Assembly: GCF_024029435.1 (NCBI RefSeq)
Contig: NZ_CP097118.1
Location: 124,001-188,000, forward strand
DNA length: 64,000 nt
DNA from: Fructilactobacillus hinvesii
GTDB taxonomy: Bacteria; Bacillota; Bacilli; Lactobacillales; Lactobacillaceae
Reading direction: 5' to 3'
In this document: piece by piece, positions 1 to 64,000 of the stretch
Numbering within the stretch: the stretch's first letter is position 1
Layout: each line of letters opens with the position of its first letter
The notes under the pieces: generated by a model
Told to the model about the DNA's origin: nothing
Seen by the model: only the letters and a program-made list of their open reading frames with translations
Database searches by the model: none
Translations under genes and position numbers: made by a program

Positions 1-1354
1 CAGTGATTCCACGCCGTTCATCCAGTAGTGGTTTTTCTAAATCGGCACTCATAAAGTCTGTTTTTAACTGCTTCTGTGTCGTGCCTTGTTGGTAGTAATC
101 GTACCGATGTTTAACTGGGGTATAAACTCCCACCTGGGGCGGACGATTCCCCTTTTCCCAATCATTATCGGCTTGAATCTTAACGTTGCGCATCCCCAAC
201 ATCACCGCCGTTACGGCCAATAATCCGACTAAGGCAAAGATGGATTCAAAGCTCCAGTGCCAACGCGGAGTTTGTAACACCTGGGTCAAAGACATGAGCA
301 CACTAGCTAATAATAGGAGCGCTGCAAATGAAAAGAAGCGTGAGGGAAACTGCAAAAAGTGTTGCAAAAACGGAAAAACTCGTTGCATCAACCGCCACGG
401 AAACAGGGTCGAGGATAACCAAAAGAAGACCAGTCCCACGCCGGTTAGAAAGTAGTTTAACCGGTGCAGTGGTCGAACCAGGAATACCAACAAAAGTTGT
501 AATCCTAAGATTACGATGAACACAATCCCTACATCCGCCTGTAACCAGTTCGGACTCATCAAGTGCATAGCACCAGTCCGTAAACTCTTAACGGCAAACG
601 GTGACACCAACCGATTTTGCAACACGACGTTCAAGAAAGTTACCGTGTAGTTAGCCGTCAGCACTACCGCCAACAGTACGTTCAAGGCTACGCGGCCGAG
701 GTACTTCCCTTTAGATGCTGCCTGCTTCCACCCCACTAAAAAGAATGGTAACAGCAAACAACAGGTCATCACTGCACTCAACGTGTGCACCTCAATCAGA
801 ATCGACATAATGAGGCCAAGCCCCCAGTGAATCTGACGTGGTTCCCCCTTTATCAAACTTAGTCCCGCCAAAACGGCAAAAGGCAACAGCATCGCGCCCC
901 AATCTAAAAATGCGGAACTGGTAATCCAGTAAGTAATAAAATTCTGGGCTAAGTAAATAACCGCTCCTAAAACCGCTAGGACCGGATGAATCTGTAACCG
1001 GCGAAACAGGATCCAGGCACTAAGACCCGCTCCCACTAAAATCAAGCCCCCGGTCAGCATTTGAAAACTAAACCAGCTTCCGGTTAACCACAAAAAGACT
1101 CCTAAGAGATACGCAAAATAAGGTCCATATAGCGCGTTAATCATCTGGCCCGAACGCTGGTAGCCAAAGTTACTCATGAAGTAATTAAAATGGCCCGTCC
1201 GTAACTGTTCTGCTGCATCATAAATGCGATTAAAGTGAAAAAAAGTGTCGTAGCCGAGAATCACCGTGTGTAATTTCCACTGCATCAACATAATTAATGC
1301 CGACGCAAGTCCAATTAACAGAACTGCCGATCCCCACGCCCGAAATTTTTGCAC
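1..1354 (-). CDS. YfhO-like / PTPS-related multi-spanning membrane protein (partial)
   Basis: An open frame of 451 codons runs off the left edge, so the C-terminus is missing. I place the start at a GTG preceded by AAAGGAGG with 8 nt spacing. The protein is almost entirely hydrophobic segments. An early extracytoplasmic loop carries GYDTFFHFNRI (about residues 34-44), resembling the D-containing loop of YfhO and '6-pyruvoyl-tetrahydropterin synthase-related' membrane proteins, which look like GT-C glycosyltransferases. The gene at 5527-7227 has the same layout (FDLQFHLTSV in the same loop), so the two are probably distant paralogues. Such proteins usually decorate cell-wall polymers; the substrate cannot be read from sequence. 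Confidence 0.7.
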   Translation of the reverse strand, partial: MQKFRAWGSAVLLIGLASALIMLMQWKLHTVILGYDTFFHFNRIYDAAEQLRTGHFNYFMSNFGYQRSGQMINALYGPYFAYLLGVFLWLTGSWFSFQMLTGGLILVGAGLSAWILFRRLQIHPVLAVLGAVIYLAQNFITYWITSSAFLDWGAMLLPFAVLAGLSLIKGEPRQIHWGLGLIMSILIEVHTLSAVMTCCLLLPFFLVGWKQAASKGKYLGRVALNVLLAVVLTANYTVTFLNVVLQNRLVSPFAVKSLRTGAMHLMSPNWLQADVGIVFIVILGLQLLLVFLVRPLHRLNYFLTGVGLVFFWLSSTLFPWRLMQRVFPFLQHFLQFPSRFFSFAALLLLASVLMSLTQVLQTPRWHWSFESIFALVGLLAVTAVMLGMRNVKIQADNDWEKGNRPPQVGVYTPVKHRYDYYQQGTTQKQLKTDFMSADLEKPLLDERRGIT

Positions 1355-1401
1355 CAGTGATGCCTCCTTTTCTTTTTAACTTTTCCATTTTACACCAAAA
1401 A

Positions 1402-1433
1402 AGCACCCCTCACCACGATGAAAGAGGGATGCC
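1402..1433 (-). terminator. Rho-independent terminator
   Basis: GCATCCCTC pairs with GAGGGGTGC and is followed on the minus strand by a T run. It closes the transcript of the small membrane protein upstream. Confidence 0.75.
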
Positions 1434-1436
1434 CAT

Positions 1437-1652
1437 TTATGCTTGTTTGCGGCGTTTCCACACGTAATAAAGCGTTACCAATCCATACGGAATGTACGCA
1501 CAGACCACCAAAATGGCAAGAATAATTACCAAAGGCGTCACCGCTTTTTGGACAAAGTACACCACGATGAGCGCCAAACATAACGGGGTAATTGTCCAAT
1601 TAGCAATCCGGCGGAGCTTGATTAAACGCTGATCAATTTCATCTTGCTTCAT
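1437..1652 (-). CDS. Small two-helix membrane protein, unknown
   Basis: This 71-residue protein has a charged N-terminus (MKQDEIDQRLIKLRR), two hydrophobic segments at about residues 18-34 and 38-60, and a basic tail WKRRKQA. AAGGAGAT lies at good spacing before the ATG. It sits 22 bp downstream of the nitroreductase and may be co-transcribed with it. I do not recognise a family; the positive-inside rule suggests both ends are cytoplasmic. Confidence 0.65.
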   Translation of the reverse strand: MKQDEIDQRLIKLRRIANWTITPLCLALIVVYFVQKAVTPLVIILAILVVCAYIPYGLVTLYYVWKRRKQA

Positions 1653-1674
1653 CGCAAACCATCTCCTTCAAGCA

Positions 1675-2280
1675 TTACTGAAAGACTTTAAAGCGTTGAT
1701 CGTCATCCATGAAGTCCTTGTCGGCAGCCGGCTTTTCTACGGAACCAAAGTTCATTTCGGCCCGCAATTGCCAACTAGCAGGCAACTTAAATTCAGCCGC
1801 TACAGCACTGTTAATTAGCGGATCATAATGTTGAATGTTAACCCCTAACCCATTTTCCTCAAGCCCGGTCCACACGGCAAACTGAGCGTTCCCCTGTGCT
1901 TCTTCAGACCAGTTGTATTCTTGGTATTGGTAAGTAGCCAGTTTCTCGTTATCGGCGTAAGACTGAACCACCTTCATGTCGGTAAAGAAGAGAATCGAAC
2001 CAAAGGCATTTCTAAAACTACTAATCTTTGCTTTGGTCCGTAAGAAAGCGTCTGGAGCGACCTTTTCTTCTAAAGCAGTCTCAACGATATCCCACAACTT
2101 TTCGTGGTGTTCGTTAAACAGGATGACAGCCCGCACTGGTTGGCTGTTAAAAGCCGATGGTGTGTGGCGAATCACCGCTTTAATGTATTCCGTTAGTTCT
2201 GGTTCTGGAATCTGAACGTTGCGACCTAGGTTATAAATGGTGCGCCGGTGTTTCATCAAATCTAGTAATTGGGTATCCAA
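1675..2280 (-). CDS. Nitroreductase family protein
   Basis: The 201-residue length is typical of the small FMN-dependent nitroreductases of lactic acid bacteria (HBN/CinD-like group). N-terminal hallmarks are the RRTIYNL segment (about residues 12-18) and HTPSAFNSQPVRAV (about 39-52), which contributes to FMN binding. GLGVNIQHY near residue 145 is the conserved C-terminal flavin region. It probably reduces quinones or nitro compounds with NAD(P)H in the cytosol. It starts 11 bp after the stop of the upstream dehydrogenase, so it lies in that operon and may help redox balance. Confidence 0.85.
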   Translation of the reverse strand: MDTQLLDLMKHRRTIYNLGRNVQIPEPELTEYIKAVIRHTPSAFNSQPVRAVILFNEHHEKLWDIVETALEEKVAPDAFLRTKAKISSFRNAFGSILFFTDMKVVQSYADNEKLATYQYQEYNWSEEAQGNAQFAVWTGLEENGLGVNIQHYDPLINSAVAAEFKLPASWQLRAEMNFGSVEKPAADKDFMDDDQRFKVFQ

Positions 2281-2291
2281 AGTAGCTCCTC

Positions 2292-3284
2292 CTATTTAAT
2301 TTGGTTTTCGGTTTCGCCTTTTTCAATGGCATCCTGAAAGTTTTGGAAGCTCACCCGAATCATATCCTGAGTAGCCGGTTGGGTATCATAACCCATGTGA
2401 GGAGTAATAATAACGTTGGGGTAGTGCTTCATCAAACTCAATAACTCTGGATTGGGAATGTCGTCTAAGCTATCGAATTGCTTCCCATCAATGGCCATTT
2501 CGTTCGGAATCACGTCAGCAGCATAGCCAGCTAAATTTCCGTCGACAAGTGCATCTGAAACGGCATCCGTATCCACTAATTCTCCGCGCGCCGTATTAAC
2601 CAATACGGCACTGTTCTTCATGTTTCCAATTTCAATGGCCCCAATCATGAGATCATTTTCACCTGGGAAGTAGGGAACGTGAAGTGAGACAACGTCTGAT
2701 TGCATCAGTAATTCATTTAACGAAACAAAGTCAACGTTGGGATTATCATCCGGGTGACGTTGGTAACCAACCACATGAGCTCCTAGATTATGCCACAGTT
2801 CGGCTTCCGCTGCTCCCATGTGACCAACACCAATGATTCCAACCGTCAAATGATCAATTTCATTGGCAAAGTAATCCTGTTGCAAAATGAAGTTTCCCTG
2901 ATTGGTGTTATCAGCTGCTTCTGGCACGTGGCGAATCAGGTCCAAGCCCATCGTCAAAGCCAATTCAGCCACAGAGTATGGCGAATAACTAGGTACCCGG
3001 GCCACCATGATGTCTCTAGCGCTCGCAGCGTCTAGATCAATGTTGTTGTAACCCACAAACCGAGTAAAGCAATACTTAACGTCCAGCCCTTTCAGCGCTG
3101 CCAATAAGTCAGCGTTAGCAATGGTCGTCCCATCAATCAGAACTCCAATCGAGCCTTCAGCCGTATCTACGTTTGCTTCTGTTAGTGGTTCTGTTAGTAA
3201 GTTTAAGTCGAAGCGACCGTGATTTAAGTCTTCGTACATTGGTTTTTCAAACTCACGGACGTTATACACCGTAATTTTAGCCAT
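2292..3284 (-). CDS. D-2-hydroxyacid dehydrogenase (D-lactate dehydrogenase family), copy 2
   Basis: This 330-residue NAD-dependent D-lactate dehydrogenase-type enzyme reduces 2-oxoacids such as pyruvate. The Rossmann motif GIIGVGHMG is near residue 151. Catalytic residues fit the family: Arg in VNTARGE, Glu in the following AADVIPNE region and His in ITPHMGYDT. The ATG at 3284 is preferred over an upstream in-frame start because AAGGAA precedes it and the protein then aligns with its neighbour (both begin with a KITVYNVRE segment). It lies 13 bp after the first copy. The paralogues have diverged substantially, so their substrates may differ, for example pyruvate versus branched or aromatic 2-oxoacids. 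Confidence 0.88.
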   Translation of the reverse strand: MAKITVYNVREFEKPMYEDLNHGRFDLNLLTEPLTEANVDTAEGSIGVLIDGTTIANADLLAALKGLDVKYCFTRFVGYNNIDLDAASARDIMVARVPSYSPYSVAELALTMGLDLIRHVPEAADNTNQGNFILQQDYFANEIDHLTVGIIGVGHMGAAEAELWHNLGAHVVGYQRHPDDNPNVDFVSLNELLMQSDVVSLHVPYFPGENDLMIGAIEIGNMKNSAVLVNTARGELVDTDAVSDALVDGNLAGYAADVIPNEMAIDGKQFDSLDDIPNPELLSLMKHYPNVIITPHMGYDTQPATQDMIRVSFQNFQDAIEKGETENQIK

Positions 3285-3297
3285 CTTTAATTCCTTC

Positions 3298-4296
3298 CTA
3301 CTCGTTGATTGGGTACAATGGAGTGCCCTTTTCCAACGTGTTGGCAAAGTTCTCAAAGCTAATCCGAATCATGTCTTCTACCGCTGGTTCCGTAAAGAAG
3401 CCCATGTGCGGGGTTACCAGCACGTTCGGGTAGTTTTTCATTAATTCAATGTTAATTGGGCTCGGTAAATCATCGAGGGAGTCAAACTGTTTGCCAATGA
3501 TGGCGTCTTCATCCAAGATCACATCGGTTCCATAACCACCGATTTTGTTGCTTCGGATTGCATCAGCTACCGCTTGGTTATCAACCACTTGGCCCCGTGC
3601 GGTGTTAACCAAAATGGCATCATCCTTCATTTTATCAAGTTCTGCATCACCAATGAGATTACCAGTTTGACCAGGAATGTACGGAATGTGCAGTGAAACG
3701 ATGTCTGACTTATGCAGCAAAGTATCCATATCCGTAAATTCAACCACATCATTGTTTGGATCTGGTTTCCGTTTGAACGCCAATACCTTAGCTCCTAAAG
3801 CCTTGTACAGCTTAGCTTCGGTCATCCCAATCTTACCAGCTCCAATGATTCCAACCGTAGCGCTGTGAATTTCGTTAGCGTAATAAGTGGGTAGCAAGCG
3901 AAAATCACCGGCATGGGTGTTAGCAGTCGCTTGAGAAACATTCCGGAAGAGGGTTAACCCTAAACTCAGTGACAATTCAGCCACAGCCCGTGGTGAGTAG
4001 TTTGGAACATTTGCCACTTGAATCCCTAGGTTCCGGGCTGCTTTCACGTTAATGTTGTTAATTCCCACCACTCGAGTGTAAATGTACTTAACGCCGTAAC
4101 CAGCTAATTTTTCAATTACTTCTTCATCACAGTCATCAAAGGCCGTGATTAAAATAGCATCGGCTCCGTCCGCACGGTCCACGTTATCAAGCGTCATCCG
4201 TTCTGCAACTAAAGTCAGCTCATAATTATCTTTGTTCAACTTCTCAAACAGTGGGGTTTCCACCTCACGTACGTTATACACAGTTATTTTAAACAT
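3298..4296 (-). CDS. D-lactate dehydrogenase family protein, copy 1
   Basis: The protein has about 332 residues and begins MFKITVYNVREVE. GAGGAG lies 7 nt from this ATG, whereas the alternative ATG two codons earlier is too close. The nucleotide-binding loop is GIIGAGKIGM, and the Arg (NTARGQ), Glu (GTDVILDEDA) and His (TPHMGFFTEP) catalytic triad of the D-LDH family is present. It would convert pyruvate and NADH to D-lactate, the terminal NAD-regenerating step of lactic fermentation. First gene of a four-gene minus-strand run; the spacer at 4303-4467 separates it from the divergent acyltransferase. Confidence 0.9.
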   Translation of the reverse strand: MFKITVYNVREVETPLFEKLNKDNYELTLVAERMTLDNVDRADGADAILITAFDDCDEEVIEKLAGYGVKYIYTRVVGINNINVKAARNLGIQVANVPNYSPRAVAELSLSLGLTLFRNVSQATANTHAGDFRLLPTYYANEIHSATVGIIGAGKIGMTEAKLYKALGAKVLAFKRKPDPNNDVVEFTDMDTLLHKSDIVSLHIPYIPGQTGNLIGDAELDKMKDDAILVNTARGQVVDNQAVADAIRSNKIGGYGTDVILDEDAIIGKQFDSLDDLPSPINIELMKNYPNVLVTPHMGFFTEPAVEDMIRISFENFANTLEKGTPLYPINE

Positions 4297-4467
4297 ATTC
4301 ATTCTCCTCGTTGGGTCGTCTACTTCTAATTATAAGGTACTTCGAATTTAGATGGCAAGAAATTAGGAAAACTCTATAATTTAGATTTGAAAAGCAGTGA
4401 AATTTGACCAAATCAATGTCATACTTAGAAATGGTGTTAATAAAGTCTTAAGAAAGGTGCTTAGTTT

Positions 4468-5487
4468 ATGCATAAGCGAATCATCTATATCGATTTAGTT
4501 AATATTTTTGCCATCTTCGCAGTTCTAATGCTACATTCCTCGCAATATATCTCTAAAAACGGACTAGTTTTAAAAAATAACATCATTCAAGCTATTTTTG
4601 TCCCTGCCGTCTATCTCTTTTTTATGAATTCTGGAGCTACACTTCTAAATTATAGAACTAAATATTCGACTAAAACCTTTTTAGTTAAACGAATTAAAAG
4701 AGTTGGCGTTCCACTAATAATTTGGAGCCTGCTTTACTATTTGTATGACATTAGATTCACTGCTTTTCCCGGTCCAATCGCTCACCCGCACCCTGGGATC
4801 ACAGATTTTATCTACAGCTTTTTGAACAACAACATCAATAATATTTTTTGGTTCTTCTACGCTGTCATTCTTCTTTATCTACTTACTCCAATATTGGCAG
4901 TCCTAGCTAATAAAAATAAAGATCTCCTCTTCTATTTAGTCGGTTTAAATTTTATCGGGAATTACGTTTACTTGTACTATGCTCATGCCCTCAATCTTCC
5001 AATCATTGGCGGAACAACTGGACTACAGATTAATCCCATTGCTTCTGAATTTGTCGGTTTTTTTATTATGGGTTATCTCATTAAAAGCAATTATTTTTCC
5101 GACAAGGCACAAAAAATTATGATTAGCTTGGGAGTCGTTTCCTTATTTATATCATTATTGCTGTGTCTTTTTAAACTCGATAATTTGGCAATTGGTGGTG
5201 CTTTACTCTTCTTTTATTCCACCGCTCTATACCTTTTAATTAAAAAAAGTAGTGAAGTCACAAACTTTTTCTATCATCATGCAAAGCTATTTGCTAGCGC
5301 TGCTTCAACTAGCTTGGGAATTTACATTCTTCATCCCTTATTTTTTAAAATTTTTGAAATCTTATTTAATCCGCACCCCACTAGTTTCCTTTACGTTTGG
5401 ATTATGCCAATCGTTACCTACTTGATTGGGTGTGTATTCCTATTTATGATTAGAAAAGTTAAAATAATTAAAAGCATCCTACCATAA
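4468..5487 (+). CDS. Acyltransferase 3 family membrane protein
   Basis: This 339-residue integral membrane protein has about ten hydrophobic segments. The N-terminus YIDLVNIFAIFAVLMLH carries the family's first-helix signature, with the catalytic-type His at about residue 22. There is no SGNH extension, unlike the OatA homologue at 25752. Members O-acylate cell-wall or exopolysaccharide sugars. AAAGGTG precedes the ATG. It is followed 39 bp later by a YfhO-like protein, and both are clearly more AT-rich than flanking genes, suggesting acquisition together. The acyl acceptor is unknown, but the nearby polysaccharide operon makes a surface glycan likely. Confidence 0.82.
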   Translation: MHKRIIYIDLVNIFAIFAVLMLHSSQYISKNGLVLKNNIIQAIFVPAVYLFFMNSGATLLNYRTKYSTKTFLVKRIKRVGVPLIIWSLLYYLYDIRFTAFPGPIAHPHPGITDFIYSFLNNNINNIFWFFYAVILLYLLTPILAVLANKNKDLLFYLVGLNFIGNYVYLYYAHALNLPIIGGTTGLQINPIASEFVGFFIMGYLIKSNYFSDKAQKIMISLGVVSLFISLLLCLFKLDNLAIGGALLFFYSTALYLLIKKSSEVTNFFYHHAKLFASAASTSLGIYILHPLFFKIFEILFNPHPTSFLYVWIMPIVTYLIGCVFLFMIRKVKIIKSILP

Positions 5488-5526
5488 AAAAGTAAATATA
5501 AAATAATTAATATAAAGGAAAAATCA

Positions 5527-7227
5527 ATGCTAAAATTACAACGTGTTTTTAAAGACCATCTGCAAGAAATAATTGTCATCGGTTTTGCTTTCATATCATT
5601 ATTAATGATTCTTCCGTTGCTCCACGGTGGAATTGTTTATAATCAATTTGATTTACAATTTCATTTAACGAGTGTTCAGGAGAGTTACTTAAATTTAAAA
5701 AACGGAAATTGGAATCAGATTGTTCCTGCAATCAGTACGAGGAGCTTTGGTTCCTTTGGATATCCCAATAATCTTTTTTATCCGATTTTTACGTTCTTAC
5801 CTGAAGCACTTATTCATTTAATTATCCCTAATCCTTGGTTAGCCTATCTTTTATTCATGGCTCTAGTCATATTTTTGATTTTTATTTCAATGTACATCCT
5901 AGGATTAAAGCTAAAATTCCCGGTATTTGCTTCAGCATTAGGTGCTTTAATTTATGGTTTTTCTGGATTCGTATTTCTCTGGTCCTATAATAATGAAGAT
6001 CTTGCCCAAGTAATTGGATTAATGTTTCTGCCAATGGTCTTTTGGGGACTTTATCAGATCATTTTAAAAAAGCAAAACAAATGGATTTGGCTTAGCTTGG
6101 GTATGTTTGGAATTGCCATGACGCATATTCTGTCATTATTAATAGTTTCATTTTTTGTTGCCTTTCTTCTTCTATTTTTATTAATTAATCCCCATCAATC
6201 ATGGAAGGAAAAAGGAAAACGATTCTTGAAATTTATTTATGCAACAATCACTACTATTCTGATGGGATCATTTTTTCTCATTCCACTAGCAGTTAATATG
6301 CACTATAACGGTGACATCACGGTCGCAATCCTGCAACTAAGCAAGTTTACCATTTCTCTTTCTAATTTCTTCTTTAGTAATATTTACGCAATTCACACTC
6401 AGCCTAATTGGACGGAATCAAGTGGAATTGGAATCACCAGTTTAATTACGTTACTGGTAATTGCTTTCAATTGGAAAAAGTTAAATTTTTTCTTTAAATA
6501 TTTAACAATTGGATTAGGATTATTCAGTCTTCTTTGTACCAATCTCTTCCCTTGGGATTTATTCCAAAACTTACTAAAATTCATTCAATTCCCGATTCGC
6601 TTCATGATGATTGTAAGTTTCTTAATTGCTCTAATTGGAGCAAAATCCTTTGCAAATCTTGAATTAGATTCGTCTTCTCTTCTTAATCAAAAAAATTATC
6701 AAAAACTAACTATCAGCTTATTTTTATTTTTAGGAATTTGCTCTTTCTATTCTGGAGCAGAATTTTTAAAGCACGGTGGCTTAAATAATCTTTCTCAAAA
6801 ACAATTCAAACGGGTCGCCACAAAATGGAATACGTTAGACTACTTGCCTCCCCAAGCGGTTAAGATTCAACCCAAATTAGAGGATCACGCTACCGCAAAA
6901 CTAAATCCCGGTAAAAAAATTAAACAAAAGAATTATCAGACAAAACCAAATGAACTTATCTATACAATCAATAGTTCTAAATCTTATTCAAAAATAGTTA
7001 TTCCGACTATTTATTACCCTGGATTTCAAACCACTGTAAATAATAGAGTCGTAAAAGTTAGAACAAATCAAAATAGAGCCATCGTGGTTCCAATTCAAAA
7101 GGGAGTTAATAAAATAACCGTGAAATACCAAGATCCCTTAATTAAAGTTGTTGCAATTTGGATCAGTATTTTCACTTGGATATTTATTCTCTTCAAATTT
7201 ATTTATAATTGGAAATTTGAAAGATAG
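5527..7227 (+). CDS. YfhO-like / PTPS-related multi-spanning membrane protein
   Basis: This 566-residue protein has about twelve hydrophobic segments and a hydrophilic domain of about 120 residues (roughly 425-545) before a final helix. The first outer loop FDLQFHLTSVQESY and the LFYPIFTFLP segment match the layout of YfhO-like GT-C proteins. The C-terminal external domain (PTIYYPGFQTTVNN, then VPIQKGVNKITVKYQDP) is also typical of YfhO proteins. It probably transfers a sugar from a lipid carrier outside the membrane. It is co-directional with the acyltransferase before it and strongly AT-rich. The partial gene at the window start is a likely paralogue. Confidence 0.75.
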   Translation: MLKLQRVFKDHLQEIIVIGFAFISLLMILPLLHGGIVYNQFDLQFHLTSVQESYLNLKNGNWNQIVPAISTRSFGSFGYPNNLFYPIFTFLPEALIHLIIPNPWLAYLLFMALVIFLIFISMYILGLKLKFPVFASALGALIYGFSGFVFLWSYNNEDLAQVIGLMFLPMVFWGLYQIILKKQNKWIWLSLGMFGIAMTHILSLLIVSFFVAFLLLFLLINPHQSWKEKGKRFLKFIYATITTILMGSFFLIPLAVNMHYNGDITVAILQLSKFTISLSNFFFSNIYAIHTQPNWTESSGIGITSLITLLVIAFNWKKLNFFFKYLTIGLGLFSLLCTNLFPWDLFQNLLKFIQFPIRFMMIVSFLIALIGAKSFANLELDSSSLLNQKNYQKLTISLFLFLGICSFYSGAEFLKHGGLNNLSQKQFKRVATKWNTLDYLPPQAVKIQPKLEDHATAKLNPGKKIKQKNYQTKPNELIYTINSSKSYSKIVIPTIYYPGFQTTVNNRVVKVRTNQNRAIVVPIQKGVNKITVKYQDPLIKVVAIWISIFTWIFILFKFIYNWKFER

Positions 7228-7300
7228 CAAAAGCTATCCGTGGCGTTGACCTGTACCCCCATAGGTTAAAATTAAAATTTTAATGGCTCTACAATTTTTG

Positions 7301-7344
7301 GTACTGATGACATTCACTAAGTGAATGTGGTCAGTACCTTTTTT
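7301..7344 (+). terminator. Hairpin with T run just inside the IS left end
   Basis: GTACTGA pairs with TCAGTAC and ACATTCAC with GTGAATGT around a TAA loop. A T6 run follows. It would stop transcription entering the element from the upstream gene. Confidence 0.65.
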
Positions 7345-7368
7345 GTATACTTAGTGAAAATAAAAAAA

Positions 7369-7397
7369 GAACATATCGGACGATCCCCGATATGTTC
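7369..7397 (+). repeat. Perfect inverted repeat in IS leader
   Basis: The arms GAACATATCGG and CCGATATGTTC (11 bp each) surround a 7-nt loop. They lie between the left IS end and the transposase start. Confidence 0.7.
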
Positions 7398-7423
7398 CCA
7401 ACCCCTAAAAGGAGTTAATTGTT

Positions 7424-7876
7424 ATGAATGAAATAACAATCAACAATTATATTAGGCCTCACAGACCCTAATATAATTGTTGATGATACCATGAAATCCA
7501 GAACAATTGTTAAAGAAGATGGCATCACTAAAAATTATTGGCACTTTATTTTAACTTATAAATCAAAGTGCAAAAACTGTGGACATTACTTGAATAAGAA
7601 TGGCTTTAAAAAGGTTCAACACTTGGCACCCGCAGGTCTTTGGGGCTTAAATTTTATTGTCATCAAGAAGAAATCAAAAATAGCTTTACTTATTCCTTCA
7701 GTAATGGTCCTTTAGAAGGAATTAATAACAAAATCAAAGTCATAAATAGAACCGCTGATGGTCATCGTAGTTTCAAGAATTTCAGACTTAGAATTCTCAT
7801 CTCATTTTCAAACAACTATTTCTCAAAAAATTATAAACAAAAAGCGACAGAATCGATTAAGGATTCCATCGCCTAG
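7424..7876 (+). pseudogene. ISL3 family transposase remnant
   Basis: AAAGGAG precedes an ATG at 7424. The first frame (MNEITINNYI) breaks after about ten codons; the next frame continues as LGLTDPNIIVDDTMKSR, typical of the ISL3 N-terminus. A CKNCGHYL zinc-binding half follows. The reading then jumps into another frame whose sequence NGPLEGINNKIKVINRTADGHRSF is the conserved ISL3 C-terminus. About two thirds of a normal transposase (around 420 residues) is missing, including most of the catalytic core. The gene therefore has at least two frame disruptions and a large deletion. Confidence 0.82.
7439..7484. repeat. Perfect 18-bp inverted repeat over the transposase start
   Basis: ATCAACAATTATATTAGG at 7439-7456 is repeated exactly in inverted orientation at 7467-7484, with a 10-nt loop. 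It lies only 15 nt after the transposase start codon and covers the site of the first frameshift. Confidence 0.8.
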
Positions 7877-7950
7877 TGTCAGACTCATTTATTAAATGAT
7901 CTACTCATCAGTACCATTTGACAAAGAGCCAAAAATGACAGCCTTGTTTA

Positions 7951-10900
7951 TTATTTAGTTTTTTTATCCATCTCATAAGTCAGATACAAATTAGTAGGAC
8001 TTACTTCCGGATAATTTCCGTACAATTCATGATTTCGATACGTAGGATTATCTTGATCAGCATGACTATATTGATATCCATCAATTTCTGGAATTTGTTT
8101 TGTATAATCCCATTTAGTCCCAACTTTACCGGTTAACTTCTTTGGTTGTGCAATTTCATTTCCATTTTCATCATGGAAATAAACTTTAACAACTCCCGCT
8201 GGCGCATAAGTTAAATAAACATTAGTTGGGCCTACCGCTGGATAATTTCCATACAGTTCATGATTTTGATACGTTGGGTTGTCTTGATCAGCGTGGTCAT
8301 ATTGATATCCGTTAATTTCTGGAATCCACTTTGTATAGTTCCAAGGAGTCCCCACATCATAATTCCAAGCAAAATGATCATGACCATCATTGGTTTGCAA
8401 TTGCTTCCCATTTTCATCATGGAAGTAGAAGTTAACCGTCCCAGTTTTATGATAAGTCAGATAAACATCAGTGGGACCTACAGCTGGATAATTTCCAGAT
8501 AGTTCATGATTTTGATACGTTGGATTATATTGATCGGCATGATCATAACGATAACCATTAATTTCTGGAATCCAGTTATGATAATCCCATGGAGTTGACA
8601 CATCGCCCTGCCAAACAAATTCACTCTTACCATCGTTAGTCTTAATTTCATTCCCATCTTGATCATGGAAGTGGAACCGAACTATTCCAGGTACATTTCT
8701 AGCATAAGTTAAGTAAACGTTAGTGGGACCTACAGCTGGATAATTTCCATACAGTTCATGATTTTGATACGTTGGGTTGTATTGATCAGCATGATCATAG
8801 CGATAGCCATTAATTTCTGGAATCCAGTTTTTGTAGTCCCATGGAGTGCCAATGTCATAATTCCAAGCAAAATGATCATGACCATCATTAGTTTGCAACG
8901 GATTTCCATTCTCATCATGGAAATAGAAGTTAACCGTTCCAGTCTTACGATAAGTCAGATAAACATCAGTGGGACCTACAGCTGGATAATTTCCATACAA
9001 TTCATGGTTTTGGTAAGTTGGATTGTATTGATCAGCATGATCATAACGATAACCGTTAATTTCTGGAATCCATCTCCGGTAATCCCACGGTGTAGCTATA
9101 TTTCCTTGCCAAACAAATTCATTCTGACCGTCGTTAGTTTTAATTTCATTCCCATCTTGATCATGGAAGTGGAACCGAACTATTCCAGGTATATTTCTAG
9201 CATAAGTTAAGTAAACGTTAGTGGGACCAACTGCTGGATAGTTTCCGTACAATTCATGGTTTTGATACGTTGGATTATATTGATCAGCATGTGAGTACCA
9301 GTAACCACTAATTGCAGGAATCCAATTCTTGTAATTCCACGGCGTACTAACATCATAAATCCAAGTAAAGTGATCATGACCATCATTAGTTTGCAATGGA
9401 TTTCCATTTTCATCATGGAAGTAAAAATTAACTTCTCCTTGCTTATGGTACGTTAAGTAAACATCTGTTGGTCCTTCTGCTGGGTAATTACCATATAATT
9501 CGTTATTTTGATACGTTGGATTCTCTTGAGAAGTATGGTCATAACGATAACCATCAATTTCTGGAACCCATTTTGTATAATCCCATGGTTGTCCTACTTC
9601 ACCATTCCAAGTAAAGGAATCATGACCATCGTTAGTCCGGAGCTCATTCCCATTTTCATCTTGGAAATGAAACCGAACTACACCAGGCTGATTTTTAACG
9701 TACGTTAAGTACACATTAATCACACCATACAGTGGATATTTACCTGACAAGGTATGGGTAACCTTTCCACCTTCATATTGATCAGCATGATCATAGCGAT
9801 AACCGTTAATCTGTGGAACCCACTTGGTATAATCCCAGTCAGTCCCAGCAAGGTATTGCCATGTAAAGTGGTCGTGACCATCATTGGTTTCAATTGGATT
9901 TCCATTTTCATCATGGAAATAAAAGTTTACAGTCCCTACTTTCGGTAATTCATCTTCTTTTCCAACCAAATTAAAGTAGTGCATTTGATTGTTAGAATAC
10001 ATATAAGCATCACGTAGCTCTACCCCATTAGGTAAGAAGAAATAAGTTTCACCATTAATTTCACGCTCACCAGTCACCATATTGCCGTTTTCATCGAAGT
10101 AATACCAGTTAGAAGCGTACGGAACAAAAGAGCTTTTAGCCTGATACCCACTTGTAGAATAATACTGGGTATTGTCCCCATTCTTAACGAATCCAGTTTC
10201 AGCACTACCTTCTAATAATTCTTTTGGTAGAAACACTTGACTATCATTTACAGTAAAGTAGCGATTCGAACCCCAGTCTTTTAAAACATACCAAGCACCA
10301 CGGCCCTGAATGTTAGTCCCATTAAAATATTTAGCAGACCATTCCTTAATCTTTTCATCAGGATTCATTGGTTGACCATTAGATACTTGTTTAGCTTCAA
10401 AGATCCAAGGATACATCTCTTTTAATTTATCTAAGAATGCACCACCGTATATCTTTTGATATTCTCCTCCACCAACTGTGTGAGAATCATAAAGAGTGCT
10501 TCCATCTAAATCAGAGTTCTTCACTGGATTCCCAGATTTATCCACTCGTTTAGCCGCTACCACTTCTTCACCTGGTAAATTATAGAGTTGGTCTGGAACC
10601 CAATCATCAATTGCCTGCATCCCATGAGCATGCAATGCCTTCAAACAATCTAATAACTGTTGGGCAGTTCCATACTTGGTCGGTGCCCCAAAACCAACAT
10701 CATAGCGATCAGTAAACGAGTATCCATTTTTAACTACGGAATCAACAAAACTACTATCCGTACTTGGTCGATATTGTGGTGCTAGCTCAAAACTAGTAAT
10801 TCCAATACTTTGGAAGAAATCAGCATTTTGCGCAATTTTAACGTTGGCATACTGATCAGTAGTGGTGGGCATATCTAAGAAATTAGAGAAACCTTCAAAA

Positions 10901-13671
10901 ATCATTTGTGAATCTAATGCCGCATTAGAATGATAAACATTTCCATCCGTAGAATCAGCAGTGCTACTTTCAGTTCTTGCATCTTGATTATTTGGCGCAC
11001 CAACTGGAACCCATACTGATAATGCTCCAGATACTTGAACATCACTAACCCCATAAACGTAATTACCATCTAAAATTAATTGGCCTTGATCATTGGTCCA
11101 AAGGGTTGGTGCTCCAGCGTCACTATCATAACTTTTTAAACCATTATTGGTTGACAGTAAAACCGCACGATACTGCTGGTTTCGGTGTGCAGCCCCCATA
11201 TTAATTACAATCTTATCTGTATCACTCAGCTTAAGATTCTTATTGTTACTGAGAACCACTGCCATTCCTTCAGTTCTAGTATTTTGGTCTCCCAAATCAT
11301 TGGCAGTCATTGCCCCTTTTCCGTAACGAACTGAGGTTAGAACTCCCCGATAATCATTAGGTCCCATTGACTGATTACCATTAACATATTGAACATTCAT
11401 GTTCTGGCCACCAGCTACATATTTAATTCTGGAACGTAACAGATTAACTAAAGCATCATAATATGGACTATGCTGTCCCATATATTGTCCATTGTCCATG
11501 AATAAGTCTCCGTAATAAATTCGCGGAACAGAGTCCTTATTCGTTAGTAACATGGCATAAGCAGCAGGAACATTATATAGAGCATACTTTTTATTAACAC
11601 TATTTAAATCATCATTATAAATCTCAAAGGCTTTTTTAATTTCATCTGGAGTAGGATTCAATCCATCTGCATCTGGATTAATTTGATCAGTAATGATTTT
11701 TCCAATTACTTCTTGTACTAAAGAATCATGAGCACGAATAAAGTTATAGTTAGGGTGAGCCTTGTTCTCACTAGAGTTTTCACCCTCACGGTTATTTAAA
11801 CTAGTCGTCATTAATGGTTCAAGTTTACTTCTATTCTCCGAAGGAGTTGTTAACCCATAAATAATCCCAAGGTGCCCTAAAAAGTCCATCGTTAACTGCG
11901 TATTGCCATGCTTAGCAACGTAGTCTGGATCAGCAAAACTCCAGTCTTCCAAAATTGATAAATGCTGATTGGCATTTTTATCATTTTTATTAATTCCATA
12001 CGCAGCTTTAAAGTAATCGCCAGCAATTTTTAATAAATCAGCATCTACGTTATCAACTGCATCAACTCGATATCCATCAAAGTGAGCATCAGGATCATTC
12101 GCAATGATGGTTCCTAAATTCATCATATAGTACAGCCAATTCAATTGTTCTGCTTGAACTGCTGGATTAGAGTTATCAATATCATTGGCTAACAGTAATT
12201 CATAACCATCCGTAACCTTTTTCTGTTGTCCTTCCTGGTTAACAGGATTGCGATTGATTAATCGGTAATCAGAGTTAGCATTAGGAGTCAATTTATTATT
12301 GACGTAAGACAGTGCTCCTCCCTGAAGATGATCATCACTTCTAAACTCACTCTTAATATTCCAAGCAGGTTGAGAATTGACAAAATGTGTAATATCCTCA
12401 CGTAACCAATCAACATTTCCTGAAGCTGTAATTCTTTTTTCAATGTTCTTTTGCACAGTTAGTGCCATAATATTTAATAATTTTTGATCAGCTTTAGCAA
12501 AATCAAATTTAACATTTGGTAATAACCCAGCAGCTTGCATATTTTGTAAATATGCCACTTGCGTGTCTTTATCAGGCCACCAAGCCATTAACAATGGTCG
12601 ACGATCAGAATCAGTAGAAGGAACCCATTGTTCCCCATTTTCATAAATATCTTTAGGTCGATACCATGAATTAGCAGTTAAAAATCCATCGACATTATCA
12701 AAATTCTTGGCATCCTTAGAATAAGCAACATTATGTTCATTTCCAATTGTTGTTAATCCAGTTTTAAATTGATCAGTTGGGGTGGTTAATTCACCAGTCG
12801 TATCATTAAACCACAAAGTTTGCCCGCCAATAACGACTGTAAAGTTCTTCCGTAATTGACCATAATCATCATAAAAATATGTCTTACCATCAATTTGGTG
12901 AATATGAGGATCATCATACTTAACCTCATTCTGATTTGTCGCATTTAAATTAGTAAATAAAGCTGGAGTAGAATTTTGTTTCTCTTGATTGTCATTATTT
13001 TCGGTTGATGGATTGGGTTGATTAGTAATTTCTGCCGGTTTACTAGTAATTTTTTGAGATCCGTCATCACTAACGACCTTTTCGGAATCTTTATTATGGT
13101 CAGTAGCTTGGTTTTTATCTAGATTGTTCTGATGATTAGAATCAGCTTGTTGCGTTTGATTAGAATCATTAGTTGAATTATTTATACCACTATCATCAGA
13201 TTGGGATTTATTTTGACTATCATTCTTTTCAAAAACATCAGAATGATTATCATTACTTGATTTGTCAGAATTGTCAGTTTGATTAGAATCTGATTTTTGT
13301 CCCGTAGAAATCGGTTGGTATTTAATTTCCGTACTATTAGAAGTTGTGTTGACCGTTTGAGTAATTTGAGATTGCTGTTGGTTATCATCACTCTTTTGTG
13401 ATGATTGAACAGAATCATTATCATTAATTTCTTTAACAGCTAACTGCTGATTAGATTTAGATTGATTATTATCAGTAGAATTATTTGGAGACTGAACAGC
13501 CGTGCTGGTTTGATTTACAGAATTAATCTGATCATCGGCATGAGTAGTCATACTAGGTAATATTCCCACCAATCCCAACGCCACAGTTGCAACTGTTAAA
13601 CAAGCATATACCCACTGCTTTCCCTTTTTGTACATTTTATAATGTTCTTTAATTTCCTGGCCTGGTCTCAA
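7951..13671 (-). CDS. GH70 glucansucrase with C-terminal MucBP-like repeats
   Basis: A secreted 1906-residue enzyme that would build alpha-glucan from sucrose. The TTG start follows AAAGGAG with 8-nt spacing. Residues 12-20 match the KxYKxGKxW signal motif, with likely cleavage after THA. Residues about 45-235 are Asn/Ser/Gln-rich linker. The permuted GH70 barrel follows: nucleophile D537 (FDGYRVDAVDN), acid/base E575 (SILEDWS), stabiliser D649 (RAHDSLVQ), then motif I (DDWVPDQLYNLPG) later in the chain, as expected for GH70. Only single YG/cell-wall-binding-like units flank the core. Residues about 1246-1906 are eight MucBP-like repeats of about 82 residues. There is no LPxTG anchor. Motif IV has Leu651 where dextransucrases usually have Glu. 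Confidence 0.93.
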   Translation of the reverse strand: MRPGQEIKEHYKMYKKGKQWVYACLTVATVALGLVGILPSMTTHADDQINSVNQTSTAVQSPNNSTDNNQSKSNQQLAVKEINDNDSVQSSQKSDDNQQQSQITQTVNTTSNSTEIKYQPISTGQKSDSNQTDNSDKSSNDNHSDVFEKNDSQNKSQSDDSGINNSTNDSNQTQQADSNHQNNLDKNQATDHNKDSEKVVSDDGSQKITSKPAEITNQPNPSTENNDNQEKQNSTPALFTNLNATNQNEVKYDDPHIHQIDGKTYFYDDYGQLRKNFTVVIGGQTLWFNDTTGELTTPTDQFKTGLTTIGNEHNVAYSKDAKNFDNVDGFLTANSWYRPKDIYENGEQWVPSTDSDRRPLLMAWWPDKDTQVAYLQNMQAAGLLPNVKFDFAKADQKLLNIMALTVQKNIEKRITASGNVDWLREDITHFVNSQPAWNIKSEFRSDDHLQGGALSYVNNKLTPNANSDYRLINRNPVNQEGQQKKVTDGYELLLANDIDNSNPAVQAEQLNWLYYMMNLGTIIANDPDAHFDGYRVDAVDNVDADLLKIAGDYFKAAYGINKNDKNANQHLSILEDWSFADPDYVAKHGNTQLTMDFLGHLGIIYGLTTPSENRSKLEPLMTTSLNNREGENSSENKAHPNYNFIRAHDSLVQEVIGKIITDQINPDADGLNPTPDEIKKAFEIYNDDLNSVNKKYALYNVPAAYAMLLTNKDSVPRIYYGDLFMDNGQYMGQHSPYYDALVNLLRSRIKYVAGGQNMNVQYVNGNQSMGPNDYRGVLTSVRYGKGAMTANDLGDQNTRTEGMAVVLSNNKNLKLSDTDKIVINMGAAHRNQQYRAVLLSTNNGLKSYDSDAGAPTLWTNDQGQLILDGNYVYGVSDVQVSGALSVWVPVGAPNNQDARTESSTADSTDGNVYHSNAALDSQMIFEGFSNFLDMPTTTDQYANVKIAQNADFFQSIGITSFELAPQYRPSTDSSFVDSVVKNGYSFTDRYDVGFGAPTKYGTAQQLLDCLKALHAHGMQAIDDWVPDQLYNLPGEEVVAAKRVDKSGNPVKNSDLDGSTLYDSHTVGGGEYQKIYGGAFLDKLKEMYPWIFEAKQVSNGQPMNPDEKIKEWSAKYFNGTNIQGRGAWYVLKDWGSNRYFTVNDSQVFLPKELLEGSAETGFVKNGDNTQYYSTSGYQAKSSFVPYASNWYYFDENGNMVTGEREINGETYFFLPNGVELRDAYMYSNNQMHYFNLVGKEDELPKVGTVNFYFHDENGNPIETNDGHDHFTWQYLAGTDWDYTKWVPQINGYRYDHADQYEGGKVTHTLSGKYPLYGVINVYLTYVKNQPGVVRFHFQDENGNELRTNDGHDSFTWNGEVGQPWDYTKWVPEIDGYRYDHTSQENPTYQNNELYGNYPAEGPTDVYLTYHKQGEVNFYFHDENGNPLQTNDGHDHFTWIYDVSTPWNYKNWIPAISGYWYSHADQYNPTYQNHELYGNYPAVGPTNVYLTYARNIPGIVRFHFHDQDGNEIKTNDGQNEFVWQGNIATPWDYRRWIPEINGYRYDHADQYNPTYQNHELYGNYPAVGPTDVYLTYRKTGTVNFYFHDENGNPLQTNDGHDHFAWNYDIGTPWDYKNWIPEINGYRYDHADQYNPTYQNHELYGNYPAVGPTNVYLTYARNVPGIVRFHFHDQDGNEIKTNDGKSEFVWQGDVSTPWDYHNWIPEINGYRYDHADQYNPTYQNHELSGNYPAVGPTDVYLTYHKTGTVNFYFHDENGKQLQTNDGHDHFAWNYDVGTPWNYTKWIPEINGYQYDHADQDNPTYQNHELYGNYPAVGPTNVYLTYAPAGVVKVYFHDENGNEIAQPKKLTGKVGTKWDYTKQIPEIDGYQYSHADQDNPTYRNHELYGNYPEVSPTNLYLTYEMDKKTK
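7954..9936 (-). repeat. Eight tandem MucBP-like coding repeats in an alternating A/B pattern
   Basis: The repeats encode units of about 82 residues that begin either VNFYFHDENGNPLQ (type A) or VRFHFHDQDGNEIK (type B) and end PTxVYLTY. The order is A, B, A, B, A, B, A, then a divergent last unit (VKVYFHDENGNEIAQPKKL). The true period is therefore about 495 bp. Inner units are most alike at DNA level and the first and last most divergent, as expected from expansion by unequal recombination. Confidence 0.88.
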
Positions 13672-13741
13672 TTACATAGCTCCTTTATTTATAAAATCAT
13701 TTTAAAAATTTAATGATTTCTTATTAATTAAAGTCTTGTTT

Positions 13742-13823
13742 ATTATATCTTAAAAAATTACATCTGTTACAAATGTAACATAATTGTAAAGTTTAATTGT
13801 TAAATGGTTACTTACAATTGTAA
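13742..13823 (-). promoter_or_regulatory. Glucansucrase promoter with palindromic operator-like sites
   Basis: On the minus strand TTGTAA (13772-13767) and TATAAT (13747-13742) form a possible -35/-10 pair with a rather long 19-bp spacer. The -35 overlaps the palindrome TGTTACA-AA-TGTAACA (13765-13780). A second palindrome, TTACAATTGTAA, lies at 13812-13823 with a half-site between. These look like binding sites for one regulator. Confidence 0.5.
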
Positions 13824-13856
13824 AGCTATTATTATTTAATTTATAAATAATTAGAT

Positions 13857-13898
13857 AAAAAAAGACCTAATTCCAACTTAAATTGGAATCAGGTCTTT
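13857..13898 (-). terminator. Terminator of the exopolysaccharide operon
   Basis: A 16-bp stem with one mismatch (AAAGACCT plus ATTCCAA arms) is followed on the minus strand by a T7 run, just after the priming transferase. It separates the polysaccharide operon from the glucansucrase gene, which therefore needs its own promoter. Confidence 0.85.
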
Positions 13899-13921
13899 TA
13901 ACTAAAAATGTAATCCTACTT

Positions 13922-14587
13922 TTAATAAGCTGCATTCGGTTTTACCATAATTTTTACTGTATTAAAAATTAATTTAAGGTCATAAAGCAATGAGCTTTTT
14001 TGAATATATTCTAAATCTAAATCAACCATCGTATTAAAGTCACCACTATTCCGGGTGGTGGTTTGCCAAAGCCCTGTACAGCCAGGGACAACTAAAAGTC
14101 GTTGCATATCGTAATCCGTATATTCAGCAACTTCACTAGGAATAGGCGGACGCGGTCCAACTAGGGACATGCTTCCCCCAATTACGTTTAATAACTGCGG
14201 TAATTCATCCAAACTATATTTACGAATAAACTTCCCCACGCGAGTAATCCGGGGATCATCTTTCATTTTAAACATTGCACCCTGAACTTCATTTTGGGCT
14301 TTTAGTTCGGCTAGTTTTTGATCAGCATTAGGAATCATTGACCGAAATTTAAACATTTGAAAATGCTTGCCGTTTTTACCAACTCGTTCTTGAACGTACA
14401 AAACTTTTCCATGGGAACCATCGAATTTAACTAAAAATGCAACTACTAGTAATAACGGGCTCAAAGCTAGCAATCCTAAGCAACTTAGTAATACATCGAA
14501 GATTCGTTTAAATGTAAAATAAATCGGTCGATCCTGTACCTTTTTCGGATCAAGCTGAATTTTTGTTTGCATTCCACCTTCTACCAA
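13922..14587 (-). CDS. Polyprenyl-phosphate sugar-1-phosphate transferase (priming glycosyltransferase)
   Basis: This 221-residue protein is the catalytic module of the bacterial sugar-transferase family. It has one N-terminal membrane helix (about residues 27-53), then ERVGKNGKHFQMFKFRSM, DPRITRVGKFIRKYSLDELPQL and SLVGPRPP, all hallmark blocks. It moves a sugar-1-phosphate from a UDP-sugar to undecaprenyl phosphate to start the repeat unit. The CpsE/WcaJ N-terminal membrane domain is absent. Start is a TTG with AAAGGTGA upstream; an ATG five codons later lacks spacing. It is the last gene of the operon, an unusual position, separated from wzx by 122 bp. Confidence 0.88.
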   Translation of the reverse strand: MVEGGMQTKIQLDPKKVQDRPIYFTFKRIFDVLLSCLGLLALSPLLLVVAFLVKFDGSHGKVLYVQERVGKNGKHFQMFKFRSMIPNADQKLAELKAQNEVQGAMFKMKDDPRITRVGKFIRKYSLDELPQLLNVIGGSMSLVGPRPPIPSEVAEYTDYDMQRLLVVPGCTGLWQTTTRNSGDFNTMVDLDLEYIQKSSLLYDLKLIFNTVKIMVKPNAAY

Positions 14588-14709
14588 ACTAAATCACCTT
14601 TTCTTTAAATTCGTCCATTCTCTTTTTAGCATAAAAGCACACTAATTATACCATAAAGAAACTAATCCCTTTTTTTATCTGAGTAATCTTTAGATTAATT
14701 CAATCAAGT

Positions 14710-16131
14710 TTAATTCTTTTTGATTACCTTTTGTAGTACATTTTGCACTAGTTGCGGTCGTAATATTAACAACATCAATAGATAGCTAATCATTCCGACC
14801 ACAATTTCTAAAGCAAGCATCCCCCAGGTATCTTTCAACTCAATATCCATGGTAAACACTAATAAAAACATTATAATTCCAGCAATTAAATACTTGAAAT
14901 AACCATTGAATAACCGTTTCAAGTCGATTTGATCCCTAATAATATAAATTTGATAGATTGTAACACATAACTCCGAAAGAACCGTTGCAAGCGCCGTTCC
15001 GGCTGCTCCCCACAGTAAAATTAGTGGGATATTGGCAACAATATTCACAATTGCTCCTAAAATAACAGAATAGTTATAAGCTTTATTTTGTCCCGTCGGA
15101 ACCAAATATTGCACTCCAATTGCATTACTCCAAGCAATTAATACAATTACAATTGCTTCTAGCATCATCAAAGGAATCACTGGCATAAATTTAGAAGAAA
15201 AGAACAATGGAACAAACGAAGGTGCAACTGCCGCAATTCCACAAGTTAAAGGGATTGAAAGTGCCGTAACAAATTCAAACGTAGTGTATAAATAACCACG
15301 AACTCTTTCCATTTCTCCCCGTTGAAATGCATTAGCAACGTGGGGAAGCATCACCATTCCGGTCGCGGTTACAACCGCTAGTGACATTTTAATAATTTTA
15401 TCCGACTGACCAAAGAAACCAGCTTGGGTTACATTGGTCATTAATCCCAACATGTACTTATTCACATATAAATAAATTTGGGTGGCAATTTCGGGAATAA
15501 AAAGAACTAAAGATGGATGTAAATGCTTCCACAAATGAAAATGTTTCCAATCGGGTAACCCAATGTACCGCTTCAAACTAGGAAAGAGCGTCAAATTACC
15601 AATTAATAATGAGAGCGATAAAATCAAAATATAAGTAGCTAAATCACTATATGATTTAACTAACGTAAAAATACTAATTAAAGTAATGATTTTAACTAAT
15701 AGATTTCTCAGTACGGTTACCGCAAAGTTCTCGACACCTTGAAAAAACCAAGAGATGTCAAAAGCAGCAGCTAATAATGAGAATGATTGGGCGAGATAAT
15801 AAATTTGAAACCGATGTACTAACGAAAGGAAAATAAAGAAAGCCACATACGCAATTCCAATGGTAATCATCCGCATGAAAAATATTTCATAAAAAGTATT
15901 AGTTAACTTTTCTCGATTATTACGAACGTATGCAACTTGGCGGTTCCCATACAATGCCACGCCAATACTACCAAAAATAATAAAAAATTGAATTACCGCG
16001 TTAGTATAATCATTAATTCCAACCCCTTTTGGCCCTAAAACTCGAGCCAAATAAGGTGAAGTAATCAAAGGAACTAATAAAATAAAAATCTGGTAAAAAG
16101 CATTGTATAGGTAATTTTTAATTACCTTCAT
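14710..16131 (-). CDS. Wzx-type oligosaccharide flippase
   Basis: This 473-residue, roughly 14-helix protein is of the MATE-like polysaccharide exporter superfamily. It begins MKVIKNYLYNAFYQIFILLVP and has ITSPYLARVLGPKGVGINDY at about residues 24-43, both typical of RfbX/Wzx flippases. It would flip the lipid-linked repeat unit made by the neighbouring enzymes to the outer face. It starts 6 bp after glf. Presence of Wzx with Wzy places this locus in the Wzx/Wzy-dependent class. Confidence 0.9.
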   Translation of the reverse strand: MKVIKNYLYNAFYQIFILLVPLITSPYLARVLGPKGVGINDYTNAVIQFFIIFGSIGVALYGNRQVAYVRNNREKLTNTFYEIFFMRMITIGIAYVAFFIFLSLVHRFQIYYLAQSFSLLAAAFDISWFFQGVENFAVTVLRNLLVKIITLISIFTLVKSYSDLATYILILSLSLLIGNLTLFPSLKRYIGLPDWKHFHLWKHLHPSLVLFIPEIATQIYLYVNKYMLGLMTNVTQAGFFGQSDKIIKMSLAVVTATGMVMLPHVANAFQRGEMERVRGYLYTTFEFVTALSIPLTCGIAAVAPSFVPLFFSSKFMPVIPLMMLEAIVIVLIAWSNAIGVQYLVPTGQNKAYNYSVILGAIVNIVANIPLILLWGAAGTALATVLSELCVTIYQIYIIRDQIDLKRLFNGYFKYLIAGIIMFLLVFTMDIELKDTWGMLALEIVVGMISYLLMLLILRPQLVQNVLQKVIKKN

Positions 16132-16137
16132 TATTAA

Positions 16138-17256
16138 TTACTCACCAAACTCAGTTTTAACTAAACGCAAAGCAGACATGATCGTTTGATCCATGTTGTA
16201 GTAACGATATTGTCCTAATCGACCACCAAAGACAACGTTATCAGCTTCTTTAGCTGCTAAATCAGTATATTGCTTGTAAAGGGACCGATTCTGCTTGTTA
16301 TCAATTGGATAGTATGGTTCATCACCACGATGCCAATCCTTGGGATATTCGTGGGTAATCACAGTTTTGCCCTTGTTCCCCTTACCAAATTCAAAGTGTT
16401 TGTGTTCAATTACCCGGGTAAATGGTGTTTCGGCATCAGTGTAGTTAACTACCGCATTTCCTTGGTAGTTATCAACATCTTTAACCTCAGTTTCAAACCG
16501 TAAGCTCCGGTATTCCAATTCACCAAGGGCATAGTCAAAGAATTGGTCAATCATCCCGGTGAAAATAATCCGCTTGCCAGAGTTTAAATACTCATCTTTG
16601 TGCGCAAAGAAATCGGTGTTCAACTTCACGTCAATTAAGTCACTGGACAACATTTTTTCAACAATTTGCGTGTAGCCGCCCTTAGGAATTCCTTGGTATG
16701 GATCGCTAAAGTAGTTGTTATCATAAATAAACCGAACCGGAATTCGACGAATAATAAAGGAAGGTAAATCAACTGCTTTTCTTCCCCATTGTTTTTCGGT
16801 GTAACCTTTAACTAATTTTTCATAAATATCGGTTCCAACTAAGGAGAGCGCTTGTTCTTCTAGGTTAGTGGGCTTTTCTGGAACGTTCGCATTCTGCTTT
16901 TGTTCTTCAATTTTAGCCTGGGCTTCTGCCGGTGTCCGAACCCCCCAGAGCTTACTAAAGGTATTCATATTAAACGGTAAGTTATAAATTTCCCCGTTGT
17001 AATTAGCAATTGGACTATTAACGTAATTATTAAATTCGGCAAACTGGTGTACATATTCCCAGATGTCCTTCATTTTCGTGTGGAAAATGTGTGCTCCATA
17101 CTGGTGAACCTGGATCCCTTCCACTTCTTTGGTATAAATATTTCCCGCGATGTGGTCACGTTTTTCAATTACTTCTACGTGATTACCACGTTTTGCTGCT
17201 TCGTAGGCAAACGTTGATCCAAATAAACCTGAACCAACTACTAAATAATCAGTCAT
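16138..17256 (-). CDS. glf: UDP-galactopyranose mutase
   Basis: This 372-residue FAD enzyme converts UDP-galactopyranose to UDP-galactofuranose. Evidence: the N-terminal dinucleotide fold DYLVVGSGLFGSTFAYEAAKRG, then HIAGNIYT, YGAHIFHT, the TEKQWGRKAVDLP block near residue 173, and the C-terminal GGRLGQYRYYNMDQ. Length is normal for the family. GGAGG precedes the ATG, and the start overlaps the end of wzy by 8 bp, implying coupled translation. With the GlfT2-like transferase nearby, it implies that the polymer contains galactofuranose. Confidence 0.95.
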   Translation of the reverse strand: MTDYLVVGSGLFGSTFAYEAAKRGNHVEVIEKRDHIAGNIYTKEVEGIQVHQYGAHIFHTKMKDIWEYVHQFAEFNNYVNSPIANYNGEIYNLPFNMNTFSKLWGVRTPAEAQAKIEEQKQNANVPEKPTNLEEQALSLVGTDIYEKLVKGYTEKQWGRKAVDLPSFIIRRIPVRFIYDNNYFSDPYQGIPKGGYTQIVEKMLSSDLIDVKLNTDFFAHKDEYLNSGKRIIFTGMIDQFFDYALGELEYRSLRFETEVKDVDNYQGNAVVNYTDAETPFTRVIEHKHFEFGKGNKGKTVITHEYPKDWHRGDEPYYPIDNKQNRSLYKQYTDLAAKEADNVVFGGRLGQYRYYNMDQTIMSALRLVKTEFGE

Positions 17257-18520
17257 TTTCGTTCCTCCAATTTGGTAGTTCTTTACAAACCATAAAAATC
17301 AAAATGAAAATTAATAAAGGGGTTTCATTGACAATCGTTAGGGTTAATAAAACCATGACCAATAATAACACAAACGCATCAACATAATGTTTTCGCATAA
17401 AGGCCATGATTAACGGAATCAGGTAAAAAGCAAGAAAGATAACTCCACCATATGATAAGATCTGTAGAATCCCTAATGAAAAGCCATGATTCCCCCCCTT
17501 CATTAACCGGTAACTAGCCATCAACCGTTTAATGGCACGAAGGTTCCCTAGTCCATTCCCAAAAATTGGACTCTGTAAGAACGAGTTCCAGCCAGCCTTA
17601 ATGTCATCCGACCTAATGCTAACGGATCCTTGAAATGTATTGACTTTATTAATCCAAATCAAGGATAGACCCACTAGTAAAAGTCCTCCTAGTCCAATCC
17701 AAATGTAATATTTTTTTCTTCTCGGTAATCTAGTATATAAATCCCAATGCTTCATTACCAAGTTCCCTACCAAAGCCAAGAAGCAAATCAGCAATCCAGT
17801 GGTAGAAACCGTAGTAATAATTGTGGCAAACAACACAATTCCCCGAAAATAATAAGTAGGTGAATGCTTCAAATAAAACAAATTAAAAATAAAGGCAACG
17901 GATAACACAAACGAAAACATTGGTGCTTCTGCATAAAGGCCTGTATTTCTGACTAGTTGGAGGCCAAAGAAGCTGGCTGGCTCCTGGGCTAAAAAGTGAA
18001 GTCCCCAGAAACCCGGAACGTAGTGTTTTCCACCCCAATTAATGAAAATTTGTGAATTAAATGGATATTGGATTTCTGCCAGAATCCAGAAAAATAATGA
18101 AATAATTGCAAGTACCACAGCAATATTTACAATTGCAGAGAGCAACTTTGTTCCGCGTTTTAGCAAGAAAACCAGCATACAAAAGCAGAAAAATAAAACT
18201 GGAATCACTAAGTAAAATAGGAAAACATGAAAGAAATGGAATTTATAGTTTAAAAAGCTAATTAACAAAAATAGTGATATTAAAACTACATAGGTGCCGA
18301 CTACCTTAAATATAAGGCCATAATTAACGTGGATCTGATACTTTTTTAACACTAGAAAATACACTAAAATCCCCAAGCTAGTGAATAAGGGAACCACTAA
18401 CCTGAGTTCCTTAGGAAAAAATCCAGGAGCTACAAAATAAACCACGTTCGTGGATAATAACAAAAAAAGTGAAAACAAATAGTCAGCCACTGATAATAAT
18501 TTAAGATCTTTGTTTTCCAT
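17249..18520 (-). CDS. Wzy-type O-antigen/polysaccharide polymerase
   Basis: This 423-residue protein has about 11 membrane segments and a large outer loop (about residues 165-205) containing RNTGLYAEAPMFSF, a motif often seen in Wzy/O-antigen-ligase proteins of Gram-positive polysaccharide loci. It would link flipped repeat units into polymer outside the membrane. Sequence identity among Wzy proteins is low, so the call rests on topology, the loop motif and its place between a glycosyltransferase and glf. It starts 17 bp after the preceding stop. Confidence 0.82.
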   Translation of the reverse strand: MENKDLKLLSVADYLFSLFLLLSTNVVYFVAPGFFPKELRLVVPLFTSLGILVYFLVLKKYQIHVNYGLIFKVVGTYVVLISLFLLISFLNYKFHFFHVFLFYLVIPVLFFCFCMLVFLLKRGTKLLSAIVNIAVVLAIISLFFWILAEIQYPFNSQIFINWGGKHYVPGFWGLHFLAQEPASFFGLQLVRNTGLYAEAPMFSFVLSVAFIFNLFYLKHSPTYYFRGIVLFATIITTVSTTGLLICFLALVGNLVMKHWDLYTRLPRRKKYYIWIGLGGLLLVGLSLIWINKVNTFQGSVSIRSDDIKAGWNSFLQSPIFGNGLGNLRAIKRLMASYRLMKGGNHGFSLGILQILSYGGVIFLAFYLIPLIMAFMRKHYVDAFVLLLVMVLLTLTIVNETPLLIFILIFMVCKELPNWRNEND

Positions 18521-18537
18521 AAATCTCCCATCTTTGC

Positions 18538-19467
18538 TTAATTATGCTTTTTAAATTGGGGAAATTGGATGGTAGGCTTAAAAAAGAGCCCTTTCCAGTA
18601 ACCCTTGGTTAACACTCTTACTTTTTTTAGTTTATATTGCGACTTCCCAAACGTAATTTTAAACAACAGGTAAAAATACTTCAGCCCGTTTTTCACGCGA
18701 TCGCGTTTTCCAAACTCACGGGCAATGTAGGCTTGATTTCTAAAGTTATAGTAATAACGGCCAATTTTATCCGGGTTTTGTTCCGCAATAATATCAACTC
18801 CGGTATTGGCTTTAGTGGCGTGTTCCACTAAGCTACTACCCACAAAGTAGCCATCAAATCGTTGGGTGATCCGCCGTGAATACTCCACGTCGTCTCCCCA
18901 AATGAAAAATTCAGCAACTGGTAACCCACACTGCCGAACTGCTGCATCGCTAATCAACATCGAAACAAACGAAGAAGACGTAATTCCAACTAGTCCTTGT
19001 TCAGCGTATTGATTCCACTGCTCATTAACTTGAGGAATGTTCATGATGGCTGGCACGGAATCTTTTCCCCACCGAACGTTACTTGCCAATACTCCCACTT
19101 GCTCTGGCTGATTGACCTTTTGCAACGCCGCAATTAATTCTTGCAGTGAGTCTTGCTTCGGATATGTATCGTCATCCATTACCCAATAATAATCGAATTG
19201 ATTTGCTTCACATGCAATTTTAAGGCCCGCACTAAAACCACCGGCGCCTCCAACGTTCTGGTCTAAGTTAACTACCTCAATTAAATCATTATCTAACGTT
19301 GCTAAATAATCAGTTGTCCCGTCAGTACTAGCATTATTAATGACATAAATCTTAGCAGGCAAATACTGCTGTGCTAGCAGATAATTAAGTGATTCTTTCA
19401 AGTACTGTAAACGATTAAACGTTACCAAGACGACTGCAACGTTTGGATTATAATTAAAATCAGTCAT
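18538..19467 (-). CDS. GT2 glycosyltransferase, galactofuranosyltransferase GlfT2-like
   Basis: This 309-residue GT-A-type transferase starts with VAVVLVTFNRLQYLKESL and INNASTDGT. The metal-binding motif is the triple Asp in YWVMDDDTYP (about residue 97) and the catalytic-base region is WGDDVEYSRRI (about 209). Both resemble GlfT2-like enzymes that use UDP-galactofuranose, matching the glf gene two genes on. It is probably a cytosolic enzyme at the membrane face. It begins 3 bp after the stop of the GT4 gene. The exact linkage cannot be inferred. Confidence 0.85.
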   Translation of the reverse strand: MTDFNYNPNVAVVLVTFNRLQYLKESLNYLLAQQYLPAKIYVINNASTDGTTDYLATLDNDLIEVVNLDQNVGGAGGFSAGLKIACEANQFDYYWVMDDDTYPKQDSLQELIAALQKVNQPEQVGVLASNVRWGKDSVPAIMNIPQVNEQWNQYAEQGLVGITSSSFVSMLISDAAVRQCGLPVAEFFIWGDDVEYSRRITQRFDGYFVGSSLVEHATKANTGVDIIAEQNPDKIGRYYYNFRNQAYIAREFGKRDRVKNGLKYFYLLFKITFGKSQYKLKKVRVLTKGYWKGLFFKPTIQFPQFKKHN

Positions 19468-19470
19468 AAA

Positions 19471-20550
19471 CTACTCCATATATTGATCGATTGCATTCAT
19501 AAAAACTTCAAAATAGTTTGCGCTATAGAATTGGTTAATCGAATTCTTAATTTTCTGTGGATCGTTAAAATCAACCTGGCGGTCAATGAATTTTTGTAAA
19601 ACATGCGCCAGTTGTTGTGAGTCCCCACTTTGATACAAATAACCATTGTCACTATTCACGATATCATCCGGGCCGGTATCACAATTAGAAGAAATCACAG
19701 GGATTCCATTCGCAATCGCTTCATTTAGAACCATCGGTAATCCTTCAAACGTCGAAGTTAACACTAAAGCATCACATTTTTTCACTTCATGCCACAAATC
19801 ATCTGCAAAACCATGAAAATGAATTCGATCGGATATCCCCAGCTTTTGCACATATTCCTGTGCCTCTGCGACATCTCCCATACCATAAACATCTAGTTGC
19901 CATTTTCCATGTGTTTGACTTAACCCGTCAAATAATTCATGAAGATTCTTTTGGCCATTCATCATGATCCGCCCAACATATAGAAAATGAGTCGGTTCAT
20001 CGGGCGCCGAACGCGGAACCACGTGGTCCGTTTTTACAATTGGATTATAGATTACATTGATTTTAGACTGAGGAATGCCCCGCTGCTCCAATTGATGGGC
20101 AATTCCCGTGCTAATTACCAAATAACCATCCGCTGCCTTCAAAAACATTTCGGGAACTTGGTGGGAATCTAACGAGAAATGGTACCACGCCATCACTTGA
20201 TAGTGATAACCGAAGATTCTTTTCAATACCGTCAAACAAAACCACATAATGTAACTATTAGAAATAACCACGTCCGGACGTTCTTTTCTGATCTGATGAT
20301 TCAGGATAAAGAATAAAGAAATTAAATACTCAATTTTTCTAATTTTTTTGTTGCGACTTAACTGTAAAACCGTTTTATTTTTAATTTTACTCAACCAACC
20401 AGTATCAATCGTTCCCCCAATGCTACTTAGGCTTAATTGATACCGATCGTTTGGCAACGTCTTGTTGTATTCATCGAAAAGATTTTCGATAACCGTCTCT
20501 GTGCCCCCGTATCCAGTCATAAAGGGAACAAAAATCATAATTTTTTTCAT
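19471..20550 (-). CDS. GT4 family glycosyltransferase
   Basis: This 359-residue retaining GT-B transferase has a donor-binding domain carrying LYVGRIMMNGQKNLHEL (about residues 207-223) and the E-x7-E region EGLPMVLNEAIANGIPVISS (about 288-307), both hallmarks of GT4. The N-terminal MIFVPFMTGYGGTETVIENL is the acceptor-side glycine loop. It adds a sugar to the growing lipid-linked repeat unit. It lies 16 bp downstream of the DUF4422 gene within the operon. Confidence 0.9.
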   Translation of the reverse strand: MKKIMIFVPFMTGYGGTETVIENLFDEYNKTLPNDRYQLSLSSIGGTIDTGWLSKIKNKTVLQLSRNKKIRKIEYLISLFFILNHQIRKERPDVVISNSYIMWFCLTVLKRIFGYHYQVMAWYHFSLDSHQVPEMFLKAADGYLVISTGIAHQLEQRGIPQSKINVIYNPIVKTDHVVPRSAPDEPTHFLYVGRIMMNGQKNLHELFDGLSQTHGKWQLDVYGMGDVAEAQEYVQKLGISDRIHFHGFADDLWHEVKKCDALVLTSTFEGLPMVLNEAIANGIPVISSNCDTGPDDIVNSDNGYLYQSGDSQQLAHVLQKFIDRQVDFNDPQKIKNSINQFYSANYFEVFMNAIDQYME

Positions 20551-20566
20551 TTTTGCACCCCCTCTA

Positions 20567-21364
20567 CTAAAAGTGCGAATTCACTTGATTTTTGTCATCG
20601 TTATTTTGGAACTTTCGTTTCAAAAAGCCCCAAGCCTTTTTGATTAACTGTCGATCTCCAATTTGAACCCAATTACATTCCACAAATTTGACTTGGTTCT
20701 TGGTGACCCAAACATCCATCAACAATTCGGACAGATAGCCATACACACGCGCCTCTTGGACGGAATAATTAGAGATGTCCGTTTGTTCCTGCACTTTAAA
20801 TAAAACGGGGAAAATGAACTCACAATAGTCATCAAAGGCAGTTTTCTTCATGATGAACATGTTAAACATGTGGGCCGACCGACGATTAAGCACTTGATCA
20901 AACGAGGACAAATAGTCAGGATAGTCCTGCTTAATTACATTTCTCAAATTAATTAAGGGTTGCTCATGATGGGAATGAACGTAATGAGAGTAAATCGTTT
21001 CAATCACGTAGTGCCGTTTCTTAGGTAAAACTACTGGTGCTTTTTCTAATAACTCAGCCACCTCTGCCGAAGTTAAAACATGCTCCAAATCACGCTTATG
21101 CGTCTTACTAAAAAGCCGTCGGTAGTGAACTAAACCCACAGCATCAACATCTGGCAGGTTCTTAAAAGCCCAGTAAACGGCCGTTAATTCGTTATAGTTC
21201 GGATTTAACCGAGAAATGTTCGTTCCCGTATTGTCTAGTTGATACCCCTTTTGCCCCTTAAAGTTTCGATCTGCTCCGACCAAAATGGGCAGATAAACCG
21301 GATCTTTAGGCATTGGTGCATCTTTATGAGTGGCGACCAAAACTTTGGCTTTAATTGAAATCAA
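20567..21364 (-). CDS. DUF4422 family glycosyltransferase
   Basis: The frame encodes about 262-265 residues of the DUF4422 family found in capsule loci and regarded as glycosyltransferases. Hallmarks are VLVATHKDAPMP at the start, YLPILVGA, GTNISRLNPNYNELTAVYWAFKN and VGLVHYRR. The start is odd. AAAGGAG abuts the in-frame TTG at 21364 with no spacer, whereas an AUU codon at 21355 lies 9 nt from it and would give the N-terminus usual for the family. No ATG or GTG is near. I list the TTG coordinate and flag the AUU. Confidence 0.85.
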   Translation of the reverse strand: MISIKAKVLVATHKDAPMPKDPVYLPILVGADRNFKGQKGYQLDNTGTNISRLNPNYNELTAVYWAFKNLPDVDAVGLVHYRRLFSKTHKRDLEHVLTSAEVAELLEKAPVVLPKKRHYVIETIYSHYVHSHHEQPLINLRNVIKQDYPDYLSSFDQVLNRRSAHMFNMFIMKKTAFDDYCEFIFPVLFKVQEQTDISNYSVQEARVYGYLSELLMDVWVTKNQVKFVECNWVQIGDRQLIKKAWGFLKRKFQNNDDKNQVNSHF

Positions 21365-21384
21365 CTCCTTTAACTCGGTTTAAA

Positions 21385-22164
21385 TTAATAAGTACTGCCC
21401 GCTGTTCCATCATAGCCATAATTAGAACTGGTCATTCCAGTTCCAGTGGTTGTCGTGGCTGGACTTCCAGCGGTGAGACCAGTGGTTGGTTTCGGAGTTG
21501 GTTTAAGTTTTGGCTTCGACTTATCTTTTTTAACTTCTCCGTTCACTTTTCCCTCATTTAATAAATCCAATTGCTTTTGAGCATCTTTGGAGCCATTAAA
21601 CTGGGCATGATTTTTATATTTCCAGGTAAATGGGTGCACCATAATTTTAACCTGATCACCTGTATTCAACGCTAATAACTCTTTGTTAGTAAGGTGAGTC
21701 CCTCCATATGAAACAATCAAAGGATCGTGAGGAGAAACCGGGCGATTATTCACTTTAGCAATAATGGGATTATCTTCATGCCGATCATTGGTAACGATTG
21801 CCACTTTCCCATTTTCTCCATCAATTGAAGCTACGTGTCCCGTCGTCGCTAACTTAATTTGTTTACTTGGAATTAACTCGCTTGGTGGGTCAACCTTTGC
21901 CAAGCCCTTTTTACCCCCGACAAAAAGAACTAACAACAGTAACGGAATGATTGCCAGCCAAATTTCTTTCCGAATGTTATTTTTCCGCCCGTGCTGACCC
22001 TGTTTTAAAGTTCCAGAAAAAATCGGACCATTTGTCCGATAGTCATACCAAAAGACAGCTGCTACCAGTACAAAAAATAAGACTGCAAAAGCGAGCAGAA
22101 AGCCTTTGCTACTAAATAAATTGCTCAAGTGATACAGCATATACTTAAATTTTGAATATTCCAT
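21385..22164 (-). CDS. Membrane protein of unknown function in the exopolysaccharide operon
   Basis: This 259-residue protein has two membrane helices (about residues 21-40 and 68-84). An external domain of about 120 residues follows, and then a low-complexity tail of Lys/Pro/Thr and Gly/Thr/Ser (KPKLKPTPKPTT onward) ending in Tyr. I recognise no known domain. It sits second in the operon, where many loci have a Wzd/CapA-type chain-length protein, but it lacks that family's visible motifs and no tyrosine kinase is present. A role in polymer export or wall passage is a positional guess. Confidence 0.6.
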   Translation of the reverse strand: MEYSKFKYMLYHLSNLFSSKGFLLAFAVLFFVLVAAVFWYDYRTNGPIFSGTLKQGQHGRKNNIRKEIWLAIIPLLLLVLFVGGKKGLAKVDPPSELIPSKQIKLATTGHVASIDGENGKVAIVTNDRHEDNPIIAKVNNRPVSPHDPLIVSYGGTHLTNKELLALNTGDQVKIMVHPFTWKYKNHAQFNGSKDAQKQLDLLNEGKVNGEVKKDKSKPKLKPTPKPTTGLTAGSPATTTTGTGMTSSNYGYDGTAGSTY

Positions 22165-22183
22165 TAATCTGCGAACCCTCCTT

Positions 22184-23173
22184 TTAATTTAAAGCGATAT
22201 CTCCAGTGGTGGCCTGCGGCAGATCTAAACTACTTCTGATTTGGTTGGTCGTCTTTTGTAGTTCAGATTGTGGCGTAACTTCCATATCTTGCCCTTGAAT
22301 TTCTTCTCCAGACTGCCCGCTTAAGTACGTGTTTTCAATGTTGTTACGAGCCGACAGGTATCCCGTTGCAATCGCTGAGAGATCGGAGAATTGCAAGTCA
22401 GTTTGTGTGTTTTTCGCAATCGAGTTGATGAAGTTTTGGTTTAATAATGAAGTTACGGAACCGCTCTTTGTAACCACTCCTTCCAATAATTGTCGTTGCC
22501 GTTGTTCCCGGCCAAAATCTCCCCGGGGGTCATCGTAACGCATCCGAGAGTAAGCTAAGGCTTTCTTTCCGTCCATCTTCGTTGGTTGTCCCTTAGTGAA
22601 GTGGTACCCTTCGTAGTCAAAAGTCAGTTCTGGTGAAATCGTTACCCCACCAACCTGATCCACAATTTGGACTAATCCGCGCATGTTAATCAAGGCATAG
22701 TAATCAATCGGTACGTTCAGCATCTTTTGCACCGTTTGAATGGCAGTTTTAGCACTTCCATATGCATAAGCAGCGTTAATCTTAGCTGGAGATTGATCTG
22801 AGTAACCTGGGATGTTAACGGCCGTATCCCGAGGAATGCTGGTGATTAAAGTTTTGTGCGTAGTGGGGTTAATGGTTACGATCATCATGGTATCGGTTCG
22901 TCCTTTGTAAGTCCGCCCCAATTCCCCTGTATCGGTTCCCATCAGTAGGATGGAAATCGGCTTTTTGTTTTTCAACAGAGAACTCGTGTCCCGCTCTTTT
23001 TGTAAACCGGCACTGTTATAAGCATTATTAACCGCGTTTTTAACGGCAAAGTACTTATAGGAACCAAAAGCCACTACCCCAAATAGTAAAACTAGAATAA
23101 TCGTCAAAATAATGTTTCGGGTTCGATGTGATTTTTTCGGTTGCTGATCACGATCTAATCGACTTTCTTCCAT
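22184..23173 (-). CDS. LytR-CpsA-Psr (LCP) family transferase
   Basis: This 329-residue protein has a cytoplasmic N-terminus, one membrane helix (about 20-42) and an external LCP domain. Hallmark residues are ILLMGTDTGELGRTYKGRTDTMM, ITSIPRDTAVNIPG, INAAYAYG and YSRMRYDDPRGDFGREQRQRQLL. LCP enzymes move undecaprenyl-linked glycans onto peptidoglycan outside the membrane. As first gene of the operon it suggests that the polymer is attached to the wall. AAAGGAG precedes the ATG. Confidence 0.93.
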   Translation of the reverse strand: MEESRLDRDQQPKKSHRTRNIILTIILVLLFGVVAFGSYKYFAVKNAVNNAYNSAGLQKERDTSSLLKNKKPISILLMGTDTGELGRTYKGRTDTMMIVTINPTTHKTLITSIPRDTAVNIPGYSDQSPAKINAAYAYGSAKTAIQTVQKMLNVPIDYYALINMRGLVQIVDQVGGVTISPELTFDYEGYHFTKGQPTKMDGKKALAYSRMRYDDPRGDFGREQRQRQLLEGVVTKSGSVTSLLNQNFINSIAKNTQTDLQFSDLSAIATGYLSARNNIENTYLSGQSGEEIQGQDMEVTPQSELQKTTNQIRSSLDLPQATTGDIALN

Positions 23174-23308
23174 AACGGATAATCTCCTTTATCTTTTATA
23201 AGTCCAAAATACAATAGTTACAGTTTACCAAACTAAAGTAGATTTTAAAACATTAAGTTGGCCGTGTCCCCCGCGACGCGTGAATTTCTGTAAGAATTAA
23301 GTTAATTT

Positions 23309-23325
23309 TTTGACTTTTTTTGACT
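23309..23325 (+). promoter_or_regulatory. CtsR operator upstream of clpL
   Basis: TTTGACTTTTTTTGACT is a perfect match to the inverse of the CtsR heptad repeat (RGTCAAANANRGTCAAA). It lies 127 bp before clpL and predicts heat-inducible, CtsR-repressed expression. Confidence 0.85.
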
Positions 23326-23379
23326 TTTGTGAGCTAATCGCTGTCCTTTTTGGTTAAGAAAGGTTAAACTATAAGTATA

Positions 23380-23397
23380 GAGATATAGAAATATCTC
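23380..23397 (+). repeat. Inverted repeat in the clpL leader
   Basis: GAGATAT and ATATCTC flank AGAA, between the CtsR site and the clpL start. It may form a short hairpin in the 5' untranslated region; no function is evident. Confidence 0.4.
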
Positions 23398-23451
23398 TAC
23401 CGGGAATTCATCCAATGCCTTCCCAATAACTTAGGAAAGAAGGATTTTTCT

Positions 23452-25599
23452 ATGCCACGTAATTTTGGAAATGATCCATTCGGTAACAGTGGAATGGATG
23501 ATTTATTTAACAGTTTCTTTAACAACATGGGGGATAACCCGAACGCTCGTTACGTCGTTAACGGCCACGAATTAACCCCAGAACAAGTCGCTGAAATGCG
23601 GCGGACGGGACGTATCCCTGGTCAAACCGGGCAACACAACGTCACCCCTAACCAAACAAATCAAGCAAATCAAAAACAAGAAAGTTATCTCGATAAAATC
23701 GGTCGGAATTTAACTGATGAAGCTAAGCAAGGTCTCTTAGACCCTGTTATCGGCCGTGACAAGGAAATTCAAGAAACCGCTGAAATTTTAAGTCGGCGGA
23801 TTAAGAATAACCCAATTTTAGTTGGAGACGCCGGAGTTGGTAAGACCGCTATCGTTGAAGGTCTGGCTCAAAAGATTGTCAACGGTGACGTTCCTGCTAC
23901 CATCAAAGACAAACAAATTATTTCGATTGACCTTTCTTCTCTGGAAGCCGGAACCCAATACCGGGGTGCCTACGAAGAAAACATTCAAAAATTAGTTAAA
24001 GAAGTTGAACAACGTAAAAACGTGATCCTCTTCTTCGACGAAATTCACCAAATCGTCGGTGCCGGTGCATCTGGCGATGAAAACGGTGGTAAAGGTTTAT
24101 CTGACATCTTGAAACCTGCTTTATCTCGGGGTGACATCTCCATCATTGGAGCTACGACCCAAGATGAATACCGAAACACCATTATGAAGGACGCTGCTTT
24201 AGCTCGTCGTTTCAACGATGTTACGGTTAACGCTCCTAGCAAGGAAACCACGTTTGCAATCCTGCAAGGAATTCGCAAGTCTTACGAAGACCACCACCAA
24301 GTTAAATTACCAGATGACGCTTTAAAGGCTGCCATTGACTACTCAGAACAATACATTCCACAGCGTTCTTTGCCTGATAAGGCAATCGACTTAGTTGATA
24401 TGACCGCTGCTCACCTAGCTGCTAAACACCCAGTTACTGACAAAGTTAGCCTGGAAAAAGAATTAAAGGCTGCTAAGCAACAAAAGGAAGAAGACGCTAA
24501 GGCCGAAAACTTCGAAGCTGCTGCTAAGGACAAAGCTAAGATTGAAGAACTGGAAAAGAAGTTAAACAACCAGTCTGACAACTCAGAAACTCCAGTAGCA
24601 ACTCCAGCTGACATTGCTGAATCTGTAGAACGGTTAACCGGAATTCCGGTTTCTCAAATGAGTTCTGACGATATGGAACGGCTCAAGGGAATGGGCGACC
24701 GGCTCAAATCCCACATCATCGGTCAAGATGAAGCTGTGGATGCCGTTGTTAACGCCATTCGCCGGAACCGGGCCGGTTTTGACGAAGGCAACCGTCCAAT
24801 TGGTTCGTTCCTCTTCGTTGGACCAACTGGGGTTGGAAAAACTGAATTAGTTAAGCAATTAGCTAAGGATATGTTTAACAACCAAGATTCCATTATCCGA
24901 CTCGATATGTCTGAATACCAAGACGAAACTGCCGTTTCCAAGATGATTGGTGCTACCGCGGGATACGTTGGTTACAACGATAACGGTAATACCTTAACGG
25001 AACGGGTTCGTCGGAACCCATACTCCATCGTGTTGCTGGACGAAATCGAAAAGGCTAACCCACAGGTCATCACCCTCTTACTGCAAGTGATGGATGATGG
25101 TCGGTTAACTGACGGTCAAGGAAACGTCGTCGACTTCAAGAACACGGTCATCATCGCTACTTCGAACGCCGGCTTTGGTAACAACTCCTTAGGTAAAGAC
25201 GAAGACAAGAACCAGAACATTATGGATCGGTTAGCTCCGTTCTTCCGTCCTGAATTCTTGAACCGGTTCAACGCCATCGTTGAATTCTCTCACTTAACTA
25301 AGGATGATTTGAGTCAAATCGTCGACTTGATGATTCAAGACTTAAACACCACTTTAGCTCGTAAGGGCATGAAGTTGTCCATTTCTCAAGATGTGAAAGA
25401 CTGGTTGATGGAACAAGGTTACGATGAAGCAATGGGTGCTCGTCCGCTTCGTCGGGTTATTGAACAACAACTGCGTGATAAGATCGCCATGTACTACCTT
25501 GACCACCAAGACGTTAAAGACATCAAGGCCGTTCTTGATAAAGAACACGATACCCTGAAAATTGAAGAAGATCATGTTGCTGAAAAGGCAGAAAAATAA
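23452..25599 (+). CDS. clpL: ClpL, HSP100-type ATP-dependent chaperone
   Basis: This 715-residue AAA+ disaggregase begins with a short Asn/Gly-rich N-terminus ([16 protein letters not shown]) instead of a Clp_N domain. NBD1 has Walker A GDAGVGKT (about residue 124) and Walker [10 protein letters not shown] short coiled middle region rich in Lys/Glu/Ala lies at about 335-375. NBD2 has GPTGVGKT (about 460), VLLDEIEKA and the sensor GARPLRR. The lack of an N domain and the short M region fit ClpL of lactic acid bacteria rather than ClpB or ClpC. The CtsR site upstream supports stress control. It is monocistronic, ending at a terminator. Confidence 0.96.
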
Positions 25600-25613
25600 G
25601 CTTCTGTAAGCAC

Positions 25614-25647
25614 AAAAATAGCTCGTCATTACGACGGGCTATTTTTT
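25614..25647 (+). terminator. Terminator of clpL
   Basis: AATAGCTCGTC pairs with GACGGGCTATT, followed by a T7 run. Confidence 0.88.
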
Positions 25648-25751
25648 TACTTAATTTTCCCTTAAATTAAAGTTCCCTATTGTAACGTAATTCACTAGGA
25701 TATATTATTAAAGTTGTGTCCAAAAAATTTTGCAAAAGAGGTTTCATCGTC

Positions 25752-27620
25752 ATGCCAACTGAACGACCAAAAAATCGCTTTATTACCGGCTTCACCGGTC
25801 TACGAGCGTTAGCAGTGATCTGCGTTATTCTATATCATTTTAATCCTGCATTATTTAGCGGGGGTTATTTAGGGGTTCCCGTCTTCTTAACCTTGTCTGG
25901 TTACCTAGTTACGGATCACCTGTTCAACGAATACCAGATCACCGGAACATTCAGCTACGGCCATTTTTGGTACAAACGCCTAAAACGATTGTACCCAACT
26001 TTGATTGTGATGCTCTTTGCAACCGCTGCCTACATCACCTTTTTCCAACGAAATATTTTAGCGAACCTCTGGCAGAGCATTGTAACTAACCTTGCCTACG
26101 TCTATAACTGGTTTGAAATTTTAAACGGGCAGTCCTACTTTCAAAAATTTGCGGGGTCTGAATCCCCGTTTACCCACCTCTGGACCCTCTCAATCGAAGG
26201 ACAATTTTATTTAATTTGGCCCCTCATCGTGCTGATGCTACTGCATCTTTTCCGTAAATCCAAACGGGTCATTTTTTGGACGGCTCTGATTCTCTCAGTT
26301 GGTTCAGCCTTATTGATGGCCTTCCTCTTTCACCCCGGAGTAGATCCTAGTCGGGTTTACTATGGAACTGACACCCGGATGTTTTCCATCTTATTAGGGG
26401 CTTGCCTAGCAGTTCTCTGGCCTAGTCAACGAATGCTTAACAATCCTAATTCCCAACAACGGCTCTTCTTTGAAATCATCGGGGCCATTGGAATGGGAGG
26501 AATGCTAATTACGGTCTTCACGGTTGGGGCCCAAGCTCCCTTTCTTTACCGCGGGGGCATGTTCCTCTTTTCCATCTTTACCGTCTTAGCAATGTGGGCC
26601 ATCGTTGCCAACGCTAGTGTTTGGAACCGCGTGTTAACTAACCCCGTGTTTGACTGGATTGGCTCGCGGAGCTACGAAATTTACGTTTACCAGCTGCCTG
26701 TTTTTGTTTTTTTCAGCGACAAGGTTACTAACATTGCGGAGCACCAGTGGCTCTATGCGCTTGTGGAGGTGGCCATTATCCTTGCGATTTCAGAGCTTTC
26801 CTATCGCTACGTTGAAGTCCCTTTCAGCCACTATGACTACTCCCAGGCGATCCGTCGGTTGTTAAGCTTTGTTAATCAAATCACCCTGCGACGTGCCGTT
26901 TTAACCACTATCATGGTCCTTGGAATGGTGGGATTCATCCAGTCCACCATCGTGGATCCAAAGGTTGCTAACCACTCTCCGTTAGCCAACCACATTAAGA
27001 AAAACGCGCAACAAGAAAAACAGTATAATCAAAAACTGGCCAAACAAATTAAAAGTGGGAAAAAGGTCAAACGCAATTCCGCTGATGAAGAGAAGATTGA
27101 AAAGGACGGCCTAACCAAACAACAGCTCAAGCAAGCCCAACAGCTTTCCGGTAGTGCCGTCGGTGATTCTGTGATGTTAGCGGGCCGAGACGATCTCCAA
27201 AACATCTTCCCGCAGCTTTACATTGATGCTCAGGTCTCCCGCCAAGCTGATGCAGCGGTTGCTTCGTTAAAAACCATGCAAAGTAAAGGCGTCCTGGGAA
27301 AAAACATTATCATCGGTTTAGGAACTAATGGTAACATTGACCAAGACACCATTGACGAAGTACTGAAAATTGCTGGACCAAGCCGGCATGTCTTTTGGAT
27401 TAATAACCACATTCCGTCCCAACCATGGCAAAATAAGAATAATGAACTGTTAACTGCCACCCAGAAAAAGAACAAGAACTTCTACGTTATTGACTGGAAT
27501 GACTACGTTGCTAACCATCCTGAATGGCTGTATGGAGACCAAGCCCACCCGAATCCAACTGGTGCTCCTAAGTACGCCACGTTCATTGCCAAGAACGTCT
27601 TAGATCACGCTACCAAGTAA
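25752..27620 (+). CDS. OatA-type membrane O-acyltransferase with SGNH-like C-terminus
   Basis: This 622-residue protein has an N-terminal acyltransferase-3 domain with about 11 helices (FTGLRALAVICVILYHF, then FLTLSGYLVTDHLFNEY, FWYKRLKRLYPTL, LWTLSIEGQFYLIWPL). A Lys-rich linker follows at about residues 420-470. The external domain has GDSVMLAGRDDL, GLGTNGN and a DQAHPNPTG segment; Ser, Asn, Asp and His fit the SGNH esterase/transferase fold. Such proteins O-acetylate peptidoglycan and give lysozyme resistance. The ATG at 25752 has AAAGAGG with 10-nt spacing; an upstream GTG lacks a site. The VTT gene follows closely. Confidence 0.9.
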   Translation: MPTERPKNRFITGFTGLRALAVICVILYHFNPALFSGGYLGVPVFLTLSGYLVTDHLFNEYQITGTFSYGHFWYKRLKRLYPTLIVMLFATAAYITFFQRNILANLWQSIVTNLAYVYNWFEILNGQSYFQKFAGSESPFTHLWTLSIEGQFYLIWPLIVLMLLHLFRKSKRVIFWTALILSVGSALLMAFLFHPGVDPSRVYYGTDTRMFSILLGACLAVLWPSQRMLNNPNSQQRLFFEIIGAIGMGGMLITVFTVGAQAPFLYRGGMFLFSIFTVLAMWAIVANASVWNRVLTNPVFDWIGSRSYEIYVYQLPVFVFFSDKVTNIAEHQWLYALVEVAIILAISELSYRYVEVPFSHYDYSQAIRRLLSFVNQITLRRAVLTTIMVLGMVGFIQSTIVDPKVANHSPLANHIKKNAQQEKQYNQKLAKQIKSGKKVKRNSADEEKIEKDGLTKQQLKQAQQLSGSAVGDSVMLAGRDDLQNIFPQLYIDAQVSRQADAAVASLKTMQSKGVLGKNIIIGLGTNGNIDQDTIDEVLKIAGPSRHVFWINNHIPSQPWQNKNNELLTATQKKNKNFYVIDWNDYVANHPEWLYGDQAHPNPTGAPKYATFIAKNVLDHATK

Positions 27621-27641
27621 TTAGCATCCGGAGGAGTACCC

Positions 27642-28319
27642 ATGAAATTACCCCAGCTCAATCGAATGAATGTGATTAAATTGGTAGCCGCCGTGATTGG
27701 CTTAGGGTTGCTCCTGCTCATTTTTCGGGATTATCAACCCCAAATTAAGATGATGTTTGATCCAGCTCAACGGCCGCAAGCCATCCAAGCAATTCGCCAA
27801 CACGGGGTTTTTGATGCCTTCTTGATCATGCTCCTCTTGTTTTTGGGAACCGTGATTCCAGGAATTCCGGTGATGCCGATTGCTATTCTCGCCGGGATTT
27901 GTTTTGGCGCCCTACCCGGAACCATTATTAATGCCTGTGCGATTGGTCTGGGGAATTTAACCGCCATTTATCTCATCAATTGGTTCAAGCGTGACATTCA
28001 AAAGCAATATCGCCATAACCGGTTTGCCGATCATCTCCGGCAAAGTAAAAATCCTCTGATGGCCCTGGTCGTTGGTTACTCCATCCCAGCCATCCCTTCC
28101 TACCTAGTAAGTTTACAAGCCGCAAACGACGAGAAACGCTTTGGTAGAAAGCTGGTCTTCATTGCCGCTTGTTTAGGGACCATTCCGCTCGCGCTAATCT
28201 ATGCCCTCGGGGGAAATTCCCTCTTGAACGGAAAATGGCTTGAATTATTGCTGGTTGTTGTCATTTTAATCATCTTCTTTGTAGGAGCCGATCACCTGTT
28301 GAAATATTTAGCGGGTTAA
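27642..28319 (+). CDS. TVP38/TMEM64 (VTT domain) membrane protein
   Basis: This 225-residue protein has about six hydrophobic segments. The family core is FLGTVIPGIPVMPIAILAGICFGALPGT (about residues 65-95, DedA-like re-entrant Pro/Gly motif) followed by GLGNLTAIYLINWFKR and later YSIPAIPSYLVS. VTT proteins act in lipid scrambling or membrane homeostasis. GGAGG precedes the ATG 21 bp after the acyltransferase stop, so both are co-transcribed and end at a strong terminator. The functional link to O-acetylation is unknown. Confidence 0.85.
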   Translation: MKLPQLNRMNVIKLVAAVIGLGLLLLIFRDYQPQIKMMFDPAQRPQAIQAIRQHGVFDAFLIMLLLFLGTVIPGIPVMPIAILAGICFGALPGTIINACAIGLGNLTAIYLINWFKRDIQKQYRHNRFADHLRQSKNPLMALVVGYSIPAIPSYLVSLQAANDEKRFGRKLVFIAACLGTIPLALIYALGGNSLLNGKWLELLLVVVILIIFFVGADHLLKYLAG

Positions 28320-28360
28320 AAAACCGGTGTAAACGCTAAAAACGTTTACACCGGTTTTTT
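28318..28360. terminator. Strong bidirectional terminator
   Basis: Near-perfect palindrome: AACCGGTGTAAACG pairs with CGTTTACACCGGTT, with A and T runs on the two sides. It serves the VTT gene and the opposing Doc-like gene. Confidence 0.92.
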
Positions 28361-28779
28361 TAGTTTATTTTACGCATAATTGACTCTAACCATTTAGCAG
28401 CTACTTCCATATTTGCTTGTGTATCTGGTGCATTAGTCATTTTTAAAATAAATTCTTCACCAGTGTTATTAACGATATCATCATCAACAACATCATATCC
28501 ATTTTTATATAGAAAGAATAGTGCTGCTTGGATTGCTGTTCTTTTATTTCCATCTACAAAAACATTCTTTTTCGTGATTTTCTGAAGAATAAAAGCTGCT
28601 TTTAACCAAATGGTAGGATATAAATCTTGACCATATAATGCTTGTTGTGGAGAGTTAACAATTACATCTAAAGCTGACGAAGATTGAACACCGTAATTTT
28701 TACCGCCAACCATAGTAACTATTCGTTCATTGATGCATTTCAACTCATCTGCATTTAAATATTTAATAAAATTACTCAT
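28360..28779 (-). CDS. Doc/Fic-type toxin, lacking the motif histidine
   Basis: This 139-residue protein is of death-on-curing size. Its Fic loop reads NVFVDGNKRTA (about residues 69-79), matching the Doc consensus HxFxDxNKR except that the first His is Asn. In phage P1 Doc this His is needed for EF-Tu phosphorylation and toxicity, so activity here is doubtful or altered. The N-terminal half (YLNADELKCINERIV, SSALDVIVNSPQQALYGQDLYP) is also Doc-like. It follows the AbrB-type antitoxin by 7 bp. The pair is more AT-rich than its neighbours, consistent with transfer. Confidence 0.82.
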   Translation of the reverse strand: MSNFIKYLNADELKCINERIVTMVGGKNYGVQSSSALDVIVNSPQQALYGQDLYPTIWLKAAFILQKITKKNVFVDGNKRTAIQAALFFLYKNGYDVVDDDIVNNTGEEFILKMTNAPDTQANMEVAAKWLESIMRKIN

Positions 28780-28786
28780 TAATATC

Positions 28787-29017
28787 CTAACGATCTTTAA
28801 GTTTTTCCATTAAGGGTTTAAATCTATCCATAAAATCAGCTAATCCAGGATCAATCTGATCTTTTTCACTTTTTTTTACAGGAATATAAGTAATAGATTG
28901 ATCTGAATTTTGCACTACTCTAAATTCTTCGCCAGTATTAACTTCAATCCCATTCGGAACAGTTAAAATCTTTGAGTTTCCAACCTTTCTAACTTTTAGG
29001 ACATCATTATAAGTCAT
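28787..29017 (-). CDS. AbrB/MazE-type antitoxin
   Basis: This 76-residue protein has a swapped-hairpin AbrB/MazE fold: VLKVRKVGNSKILTVPNGIEVNTGEEFRVV (about residues 6-35). The following Asp/Lys-rich tail (DPGLADFMDRFKPLMEKLKDR region) probably wraps the toxin. The gene precedes and is co-transcribed with the Doc-like gene; pairing a MazE-like antitoxin with Doc is common in lactobacilli. GGGGG lies 7 nt before the ATG. The paired palindromes upstream are its likely operator. Confidence 0.85.
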   Translation of the reverse strand: MTYNDVLKVRKVGNSKILTVPNGIEVNTGEEFRVVQNSDQSITYIPVKKSEKDQIDPGLADFMDRFKPLMEKLKDR

Positions 29018-29049
29018 TATTAATCCCCCTATTAAGACTATATTCCGTA

Positions 29050-29070
29050 GTATATACCACGAGTATATAC
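29050..29070 (-). promoter_or_regulatory. Twin palindromic operator of the AbrB/Doc module
   Basis: GTATATAC occurs twice (29050-29057 and 29063-29070), separated by CACGA, 33 bp before the antitoxin start. Each octamer is itself a palindrome, so the site is symmetric at two scales, as expected for cooperative antitoxin binding. Confidence 0.65.
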
Positions 29071-29160
29071 AAAAATCACGCTAACTAAAAGAATTTTTCC
29101 AAATATATTGCTAAAAAGAAGTCAGATTAACTCACACCATCCATACTTATGAAACCACAA

Positions 29161-29201
29161 AAACCCCCGTTAGTCAGAAAAATCTAACCAACGGAGGTTT
29201 T
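29161..29201 (-). terminator. Terminator after the Fe-S-type gene
   Basis: On the minus strand AAACCTCCGTT pairs with AACGGGGGTTT with a T run, 32 bp after the stop. The minus-strand context assigns it to the gene at 29233. Confidence 0.8.
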
Positions 29202-29232
29202 ACATCCAAAGAAAGATAACTATGGGACTAAA

Positions 29233-29616
29233 TTAGCAACCAATTACGCCATCCATGCCGGTGTTTTCAACACCCTTGGTGGCATCGTTAGTAGTCATTT
29301 GGCCATCTAAGAGTTCACTATCACTCTTTAATTGTAACCAGTTGTGATTAAAGTCAATCTTCATTCCCTTGTCAAAGAAAGACATGTCATTTTTACTCGT
29401 GTAGAAAGGAGCATCCTGATTATTATCCATTTTAACGTCATATGGGGATTCTAACTTAGAAATACCCACCACTTGGAAAGTGTCACCAACGGTACAAGAA
29501 CCGCCACCTTTTGAGTATTGGTTGGAGCCGTCGTCAGTAGCCAACAAGTAGTATTTAGCGTCCGGTAACCGTTTCTTGATGTAATCCATTGCTGAGTCAG
29601 TAATCGTTAAGTTCAT
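29233..29616 (-). CDS. Iron-sulfur cluster biosynthesis (HesB-like) family protein
   Basis: This 127-residue protein starts MNLTITDSAMDYIKKRLP, the usual opening of the Firmicute HesB/YneR-type group. It continues GGGSCTVGDTFQVV and ends in a C-terminal GVIGC. Only two cysteines are visible, not the C...CxC trio of true A-type carriers, so cluster transfer is uncertain. AGGAGG precedes the ATG. It is monocistronic, with a terminator downstream. I rely on overall resemblance to the family commonly annotated this way in lactobacilli. Confidence 0.68.
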   Translation of the reverse strand: MNLTITDSAMDYIKKRLPDAKYYLLATDDGSNQYSKGGGSCTVGDTFQVVGISKLESPYDVKMDNNQDAPFYTSKNDMSFFDKGMKIDFNHNWLQLKSDSELLDGQMTTNDATKGVENTGMDGVIGC

Positions 29617-29796
29617 AATAATTTCCTCCTTTATTTAGCTTACTAATTCATTCTAACAGCTTCATCTTCCCAGCCCCAATATTTAGCTCACAAAATTTAA
29701 TTTTTAACAACTTAATTTCCAAGGAGAACACCAGCTACCATTACAAAAGAGGTATGGTAAAATTAAGATACCTTAAACAGAAAAGGAGTAGCTATT

Positions 29797-30588
29797 ATGG
29801 TTATGTACAAAGATCTTGAAAATAAAACAGCGGTAATTACTGGGGGCGACTCTGGAATCGGTGCTGCCATTGCAGTACGGCTCGGCCAAGAACATATGAA
29901 CGTAGTGATCAACTACCACAAAAACGAAACAGCTGCGAACGAAACAGCTGCCAAAGTGGAAGCGGCCGGTGGAAAAGCCACCATCATTCAAAAAGACATC
30001 AGTGACGAAGCGGCCGCTGATGCCTTAGTTAAAAAGGCTGTTGATACCTTTGGTGGAATGGATGTGTTCTTTAACAACGCTGGCCTTGAAAAGAAGTGTC
30101 CAACGGATCAAATCGAACTAAATGATTGGAACGCCGTCATGGAAGTTAACCTTACGGGAACTTTCTTAGGTACCAAGGCTGCCTTAGACTATTGGATTGC
30201 TAACAAGAAAAAGGGTGCCATTATCAACACCTCTTCTGTGCACCAACAAATCCCATGGCCAAACTTTGCTAGCTATGCCGCCAGCAAGGGAGGAGTTAAA
30301 CTCTTTACCGAAACGACGGCGATGGAATACGCTAACCAAAACATCCGGATTAACCAAATCTGTCCTGGTGCCATTAATACTCCAATTAATGCCAAGAAAT
30401 TTGCTGATCCAGAACAATACAAAGAAACGGTTTCCATGGTTCCAATGAACCGCATCGGAACTCCAGAAGAAGTTGCTGCCGGAGCAGCCTTCTTAGCATC
30501 TGATCAAGCTAGTTACATCACTGGGGTTTCTCTTTACATCGATGGCGGAATGACCCTCTATCCTTCCTTTATGGATGGAAAGGGTTAA
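29797..30588 (+). CDS. Short-chain dehydrogenase, glucose 1-dehydrogenase-like
   Basis: This 263-residue classical SDR has the coenzyme loop VITGGDSGIGAAIA, the NNAG motif (FFNNAGLEKK), catalytic Ser in INTSSVHQQIPWP and YAASKGG (Tyr/Lys pair), and closes with ASYITGVSLYIDGGMTLYPSF. The AS-Y-TG-x-L-x-DGG-M-TLYP ending is characteristic of glucose 1-dehydrogenases of the Bacillus type, so oxidation of glucose to gluconolactone with NAD(P)+ is likely. The first of two close ATGs has GGAG at 8 nt. Monocistronic, ending at a shared terminator. Confidence 0.88.
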   Translation: MVMYKDLENKTAVITGGDSGIGAAIAVRLGQEHMNVVINYHKNETAANETAAKVEAAGGKATIIQKDISDEAAADALVKKAVDTFGGMDVFFNNAGLEKKCPTDQIELNDWNAVMEVNLTGTFLGTKAALDYWIANKKKGAIINTSSVHQQIPWPNFASYAASKGGVKLFTETTAMEYANQNIRINQICPGAINTPINAKKFADPEQYKETVSMVPMNRIGTPEEVAAGAAFLASDQASYITGVSLYIDGGMTLYPSFMDGKG

Positions 30589-30612
30589 AATTAATCCCGT
30601 CCTTTATAAATT

Positions 30613-30646
30613 AAAAACAGGCGAGAATTAATTCTCACCTGTTTTT
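30613..30646. terminator. Bidirectional terminator between the SDR gene and galU
   Basis: AAAAACAGGCGAGAAT pairs with ATTCTCACCTGTTTTT with a 2-nt loop centre and runs on both sides. Confidence 0.9.
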
Positions 30647-30658
30647 AATTTAATTAGA

Positions 30659-31537
30659 TTACTGATCTAATTTTTTAGCTAATTCAATGATGTAATCTTT
30701 CAAGTCAGTGCTAAGGTCTGCTCGTTTCAACCCAAATTGAATGTTCGTTTTCAACCAGCTCAATTTGTTTCCGGTATCGAACCGTTCCCCCTTAAACTCG
30801 TGCGCATAAACTTTTTGGGTCTTGTTTAAAGTGTCGATGGCATCCGTCAACTGGACTTCATTCCCCTTCCCTGGTTTCGTTGTTTTTAAAACATCCAAAA
30901 TTTCTGGGGTAAAGAGATAGCGCCCAATGATAGCTAGGTCACTTGGTGCGTCAGCTGGATTTGGTTTTTCCACGAATTGACGCACATCATAGGTTTCATC
31001 ATCAACCTTTTCGACTGGGTCAATCACTCCATACTTAGCTGTATCTTCGTGAGGAACCCGCATCACGGCAAGCGTTGACGATCCCGTTTTTTCGTAACTG
31101 TTAATTAATTGCTTCGTTAACGGCACTTCGTCAGTCATCAAGTCGTCCCCGAGCATCACTACAAATGGTTCATCACCAATAAAACTCTTGGCAGTTAGGA
31201 CAGCGTCACCAAGTCCTTTCGGATATGGTTGCCGTACAAAATAAAGCTTCAAGTTATCAGAGGCTTGTACCGACTTTAACATTTCAAGCTTGCCCTTGCT
31301 TTCCAAGTTTTCTTCAAGCATGTAGTTAGGCGAAAAGTGGTCTTCGATTTCGTTCTTTCCGTTTCCCGTCACAATTACAATGTCAGTAATTCCCGAAGCT
31401 TTTGCTTCTTCGACAATGTATTGAATGGTTGGAGTATCGATTACCGGCAACATTTCCTTTGGAACTGCTTTTGTTTCTGGCAGGAAACGCGTTCCCAGTC
31501 CAGCTGCGGGAATGACCGCTTTGGTAACTTTTTTCAT
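30659..31537 (-). CDS. galU: UTP-glucose-1-phosphate uridylyltransferase
   Basis: This 292-residue enzyme makes UDP-glucose from UTP and glucose-1-phosphate. The N-terminal KAVIPAAGLGTRFLPETKAVPKEMLP is the pyrophosphorylase signature; VMLGDDL (metal-binding Asp), FVEKPNP and GRYLFTPEIL follow as in GalU. Start: ATG at 31537 with AAGGTGG at 10 nt; an upstream in-frame start lacks a site. UDP-glucose feeds UDP-galactose and hence the Glf-dependent polysaccharide at 14-23 kb, plus teichoic acid and glycolipid glucosylation. It is monocistronic. Confidence 0.95.
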   Translation of the reverse strand: MKKVTKAVIPAAGLGTRFLPETKAVPKEMLPVIDTPTIQYIVEEAKASGITDIVIVTGNGKNEIEDHFSPNYMLEENLESKGKLEMLKSVQASDNLKLYFVRQPYPKGLGDAVLTAKSFIGDEPFVVMLGDDLMTDEVPLTKQLINSYEKTGSSTLAVMRVPHEDTAKYGVIDPVEKVDDETYDVRQFVEKPNPADAPSDLAIIGRYLFTPEILDVLKTTKPGKGNEVQLTDAIDTLNKTQKVYAHEFKGERFDTGNKLSWLKTNIQFGLKRADLSTDLKDYIIELAKKLDQ

Positions 31538-31681
31538 TTGTTTTAATCCACCTTTTGTTCTGTATAATCTAATCGCCAAAATTCAAGCAATTAGTTGTTT
31601 TTCAGTAAGAATTTACCTTAAGCATACCAATTATAGCAACCTTTGTAAATCTTTTTTGGAATGCTAAACAACCCCAATCAC

Positions 31682-32608
31682 CTATTGAGTGGCGTTAAAC
31701 CAGCGTTCCGCAAACTCTTGGGTCCGTTGTTGGTACTCATCTGGATTAACGGAGCGAGCCTGCGCGTGTCCGGCTCCCTTTACAATCCAAATTTCCTTAT
31801 GCTCCCCCTTATCATTACGATAGTTCTGGTAGGCAAACCTAGTAGGCACAAACTGGTCTTCATCCCCATGAATGATGAATAGCGGGATTTGATTATTCTT
31901 CAAAGTTTGCTTGGTATTGGCTTTCTGAAAGTCATATTTCGCTAAAACTTTGGAGTAGATGCTAGCCAGCGGCAGAATCGGAAAAGACGGCATTTTAAAC
32001 ATTGTCTTTAGTTCATACGCTAATTCAGCATCAATACTGGAATATCCACAGTCCGCAATCGCAAATTTAACGTTTTTGGGCGCCAAAGGCAGGGTGTACA
32101 TCACGGCTGAAGCTCCCATGCTGACCCCAAACATTCCAATCTCTGCGCGCGGATTATATTCATTAATTTGTTTCATCCAATTGGCAAGATCCGTTCGGTC
32201 TAACCACCCGTACCCTACGTAGCGACCCTGACTGTCCCCAAAGGATCGATTATCTGGAGCCAGAACGTTGTAGCCATCATTATGAAACATCTTAATATAT
32301 GAGCTCATCTTACGAGCTGAACTGCCGTAGCCGTGAACCACAACGACCGTTTTATTGGTCGGCTGCTGGGCAGCAAAATAATGAGCTTTCAGCGTTAAGC
32401 CATCCTTCGTTTTTTGTGTCCACGTCTGCGACGGCGTTTGATCATAAAATTCGGTATTCACGTTTTTCGCTTGTTGCGAAGCAAACCCGCCCCGTTGGAA
32501 GGCAAAATTAAAGAGATAGTACATCGCCAAACCACCAATTACTAACAGAACTGCTAAAAGAACGACAAGAACCCGTGGCCATACTCGTTTTTGTTTTACT
32601 TGATTCAT
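31682..32608 (-). CDS. Membrane-anchored alpha/beta hydrolase
   Basis: This 308-residue protein has one N-terminal membrane helix (about 12-34) and an extracellular hydrolase domain. Motifs: oxyanion HGYGSS (about 94), nucleophile GVSMGA (about 164), acid HGDEDQFVP and a C-terminal GAGHAQA histidine. The order Ser-Asp-His is canonical. It belongs with the YqkD-like hydrolases (DUF1749/S9-like) whose substrates are unknown. It is monocistronic. Confidence 0.85.
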   Translation of the reverse strand: MNQVKQKRVWPRVLVVLLAVLLVIGGLAMYYLFNFAFQRGGFASQQAKNVNTEFYDQTPSQTWTQKTKDGLTLKAHYFAAQQPTNKTVVVVHGYGSSARKMSSYIKMFHNDGYNVLAPDNRSFGDSQGRYVGYGWLDRTDLANWMKQINEYNPRAEIGMFGVSMGASAVMYTLPLAPKNVKFAIADCGYSSIDAELAYELKTMFKMPSFPILPLASIYSKVLAKYDFQKANTKQTLKNNQIPLFIIHGDEDQFVPTRFAYQNYRNDKGEHKEIWIVKGAGHAQARSVNPDEYQQRTQEFAERWFNATQ

Positions 32609-32787
32609 TTTTAACCATACTTTCTTACTAACGGTGCCGATGGCCTCCGTTTAACTACCACTTTAGCGGATTAATTAAAGTCCATAACTCCGCATCATAC
32701 TGTTCTTTATTTTACCACACCTCTAACTTGTGATTAGAAAATGATACAATAATGAAAGATTTAACAACCATAGAGGAGATGGACATT

Positions 32788-34341
32788 GTGGCGAAACCAC
32801 ACCGGTTATCGTTAGCAAACTTAAAATTCGTGGGGATTAGTGCTGTCATTGGGATCGCAACGGGAGGCGTAATCTCAATTTTTCGGGTTTTAATCGAACA
32901 CGGCTTACAATTCTGTACCACTTTTTACCAGACGATTCCCAATCATTGGCAAAACCTTTGGCTTGCAGTACCAGCTGCACTCATTTTGGCCGTAATCGTA
33001 GGCTTACTGGTTCGTTCTGAACCAAACATTCGGGGTTCAGGAATCCCGCAGGTAGAAGCCCAACTCGGAGGGAACCTTGAGATGAACTGGGTTCACATCC
33101 TCTGGAAAAAGTTTGTAACCGGGGTGCTCACGAACTCCACCGGGGTCTTCATGGGACGAGAAGGGCCCTCCATTCAATTGGGAGGTGCCGTCGGTCAGGG
33201 AATTGCGGCTGGTTTAAAACAACAAGGTGGCACCCGGCGCCTTTCGATTGCTACGGGAGCAGCAGCCGGACTCTCAGCAACCTTTAGTGCCCCGTTAGCC
33301 GGGACCTTCTTTGTTCTAGAAGGTGTTTACCGCAATTTTCAACCCACTATCTGGCTCTCCTGTTTAACGGGAGCCCTCTGCTCGAACTTTGTTTCTGAAA
33401 ACGTCTTTGGTCTGACCCCAGTGCTGCCCGTTACCTATCAGACGCTCTTTCAACCAGTAATGTACTGGCAATTGCTCCCCCTTGGGATTGCCCTTGGAAT
33501 TTTGGGCCATATTTACAACCTCGGCTTACTTAATTTCCCAGCCTGGTACAGCAAAATCAAGGTAATCCCCAGCTGGTTTTATTGCGCAATTCCGCTCCTC
33601 TTAGTCATTCCCATCGGTGCTTATTTCCCAGCAACAACTGGGGGCGGAAGCAAGATCATCATGTTACTTGCGACACACCACTATGCATTACTGCTAATCT
33701 TAGCGTGGTTAGCCCTCCGGTTTAGCTTTGGGCTAGTTTCTTACGGAGCGGGATTACCCGGAGGATTCTTCATGCCGATTCTAACCGTTGGTGCTCTGAT
33801 TGGGACCAGCTACGGTACCATCATGAACCAACTCGGTTTTCTCCCGGCTAACCTCATGAACAACCTCCTCATCTTTGGGATGGCTGGTTGTTTAACCGCC
33901 GTCTGTAAGGCCCCCTTTACGTCTATCATCCTGATTACCGAACTAGTGGGTAGTACTCGGAATTTTATGTCACTCACGATTGTGGTCTTAATTGCTTACC
34001 TTACTGCCGATATCTTAGAAACGCAGCCCATCTACCAGGTCCTTTCCGAACGCCTAACCAGCGTTAAGCGGTACTTGGATTCGTTGGAAGCCACGGATCA
34101 AATTCAGGTCCCGGTCTTTGGCTTTAGCGAGGTTGCCAACCAACCGGTTCGAGACGTAAAATGGCCGGAAAGTTCGATTTTAATTACCATCAAACGCGGT
34201 AATTTAACGATTCTGCCCCACGGCTCGACGGTAATTAAACCCGGTGATACCCTGATTTTTCTGGTTCATAAGGATACCGTGGGTTATCTGTATCAGGAAC
34301 TACGACAGATGGCGACGAATCAAACGAGTGAGCTAAAATAA
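32788..34341 (+). CDS. ClC-family chloride channel/transporter with RCK-C domain
   Basis: This 517-residue protein starts at GTG because AGAGGAG sits 9 nt before it; the ATG three codons upstream is too close and the one at 32752 lacks a site. Filter segments are GSGIPQVE, GREGPSIQLGG and LPGGFFMPIL. The gating Glu of GREGP is present, as in Cl-/H+ exchangers. A cytosolic domain of about 75 residues follows (PVFGFSEV... IKPGDTLIFLVHK), resembling TrkA-C/RCK-C. It may move chloride or fluoride-like anions in acid stress; GREGP argues against the CLC-F type. Confidence 0.92.
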   Translation: MAKPHRLSLANLKFVGISAVIGIATGGVISIFRVLIEHGLQFCTTFYQTIPNHWQNLWLAVPAALILAVIVGLLVRSEPNIRGSGIPQVEAQLGGNLEMNWVHILWKKFVTGVLTNSTGVFMGREGPSIQLGGAVGQGIAAGLKQQGGTRRLSIATGAAAGLSATFSAPLAGTFFVLEGVYRNFQPTIWLSCLTGALCSNFVSENVFGLTPVLPVTYQTLFQPVMYWQLLPLGIALGILGHIYNLGLLNFPAWYSKIKVIPSWFYCAIPLLLVIPIGAYFPATTGGGSKIIMLLATHHYALLLILAWLALRFSFGLVSYGAGLPGGFFMPILTVGALIGTSYGTIMNQLGFLPANLMNNLLIFGMAGCLTAVCKAPFTSIILITELVGSTRNFMSLTIVVLIAYLTADILETQPIYQVLSERLTSVKRYLDSLEATDQIQVPVFGFSEVANQPVRDVKWPESSILITIKRGNLTILPHGSTVIKPGDTLIFLVHKDTVGYLYQELRQMATNQTSELK

Positions 34342-34447
34342 GTAATTCTAGCAATTTGTTAAATTTGTGTAAGTTAGCTCTTAAAATCCGCACCCAATTT
34401 CAGCAAAATGCTGTTTTTGTTCAAGTTACCTATGAAAAAGAGGTCCC

Positions 34448-34479
34448 AATTTGAACAAAATGGCCAATTTGTTCAAATT
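34448..34479. repeat. Perfect inverted repeat between convergent genes
   Basis: AATTTGAACAAA and TTTGTTCAAATT flank 8 nt (ATGGCCAA). A further TTGTTCAA half-site lies about 30 bp upstream. The 260-bp spacer (34342-34601) holds this, a TATAAT-like box at 34479-34484 and the hisS terminator; I see no ORF in it. Confidence 0.6.
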
Positions 34480-34550
34480 ATAATGGTTATAAATAAACCC
34501 CCTTCACAAATTTAAGCCTCTGTCTAAATCCATAAATAAATTTTTCCACT

Positions 34551-34593
34551 AAAAAGCGGCTAGTTACCCAGATTTGGGAACTAGCCGCTTTTT
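34551..34593. terminator. Terminator downstream of hisS
   Basis: AAAAAGCGGCTAGTT pairs with AACTAGCCGCTTTTT plus an inner CCCA/TGGG pair. A and T runs allow both directions. Confidence 0.92.
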
Positions 34594-34601
34594 AACTTGA
34601 T

Positions 34602-35789
34602 CTATTCCACGACAATCGTGTGTGTCGCATTTAACTTGAAGGCTTCCTTCTTTTGACTCTTCATGCTTCGTTCTTGGAAATTAACTTCTACCACGTTTCC
34701 TGCGTTCCGTAGTTCAGCCGCTTTTGCTAGCGCGTCGTCAAAGATCCGGCTTGCTTCTTCCGGTTCCTTCCCCTTGGTATCCGTACAAATGAAGTAATCC
34801 ACCGCGTGTTCAGATTCCTTAGCTTGAACAACCGTTGCTAACCGTTCTTCTCCAAACGCAAAGCCGACTCCACCCATTTCTGGGCCGCCAAACTCTTGCA
34901 CCATGTTGTTGTACCGTCCTCCGGCACAGATGGTGGTGTATTCATCGCCAAAGGCTTGGGCCTTCGCCTGAATTTCAAACACCGTATCAGTGTAGTAATC
35001 CAAGCCCCGGACCAAGCGATCATCGACCACGTAGTCCACGTGAAGAATGTCTAAGGTGCGTTTTACTGCCGCAAAATAACGTTGCGAGCGTTCATTCAAA
35101 CTATCTTCTAACTTAGGCGCTCCGGCCACGATTTCTTGGTCATGGCGATCCTTACTGTCCAGAATCCGAAGGGGATTTTGTTCCAAGCGACGTTGGGAAT
35201 CACTACTTAGTTCATCCCGGTACTGTTCAAAGTATTCTACCAACGTATCCCGGTAAGCAGCTCGACTAGCATCGTCACCCAGTGTATTTAACTCGACCCG
35301 CAGATCTTCAATGTCCAATCCTTGGAAGATATCAATTGCTAACCGAATCACTTCCGCATCAATTTGGGGACTAACCGTGCCAATCGTTTCACAACCAATC
35401 TGATGGAACTCCCGGTTGTGCGTTGCTCCCGGCCGTTCGTAACGAAACATGGGTCCCATGTAGTATGTTTTTACTGGTTTAGGATGTTCTGGACCAAATA
35501 GCTTGTTTTCAACAAAGGATCGCACGATGCCGGCCGTTCCTTCTGGACGTAACGTGATGCTTCGTCCTCCCTTGTCTTCAAAGGAATACATTTGTTTGGT
35601 GACAATGTCTGAAGAGTCTCCGGAGGTTCGACTAAAAACATCCGTCTTTTCCACGAGAGGCGTTCTAATTTCAGCATAGTTGTAGCGGGCAAAAATCGTC
35701 CGTGCTGTATCTTCAATTCGTTGCCAGATCGCTGTTTGTTCTGGCAGGATGTCTTCCATCCCCCGAACGCGCTTGAATTTTCCGTCCAT
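34602..35789 (-). CDS. hisS: Histidyl-tRNA synthetase with a short C-terminus
   Basis: This 395-residue class II synthetase charges tRNA-His. Motif 2 FRYERPGATHNREFHQIGCE, the histidine-A loop RGLDYYTDTVFEI and motif 3 GVGFAFGEERL are intact, so it is not HisZ. HisRS is normally about 420-430 residues. Here the anticodon-binding domain stops after ATHTIVVE, about 30 residues before the usual end, immediately followed by a terminator; the last strand and helix are missing. The shine-dalgarno is weak. I see no T-box upstream. It could be a working short form or a second copy; that needs the rest of the genome. Confidence 0.85.
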   Translation of the reverse strand: MDGKFKRVRGMEDILPEQTAIWQRIEDTARTIFARYNYAEIRTPLVEKTDVFSRTSGDSSDIVTKQMYSFEDKGGRSITLRPEGTAGIVRSFVENKLFGPEHPKPVKTYYMGPMFRYERPGATHNREFHQIGCETIGTVSPQIDAEVIRLAIDIFQGLDIEDLRVELNTLGDDASRAAYRDTLVEYFEQYRDELSSDSQRRLEQNPLRILDSKDRHDQEIVAGAPKLEDSLNERSQRYFAAVKRTLDILHVDYVVDDRLVRGLDYYTDTVFEIQAKAQAFGDEYTTICAGGRYNNMVQEFGGPEMGGVGFAFGEERLATVVQAKESEHAVDYFICTDTKGKEPEEASRIFDDALAKAAELRNAGNVVEVNFQERSMKSQKKEAFKLNATHTIVVE

Positions 35790-35988
35790 GAATTATTCAA
35801 CCAACTTTCTTTTTGAGGTGTTTAGTTAAATTCTACCATTATTCTCGATTTTTGAATAATTTCCCCTTTATTTCCAAACATTTACTCCAAGTAAAGAGGT
35901 TACGTACATTTATTCGCTAAGATGGAATTAGTGTTCGTGATTTTCTTTGATTTTCCGCGATCTTTCTGCTATTCTATGATATTAATAA

Positions 35989-37152
<1,164 letters not shown>

Positions 37153-37162
37153 GAGGATTGGA

Positions 37163-38716
37163 ATGCCAAATTTAGCGAAAAAATATGATTCCGTGGTTGT
37201 GTTAGACTTCGGAAGTCAATACAACCAACTCATTACCCGCAGGATCCGGGAAATGGGCGTTTATTCCGAACTAAAGCCACACACCATGTCTGCCGCAGAG
37301 ATCAAAAAGATGGATCCCAAAGCCATCATCTTCTCTGGGGGCCCAAATAGTGTTAACGGTCCCAACGCATTAGGGGTGGACCCAGAGATCTTTAACCTGG
37401 GCTTGCCAATTCTCGGAATTTGTTACGGGATGCAACTGATGGCTCACGATCTCCCTGGTGGAGAAACCGTCACTGCTAAAAATAGTGAATACGGACAAGC
37501 CGACATCAACGTGACGGATCATAACTCCGAGTTCTTTAAGGACATGGACGAAAAGCAGCGCGTTTTGATGAGTCACGGGGACTTTGTTACCAAAGTTCCA
37601 GATGGGTTTTCGGCCACTGCCACTAGTGCCAACTGTCCAATTTCAGCCATGGCTGATTCAAAACGAGGCTTTTACGCCGTCCAATTCCACCCAGAAGTAA
37701 ACTTAACTGCTAAAGGTCGCGAAATGCTGCGGCACTTTGTCTTTGACATTGCCGGTGCGAAGGCCAACTGGTCGATGGACGACTTTATTGAAGACGAAAT
37801 TCAAAACATCAAAGAAACGGTTGGTGACAAACGGGTTATCCTCGGTTTATCTGGTGGAGTGGATTCTTCCGTGGTCGCCGTGCTGTTGCACCGGGCCATT
37901 GGTGATCAATTGATTCCCGTCTTCGTGGATCACGGTTTGCTCCGGAAAAACGAAGCCCAACAAGTTCTGAAATCATTGGGTGAAGACTTCGGGCTTAACA
38001 TTGATTTTGTAGATGCCAGTGAGCACTTCTTGGACAAACTCAAGGGAGTTACGGATCCTGAAAAGAAACGGAAGATCATCGGGAAAGAATTTATTGCAAC
38101 CTTCTCCAACGAAGCCCGCAAGTTTAAGGACGTGGACTTTTTGGCTCAAGGAACGCTTTACACCGATGTAATTGAATCCGGAACTGATACGGCCCAAACG
38201 ATTAAATCTCACCACAACGTCGGCGGGTTGCCAGAAGACTTGCAGTTCAAGCTAATTGAACCACTTAACAAGCTCTTCAAAGATGAAGTTCGTGAACTCG
38301 GCGAAAAACTGGGTATGCCTAGCGAACTCGTTTGGCGACAACCATTCCCTGGTCCGGGACTTGCCATTCGGGTCATTGGAGAAGTAACTCCCGAACGCCT
38401 CCGGATGGTACGTGATTCTGACGCCATTTTACGGGATGAATTTGCCAAAGCCGGACTCAACAAGACCGTTTGGCAGTACTTCACGGCTCTACCTGGCATC
38501 CGCAGCGTCGGGGTCATGGGTGACGAACGGACTTACGATGAAGCCGTCACGATTCGGGCCGTCACCTCTGTCGATGGAATGACCGCTGAATTTGCCGAAG
38601 TTCCGTGGGAAGTGCTCGGTAAGATTTCCAAACGCATCGTCGATGATGTTCCAGGAGTTAACCGGGTCCTGTATGACATTACGGGTAAGCCACCTGCCAC
38701 AATCGAATACGAATAA
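37163..38716 (+). CDS. guaA: GMP synthase (glutamine-hydrolysing)
   Basis: This 517-residue enzyme converts XMP to GMP. The class I amidotransferase domain has the Cys of [17 protein letters not shown] (about residue 85) and the His-Glu of QFHPEVN (about 174). The PP-loop [10 protein letters not shown] is at about 233, followed by the C-terminal dimerisation domain ([20 protein letters not shown]). Start chosen at the ATG with AGGAGG (37151) rather than an in-frame ATG overlapping guaB. Directly follows guaB, forming a guanine nucleotide operon ended by the hairpin at 38784. Confidence 0.97.
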
Positions 38717-38783
38717 GAAATTGCGGGAACCGATTGGTTGAATAAATATTTAACGTTATCCCCTGGGAGTTCCTGAATTACGT

Positions 38784-38833
38784 AAAAGAGTCTCACCATT
38801 ATGAATTTTGTTCATAGTGGTGAGACTCTTTTT
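38784..38833 (+). terminator. Terminator of guaBA
   Basis: AAAGAGTCTCACCA pairs with TGGTGAGACTCTTT, with an inner TATGAA/TTCATA arm and T run. Confidence 0.9.
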
Positions 38834-38905
38834 GGCGTCTAAAATGTTATTTTTAATGTGTTATGATATTATTTATAAATTAGTTTAAATAAGGAGGTCA
38901 CTGCC

Positions 38906-39223
38906 ATGTTACATCGTGAAAATCAACTCCATCCTTCCAATTCAAGTTCAGCTGCCGATTTAATCAAAGAATTTATGGACTACCATTCGATTACACAGCA
39001 AGACTTAGCTCAAAGAATCGGGGTGTCTCAAAAACACATTTCTGAACTACTCAATAGAAAAACCTATTTAAATCCAGATGAAGCCCTTAAAATTCAAAAA
39101 GTAATGGGCATTTCTAGTTCCCTATTATTGAACTTAAACAGTAACTATCTGCTAAATGAACAAAAAGATAAAGTTATGGTCTCTGACAATAACGTCTATG
39201 AATGGACTAAAATTAATGAGTAA
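38906..39223 (+). CDS. HigA-like XRE family regulator (orphan)
   Basis: This 105-residue protein has an HTH at about residues 19-75 (MDYHSITQQDLAQRIGVSQKHISELLNRK), spaced like HigA antitoxins. The tail runs LLNLNSNYLLNEQKD... Usually HigB lies just upstream; here guaA and its terminator precede it and no toxin ORF is beside it, so it appears orphaned or is a regulator of another target. AAGGAGG precedes the ATG. It is AT-rich, monocistronic and convergent with the M20 peptidase. Confidence 0.78.
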   Translation: MLHRENQLHPSNSSSAADLIKEFMDYHSITQQDLAQRIGVSQKHISELLNRKTYLNPDEALKIQKVMGISSSLLLNLNSNYLLNEQKDKVMVSDNNVYEWTKINE

Positions 39224-39272
39224 AATTCAAAAATTACCAAATTAATTTAAACCATTAAGCAAAATAATAAAT

Positions 39273-39326
39273 AAAGCGCGTAACTGGAATTTAGTTTTAG
39301 AGCTAAATTCACGCTACGCGCTTTTT
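39273..39326. terminator. Bidirectional terminator
   Basis: AAGCGCGTA pairs with TACGCGCTT and an inner GAATTTAG with CTAAATTC. It serves the HigA-like gene and the M20 peptidase. Confidence 0.85.
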
Positions 39327-39350
39327 AATATTACGAAACTATAATTATAA

Positions 39351-40517
39351 CTATTTTGCTAACGTGGCTAGATAATTAGGAAAGAGGTCACGGTATAATT
39401 CTGTAAACTCTAAGTACATGTTTTCATCACAATACTCGTTCTTGTGGTGAGCCATTTCTGTTTTTCCCGGTCCAAAAACAACCGTATTGAATCCAACCGG
39501 ATGTTTTACCAAAAGCTTTGATGCATCCGTTGCCCCAGGAATTCCAATAACTGGAACATTAATTCCAACCTTATCCTTTACTAGTTTTTGGATCATGGGA
39601 ATTAACGTAGAATTAGCATCACCTTCAACAGAAATAATGTTCATACCCATTTCATGGGAAATCTTTCCATCTGCTGGTTGTTCAGCATTAAAAGCAGCTA
39701 CTCGCTTATCAATGATATCCATAACCGTTTGATTGTTAAATTCCGGAACAGTCCGAATATTAACTAGTGCCTCAGCTTCCGCTGGAATAGTATTAGCCTG
39801 GTTACCTCCCCGAATGACGTCAATGTTATAAACATCGTTACCAAGAATGTGATTCTTCACAGTGCTATCCTTGTGATCCAAATCAGCTTTCAGTTGATTC
39901 CAAAATTCAATCAATTGTTGAGCTGCATTCAATCCAAATTCAGGCATTGAACTGTGAGCAGCTTTTCCTTGGGATTTAAAGGTGATGTTAATTTCACCCT
40001 TGCTAGCATATGCAATCCGATAACCACTGGGCTCTCCAATTAGCAAAGCATCAACGTCATCCATATATCCCTGTTTCTCTAAAGCTTCAGCTCCAGGCAT
40101 ATCAACTTCTTCCCCCGCCGTGGCTAACAGTCGAATCGTACCTGGAATTAGCGTTCCCGCTTCCTTGAGTTCAATCATGGCAATTACCATGGCTGCCAAC
40201 CCACTTTTCATGTCAGTTACTCCTCGACCATATAATTTGCCATCTTTAGCCGTCATTTGGAATGGATTAGTGTCCCAATCATCGTTAACGGCAACTGTAT
40301 CCATGTGTCCAGTAATTGCTAAAACTGGTTTTTGATTCCCTAATTCTACCACTAAATTAGCTCGTGTTTCGTCATTTTCTAACGGAATGATTTTAGACTG
40401 AATATCGTGTTGCTGTAATAACTTTTGTAGGTATTCGGCCACTTCTAGTTCGTTTCCGTTTACACTATTAATGGCCACCAGATCACTTAAAATTTGTAAT
40501 TTTTCGTTTTTATCCAT
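39351..40517 (-). CDS. M20 family metallopeptidase (ArgE/DapE deacylase)
   Basis: This 388-residue dinuclear zinc enzyme has metal-binding/catalytic motifs GHMDTVAVND (His/Asp), GRGVTDMKSGLAAM (bridging Asp) and ATAGEEVDMPGA (catalytic Glu-Glu). The dimerisation domain is at about 180-290, and the C-terminal His falls in EMAHHKNEYCDENM. It could deacylate N-succinyl-diaminopimelate or N-acetylornithine, or be a general dipeptidase; sequence alone does not decide. The ATG (MDKNEK) has AAAGGA upstream; an earlier GTG has no site. Confidence 0.87.
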   Translation of the reverse strand: MDKNEKLQILSDLVAINSVNGNELEVAEYLQKLLQQHDIQSKIIPLENDETRANLVVELGNQKPVLAITGHMDTVAVNDDWDTNPFQMTAKDGKLYGRGVTDMKSGLAAMVIAMIELKEAGTLIPGTIRLLATAGEEVDMPGAEALEKQGYMDDVDALLIGEPSGYRIAYASKGEINITFKSQGKAAHSSMPEFGLNAAQQLIEFWNQLKADLDHKDSTVKNHILGNDVYNIDVIRGGNQANTIPAEAEALVNIRTVPEFNNQTVMDIIDKRVAAFNAEQPADGKISHEMGMNIISVEGDANSTLIPMIQKLVKDKVGINVPVIGIPGATDASKLLVKHPVGFNTVVFGPGKTEMAHHKNEYCDENMYLEFTELYRDLFPNYLATLAK

Positions 40518-40587
40518 TATTCCCAGTCCTTTGTAAACTCTAATTACCAATCAGCTAAATTATAGCAAATTCAATAACCATAAATTT

Positions 40588-40617
40588 AAAAGCAGGCTCA
40601 TATGCGAGTCTGCTTTT
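40588..40617 (-). terminator. Terminator of the XRE regulator gene
   Basis: AAAAGCAG-CTCATATGCGAG-CTGCTTTT forms a hairpin at the 3' end of the regulator gene, with an A/T-rich side for the minus strand. Confidence 0.8.
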
Positions 40618-41252
40618 TAGTTATATTTATCTAACATCAAGGACACGTGAAACAGGTGGCGCTTCAAATTTCGTTGCACTTTAATCTCCGTTAAATTAGC
40701 ATTCTCATCTACCATAAACAGGTGATTCTGCCATTTGCGTAACCGCCCTAAATAAAATTGCTGATCCTGCACCAATACCACCATTTGATTAATCAAATTA
40801 TCGACCTGTTCAAATTCGGTTAAAATCAGCAAGGATTCCTGCCCCATTCGAGAGGGCCACCGCTTAATTGGATACCGAATCAGATACTTACTGTTAACGT
40901 CAACTTGTGATTTCAAAAAAGGCAGGTAACAAATGAGATTATCAGGATGATCAAGATTATTTTTTACGAGTGGATTTTTTAAAAGTGGCAGCTGAAACAC
41001 GGGTTGTTGTTGATTATCCTGATCATACGCAGGATTAAAACCTGCCTGGCGCAATAACGTTTGCTCATCAATCCGTAATCCGTTGGCTAATTTTTTCACA
41101 GTACTGGGCTTGATTTCGTGGGTAGTACGCCCATTTTCTAATCTAGATATGTATGAAGCAGAGACATCTGCTTGCAAGGCTAATTGCCGAACTGAGTAGT
41201 TCCGCTTTGTTCGTTCTTGTCTTAAATACTCACCCAAACGTTCATTTGCCAT
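40617..41252 (-). CDS. XRE family regulator with unassigned C-terminal domain
   Basis: This 211-residue protein has an HTH at about residues 5-62 (LGEYLRQERTKRNYSVRQLALQADVSASYISRLENG). The remaining 145 residues have the size and strand pattern of the S24/LexA fold, but I see no Ser-Lys catalytic pair, so it would not self-cleave in the normal way. Start at ATG with GGAAGG at 9 nt; an earlier in-frame ATG has none. It is divergent from a small XRE gene and shares a palindrome-rich region with it. A repressor of the divergent operon is likely by layout. Confidence 0.78.
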   Translation of the reverse strand: MANERLGEYLRQERTKRNYSVRQLALQADVSASYISRLENGRTTHEIKPSTVKKLANGLRIDEQTLLRQAGFNPAYDQDNQQQPVFQLPLLKNPLVKNNLDHPDNLICYLPFLKSQVDVNSKYLIRYPIKRWPSRMGQESLLILTEFEQVDNLINQMVVLVQDQQFYLGRLRKWQNHLFMVDENANLTEIKVQRNLKRHLFHVSLMLDKYN

Positions 41253-41311
41253 GCAAAGCATCCTTCCCTTAGTTTTATTATCAGGTTCATGCATTAATTT
41301 TAAAGCAGTGT

Positions 41312-41374
41312 TGAAGAAACTTCATTATAGTTGAAGTTATCTGCATTTTTTATGTTGTTTTTATTTCAACATAA
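41312..41374. promoter_or_regulatory. Operator-like palindromes between divergent XRE genes
   Basis: TGAAG-AAA-CTTCA (41312-41324) is a perfect palindrome, with a related GTTGAAGTT at 41330-41338. TTATGTTG/CAACATAA (41350-41357 and 41367-41374) is an 8-bp inverted repeat. They overlap the promoter of the rightward gene. Confidence 0.6.
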
Positions 41375-41383
41375 ATTTATAAT
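41355..41383 (+). promoter_or_regulatory. Promoter of the small XRE / LysM gene run
   Basis: TTGTTT (41355-41360) and TATAAT (41378-41383) are spaced by exactly 17 bp, 22 bp before the small XRE start. The -35 lies inside the TTATGTTG inverted repeat, implying repression by a bound XRE protein. Confidence 0.65.
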
Positions 41384-41404
41384 GAACGTGGGAGGGAGGA
41401 AAAG

Positions 41405-41656
41405 ATGAGTCTAGTTGTCAAAGATCCTCACGATTTCAAACGACGCATTCGGCAGACAGGAAAAACGTCTAAAGACCTCGCCAAGTCACTAGGAATAACA
41501 GATCGTTATTTATCTAGCATTACTAATCAGAAAACTTCCTTTTCGAAGACCCTTGGTAAACTAATTTCCTATGAACTAAATGCTGATGAAAGTGAATTGT
41601 TTTTAACAACTAGTGTTGCATTAAAGTCTACACATGACCATGAAAATTTCTCATAA
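41405..41656 (+). CDS. Small Cro-like XRE regulator
   Basis: This 83-residue protein has an HTH at about residues 9-50 (FKRRIRQTGKTSKDLAKSLGITDRYLSSITNQKTSF), very like phage Cro/XRE immunity-type proteins. GGGAGGGAGGA precedes the ATG. It is divergent from the larger XRE gene, a lysogeny-switch-like layout, although the downstream genes are envelope proteins, not phage genes. The LysM gene starts 14 bp after its stop. Confidence 0.78.
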   Translation: MSLVVKDPHDFKRRIRQTGKTSKDLAKSLGITDRYLSSITNQKTSFSKTLGKLISYELNADESELFLTTSVALKSTHDHENFS

Positions 41657-41669
41657 GGAAGGTTTTGTT

Positions 41670-42959
41670 ATGAATATGAATAAAAAAAATTTACTAACAG
41701 GATTACTCTTGAGCTCTGTTGCTCTAGGAGTATTTGTCACAGCTAACAGCATTACTACTAACGCTTCCACTGGTAGTACGACTAAAACAACTGCTAAAGA
41801 TAAACCAGTCCAAAAAACAATTACAATTCAACCTGGTGATACGGTTTCTCAATACGCTGTTACTTACAACAGCACCGTTAAAGACATTGCCGATTTAAAC
41901 AAGCTGCCCGATGCTAACTTAATTTATGCAGGTGCTCAAATCACTATTCCCGTAAACACCAGAAAACCAGGTGAAAGCATCTACGCAGGTTGGAACCAAG
42001 CAGCAACCACCAATGGAACGAAAGCTGCTCAAGTAGTTACAGGTTCTAACTATCAAACTCCTGCTACTACTAACGAACAAGGAACTATTACCAAAGGAAA
42101 CGTTGCAACCACTAATAACGATACGGCTAATTCAAAAGCTGCAACAACCTCGACTAGTTCCCAAACAACTGCACCAGCTCCAATTGCTACTAACAATGCT
42201 GGTACAACTGTTTCAGGAACTAATACTCACGAAAATAGTGCAACCACTAATTCTGGAGTAGCTAACCCAGCTCCACAATCAAATGGTCAACCAACATCAA
42301 CAAATCCTGCTCCAGCACAAACCGGTAACCAAACTCAAGGTGGAGTTACTCCTACTCCAAACCAAGGCAGTCAAAGTACGCCCTCCACTCCCGTAGATAA
42401 TGGTTTGCACGCTAATAATGGTACCCAAACTCCAAGTCAAAATAACGGTGCTCCTAGTCAACCAAATACTGGAAACAGCACCGTTACAACTCCTACTCCA
42501 GGTACTCCTAACACTGATAAGCCAAGTCAAGAACCAATTCCAAATCAAGGAAACCAGGGACAAAATAATACCCCTAGCAACCCAACTAATGATGGAAATA
42601 GTAACCAAGGTCAACCAACTAACCCGTCTGACAATAAAAACAATGGACAATCTACTGAGTATGTTCCAACTGAAGCAGGCTTAAAAGCAGCATTACAAGC
42701 TAAAATTGACGATGACAATGCAAATGCTGGAATGAAAAATCATCCAGTAAATCCCCAAAGCTCAGGAACAATTAGTGGCGGTAGTGAAAACTTACCATTA
42801 AAGGGCGTATTTACATCAGATGAACAAGTTATTGACCAACTTTGGGAACAAGAAGGAAATGCTAATCTTGTAAAAGAAGAGCTTACCAGTTTCACTTTCA
42901 AAAATAATGGAAACGGTACATTTACAGTTGAATATACCGTGACTTACTACACTGCTTAG
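41670..42959 (+). CDS. Secreted LysM-domain protein
   Basis: This 429-residue protein has a signal peptide (KKNLLTGLLLSSVALGVFVTANS) ending near the TNA of residue 33-35. One LysM domain lies at about 50-97 (TIQPGDTVSQYAVTYNSTVKDIADLNKLPDANLIYAGAQ core). A long Thr/Asn/Gln/Pro-rich low-complexity stretch spans about 110-330. A C-terminal region of about 95 residues (EYVPTEAGLKAALQAKIDDDNAN onward) ends VEYTVTYYTA; I do not recognise it. AAGGAAGG precedes the chosen ATG. LysM would hold it to peptidoglycan; the end domain may be the functional part. Confidence 0.85.
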   Translation: MNMNKKNLLTGLLLSSVALGVFVTANSITTNASTGSTTKTTAKDKPVQKTITIQPGDTVSQYAVTYNSTVKDIADLNKLPDANLIYAGAQITIPVNTRKPGESIYAGWNQAATTNGTKAAQVVTGSNYQTPATTNEQGTITKGNVATTNNDTANSKAATTSTSSQTTAPAPIATNNAGTTVSGTNTHENSATTNSGVANPAPQSNGQPTSTNPAPAQTGNQTQGGVTPTPNQGSQSTPSTPVDNGLHANNGTQTPSQNNGAPSQPNTGNSTVTTPTPGTPNTDKPSQEPIPNQGNQGQNNTPSNPTNDGNSNQGQPTNPSDNKNNGQSTEYVPTEAGLKAALQAKIDDDNANAGMKNHPVNPQSSGTISGGSENLPLKGVFTSDEQVIDQLWEQEGNANLVKEELTSFTFKNNGNGTFTVEYTVTYYTA

Positions 42960-43008
42960 TTTAAATAAAAAATTCAATACTAGAAAAAAGTAATTTTACT
43001 AATCTGCA

Positions 43009-43042
43009 AAAAGAATTTCCTCAACCTAGGTAAATTCTTTTT
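43009..43042 (+). terminator. Terminator after the LysM gene
   Basis: AAAAAGAATTT pairs with AAATTCTTTTT. The next gene starts only 21 bp downstream, so the hairpin may be only a partial stop. Confidence 0.75.
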
Positions 43043-43063
43043 GTTTCTAAAGGAGTTTTCATA

Positions 43064-43570
43064 ATGAAATGTACTAATTGTGGTCAAGAACTCAACCCTG
43101 GACAAAAATTTTGCCCTAACTGTGGTCAATCAGTTCAACCTCAAGTCAAAAAAACGGTCAAATCAGAACCACCAAAGTCCGCTTCAACCGTTAAAGATGA
43201 ATGGGACCGTGCCGCTAAATCAACGTGGGACAAGATAAAAGAAAAACCCAGTCTTCAATGGATTATCGGTCTTTTCGCTTTTATCGTAATTGTGGGGGTT
43301 GTCATTTTTATGTTTAAACCTGAACAACTTAACGGCTCTTACTCTCATAGTACTAACTTAATTGTCACAAACGTGAAAGAAAAAGTAATGTTCAAAGGTA
43401 ATAAATTTACCGATAACCAAGGAGACGAAGGCACTTACAAAATTGATGGCGACCAGCTAAAGCTAGATGGAAAAATCAACGGCAAGAAGACCAAAGCCGT
43501 TGCCACTCTATCTAAAGATCGGAAGTCATTCGACCTATCAGGAGAAAAATTTACAAAAGATGATGAATAA
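43064..43570 (+). CDS. Zinc-ribbon membrane protein
   Basis: This 168-residue protein has an N-terminal zinc ribbon CTNCGQELNPGQKFCPNCG (residues 3-21, CxxC-x11-CxxC), a charged linker, one membrane helix (about 65-86) and an external region of about 80 residues with alternating strands (GTYKIDGDQLKLDGKINGKKT). The zinc_ribbon_2 plus one helix layout is common in Lactobacillaceae and of unknown function. Its stop overlaps the lipoprotein start. AAAGGAG precedes the ATG. Confidence 0.8.
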   Translation: MKCTNCGQELNPGQKFCPNCGQSVQPQVKKTVKSEPPKSASTVKDEWDRAAKSTWDKIKEKPSLQWIIGLFAFIVIVGVVIFMFKPEQLNGSYSHSTNLIVTNVKEKVMFKGNKFTDNQGDEGTYKIDGDQLKLDGKINGKKTKAVATLSKDRKSFDLSGEKFTKDDE

Positions 43571-44621
43571 AAAGATTAGTTTATTAGCAGTTGCCGGTGT
43601 GACCCTCTTAACTATAACCGCTTGTGGTAGTCAGGGTCAGAGTAAGTCCGATTCAAAATCCAGTTCTACTACCACTCATGCAACTAAAAAATCAGATTCA
43701 AAAAAAATGAATAATAAAAAGCAAGCCGACAAGCAAAAGACTCCAACTGAGCAATCAATGAACTTGCAACAAATTCAGAAAGGAAATTATCAAAGTATCG
43801 CTGGAGATTGGCAAGAAGTGGGTCGGGTTGAGAATCATCATGATGGCAATGGTCCTACCTACGTTAGTGGTGGTCAGGATCAATTAACCGTTACCCAAAA
43901 TGAACTTAGAACTACTGACATCACAATGCAGGGCACTAAGTTGACTGACCACAATGGTACTCACGATTTGGGTTTCATTGATGCAAATGGACAACTTCAA
44001 GCTCAATTAAAAGACGAGGATAGTGCCCCAATTAACTGGATCATTACCTTTTATCCAAAAGGTAATGCCACCGACTTTAACGAGGATGGTAGCAAGACCG
44101 CTAACCAACAAGACTTAATCTCTGTTTGGACCAGTAATAACAACGTCAAAACTGTTTATGCTAAAAAGTCCGGGAATGCTACTAAGGAGCAAGCCAAAAC
44201 AGATCAACAACCGAAACAAGAAGCTAGTTCAAAGTTTAATCTAAATCAATTAATGAATAATAACTTTAGTAGTTTGGTTGGAAAATGGCAGAATCAAGCT
44301 GGCGATTCCTTTACGGTTACTAACCAAGTGGAAGACAAACCAGATGATTCTAATGTGATGTACAAAAAAGGGGCCGTCGTTGAAAATCACGATACAAACG
44401 GTCACAAGACTGTTATTGGAACCGGAAGTATGAGCAATGGCTATTTGATGAGCGGGATTGGTACCTTTGATACCCAAACGCCGGGTGCATTTGAACCACT
44501 TGCGATTGTTCCCAAAGGACAAAAAGCAGGTGATCAGGATGATTCTAATGTGAATAAGGATCGATTAATTATTGGTGGCGGACAAACTGGTTATGCCAGC
44601 CAGGCTTATTACCGTCAGTAA
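43563..44621 (+). CDS. Lipoprotein, function unknown
   Basis: This 352-residue protein has a lipoprotein signal MNKKISLLAVAGVTLLTITAC with the lipobox ITAC, then a Ser/Lys/Thr-rich spacer. Two internal segments are alike: NLQQIQKGNYQSIAGDWQ and NLNQLMNNNFSSLVGKWQ. Each opens a beta-rich region of about 110-130 residues, suggesting a duplicated domain of the DUF6287/lipocalin-like kind seen in lactobacilli. The start overlaps the end of the zinc-ribbon gene (ATGATGAATAA), so translation is coupled. The precise start among two adjacent ATGs is uncertain. Confidence 0.8.
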   Translation: MNKKISLLAVAGVTLLTITACGSQGQSKSDSKSSSTTTHATKKSDSKKMNNKKQADKQKTPTEQSMNLQQIQKGNYQSIAGDWQEVGRVENHHDGNGPTYVSGGQDQLTVTQNELRTTDITMQGTKLTDHNGTHDLGFIDANGQLQAQLKDEDSAPINWIITFYPKGNATDFNEDGSKTANQQDLISVWTSNNNVKTVYAKKSGNATKEQAKTDQQPKQEASSKFNLNQLMNNNFSSLVGKWQNQAGDSFTVTNQVEDKPDDSNVMYKKGAVVENHDTNGHKTVIGTGSMSNGYLMSGIGTFDTQTPGAFEPLAIVPKGQKAGDQDDSNVNKDRLIIGGGQTGYASQAYYRQ

Positions 44622-44645
44622 TCAGTAAATGGAAGGAATTTATTA

Positions 44646-45437
44646 ATGGACGAACTACAATTACCACAAAAATTTAATTTATTTAATTTTACAGGGATGG
44701 TAGCATTTCAAAATTCTGAAACAGGGAAGCCCCTCCTTCAAAAATATCATAAAGTAAAAAAACAAACTGATACAGAGCTTAAATGGCTAAAATACGGCAT
44801 GATTGCAGCAATTGTGCTTGGCCTTTCAACGGTTATTTATTTTTGGGGAATTTTTCTTCTAATTTTAGCTTATTTCATGCGTAAAAAAGGATTGTTCGCT
44901 AATATGATTAAAACTAATCTTAATCAGATATCTGACGAATACGATCAAGAATATATAAAATACAATACAAAATTAATTGAAAAAGCCACTCAGAAAATTA
45001 TGACTGATAATTGGCGATCAATGGTAGCAGGAAGTAAAGGGCTTGTTTACAACAGCAATGAATTCTTTTACTACGAACTCGGATCTGGTCTGCTAGTCGC
45101 TTACAACGATGAAAACATTAAAGAAGTTTCTAGAGAACGAGTTCACGTTGGCTCTCATACAGTATCCAGCACCAACACAACTGGATTTGGTTCTGGGCAC
45201 AGTAGTGGTAAGGCAAATTTTTGGTCTGGAAGTAATGGATTTGCAACTTCATCATCTAACTCTGGAAACGTGCTTTTTGCTCATACGAGCGGTAAGTCTG
45301 ATACTAATGACATTTATGAATGGCATTTTGACATCCTGACTAACTTTGCGGATTACCCTAAAGTTTCCTTTGTTGTTCCTGATAGCAAGCAAGCCGAAGA
45401 TGCGATTGGTGAAGCATACGCCATTCTTAAACCATAA
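44646..45437 (+). CDS. Membrane protein, function unknown
   Basis: This 263-residue protein has a cytosolic N-terminus, two adjacent helices (about 51-82, WLKYGMIAAIVLGLS and WGIFLLILAYFM) and a 180-residue C-terminal domain. That domain contains a Gly/Ser-rich low-complexity loop at about 170-215 and a cluster YEWHFDILTNFADYPKVSF. No family recognised. GGAAGGAA precedes the ATG; it lies 24 bp after the lipoprotein and ends the run before a terminator. Confidence 0.65.
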   Translation: MDELQLPQKFNLFNFTGMVAFQNSETGKPLLQKYHKVKKQTDTELKWLKYGMIAAIVLGLSTVIYFWGIFLLILAYFMRKKGLFANMIKTNLNQISDEYDQEYIKYNTKLIEKATQKIMTDNWRSMVAGSKGLVYNSNEFFYYELGSGLLVAYNDENIKEVSRERVHVGSHTVSSTNTTGFGSGHSSGKANFWSGSNGFATSSSNSGNVLFAHTSGKSDTNDIYEWHFDILTNFADYPKVSFVVPDSKQAEDAIGEAYAILKP

Positions 45438-45468
45438 GTTTGATTTAACCTTAAAGATAATCATTTAG

Positions 45469-45505
45469 GATCTAGCATGACTAATCATTGTGCTAGGTCT
45501 TTTTT
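45469..45505 (+). terminator. Terminator of the LysM/zinc-ribbon/lipoprotein run
   Basis: GATCTAGCA pairs with TGCTAGGTC, followed by T6, after the last gene of the run. Confidence 0.85.
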
Positions 45506-45625
45506 ATGGATTAATTATAAGTAGAAAATTTAATTTTACAGCTTAATTCCTTCCATAAATTTCATAAACTCGCCTTCCTCCGGTATAATTAAATTGTTAA
45601 TTACTTTTATATAGGAGGAATTGCC

Positions 45626-47755
45626 ATGCACATTTTAGAAGCCGTGCTCATTTTGCTCGGTTTGGTTTTAATTTCCAACGTTGCTAGTCACTACATTACA
45701 ATTGTGCCCGTTAGCTTGATTCAAATCGTGCTCGGGGTCGGAATGGCATTACTCTTCGACTTCAAAATTGATCTAGATACTACCTGGTTCCTCCTACTGT
45801 TTATTGCGCCGTTACTGTTTAATGACGGTCGTGACTTTCCTAAAAAGGAGCTCTGGGAACTACGGGGACCAATTTTTGAAAATGCCATCTGGCTGGTCTT
45901 TTTAACCACGATCGTCGGTGGCTTCATCGTCAACTGGATAATCCCGTCAATGCCGTTGGCAGTTTGTTTCGCTCTGATTGCCATCCTGTCTCCCACCGAT
46001 CCGGTAGCCGTACAATCAATCTCCAAACGAGTGAACCTGCCGAAAAGTATCCTGCACTTGGTTAGTGGAGAAAGTCTTATCAACGATGCCAGTGGTCTAA
46101 TTGCCTTTAAATATGCGATTGTGGCCGTCGTAACTGGCTACTTTTCTTTCTACAAAGCCGCCGGAGACTTTATCTACATGTCACTGATGGGACTCTTCAT
46201 CGGATGGCTTTTAATGCAAGTCCTATTGTGGGTTAGAAATAAACTCGATAGCATCCACTTTCACGACGCCATTTTTAGTGTGGTGCTCCAAATCTTGACC
46301 CCCTTCTTGATTTACGTGGTAGCCGAAGATTATCTGCACGCCTCTGGAGTAATTGCAGTGGTGACCGCCGGAATTCTAGATCACTTACAGAGTAAGCGGG
46401 TCACTGGTCAAACCCCAGAAATCACATTGTTAACAAACCGCACTTGGGACATCATCGTTTACTGCTTAAATGGGGTTGTCTTTCTGATTCTTGGAATTGA
46501 ACTCCCAATTGCAATGCAGAGTGTGATCAAGGGCAATAAGTATGGAACTCTGGAATCAATTGGTTATGCCTTTTTAATCTGGCTGATGATTTTAATCATT
46601 CGGGTGGTTTGGATTTTAGGTTACCAATCATTCTCATACTACGTAACGAAGCGGGAAAGGAAGAAGCCGCAATTTAAGATTGGATTGCTCGCTGGGCTTT
46701 CTGGAGTTCGTGGTGCAATCACCATGGCTGGAGTACTTTCTGTTCCCGCCGTGATTGATACTGGAGCCCCTTTCCCGGATCGCGCTCTGATGCTTTTTAT
46801 TGCTGCTGGAGTCATTGTAATTAGTTTGGTAGCCGCGTCCATCACCCTCCCCCTAATTGCCCCGGGCCAAGGAACGATTAAAACCCGAGCTTCCAGCATT
46901 AAGGACGATGAACCAGAAGACGACAATGAAGAGGAAAATGAGAAGCAGAACAGTTCCTATGTCAGCTATGCGGTTGCTAAACTCTATATGATGAACTCAG
47001 CGATTGCCTACTTGGAGTCCAACAAAACGGAATCAAATCAGCGGGCCGTCTTTGACATCATCATGGACTACGAAGTAGCCATCAGAAAACAACAGCGACG
47101 CTTCAATAATCGTCCTGAAACTACCAAAAACTTCAACGAAACAATTGCCCTACGAAGGGTAGCACTCAAGGGACAACGTAATTCGATTGAGGAATTATAC
47201 CAACAAAAACTAATTGGGCCTGATGCTTACTGGATTGCAACCCGACATTTAAATCAAGATGAGTATCGCCTATCGCAAGCAACCGGATCCAAGCAGTCAC
47301 GGATTAAAGTACAACACATCAGTCTGTGGACTAGGATCATTCACCTCTTGAAGTTCTGGCAGTGGAACCAACAGGCGACCCAAAAAACAAAGGATGATTT
47401 ACGGTTAGTCCAAAGAGTGGCCTCCCAGGGAGCCATCAAAGCGATTAACACCTTCTTAAACCGGGATGACATTAACCGCAAGGATTTTTCAGCTCAAAAC
47501 GTTCATTTTCTCCTAGTTTACTACCAAAATCAAGTTCAAAAAGCCAAGTCATTTGGTGATACGAAACAAGAAGAAGAACAGTATGAGCGAGAAGTGCTAG
47601 AACTCCAAACCCAGTCATTGGAAGCACAGCGCAAAGCAATTGAAACCCTCATTGATAACGGCCATATTTCCCGTAACATGGGCTTACACTTACGCCAAAA
47701 TGTCAACTATGAAGAAACAATTTTGTTAAATGAATATAAAAGAGAAAATGATTAA
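45626..47755 (+). CDS. CPA1-type Na+(K+)/H+ antiporter with large C-terminal domain
   Basis: This 709-residue protein has about twelve helices. Conserved cores are FNDGRDFPKKELWELRGPIFENA, the ion-binding ALIAILSPTDPVAVQSISKR and GESLINDASGLIAFKYAI, all CPA1/NhaP-like. A cytoplasmic domain of about 300 residues follows (from about 420), mostly helical and Glu/Lys/Gln-rich, longer than typical. It would exchange cations for protons at the membrane. AGGAGG precedes the ATG, and a TATAAT-like box lies about 40 bp upstream. Confidence 0.93.
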   Translation: MHILEAVLILLGLVLISNVASHYITIVPVSLIQIVLGVGMALLFDFKIDLDTTWFLLLFIAPLLFNDGRDFPKKELWELRGPIFENAIWLVFLTTIVGGFIVNWIIPSMPLAVCFALIAILSPTDPVAVQSISKRVNLPKSILHLVSGESLINDASGLIAFKYAIVAVVTGYFSFYKAAGDFIYMSLMGLFIGWLLMQVLLWVRNKLDSIHFHDAIFSVVLQILTPFLIYVVAEDYLHASGVIAVVTAGILDHLQSKRVTGQTPEITLLTNRTWDIIVYCLNGVVFLILGIELPIAMQSVIKGNKYGTLESIGYAFLIWLMILIIRVVWILGYQSFSYYVTKRERKKPQFKIGLLAGLSGVRGAITMAGVLSVPAVIDTGAPFPDRALMLFIAAGVIVISLVAASITLPLIAPGQGTIKTRASSIKDDEPEDDNEEENEKQNSSYVSYAVAKLYMMNSAIAYLESNKTESNQRAVFDIIMDYEVAIRKQQRRFNNRPETTKNFNETIALRRVALKGQRNSIEELYQQKLIGPDAYWIATRHLNQDEYRLSQATGSKQSRIKVQHISLWTRIIHLLKFWQWNQQATQKTKDDLRLVQRVASQGAIKAINTFLNRDDINRKDFSAQNVHFLLVYYQNQVQKAKSFGDTKQEEEQYEREVLELQTQSLEAQRKAIETLIDNGHISRNMGLHLRQNVNYEETILLNEYKREND

Positions 47756-47944
47756 AAATTAATTCAATTTTCAATAGCATCCTTTTATGTGGATGGGCAA
47801 TTAAATTGAAACAAATTATAATTTTTGCTGTACTTTTATTCCCAATGAGTTATAATAATAGTGTACTTTTAAAGTGCGTTATTTCTTGTGTGTCCTAATT
47901 TTGGGATATACCAATATTTAAATATTTTAGGAGGTCTTCATATT

Positions 47945-48643
47945 ATGAAGAAAAACAAGCTTGTTCTTGGTGGAATCGCTTCTTTTGCCGCTGTACTTGG
48001 CTTAGCTGCTGCAGCACCTGCTGTTAACGCTGACCCAATCAGCAATGCCGATTTGCCAGCTAATACTAGCACTACTATGAACTCTAAGACTGGTAGTGTT
48101 GCTGCAACTTCAAACGCCCACGTGGCTGTTCAAACTGGTTACTTGACTTTAAACCAAGTTCCTGACTTGAACTTTACCCCAACTAGTCAATCAACCAAGA
48201 ACCAAACTCAAGGTTTGATGGACAACAACACTGGTAACCGTAAGAGCCAACTTTCCGTTACTGACAGTCGGAACACTACTGACGCTCAAAACGGTTGGAC
48301 TCTAAACGCTCAATTAGGTAACTTCACCAACGAAAATGGTGGTGCTGCTACTACTTCACCTTGGGCAGTTAACTTAAAGAACACTGGTTACAAGAACAGT
48401 GAAAACACTCGTGTTTCCGTTAACCCTAACGCTAAGATTGTTTCTGGTGGTGACGGTGCTAACGTTATTACCGCTACTGCTAACCAAGGTCTTGGTACTA
48501 CTGACATTGACTACAGCCAACAAGGTGACCGGGTTGCCAGCTTAGACGTTCCTGCTAACACACCAGCCGGTGCATACGATGCTCCTATCACTTGGACATT
48601 AACTGCTGGAACCACTGCTAACCCAACTCCAGATAACAAATAA
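47945..48643 (+). CDS. WxL-domain surface protein (small, csc cluster)
   Basis: This 232-residue protein has a signal peptide (KKNKLVLGGIASFAAVLGLAAAAPAVNA). The rest is one WxL domain: GYLTLNQVPDLNFTP, GWTLNAQLGNF and the terminal ITWTLTAG, both WTL motifs in place. WxL domains bind peptidoglycan or each other non-covalently. AGGAGG lies 10 nt before the ATG, and TATAAT at 47851-47856 is the probable -10. A terminator follows, so this gene is probably the most highly expressed of the cluster. Codons favour optimal ones. Confidence 0.92.
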   Translation: MKKNKLVLGGIASFAAVLGLAAAAPAVNADPISNADLPANTSTTMNSKTGSVAATSNAHVAVQTGYLTLNQVPDLNFTPTSQSTKNQTQGLMDNNTGNRKSQLSVTDSRNTTDAQNGWTLNAQLGNFTNENGGAATTSPWAVNLKNTGYKNSENTRVSVNPNAKIVSGGDGANVITATANQGLGTTDIDYSQQGDRVASLDVPANTPAGAYDAPITWTLTAGTTANPTPDNK

Positions 48644-48663
48644 GCTCGAGTTGCAATAGTTTC

Positions 48664-48707
48664 AAAAAAAGGGAACCACTTATCAATTATGAGTGTTTCC
48701 CTTTTTT
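48664..48707 (+). terminator. Terminator after the first WxL gene
   Basis: AAAAAAGGGAA and TTCCCTTTTTT arms plus CACT/AGTG form a hairpin; some read-through into the next gene is likely. Confidence 0.85.
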
Positions 48708-48736
48708 ACTAATCAATATTAAAGTAGAGGAAGATT

Positions 48737-49765
48737 ATGATTTCTAAACACCATAAGTTAAGTTTACTCCTTGGAGTAGCCAGTTTTGCTTTCCTGCTTG
48801 CTTGGTTGGTTCCAACTGCCAATGCCACACCTGGTCCGGGAGTGGCAGTCAAACCCAACTACCCGGCAACTCAAATTGACAAAGGTGGTTCATTCTTCTT
48901 CAAAACCAAACCTGGAGAACCACAAACCATTACAATTGATTTGGCTAACCTGGCTAACTATTCTCAAACTTTGACAATCGAACCAACCACCGCTTACACG
49001 TCTAAGGAAGGATCAATTACCTACAAACCTGGTAAAGTTCCTTACGATAAAACGTTAAAATATAAAATGCGGGATCTAATTACAGAAAAAAAGCAGAAGG
49101 TCACGATTCCTGCTGACCGAACCAAAACGGTTAGTTTTACGGTTAACCCTCCCAAAAAGGATTATAAGGGGGTTATTCTCGGGGCACTGTACGTTAAGAC
49201 AGAAAATCGGAATGACAATGTCAATGCCAACAACATCAACATCAATAACAAAATGGCTTTGGTAATGCCTGTCATGATCAAGTCCCAGGATAAAAAAGTT
49301 AATCCTAAACTGACTGTCCCAAGTATCAAACCGGACAAGAGCGGATCGCAAACAATCATTAATACCAAGTTAGCAAACGAACGTCCAACGACGATTAAAG
49401 GACTTGAGATTAAGGACCGCATTTACCGGAAGGGAAATCCCAAGAAAACACTTTCCAAGAATCAGCTATATCAGCTGAGCATGGCTCCTAACTCAAACTT
49501 TCAAACCCAAAATGATTTTGGAAAAAATGCTTTGCTACCAGGGACTTATCATTTGAGTCTCCGTGCCCACGATCAAAATGGGAATCACTGGAAAATTGAA
49601 AAAGACTTCACGGTTTCAATCAAAGATTCAGTAATTTACAACAATAACAACTGGTGGTGGATTGCTCTTCTGATTGCCCTTCTATTAATCATCTTGCTCT
49701 TGTTATACTTGATTTACAGACAGAAAAAGAAACAAAAGGAACTCCTTAAAGACCAAGCTAAATAG
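48737..49765 (+). CDS. WxLIP (DUF916/DUF3324) protein
   Basis: This 342-residue protein has a signal peptide to about residue 30, an N-terminal DUF916 region (FFFKTKPGEPQTITIDLANL, TIPADRTKTVSFTVNPP, YKGVILGALYVK) and a DUF3324 region (MPVMIKS, KPDKSGSQTIINTKLANERPTTIKGLEIK). The C-terminal helix WWWIALLIALLLIILLLLYLI plus a Lys-rich tail anchors it. WxL-interacting proteins bind WxL proteins and peptidoglycan. GAGGAAG precedes the ATG. The LPxTG gene follows at 12 bp. Confidence 0.93.
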   Translation: MISKHHKLSLLLGVASFAFLLAWLVPTANATPGPGVAVKPNYPATQIDKGGSFFFKTKPGEPQTITIDLANLANYSQTLTIEPTTAYTSKEGSITYKPGKVPYDKTLKYKMRDLITEKKQKVTIPADRTKTVSFTVNPPKKDYKGVILGALYVKTENRNDNVNANNININNKMALVMPVMIKSQDKKVNPKLTVPSIKPDKSGSQTIINTKLANERPTTIKGLEIKDRIYRKGNPKKTLSKNQLYQLSMAPNSNFQTQNDFGKNALLPGTYHLSLRAHDQNGNHWKIEKDFTVSIKDSVIYNNNNWWWIALLIALLLIILLLLYLIYRQKKKQKELLKDQAK

Positions 49766-49777
49766 GTAGGTGATTAG

Positions 49778-50179
49778 ATGAAGTTTGATAAACAAAAAGC
49801 ATTCTTATTTGCTGTTTTAGGGCTCGCTTTAATTGCCATTGTCTTTGGAACTAGCAGCATTTATGCTGATAACCAAGCTAGCAATGATTCAGCTAAAAGC
49901 ACGGCAGCGGTAAGCGTGAGCAAGAAAAATGATCACGAAAAGCCCAAACCCAAGCAAAAGACTGATTCAAAAAAGCCCAAGCAACAACCACAAGATACTT
50001 CTGCCCCAATGGCTAGTGTAAAGCCAGCTCCAGTGGCTGAACTTCCCCAAACAGGTCAATTCTTACACATTGGAGTTACGACGACTGGGATTTTAGTCCT
50101 TTTCTTAGTTAGTTTAATTGTGCTTAATCGACAATTTCAAACTAAACTTAAGAAATTATCCAATCGTCATGCGGAATAG
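49778..50179 (+). CDS. Small LPxTG-anchored surface protein (cscD-like)
   Basis: This 133-residue protein has a signal helix (about 8-30), a Lys/Pro/Asp/Ser-rich middle and the sortase signal LPQTG (about residues 91-95), followed by a hydrophobic stretch and KKLSNRH tail. This is the usual small LPxTG partner of WxL clusters. It is followed with 11-bp overlap by the second DUF916 gene. Confidence 0.9.
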   Translation: MKFDKQKAFLFAVLGLALIAIVFGTSSIYADNQASNDSAKSTAAVSVSKKNDHEKPKPKQKTDSKKPKQQPQDTSAPMASVKPAPVAELPQTGQFLHIGVTTTGILVLFLVSLIVLNRQFQTKLKKLSNRHAE

Positions 50180-51026
50180 TCGATTTTTTCGATGGGGATT
50201 CTCCCTCGTCGTGGCACTCATGATTGTGAGTCTCCCAACCTTGATTAAAGCGCAGACTGTGCCAAGTAGCTTTTCTGTTACCCCTCAACTAGGCAGACTA
50301 CCATTGCAAAAAGGAGCTGGCTACTTTGCCATCCGTTCCAAAGCGTATACTAACTATCAGTTACCGTTACTAATCACCAATGATAGTGATCGTGAACTGA
50401 AAGTAACCACCCATTTTAACAACGCAGTAACTGCCGCAAACGGGACAATTAATTACGCAAATTCAATGGCTCAACCACGTGGGAAGCAAAGTCTGACTAA
50501 TAAAGTGATTGGTAGCCGGACTAAACACATCACCCTTGCTCCGCATACGAATCAAATTGTGACCTATCAAATTAATACAGGGCGACAGCATCAAGGAATC
50601 ACACTTGGTGGTATTACAGCCACCGCCCCTGTTACCAAAGCGAACGGCATTCAAAATGATGTAACCTTCGTAACGGGTGTGTCTTTAAATGGTCAGAAAA
50701 ATCGCCCTAATCTAAAAAAACTCCGTTTCGATAAAGCAAACGTAGCTTCCGAAGCAACTGCTGCAACAATTATCGCCAGCGTTAATAATGATTATCCCCA
50801 ATTGTTACAACATCTTCGAGGAAAAGTATTTCTAAAAAAAGGCAAACAGATAATTAGTTCCAAATCATTAACTAACGTTAACATTGCTCCTAATTCTAAG
50901 GTTCGCTTTGATTTACCTCCGAAAAAAATTTCTAAGGGGAATTACCAGGTCATTATTAAACTGCAGGGTTATCATCAAAAGTTGAATATTTCACGTCATC
51001 TTTCAATTAATCAAACATTAAATTAA
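50169..51026 (+). CDS. DUF916-family WxLIP without a membrane anchor
   Basis: This 285-residue protein has a signal peptide (RNSRFFRWGFSLVVALMIVSLPTLIKA). It has the DUF916 pattern (FAIRSKAYTNYQLPLLITNDSDRELKV) and a C-terminal DUF3324-like half, but lacks the terminal hydrophobic helix that the first copy has. It may be released or held only by interaction. The start overlaps the LPxTG gene by 11 nt, so translation is coupled. A second, shorter paralogue in the same cluster suggests separate partners for the two WxL proteins. Confidence 0.85.
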   Translation: MRNSRFFRWGFSLVVALMIVSLPTLIKAQTVPSSFSVTPQLGRLPLQKGAGYFAIRSKAYTNYQLPLLITNDSDRELKVTTHFNNAVTAANGTINYANSMAQPRGKQSLTNKVIGSRTKHITLAPHTNQIVTYQINTGRQHQGITLGGITATAPVTKANGIQNDVTFVTGVSLNGQKNRPNLKKLRFDKANVASEATAATIIASVNNDYPQLLQHLRGKVFLKKGKQIISSKSLTNVNIAPNSKVRFDLPPKKISKGNYQVIIKLQGYHQKLNISRHLSINQTLN

Positions 51027-51058
51027 TTACAAATTTTCCAAGAAAGGAGGTAATTAAG

Positions 51059-53794
51059 ATCAAAAAATTAAAACAATTGTTGGTTAGCGGTGCACTTGCT
51101 TTTCTGGCAACTGGTACATTATTATCAGGAGCTTCTTCAATTGCACAAGCCAGTAATGAGCTCAACATTCCAGCTCCACCTGAATCAGGGCCAAGTATGA
51201 GCAATTTCACCTATAAAAATAATCCGCCGGCAGCGGTTGATTATCCTAACGTACAAGTTGTTACAGATGATTCCAAAAGTCAATCTCGTGGTTTGTGGTG
51301 GAAAAATAAAGTTGATTTGACTAGACCATTTACCTTAAAATTTTACATTTACATTGCTTCCGATAATCCTGCTGAAGCTGCTGATGGTCTTACTTTCACC
51401 TTGCAAAATGATCAAGATCAATTGGATACCACCAAGAAGGGGTCGGTGGCCACTGGAACGATTGGTGAATCGCTTGGTGCTTATGGTGATTTTCGACAGT
51501 CTATTCCACAATTTGCATTGGATCGGGTTAAATTAAGTCGGGCTAAGGATGCCTATAATGCTTCCCATCACATTAAAAATGCAATGTCATTAGAATTTGA
51601 CCCGTACTTTAATGGAGACTATACCGATGCTTACCAGATTCCTAGTAATGCTCAAGTGAAATCGCATTTAGCGTTTACAATTCCCGATGCCGATCATATC
51701 AACGTGCATAAATATGATGGGGCCTACTACATGGGAATTAATCACTATGGTAGTACAGACTGGGACTGGTTTAAAAACATTCCAGAGGGTGCAGATTCTC
51801 TTAATCCGGTCCCTGGAATGACTAAAAATTATGGGGCCGTTCCTGCCCCTAGTTTAGTAGGAAAAACTGATAGTTCTGGACCAGATAAGCCACGCTGGGA
51901 ACCAGTTATTTATAAGTGGACCCCTTCAGCTGATGGCGAAACTGGAAGTGCCACGGCAACCTTTGGATATTCCGACTCCAGTAAAAACACCAATGGTTTT
52001 CAACAAGTTAAATTGAATTCCCCAGAAATTAACATTGCTGATAAATTTGGCCCAGAAAAAACGGCATACTGGGGAATGACGGGTTCCACTGGGAATAATT
52101 ATATGGTTAGTGCCATTTCTGCCTCTGATATCCCAGGAACTCCTGGAGTTAGTAAAACGGCAGCTGACTTAACTAAACTGGGACAACAAGGCCTTCGGAT
52201 TAGTAAAGCAGACGGAGGAAAGGTTGTCTCTAAAAATGATCCAGATGCGCTTCTTCCGGATGATCATTCATTAACCACGGAAGAATTAATGCACGCCTTA
52301 CCATTTGATGCTCAATTTACTGCTGATGATGGCAATAAATATCCGATCTTTAGAAATAAAATTTATGATGCTGATGTGGGAGATATCTTCTTATACAGAT
52401 CAGATATCTATAATTACTACGATAGTATTTATAATGAAAAAGATCCTAACATTGGAAATCATTGGTACGATGTTCATGTTACTGACGATTTACCAAGCCA
52501 ACTTCGGTTGTTGAACGGAAGTAAAGACGTAGATTTATTCTATCCAGATATTCCTCCAATCGAAAAAGATACCGAGAGTCCGACGCCACAATCACATGGA
52601 TTCAAAGCTGCCTTGGTTTCGGATCAACTTAACGATAACCAACAAGCGGTTATCAATACGGTGAAAGCGTCTGGTTCAAACTTTGCCGATAAAACTCCGA
52701 TTGAATCTAGTGCTGTCCAAGTCATTCCTAGTCATCGTCCCCCTGGTCGTCCTGCATTCTACATTAATAACCAAATGCAGAATGTGACCCAGCAGATGCA
52801 AGATTGGTCTGACACCCTGAATAATGTCAGAGATTACGACAACATTAACTATCGGATCCCACTGTACAACTTCAGTCAAGTCCCACTAGTCAATGGACAG
52901 TATACCTTCTACTTACCAAGTATAAAGGGAAATAATCCAGCTAATCTAAAATTACAGTTTGAGGGGCAAGATATCCCCTATGATGCTACTGACAAGTCTA
53001 GTGGCCTGCACTACACCATAAGTGATGATAACCTCACCCAGAACGACGGTTCTACTTACAAAAACTGTAAAAAAATTGTGATTAAAGGACTCCCCACGTT
53101 AGATGCCTACTCAACGAAGAACATCACAGCTAACGTTAATTTGGGTGAAAACGAAGGAAAAAGCTTTGCAAGTACACCAAAATTAACCGGTCAGTCACAA
53201 GGAAGCACAATTACTTCTACGTATTATGGACAAACAGAAGTTTATAACCTAAATGCAGGAAGTTTAAAAATTGCGCCAATGAGTTTTGAGTACGGAACAC
53301 ATGCGTTCTTTGCCCCTAACTCATACATGTTACCAATGGATACGTATACCTTTGACGAAGCCGGTAATCCGGTTAAAACAACGCCAACCATTGATCCTCA
53401 ACGTGGTTATCAAGCCCTTTCCATTAAGGATACACGAAAGGGTAGCGACCGGAAGGAATATTCAATTAGTCTCTCCCAGGCTCAAGACAACAGTGAAAGC
53501 GTGGCAGGGCAACTAATTAATTCCGATGTCATTGGAGCCAAGGAATCACCATTCCAGTTAGTTTACTTTGACGGGAAAGGTGATAAACATCCTTTAACGC
53601 CAGGCAATAATGACAACGTTAATGTCTACTCCTCTGGAGATGATCTTCCTAACCTCAAGAGTGTAGATTGGAACAATAAATATGGATTAAAATTAAACGT
53701 TCGTAAGACCCCTGATGCTCCAAGAACCAAAAATGGAATTCAGGATTACGGCGCAACGCTTAATTGGACCGTTAACTCGACAGAAACTCCTTAG
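51059..53794 (+). CDS. Large WxL protein with L-type lectin-like domain
   Basis: This frame encodes about 911 residues. AAGGAGG lies 8 nt before an AUC codon at 51059, which would begin KKLKQLLVSGALAFL, a proper signal peptide with a basic N-region. The nearest canonical start, TTG at 51077, is 26 nt away and loses that region. Residues about 45-310 resemble an L-type lectin domain (ADGLTFTLQNDQ, GESLGAYG, AMSLEFDPYFNGDY). The middle is beta-rich adhesin-like. The C-terminus is WxL-like but divergent: YGATLNWTVNSTETP with WTV rather than WTL. It should be a surface adhesin. Confidence 0.87.
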   Translation: MKKLKQLLVSGALAFLATGTLLSGASSIAQASNELNIPAPPESGPSMSNFTYKNNPPAAVDYPNVQVVTDDSKSQSRGLWWKNKVDLTRPFTLKFYIYIASDNPAEAADGLTFTLQNDQDQLDTTKKGSVATGTIGESLGAYGDFRQSIPQFALDRVKLSRAKDAYNASHHIKNAMSLEFDPYFNGDYTDAYQIPSNAQVKSHLAFTIPDADHINVHKYDGAYYMGINHYGSTDWDWFKNIPEGADSLNPVPGMTKNYGAVPAPSLVGKTDSSGPDKPRWEPVIYKWTPSADGETGSATATFGYSDSSKNTNGFQQVKLNSPEINIADKFGPEKTAYWGMTGSTGNNYMVSAISASDIPGTPGVSKTAADLTKLGQQGLRISKADGGKVVSKNDPDALLPDDHSLTTEELMHALPFDAQFTADDGNKYPIFRNKIYDADVGDIFLYRSDIYNYYDSIYNEKDPNIGNHWYDVHVTDDLPSQLRLLNGSKDVDLFYPDIPPIEKDTESPTPQSHGFKAALVSDQLNDNQQAVINTVKASGSNFADKTPIESSAVQVIPSHRPPGRPAFYINNQMQNVTQQMQDWSDTLNNVRDYDNINYRIPLYNFSQVPLVNGQYTFYLPSIKGNNPANLKLQFEGQDIPYDATDKSSGLHYTISDDNLTQNDGSTYKNCKKIVIKGLPTLDAYSTKNITANVNLGENEGKSFASTPKLTGQSQGSTITSTYYGQTEVYNLNAGSLKIAPMSFEYGTHAFFAPNSYMLPMDTYTFDEAGNPVKTTPTIDPQRGYQALSIKDTRKGSDRKEYSISLSQAQDNSESVAGQLINSDVIGAKESPFQLVYFDGKGDKHPLTPGNNDNVNVYSSGDDLPNLKSVDWNNKYGLKLNVRKTPDAPRTKNGIQDYGATLNWTVNSTETP

Positions 53795-53812
53795 GTTTTC
53801 AGGTTACAACGT

Positions 53813-53853
53813 CAAAAGCGGCTTCAGCGATTAATTCGCTGGGGCCGCTTTTG
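53813..53853. terminator. Bidirectional terminator of the WxL cluster and metF
   Basis: CAAAAGCGGC pairs with GCCGCTTTTG with an inner CAGCGA/TCGCTG arm, followed by T4. Confidence 0.88.
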
Positions 53854-53861
53854 AGTTTACT

Positions 53862-54677
53862 TTAATTTAAGGACTGCAAGATGGTTTGGATCAATTCCAA
53901 GTCATTAAAGGAATAGAGTTGCACACCTAGTCCAAATTGTTGCAATTTGTGAATTTGTGCTAATGCCAGGTTAATTCCCACCTGCCGGAATTCAGCAGCC
54001 GTTTGCGTGGCCTGCAGTTGCTTTTGAATCGCATCCGGGAGAGAATGCCCTAACATTGCCTCTGCCTGGTGGACGCGGGTGGTACTTGTCAACGGTAAGA
54101 CCCCCACCACTACCGGAACCTGAATCTCAACATCCCGAAGTCGCTCTACTAAGCTGAAGATCTTGTCTAAATCAAAACAAAACTGCGTCATGAAAAATTG
54201 GGCGCCAGCTTGAACCTTGGCCCGTAGGTAAAAGAGCTCCGTTCCCCAATCAGAGGATTCAGGATGTCGTTCTGGATAAGCAGCCGCCCCAACTTTCAGC
54301 TGACTATGCTGATCGATAAACTGGATGAGATTGGTAGCATGGGGAAAATAGCCCGTCGGCGTTTGCCAATCATTTTGATCCCCTCGTAGTGCCAACACTT
54401 TCGTTATCCCGATTCGTTCTAATTCCTGTAGCTCTTGTCGTACGGCCATCGGCGTCTTGTAAAGACCGGTTAGATGGGGAATCACTGATATTTGCTCTCT
54501 GACTAACGCTTGAAGTAAGTCCAATGATGCACTGGAGTTTGTTTGTCCTCCAACTCCCCAGGTAACGGAGACAAAGTCAGGGCGCAGCTCCGTTCCTAAT
54601 CCACTAGCTTCCAAGAAATTTTGGTTGGCAATTGGCGTTGCTAATGGAGACACTTCAATTCCAAACGGTGGTGTCAT
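53862..54677 (-). CDS. metF: Methylenetetrahydrofolate reductase family protein
   Basis: This 271-residue MetF-fold enzyme reduces 5,10-methylene-THF to 5-methyl-THF. Motifs: FGIEVSPL, FVSVTWGVGGQT, LALRGDQND (flavin/folate region), VGAAAYPERHPES, GAQFFMTQFCFD and VVVGVLPLTST. The protein is slightly shorter than E. coli MetF (about 296). AGGAGG precedes the ATG. It stands alone; no methionine synthase is beside it. Closely related folate-binding homologues exist, so the reaction is probable rather than certain. Confidence 0.85.
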   Translation of the reverse strand: MTPPFGIEVSPLATPIANQNFLEASGLGTELRPDFVSVTWGVGGQTNSSASLDLLQALVREQISVIPHLTGLYKTPMAVRQELQELERIGITKVLALRGDQNDWQTPTGYFPHATNLIQFIDQHSQLKVGAAAYPERHPESSDWGTELFYLRAKVQAGAQFFMTQFCFDLDKIFSLVERLRDVEIQVPVVVGVLPLTSTTRVHQAEAMLGHSLPDAIQKQLQATQTAAEFRQVGINLALAQIHKLQQFGLGVQLYSFNDLELIQTILQSLN

Positions 54678-54729
54678 TACAGCTCCTCCTTTTTCAAATC
54701 ATCCTTATTTTACGCTGAAATGACCCACG

Positions 54730-54760
54730 AAAAAAGAGCCTTGGCATTAACCAAAGGCTC
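54730..54760 (-). terminator. Terminator overlapping the PAP2 gene end
   Basis: On the minus strand GAGCC-TTTGG pairs with CCAAGGCTC followed by T6. It overlaps the last codons of the PAP2 gene. Confidence 0.7.
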
Positions 54761-55646
54761 CGTTAGAACGTAGACAGTTAATTAAACAGCGCTTCATTAC
54801 GTAAATAATGGTTGCCGTTAAAAAGAACGAAAAGGTAACGTCAGATAAAAAATGAGCCCCAATGACCAGCCGACTCACAGCAATTAAAATACTATAGCCC
54901 AATCCTAACCACCACGCTGTCCGCTGCCATTTGGCGGTAACAAACCACCCTAGTACTAGCGCTAAAGTGGATGCCATCGTATGTCCTGATGGAAAAGAGT
55001 AGTGCCCATTAATCCCATTGATCTGATACCAGTTGGTAAAGTGGCTGAGCTGTCCCTGAACTTGATACGGCCGATAACGTCCCCATATGGTCTTAAGGAA
55101 CCCGTTAGCTCCCAACGCTAACAAAGCCGTTAAACTGGCAAAAATCGCGATAATGAGGAGCTGTTGCAGTCTCTGTGGGGACTGCTGTTTAAGCCACCAC
55201 TGACTTAAGAGCGTTATTACGAGGTACAAAAATAACCACAAAATGAGTAACAACCAGCCCCAGGCGGATCCTCGTTGCTCTGGAACTGGATTAGGACTAC
55301 CAACTGGTAAACCATGTTGCAAATTAGCCATGGCTTTTCCAAAATAGTTACTGCTTTCGCGTAAGAAATGCAACAACTGCAAGCTAGATAACGTAACCCC
55401 GACAACCAATCCTAGCCCAGCCAACCAAGCATTAGATTGCCGAAAAGCACTCGCAATCATAATTTCTCCACTCAATATAAACACTAAGTATAACGGAAAT
55501 GATCCTACTGTTTGTCCAATCGTGGCCCAGTTACTGTGATAATTAAGCACTCGCTGACTAAGCGTTAGATCCAGCTTAGTAGCAATTCCCATTAAGACGA
55601 CAAATAAAACTAGACTGCCAAGCAGCCACTTTCGTTGCTGATTCAC
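54747..55646 (-). CDS. PAP2-family membrane phosphatase
   Basis: This 299-residue protein has about seven helices. The phosphatase triad is intact: KTIWGRYRP (KX6RP), YSFPSGHTMAS and SRLVIGAHFLSDV. It could dephosphorylate undecaprenyl diphosphate or phosphatidylglycerol-phosphate on the outer face of the membrane. Start is GTG with GGGAGG at 5-6 nt. Monocistronic, ending at an overlapping terminator. Confidence 0.9.
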   Translation of the reverse strand: MNQQRKWLLGSLVLFVVLMGIATKLDLTLSQRVLNYHSNWATIGQTVGSFPLYLVFILSGEIMIASAFRQSNAWLAGLGLVVGVTLSSLQLLHFLRESSNYFGKAMANLQHGLPVGSPNPVPEQRGSAWGWLLLILWLFLYLVITLLSQWWLKQQSPQRLQQLLIIAIFASLTALLALGANGFLKTIWGRYRPYQVQGQLSHFTNWYQINGINGHYSFPSGHTMASTLALVLGWFVTAKWQRTAWWLGLGYSILIAVSRLVIGAHFLSDVTFSFFLTATIIYVMKRCLINCLRSNGAFG

Positions 55647-55734
55647 GTTTACCCTCCCGATTTTTAGTTAAAGTACATGGTAAAGAACCACAGAAATTAA
55701 TATAATTAAGTTAATCTAACTAAAGGAGCTCCTC

Positions 55735-56568
55735 ATGACGACCGAACCAATTGAAATTCTAGTAACTAGTAACCAAAACTACCTCCAGCCCTTACAAGTA
55801 ATGCTGTACTCACTGCGCCTTAACAATCCAACTGTTCCTTTTCGCATCTGGCTGTTACAGTCTGACATTGCCGACGCAACGAAGCAGTCCTTGTTAAAAT
55901 ATGCTGGTCGCCTCAATCTTGATTTGAACGTAATTAAAATGGACGAGCGTTTAAACCTACCGCCGTCCTTTCTCAGTGCCTACGACTACCCACAAGAAAT
56001 GTATTTCCGCCTGCTCTGCGCCGATGCACTCCCAACGGACCTCCACAAAATTCTCTACCTGGATCCAGATTTAATGGTGGTGAACGACATTACGCCCCTA
56101 TGGAACACTACTTTAGACGGTAAAATGTTTGCGGCAGCTGTCCATAAAGGATTAACCGACATCATGCAGTCCGTTAACAATTTACGCCTGGGAACCGACG
56201 GCGGATACTTTAATTCCGGGGTGATGTTGATGGACTTAGATCAGATGCGCCAAAAGGTTCGGGTCAAAGACCTTGTAGATACCATTGAAAAGTACCACGA
56301 TTACCTAATTTTACCCGACCAAGACATCCTAAACTATCTTTATAGTGACAATACCAAGGAGATTTCTGAAGACCTATGGAACTTTGACGCACGGAAGTCC
56401 CTGCTCTACCTGACTCGGAGTGGCGGAAAGGAAAACATGGCCTGGGTCATGAAGCACACCAGCATCATTCATTTCTGCGGAAAACCAAAACCCTGGCAAG
56501 CAGGTAGCAGTTCCCCTTACACATCGCTGTGGTTAAACTACCAACAAATTGTCACCACCCAATTCTAA
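55735..56568 (+). CDS. GT8 family glycosyltransferase
   Basis: This 277-residue retaining GT-A transferase has the N-terminal ILVTSNQNYLQPLQVMLYSL, the donor-metal DxD as ILYLDPDLMVVND (about residues 100-112), FNSGVMLMDL, LPDQDILNYLY and the C-terminal IIHFCGKPKPWQ, all GT8 marks. It is single rather than in the exopolysaccharide operon; lipopolysaccharide-type or glycolipid acceptors are possible, in Gram-positives often lipoteichoic or glycolipid sugars. AAAGGAG precedes the ATG. Confidence 0.9.
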   Translation: MTTEPIEILVTSNQNYLQPLQVMLYSLRLNNPTVPFRIWLLQSDIADATKQSLLKYAGRLNLDLNVIKMDERLNLPPSFLSAYDYPQEMYFRLLCADALPTDLHKILYLDPDLMVVNDITPLWNTTLDGKMFAAAVHKGLTDIMQSVNNLRLGTDGGYFNSGVMLMDLDQMRQKVRVKDLVDTIEKYHDYLILPDQDILNYLYSDNTKEISEDLWNFDARKSLLYLTRSGGKENMAWVMKHTSIIHFCGKPKPWQAGSSSPYTSLWLNYQQIVTTQF

Positions 56569-56578
56569 TCAGTAACCG

Positions 56579-56610
56579 AAACGATCGTCTTAATTTTGAC
56601 GGTCGTTTTT
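56579..56610 (+). terminator. Terminator of the GT8 gene
   Basis: AAACGATCGTC pairs with GACGGTCGTTT with one G-T pair, followed by T5. Confidence 0.8.
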
Positions 56611-56621
56611 AGTTCGTTTCA

Positions 56622-56657
56622 TGCTATAATGAGAGCGCCAGAACAAGTGCTTCTGGC
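56622..56657 (+). promoter_or_regulatory. Extended -10 promoter and leader stem-loop of a small gene
   Basis: TG-C-TATAAT (56622-56630) is an extended -10. Soon after it, GCCAGAA-CAAGTGC-TTCTGGC (56637-56657) is a perfect 7-bp stem at the very start of the predicted transcript. Confidence 0.55.
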
Positions 56658-56696
56658 CCGTTGTTTGAAAACTGAATCAGAAAGGAGGCTGGCTTG

Positions 56697-56960
56697 ATGC
56701 GCAACAATGAACCAGTTTATCGTAGCGTGAGCGTCGGAATGGTGAAAATCGCCATTAAGGACGATGGCAATCAGATTATTGCTAATGTAATTGGTAATAA
56801 TGTAATTGCGATCGACAATCGGATTAGTCGGGCGACCGTTACGGGTCCAGACCGAGCTGGGTACTACGGCATTGGTGACTACGTTTACTTCACCACTGAC
56901 AAACGCAAGCACCATACGGCGATTCCCATGGAAATAGTGTCCAACCAGTTAGCCAACTAA
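56697..56960 (+). CDS. Small protein of unknown function
   Basis: This 87-residue protein is chosen at an ATG with AAAGGAGG at 8 nt. It has repeated short beta-like segments (YRSVSVGMVKIAI, IIANVIGNNVIAIDN, YGIGDYVYFTTD) and no signal or membrane segment. It has its own promoter and a leader hairpin, and is followed by a 17-bp tandem duplication and the terminator shared with scrB. No family recognised. Confidence 0.65.
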   Translation: MRNNEPVYRSVSVGMVKIAIKDDGNQIIANVIGNNVIAIDNRISRATVTGPDRAGYYGIGDYVYFTTDKRKHHTAIPMEIVSNQLAN

Positions 56961-56992
56961 AATCCTTCCGGGTGAAAAATCCTTCCGGGTGA
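56959..56992 (+). repeat. 17-bp tandem duplication
   Basis: AAAATCCTTCCGGGTGA occurs twice head-to-tail, starting at the stop codon of the small gene and running into the terminator. Confidence 0.85.
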
Positions 56993-57028
56993 AAAACGGC
57001 TTAGGCATAATGCCTAAGCCGTTTTTTT
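56992..57028. terminator. Bidirectional terminator before scrB
   Basis: AAACGGCTTAGGCA pairs with TGCCTAAGCCGTTT, with A and T runs on either side. Confidence 0.92.
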
Positions 57029-58442
57029 AGTAAAGATTATAACCAGTAATTTGCATGGCGAGCGGAAGATCAGTTTGTAAGGTAACTTGAGGTGAAGTGG
57101 TAGGATAAAAACGTTCACTAAAAACCGCTTCTCCCTGGTTGGCAAAGATTTCCACCGAGCTGGTATCAGTCCAAATTTGCAGGTCCAATTCCTCCTGCGG
57201 TCGTAACTGAGCAAAACGTTGTGCATCACGTCCTGCTCGGGTTACCACCATTTCGTGATCGTCTTTGTGATAGGTAACTTGGAGTTGTTGCTCTCCGGCT
57301 TGAAACCGCAGGGTTAGTTGCTGTCCCTGCCAATCCGTCAAGTTCGCGTGCAGTCGTAGTTCTAGGTGTTGTGGATCAGGTACTTGGAGTTCCCGGTTCG
57401 TTCCCTGCCAGTTCTCGTTTAAAACCTGTTTGGTTCGTAACTGACGGACTTCTGCGACAGGAAACATGTACAGCTGTTCATGGCGCCAGGTTAACTCACG
57501 GGGCAACGTCATGGCACCTGCCCAGCCATCGGCTTGTTCTGGAAACTCAGCTTCCCACATATCCATCCAACCAATTAAAATGCGGCGACCATCGGGAGCT
57601 AGCATCGTTTGCGCCGCGTAAAAATCATGCCCGTGGTCTAATTCCTGTAGCTCATCGTGGCGGTAATTAAGCGTTTGAAAATCAAACTGGCCGGCCACAT
57701 AACTCGTTTGATAGAGGTTCAAGTTCTGCTTGGCCGTAGCTTCAATTCCCTGCGGAGACAGGACCAACAGATCCTGACCGTTCAAGCGGAAGAAATCCGG
57801 ACACTCCCACATGAAACCCGCGGTGGAACGTTCCGTAGCTTCGGTAATAACCCCTTGATATTCCCAGTCAATTAGGTTTGCAGAACGGTATAAAAGGGCC
57901 CGACCCGTTTTCGTAGCTGCCGTTTGACTCCCTAAGGTTAGGTAATACTGCCCGTCGCGTTCAAAAACCTTCGGATCACGAAAGTGTTGACTGTTATCAG
58001 TCGGTGGCGTGGAGATCACTGGATTAGTAGCTAATTTATAAAAATGAAGGCCATCGTCACTCACCGCCACGTTTTGCGTCTGCCAAAAATCATCAGGATG
58101 AGTTTCATCAGGCACGTGGTGACCCGTATAGATCAAAAAGAGACGATCATCTTTCACGATGGCACTGCCAGAAAAGCATCCCGATTCATCCGCTTCACTA
58201 TCTGGCGCTAACGCCGGTGGTAGAGTTTCCCAGTGAACGAGATCCCGGCTGCGAGCGTGTCCCCAGTGCATTGGTCCCCATTCCACGCCGTACGGGTGAT
58301 ATTGATAAAACAAGTGATAATAGCCCTGAAAGTAGGTAAAGCCGTTGGGATCGTTCATCCATCCTTGCGGTGGCATCAAGTGATAGTGTAGACGAAACCG
58401 CGGGTTGGTAACCTTGGGCATCCGGTGCTGATCAAGTTCCAT
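57027..58442 (-). CDS. scrB: GH32 sucrose-6-phosphate hydrolase
   Basis: This 471-residue enzyme has the five-bladed propeller triad: nucleophile in GWMNDPNGF, stabiliser in QHFRDPKVF and acid/base in WECPDFF. The C-terminal beta-sandwich (from about 335) ends FSERFYPT. No signal peptide, so it hydrolyses phosphorylated or imported sucrose in the cytosol to glucose-6-phosphate and fructose. GGAGG at 8 nt selects the ATG at 58442. There is no PTS sucrose transporter beside it. Sucrose use fits the extracellular glucansucrase. Confidence 0.93.
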   Translation of the reverse strand: MELDQHRMPKVTNPRFRLHYHLMPPQGWMNDPNGFTYFQGYYHLFYQYHPYGVEWGPMHWGHARSRDLVHWETLPPALAPDSEADESGCFSGSAIVKDDRLFLIYTGHHVPDETHPDDFWQTQNVAVSDDGLHFYKLATNPVISTPPTDNSQHFRDPKVFERDGQYYLTLGSQTAATKTGRALLYRSANLIDWEYQGVITEATERSTAGFMWECPDFFRLNGQDLLVLSPQGIEATAKQNLNLYQTSYVAGQFDFQTLNYRHDELQELDHGHDFYAAQTMLAPDGRRILIGWMDMWEAEFPEQADGWAGAMTLPRELTWRHEQLYMFPVAEVRQLRTKQVLNENWQGTNRELQVPDPQHLELRLHANLTDWQGQQLTLRFQAGEQQLQVTYHKDDHEMVVTRAGRDAQRFAQLRPQEELDLQIWTDTSSVEIFANQGEAVFSERFYPTTSPQVTLQTDLPLAMQITGYNLY

Positions 58443-58540
58443 GTGCGTTTCCTCCATGTTGAATGATTTAAATTATTTTAACAGCCCATCGTTAAATTTC
58501 CTATTAAAACAATTAGTTCATTTGTATCATATTCTAAAAT

Positions 58541-58573
58541 AAAAAAGGCTGATTGAATCAAATCAATGAGCCT
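58541..58573 (-). terminator. Terminator of the GNAT/small-ORF pair
   Basis: On the minus strand GAGGCT-ATTGA pairs with TCAAT-AGCCT, followed by T6, immediately after the GNAT stop. Confidence 0.75.
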
Positions 58574-59164
58574 CTATTTATACTGACTACTAATTATTGA
58601 AATAGCTTGTTTTATCATTGGATATGTTTTTCTTGGAATTGAAAAATCATTATCACTGCCACTTAGATAAAAGAAGCGAAATTTATCATAAAATTCGATT
58701 GCATCAGGAAAAGCATCAACTTTTATCCCTGCCAAACCAGTTTTATCATTTAAATAAGCATCAGAAAATTTATCAAATAAATAATTAATAATTGCGGTCC
58801 CAACGTGTAAATGTTGATATTTTAAGTCAACTCCTAAAAATAATAAATGTAATACTGGTACATTCAAATTTTCACTTAAACCATTTTGTACCGATTCAAT
58901 ATAATCAGAAACAAAGTACTTAATATCATTCATATAGGTAATACTTAAAATATCAATAACTGTACTACAAAAGCCAATCACTTCACCAGTGTCCTTTTCA
59001 AAAAACACTTGAGTTACTGATTGAAATTGTTTATCAGATTCAGAAGCATCATTAATTAAAAACTGGTTTATTGCTTGATTACCACAATTAAAATTTTTGA
59101 GATCATTCGGTCCATACAAAAAAGAATTTATTTCTGCAACGTCAATATTATCAAATTTATTCAA
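58574..59164 (-). CDS. GNAT family acetyltransferase, candidate toxin
   Basis: This 196-residue protein has the GNAT acetyl-CoA site LFLGVDLKYQHLHVGTAIINYLF (about residues 108-130) and an N-terminal GEVIGFCSTVIDIL strand, similar in layout to TacT/AtaT-type toxins that acetylate charged tRNA. Start is TTG with AGGA at 6 nt, only 2 nt after the stop of a 56-codon gene, so they are translationally coupled. The pair is much more AT-rich than neighbours. A plain metabolite acetyltransferase is possible; the toxin idea rests on operon layout. Confidence 0.72.
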   Translation of the reverse strand: MNKFDNIDVAEINSFLYGPNDLKNFNCGNQAINQFLINDASESDKQFQSVTQVFFEKDTGEVIGFCSTVIDILSITYMNDIKYFVSDYIESVQNGLSENLNVPVLHLLFLGVDLKYQHLHVGTAIINYLFDKFSDAYLNDKTGLAGIKVDAFPDAIEFYDKFRFFYLSGSDNDFSIPRKTYPMIKQAISIISSQYK

Positions 59165-59166
59165 AT

Positions 59167-59337
59167 TTAAATCCTAAAAGCCGCTTTATTAAGCGCACGT
59201 TGAGTAGCTTTAACATCATCTAAAAATTGGGGTGATTGACTATCAAACTTTTGTTCCAATAATTTCTTCTTCAAGTTATCAAAATCTTGTTTAGACTTCA
59301 TTGATATCACTTTTTCATTTTTATTTGAAACAGCCAT
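59167..59337 (-). CDS. Small 56-residue protein, candidate antitoxin
   Basis: This short gene has GGAGGG at 6 nt before its ATG. The product begins MAVSNKNEKVISMKSKQDF and ends RALNKAAFRI. It looks like two amphipathic helices rich in Lys, Asp and Gln, without a recognisable ribbon-helix-helix segment. It stops 2 nt before the GNAT start. Typical GNAT antitoxins (TacA type, DUF1778) are about 90 residues with an RHH domain; this one is smaller. Function is inferred from position only. Confidence 0.65.
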   Translation of the reverse strand: MAVSNKNEKVISMKSKQDFDNLKKKLLEQKFDSQSPQFLDDVKATQRALNKAAFRI

Positions 59338-59411
59338 TTTAATCCCTCCATTTCAGCATTAATAATTTAACTCCTATCAATTAATTATGAGTAATTAATT
59401 TTTAAAGTCAA

Positions 59412-61688
59412 TTAATTTCTTTGCTCGTCACCATTTAAATACTCCCGTAATGCCTGGCCCGTCAACGAAGTTTCCTGCTTCATTGCTCCCTCTGGAACCC
59501 CACTGTAGAGCACCTGACCACCGTAAATTCCGGCCCCTGGACCGATATCAATCAACCAGTCTGCCTGGCTAATCACATCCAGATTATGTTCCACCAGAAT
59601 CAAGCTATTTCCAGCTGCCACGAGCCGATGGAACAGTTGCACCAACTGAGCAGTATCCTTTAGATGCAGTCCCGCCGTCGGTTCGTCTAGGAAGTAAGTT
59701 TGACCGTTTTCACCCAGCGTTTGCGCCAACCGCAGTCGCTGGAGTTCTCCACCAGAAACCGTCGTAAGCGATTGATCCAACCCTAGGTATCCTAACCCCA
59801 CTTCTTGGAGTCGTTGTAAGGGCATTGCTAGATCAGGCTGATCCGCAAAGAAGGTGACTGCTTCATCTACGGACATGGCTAATACCGCTGCGATGTCCTT
59901 GCCATTGTATTGATACTGGAGCGCTTCTTGACTATAACGTTTCCCACCACACAGTTCACATACTTGTTTCACGGGATCCATGAACGCCATGTCGGTAATC
60001 GTGATTCCCTTTCCCTTACACCGGGGGCAGGCTCCTTTCCCGTTATAACTGAACAACTGGGTGGAAACTCCATTGGTTTTCCCAAAGAGACGCCGAATCG
60101 GGTTCAACAAGTTTAAATACGTTACCGGCGTTGAACGAATGCTAACCCCCGCGGCTTGTTGGGTTAAATCGACGTAATTACCGTTCAGCTTTCGTTTTAA
60201 CGCCAAGGCTAACGAGCTCTTGCCAGAACCAGCCACTCCAGATAGAACGGTCATAATTCCCATTGGCACCCGAACACTCACGTCCTGCAGGTTATGCAAC
60301 GAAACGTGTTCCAAACTCACAAAATCACGCGGAGCTTGGGGCGTAGCCAACTGATGTGGTTTACGCAGCCATTCTCCGGTAAGCGTCTCTGATGATCGTA
60401 ACTCCGGATAGGTTCCCGCAAAGGTAATTTCTCCTCCAGCTGCTCCTGCTTGTGGTCCCACTTCGACCACATGATCGGCAATGTCAAAGAGGGCCGGATT
60501 GTGATCCACCACAAAAATCGTATTACCCTTCGCTTTCAGCTTTAACAAGGCCTTTTTAATCAGTTGAATGTCGTGCGGATGTAGACCCACGCTTGGTTCG
60601 TCAAACACGTACAGTAAGTCTGACAATGAATTCGTCAGGTGCTTAGCAATTTTAATTCGTTGGACTTCTCCTCCGGACAAAGTGCTAGTGGTCCGATCCA
60701 ACGTAAGATAGCCCAAGCCAATCTCAATCAAGGGTTTAATTTTAGTCGTTAAACTACGAATGATTTCATCACCCAGTTTTGCCTTAATGCCCTGCAAGAA
60801 CTCTAAAAATTGCACCAGGTTCATCTTAGTGGCAGCGGCAATGTTAACGTCATTAATGGTAACGCTCAGTGCCTGTTGGTTTAACCGGGCTCCCTGACAC
60901 ACCGGGCACTCGCGTTGGGTCACCACCTCGTTAATGGCGGCTTGATGGTGTTTCCCTTCCGAACTGTGCAGAATAGAACGAACAATCCGCGGAACGACTC
61001 CTTCGTAATCCGCGCTCTTAAAGGCAGCTGGTGAGTTTGGAAACGGTTGTTTCGGTGCATGCATCAACAATTCGTATTCCGCAGGGGTGTAATCCTTAAT
61101 CGGTTTATCGTTATCAAATAAGCCAGAATCACCATAACGACGCCAGCGCCAACTACCCGGTCGAAAACTGACGAAGGTAATCGCACCCTCGTTTAGTGAT
61201 TTTTCTGGATCAATGAGCTTACTTTCGTCCACATCATCGACGTATCCCAATCCCTGACAGTTCGGACACATCCCCTGCGGGAGGTTAAACGAAAAAACTT
61301 CCGAATAACCAACAAAGTGATCGCCAATTCGCGAGTAGAGCAGTCGCAATAGGGAATAAATTCCAGTGTAAGTAGCAAGAGTGGAACGGGCGTTTCCCGT
61401 TAGTTGCTTTTGTTCAATTGCGATGGCAACGGGCAAGTTTTCAATCTCGCCCACTTCTGGTTGTCCATATTTCGGCAGGTATTGTTGGGTAAAACTAGGA
61501 AAGGTTTCATTGAGTTCTCGCCGGGATTGTGCCGCCACGGTGTCAAAGACTAACGACGATTTTCCAGAACCGGATTCTCCCAAAAAAACGGTAATTTCGT
61601 GCTTAGGAAGGTTCAAACTAATGTGCTTTAAGTTGTTTTGATGAGCATCTTTGACAACAATTTCAGTTGCCACCTGTTGTTTTTTCAT
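59412..61688 (-). CDS. UvrA-like ABC protein (short form)
   Basis: This 758-residue tandem ABC ATPase of the UvrA family has Walker A sites at about residue 38 (GESGSGKSS) and in the second half (GVAGSGKSS), two signatures (TLSGGEVQRIKIAKH and TVSGGELQRLRLAQ) and CxxC zinc modules CPNCQGLGY and CPRCKGKG/CELCGGKRY. Normal UvrA is about 940 residues; the loss lies in the inserted UvrB/DNA domains. Such short UvrA paralogues (UvrA2, DrrC-like) are linked to drug tolerance. Its ATG overlaps the MFS stop (ATGA). Confidence 0.9.
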   Translation of the reverse strand: MKKQQVATEIVVKDAHQNNLKHISLNLPKHEITVFLGESGSGKSSLVFDTVAAQSRRELNETFPSFTQQYLPKYGQPEVGEIENLPVAIAIEQKQLTGNARSTLATYTGIYSLLRLLYSRIGDHFVGYSEVFSFNLPQGMCPNCQGLGYVDDVDESKLIDPEKSLNEGAITFVSFRPGSWRWRRYGDSGLFDNDKPIKDYTPAEYELLMHAPKQPFPNSPAAFKSADYEGVVPRIVRSILHSSEGKHHQAAINEVVTQRECPVCQGARLNQQALSVTINDVNIAAATKMNLVQFLEFLQGIKAKLGDEIIRSLTTKIKPLIEIGLGYLTLDRTTSTLSGGEVQRIKIAKHLTNSLSDLLYVFDEPSVGLHPHDIQLIKKALLKLKAKGNTIFVVDHNPALFDIADHVVEVGPQAGAAGGEITFAGTYPELRSSETLTGEWLRKPHQLATPQAPRDFVSLEHVSLHNLQDVSVRVPMGIMTVLSGVAGSGKSSLALALKRKLNGNYVDLTQQAAGVSIRSTPVTYLNLLNPIRRLFGKTNGVSTQLFSYNGKGACPRCKGKGITITDMAFMDPVKQVCELCGGKRYSQEALQYQYNGKDIAAVLAMSVDEAVTFFADQPDLAMPLQRLQEVGLGYLGLDQSLTTVSGGELQRLRLAQTLGENGQTYFLDEPTAGLHLKDTAQLVQLFHRLVAAGNSLILVEHNLDVISQADWLIDIGPGAGIYGGQVLYSGVPEGAMKQETSLTGQALREYLNGDEQRN

Positions 61689-62905
61689 GCTTTCCTCCGT
61701 GATGATGTAGAAGCGCGATTCATAATTAAAACCGCGGCTAGGGAGCCCAAAATTGATAGGCCGGCCAGTGTAAAGAGAATGGGATAGTTAAACCATTCCA
61801 CCATTAGACCACCGAATAAAGGCCCGACGGCACGACCAAACGACATGAAGACGTTAAACATTCCTTGATATTGTCCTTTGGAACGCGGATCGGCAAGGCT
61901 ATCAATCCAAGCCGGAATGGCTGGGAGCCCGTTCATTTCTCCGAGCGTCAAGATAATCATGATAATGATGAACCAGTGGTATTGCCGGGCCCAAATTAAC
62001 ATGAAAAAGGTCGACGCAAACAAAGTCACGCCAAAGGAAATTTGGGGGACCATCCGAAAATGCATCCCCAGTCGGTTCACAATTGGCTGTCCAACTACAA
62101 TTAACAACCCGTTAATGGGCCAAATTAAACTGTACTGTTCAAAGGAGATGTGCAGGTCCTGCATGTGAACTGGCATGACACTTTCCCAGAGGGTGTAACT
62201 TAAATAAATAAAAAAGACCATGCCACAAATGAGCCAGATTAGCCGTGGATTAGGCTTGGGAGTAAGACCCATGTCAACTCCATCCTCCGAGTGCTGGTGT
62301 GCATGAGCTTGCACTGGGGGAAACTTCACGTTAAACTCAAGAATCGTCATAATCAATAAAATGATGTAGAAAAATGAGGCAACTGTAAATACCACCCCAA
62401 CTCCATATTTCATCAGGTACCCAACGGCAGCCGTTCCGATTACAACTCCGAGGTTCACACCGATGTAAACCGAATTGAAGACCTGGCGGGTACTTTTACT
62501 GCGAACCTTAGCTGCATAGGCATTGAGCAGGGTTAAACTCGATCCCTCTCCGAGTCCATACACAAATAACATGATGGCAAACATGGGCCAACCATGGGAG
62601 AAGATCAGCACTACCACCGCTGCCAGTGCAATGGAAATACTGATGATGGCAGTTTTATACGGGGACCAGCGGTCAAAAAGCCGGCCACCAAGATAATTCC
62701 CTAACACCATGAAACAAGACATGATAAACAGTACCACTCCCGCGACCGTTAAGGACTCGTGGAGTGTGTTATGCATGTAAACGGTGGTTAACGGCCACAT
62801 TAATGCCGCTCCAGAATTAAGCAGTAATGAATAGATTAAAACTGAAGTTAGCCGAATTTCTGAACGAGGCGTGTCATGCACAATCCCTCCTAAATAATTA
62901 GTCAT
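61685..62905 (-). CDS. MFS transporter
   Basis: This protein has about 400 residues and 12 helices with a His-rich middle loop (QAHAHQHSED, about 201-210). N-half motif: GNYLGGRLFDRWSPYKT (about 72-88, motif A-like). It is of the drug/multi-purpose efflux type (YqgE/MdtH-like group). AGGAGG lies just 4 nt before an in-frame GTG at 62881; the ATG at 62905 has no site, so the start is uncertain and I keep the longer form. It shares an ATGA overlap with the UvrA-like gene downstream, so the two probably act together. Confidence 0.87.
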   Translation of the reverse strand: MTNYLGGIVHDTPRSEIRLTSVLIYSLLLNSGAALMWPLTTVYMHNTLHESLTVAGVVLFIMSCFMVLGNYLGGRLFDRWSPYKTAIISISIALAAVVVLIFSHGWPMFAIMLFVYGLGEGSSLTLLNAYAAKVRSKSTRQVFNSVYIGVNLGVVIGTAAVGYLMKYGVGVVFTVASFFYIILLIMTILEFNVKFPPVQAHAHQHSEDGVDMGLTPKPNPRLIWLICGMVFFIYLSYTLWESVMPVHMQDLHISFEQYSLIWPINGLLIVVGQPIVNRLGMHFRMVPQISFGVTLFASTFFMLIWARQYHWFIIIMIILTLGEMNGLPAIPAWIDSLADPRSKGQYQGMFNVFMSFGRAVGPLFGGLMVEWFNYPILFTLAGLSILGSLAAVLIMNRASTSSRRKA

Positions 62906-63039
62906 TACTTCTATTCTCGCACAAATTCACGGGTTTCAAAAGAAACGAACCCAACCAAAAGAATGGTAAAATATGGATACTTGAGTTACTGACTAATCTT
63001 TACTTTAACTAAAAATTATCTCACGAAAGGAAGCTTACT

Positions 63040-63879
63040 ATGATTCATATCGTCACAGATTCAACCGCGCAACTAACTCCCGAAGAAATTAAGGATAATG
63101 ACATCCATGTCATCCCGCTTCAAGTTAGCTTTGAAGGTAAAACTTATCAGGATAACGTGGACATTACCCGGCAGCAATTCTCCGAAATGCTACAAGATGA
63201 CGAAACGGAATTTCCCAAAACTAGCCAGCCATCTTTGGGTCAATTCGTAGAAACCTACGAAAAAATCTTAAAGGATGATCCAAAGGGTAGCATCATTTCA
63301 ATTCATCTTACCCATGTTATCAGTGGAACGGTTGAAACTGCTCGCTCCGCGGCTCAACAAGTAGAAGGTGACATCCACGTCATTGACAGTCAATCTACTG
63401 ACCGGGGCATGGCATTTGAAGTACTAAAGGCCGTTGAATTAGCTAAGCAAGGAAACACCGCTGATGAAATTGAAAAAGCTGTCTTGGCAATGATTCCAGA
63501 AATCAGTCTGCACGTGTTCGTGAACAGCTTTGATTACCTAGTTAAAGGTGGCCGAGCTAGTCGTGCCGTTGGTTTCATCTCTTCGCTGATTCAACTCAAA
63601 CCAGTCTTAGAACTAAAGGACGACCAACTAGTAATGGTAGCCAAATGTCGGGGTGCTAAGAAAATGCACAAGGTCCGCGATGAAATCACCGAAACCTTAA
63701 TTAACGATCCGAAGGTGAAGGAAGTCGGCTTATCCTACGTGGACTCTACGGAAGACGTTGACGCCGTGGCCGCTCGCATTAAGGAAGAACGCCCAGACAT
63801 TCACGTGTTGGTCCGCCTTACCTGCCCTGTCATTATGACCCACGTCGGTCCTGGTGGATTTGCCATTATTTACAACTAA
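63040..63879 (+). CDS. DegV family fatty-acid-binding protein
   Basis: This 279-residue protein begins MIHIVTDSTAQLTPEE, the DegV opening. Then KTSQPSLGQF, IHLTHVISGTVETAR, IDSQSTDRGMAF, YLVKGGRASRAVGF and the C-terminal THVGPGGFAIIYN, all family blocks. DegV/FakB proteins hold a fatty acid for phosphorylation by FakA, feeding membrane lipid synthesis; the partner is not in view. AAAGGAAG precedes the ATG. Confidence 0.93.
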   Translation: MIHIVTDSTAQLTPEEIKDNDIHVIPLQVSFEGKTYQDNVDITRQQFSEMLQDDETEFPKTSQPSLGQFVETYEKILKDDPKGSIISIHLTHVISGTVETARSAAQQVEGDIHVIDSQSTDRGMAFEVLKAVELAKQGNTADEIEKAVLAMIPEISLHVFVNSFDYLVKGGRASRAVGFISSLIQLKPVLELKDDQLVMVAKCRGAKKMHKVRDEITETLINDPKVKEVGLSYVDSTEDVDAVAARIKEERPDIHVLVRLTCPVIMTHVGPGGFAIIYN

Positions 63880-63896
63880 ATTTACGCATAAGAACC

Positions 63897-63947
63897 AAGC
63901 GCTCTCACAAAATTAGATCTATTTCTAATTCCATGAGAGTGCTTTTT
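63897..63947 (+). terminator. Terminator of degV
   Basis: GCTCTCA/TGAGAG and AATTAG/CTAATT arms with T5 at the end. The last 53 bp of the window show nothing further. Confidence 0.8.
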
Positions 63948-64000
63948 CGTTAATTAGCAACCATTTTTAACTATTTACATAAAGGTTAAAATTGTTGGTT

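Follow-up and report, generated by a model that had tools for sequence, protein, structure and literature searches.

The locus examined here lies in a 64,000-nucleotide stretch of the Fructilactobacillus hinvesii genome (the window) and raises the question of what repeats resembling mucin-binding (MucBP) domains are doing at the end of a glucansucrase. The open reading frame at 7951..13671 exists as given in an initial annotation of this DNA, which left its strand unstated; it lies on the minus strand, as do all of the features placed within it below, and encodes 1906 residues from a TTG start codon, with the sequence AAAGGAG read 8 nt upstream (13680-13686). The translation opens with a KxYKxGKxW signal peptide (residues 6-36, 13564..13656; PF19258, 50.5 bits; TIGR03715, 38.4 bits), and we could read from it a low-complexity region rich in N, S, D, and Q (approximately residues 44-255, 12907..13542). 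The annotated GH70 catalytic core was confirmed at residues 360-1165 (10177..12594) by its match to PF02324 (1069.4 bits), by motif positions, and by alignment to solved glucosyltransferases, and since the match in the Pfam scan covers profile positions 1-830 of 831 the catalytic domain is full-length. Motifs II-IV read YRVDAVDN, SILEDWS, and FIRAHDSLV, so that the putative catalytic D/E/D residues (D537, E575, and D649) are present; from the roles usual in the family we take D537 to be the nucleophile, E575 the acid/base, and D649 the transition-state stabiliser. The top-scoring solved relatives of the protein were streptococcal glucosyltransferases.

Behind the core the initial annotation saw none of the usual glucan-binding repeats, which held for the repeat array but not for the whole tail, as a short C-terminal YG/CW remnant (a choline-binding-like solenoid) precedes the array at residues 1159-1234 (9970..10197). 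The best PF19127 (Choline_bind_3) stretch in this remnant covers residues 1159-1201, and TIGR04035 matched residues 1189-1234 with 48.1 bits, under the model cut-off of 147.7. PF19127, PF01473, and TIGR04035 gave no match in the eight repeats, scanned singly and together, the best stretches stopping at residue 1234. The reported absence of an LPxTG or other C-terminal anchor was borne out: we found no LPxT-type sortase motif in the glucansucrase, and the C-terminal hydrophobic segment of an LPxTG-type anchor is absent, the 19-residue hydropathy maxima being 2.1 in the signal peptide, 1.1 past residue 60, and 0.78 inside the repeats.

The array itself spans residues 1248-1906 and consists of eight repeats of 79-84 residues, the number given in the initial annotation, with starts spaced 84/82/84/82/84/82/82 residues apart and pairwise identities of 45.6-89.0%. 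Repeats 1 (residues 1248-1331, 9679..9930), 3 (1414-1497, 9181..9432), 5 (1580-1663, 8683..8934), and 7 (1746-1827, 8191..8436) are of one type, A, and had no match to the MucBP family PF06458 when scanned alone. Repeats 4 (1498-1579, 8935..9180) and 6 (1664-1745, 8437..8682) are of a second type, B, and scored 17.2 and 16.4 bits, respectively, under the Pfam cut-off of 23 bits. Repeat 2 (1332-1413, 9433..9678), which is B by hallmark residues and not clearly so by identity, scored 31.1 bits, and repeat 8 (1828-1906, 7954..8190), which is neither A nor B, had the top MucBP score of 35.6 bits. While only these last two of the eight repeats passed the cut-off singly, the whole glucansucrase scored 47.6 bits over two stretches. 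A predicted structure model of repeats 5 and 6 agreed with the MucBP assignment, having a fold like that of the solved mucin-binding domains of Lactococcus lactis YwfG and Listeria Lmo0835, which sit in surface proteins and not on a glucansucrase; by sequence, a two-repeat profile found no match among PDB chains. As judged from the profile scores and the model, the eight repeats are divergent MucBP domains.

What would such an array do for the enzyme? The protein is predicted to be a secreted glucansucrase with intact catalytic motifs, and the MucBP array stands where relatives carry most of their C-terminal glucan-binding solenoid. We propose that the array would form an elongated rod, acidic and rich in aromatic residues. 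By this rod the enzyme would be attached non-covalently to a glycan surface, which could be the envelope or polysaccharide of the cell itself or the surface of a plant or insect; alternatively, the rod would space the core away from that surface. Glucan would then be made at the surface and not on the enzyme's own product. We give about even chances to the array being such a non-covalent surface attachment or spacing module. A C-terminal region for attachment without sortase is likewise present in the sucrose-acting Leuconostoc polymerases IslA, DsrP, DsrE, and Asr; for IslA such attachment has been shown, and for DsrP and DsrE it has been reported, although the motifs proposed for it are CW or GW repeats and not MucBP (PMC2270844). 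The repeats might instead be a new glucan-binding module that replaces the solenoid, binds the enzyme's own alpha-glucan, and keeps the chain near the active site; however, the eight repeats matched no glucan-binding family and the fold that they share with solved domains shows no ligand, and we consider this explanation unlikely. If the array does bind a surface, this would show that an adhesin can take the place of the glucan-binding tail while the enzyme itself is retained, a design found in nature for directing where glucan is made. For the present, we have a domain combination that is rare, is seen in one species, and has been reported before.

That report is by Pijning et al. (2024), who in the sections of their paper accessible to us describe an F. 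hinvesii glucansucrase, WP_252797321.1 (enzyme no. 092), with eight C-terminal MucBP domains (PMC11299179). For this protein NCBI predicts one MucBP domain and their structural model shows eight, of ~83 residues and 46.3-88.1% conserved; the architecture is given there as the sole case among 259 GH70 enzymes, and five other Fructilactobacillus GH70 enzymes are given as lacking MucBP. Since architecture, repeat number, length, and identity range agree, we infer that our glucansucrase is probably WP_252797321.1; judged by description, the two have the same eight-MucBP GH70 architecture in the same genus, and we found no difference between them. GH70 with eight MucBP domains is thus a rare domain combination already published as a prediction. 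The initial annotation had allowed that the architecture might already be well described and characterized, and this applies to the description only: literature searched on glucansucrase, dextransucrase, or GH70 together with MucBP or mucin-binding yielded no biochemistry of this enzyme. The main text of a 2026 study of Apilactobacillus kunkeei GH70 enzymes, as far as it was available, contains no word starting with "mucin" (PMC12849098).

Our own searches gave a similar picture of rarity. A GH70 match was present in 81 of 397 genomes sampled from the family, with at most two GH70 candidates scored per genome and 12 match rows (fragments, broken, or weak) left out of the loci; together with loci of named genomes, this sample provided 123 distinct GH70 ORFs including this glucansucrase. 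C-terminal tails of at least 60 residues past the core were found in 94 of the other 122 ORFs (10 of the 94 reaching the end of a contig or stretch), the tail scan leaving out 28 ORFs with fewer, two of which were cut. PF06458 was detected in one of the 95 tails scanned (E ≤ 0.01), that of this glucansucrase, and in 0 of the 94 others, whereas Choline_bind_3 was detected in 93 of the 94; the tail piece scanned from this protein began at residue 1206, so that most of its YG/CW remnant lay outside the piece. When the eight-repeat profile was run against ORFs of at least 300 residues in 241 loci, the GH70 ORFs matched were copies of this glucansucrase only, and the other matches were to eight ORFs without a GH70 match and to one further fragment of the glucansucrase gene. 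A large protein database gave 3207 GH70 matches among 7982 candidates scored, and PF06458 was present in one of the best 120 of the 3207, namely this protein. An array search of the same database, in which we scored the 7996 candidates sharing most words and having 0.55-1.75 times the query length, returned this protein and one weak 1124-residue MucBP protein.

Within the genus Fructilactobacillus GH70 was found in six of ten genomes and MucBP somewhere in all ten. In the F. hinvesii genome, no protein other than the glucansucrase was found to have more than one MucBP domain (PF06458, E ≤ 0.001); the three other places, each with a single domain, are a protein of a prophage tail region, a frame that overlaps a tail tube gene, and a 265-residue protein. 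This singular position could point to a true adhesin for mucin or host glycans, by which the enzyme would dock on mucin-type glycans of the insect gut or of flowers, as could the family name and the isolation of F. hinvesii from flowers and its possible exchange by insects, which are mentioned in the available part of PMC11299179. Mucin is a putative ligand because of the family name only, however, and two of the eight repeats pass the Pfam cut-off alone, so that we regard an adhesin of this kind as very unlikely.

The initial annotation further described the repeats as alternating in an A/B order with a two-unit period of about 495 bp that had expanded as a block. Repeats 1-7 can be divided four against three in 35 ways, among which the division into odd and even repeats came first when the whole repeat or columns 1-30 were compared and 10th when columns 31-84 were compared. 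Each repeat is therefore made up of a first part that comes in two types and a second part that is largely common to all, the alternation being confined to approximately the first 30 residues. The two-unit block measured 498 bp three times and 483 bp in the last instance, close to the period described. By NG86 estimates, which for these short sequences are near saturation, the pairs 3-5, 4-6, and 5-7 had dN of 0.06-0.07 versus dS of 0.53-0.93, while unlike-type neighbours (4-5, 5-6, and 6-7) had dN of 0.05-0.11 in the second part versus 0.38-0.45 in the first. The A/B pattern is less clear in the outer repeats: in the first part, repeat 2 differs from repeats 4 and 6 (dN 0.34 and 0.38) about as much as the two types differ from each other, and repeats 1 and 3 differ in their second part with a dN of 0.45.

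Expansion as a block was not borne out at synonymous sites. At codons for the same residue in repeats 2-7, synonymous-codon identity was 94/130 for same-type and 96/137 for cross-type comparisons in columns 1-30, and 150/235 and 217/336, respectively, in columns 31-78; with synonymous sites equally alike within and between types, we rejected a recent two-unit block expansion as stated. We also tested the synonymous identity of the 13 repeat pairs no more than two apart against the codon usage of the gene, and found that it was within chance for pairs 1-2, 1-3, 2-3, and 2-4 and above chance, regardless of type, for the nine pairs among repeats 3-8. The period-two protein pattern may come from an old block event, gene conversion between neighbouring repeats could be blurring the synonymous signal, and A and B repeats may pair into a two-domain structural unit. 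From these comparisons we read the array as old and held by selection, not as recently block-expanded.

Stalks made of long MucBP arrays are found in surface proteins. The array could accordingly be an inert spacer or stalk with no binding specificity, leaving any binding to the short YG/CW remnant, and in the part of PMC9815576 at hand the MucBP-type domains of YwfG bound no tested monosaccharide. The low dN/dS among pairs of repeats 3-7 and the keeping of two repeat types argue against inertness, however, and a pure stalk would have no footing because we found no covalent anchor at the C-terminus; we consider it improbable. The attachment or spacing module that we prefer could be taken further, with an adhesin array traded for the glucan-binding tail, A and B as distinct, selected binding faces, and docking on a foreign or envelope glycan resulting in surface-directed biofilm synthesis, a scenario that seems to us quite unlikely.

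A quick tree that included 110 GH70 ORFs (from the 123 we omitted 12 short or two-core ORFs and one piece from locus L013) placed the core as sister to the Convivina intestini enzyme (SH-aLRT 98), although the placement is not firm because both sister branches are long (0.42). The surrounding ten-row clade also includes enzymes of Leuconostoc gelidum/carnosum, Liquorilactobacillus satsumensis, and F. ixorae, so that this core groups with Convivina, Leuconostoc, and Liquorilactobacillus dextransucrases. The second GH70 of the strain (1616 residues, with solenoid-type Pfam domains) was placed away from it. The residues SLV after the third catalytic residue were seen in two of 92 motif matches, those of this enzyme and of the C. 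intestini enzyme (L005:7014-11492).

In the genome, the glucansucrase gene closes a polysaccharide cluster that lies on the same minus strand and encodes a sugar transferase (13922-14587), a flippase (14710-16131), a UDP-galactopyranose mutase (16138-17256), a possible polymerase (17249-18520; Wzy_C, under its cut-off), glycosyltransferases (18538-20550), a DUF4422 protein (20567-21364), and a LytR-CpsA-Psr protein (22184-23173). In F. myrtifloralis, a 1182-residue protein of the KxYKxGKxW type, which has glucosaminidase, SH3_5, and NlpC/P60 domains (L259:2360-5908, plus strand), comes after a flippase and sugar transferase. Next are a YfhO-like gene in convergent orientation, with 38% identity to window 5527-7227, and a dehydrogenase with 86% identity to window 3298-4302; the GH70 of this species is located away from this slot. 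With the flanks shared and another gene inside, the F. myrtifloralis slot therefore holds a different secreted surface enzyme, a cell-wall hydrolase, which favours the glucansucrase having been gained or swapped in at this place. The interval between the sugar transferase and the YfhO-like gene may be a place where the secreted surface enzyme varies; the comparison left the chances that we give to the readings of array function unchanged. In another genome (G006) the same strand carries the sugar transferase and YfhO-like gene at a distance of 13 kb, which makes a simple comparison of this place impossible. The F. ixorae GH70 was not supported as a same-place ortholog: when its 10.5-kb stretch was compared in translation with window 1-30000, the match lay in the GH70 gene, with nothing but short fragments outside it. 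Adjoining the glucansucrase gene is a stop-ridden stretch (7228-7950) that to us resembles a transposase remnant; two pieces of it matched no transposase family in Pfam, and insertion by an IS element is unproven.

Two of the other MucBP places in the genome are among prophage genes. A 905-residue protein encoded among tail genes (L084:2533-5250, minus strand; approximately 980.5-983.2 kb of genome C1) has a GH32 domain (PF00251, 121.7 bits), one MucBP domain (46.9 bits), and a stretch resembling GH43 that scored 33.2 bits against a cut-off of 32.2; its PHROGs matches were to levanase and tail protein; it is possibly a phage tail protein with a fructan-cutting enzyme. The other place is an 88-residue frame with a MucBP match of 42.5 bits (L084:11469-11735, minus strand), which overlaps the end of the tail tube gene (11680-12345) in a different frame, as if it were added to the tail tube by translational frameshift.
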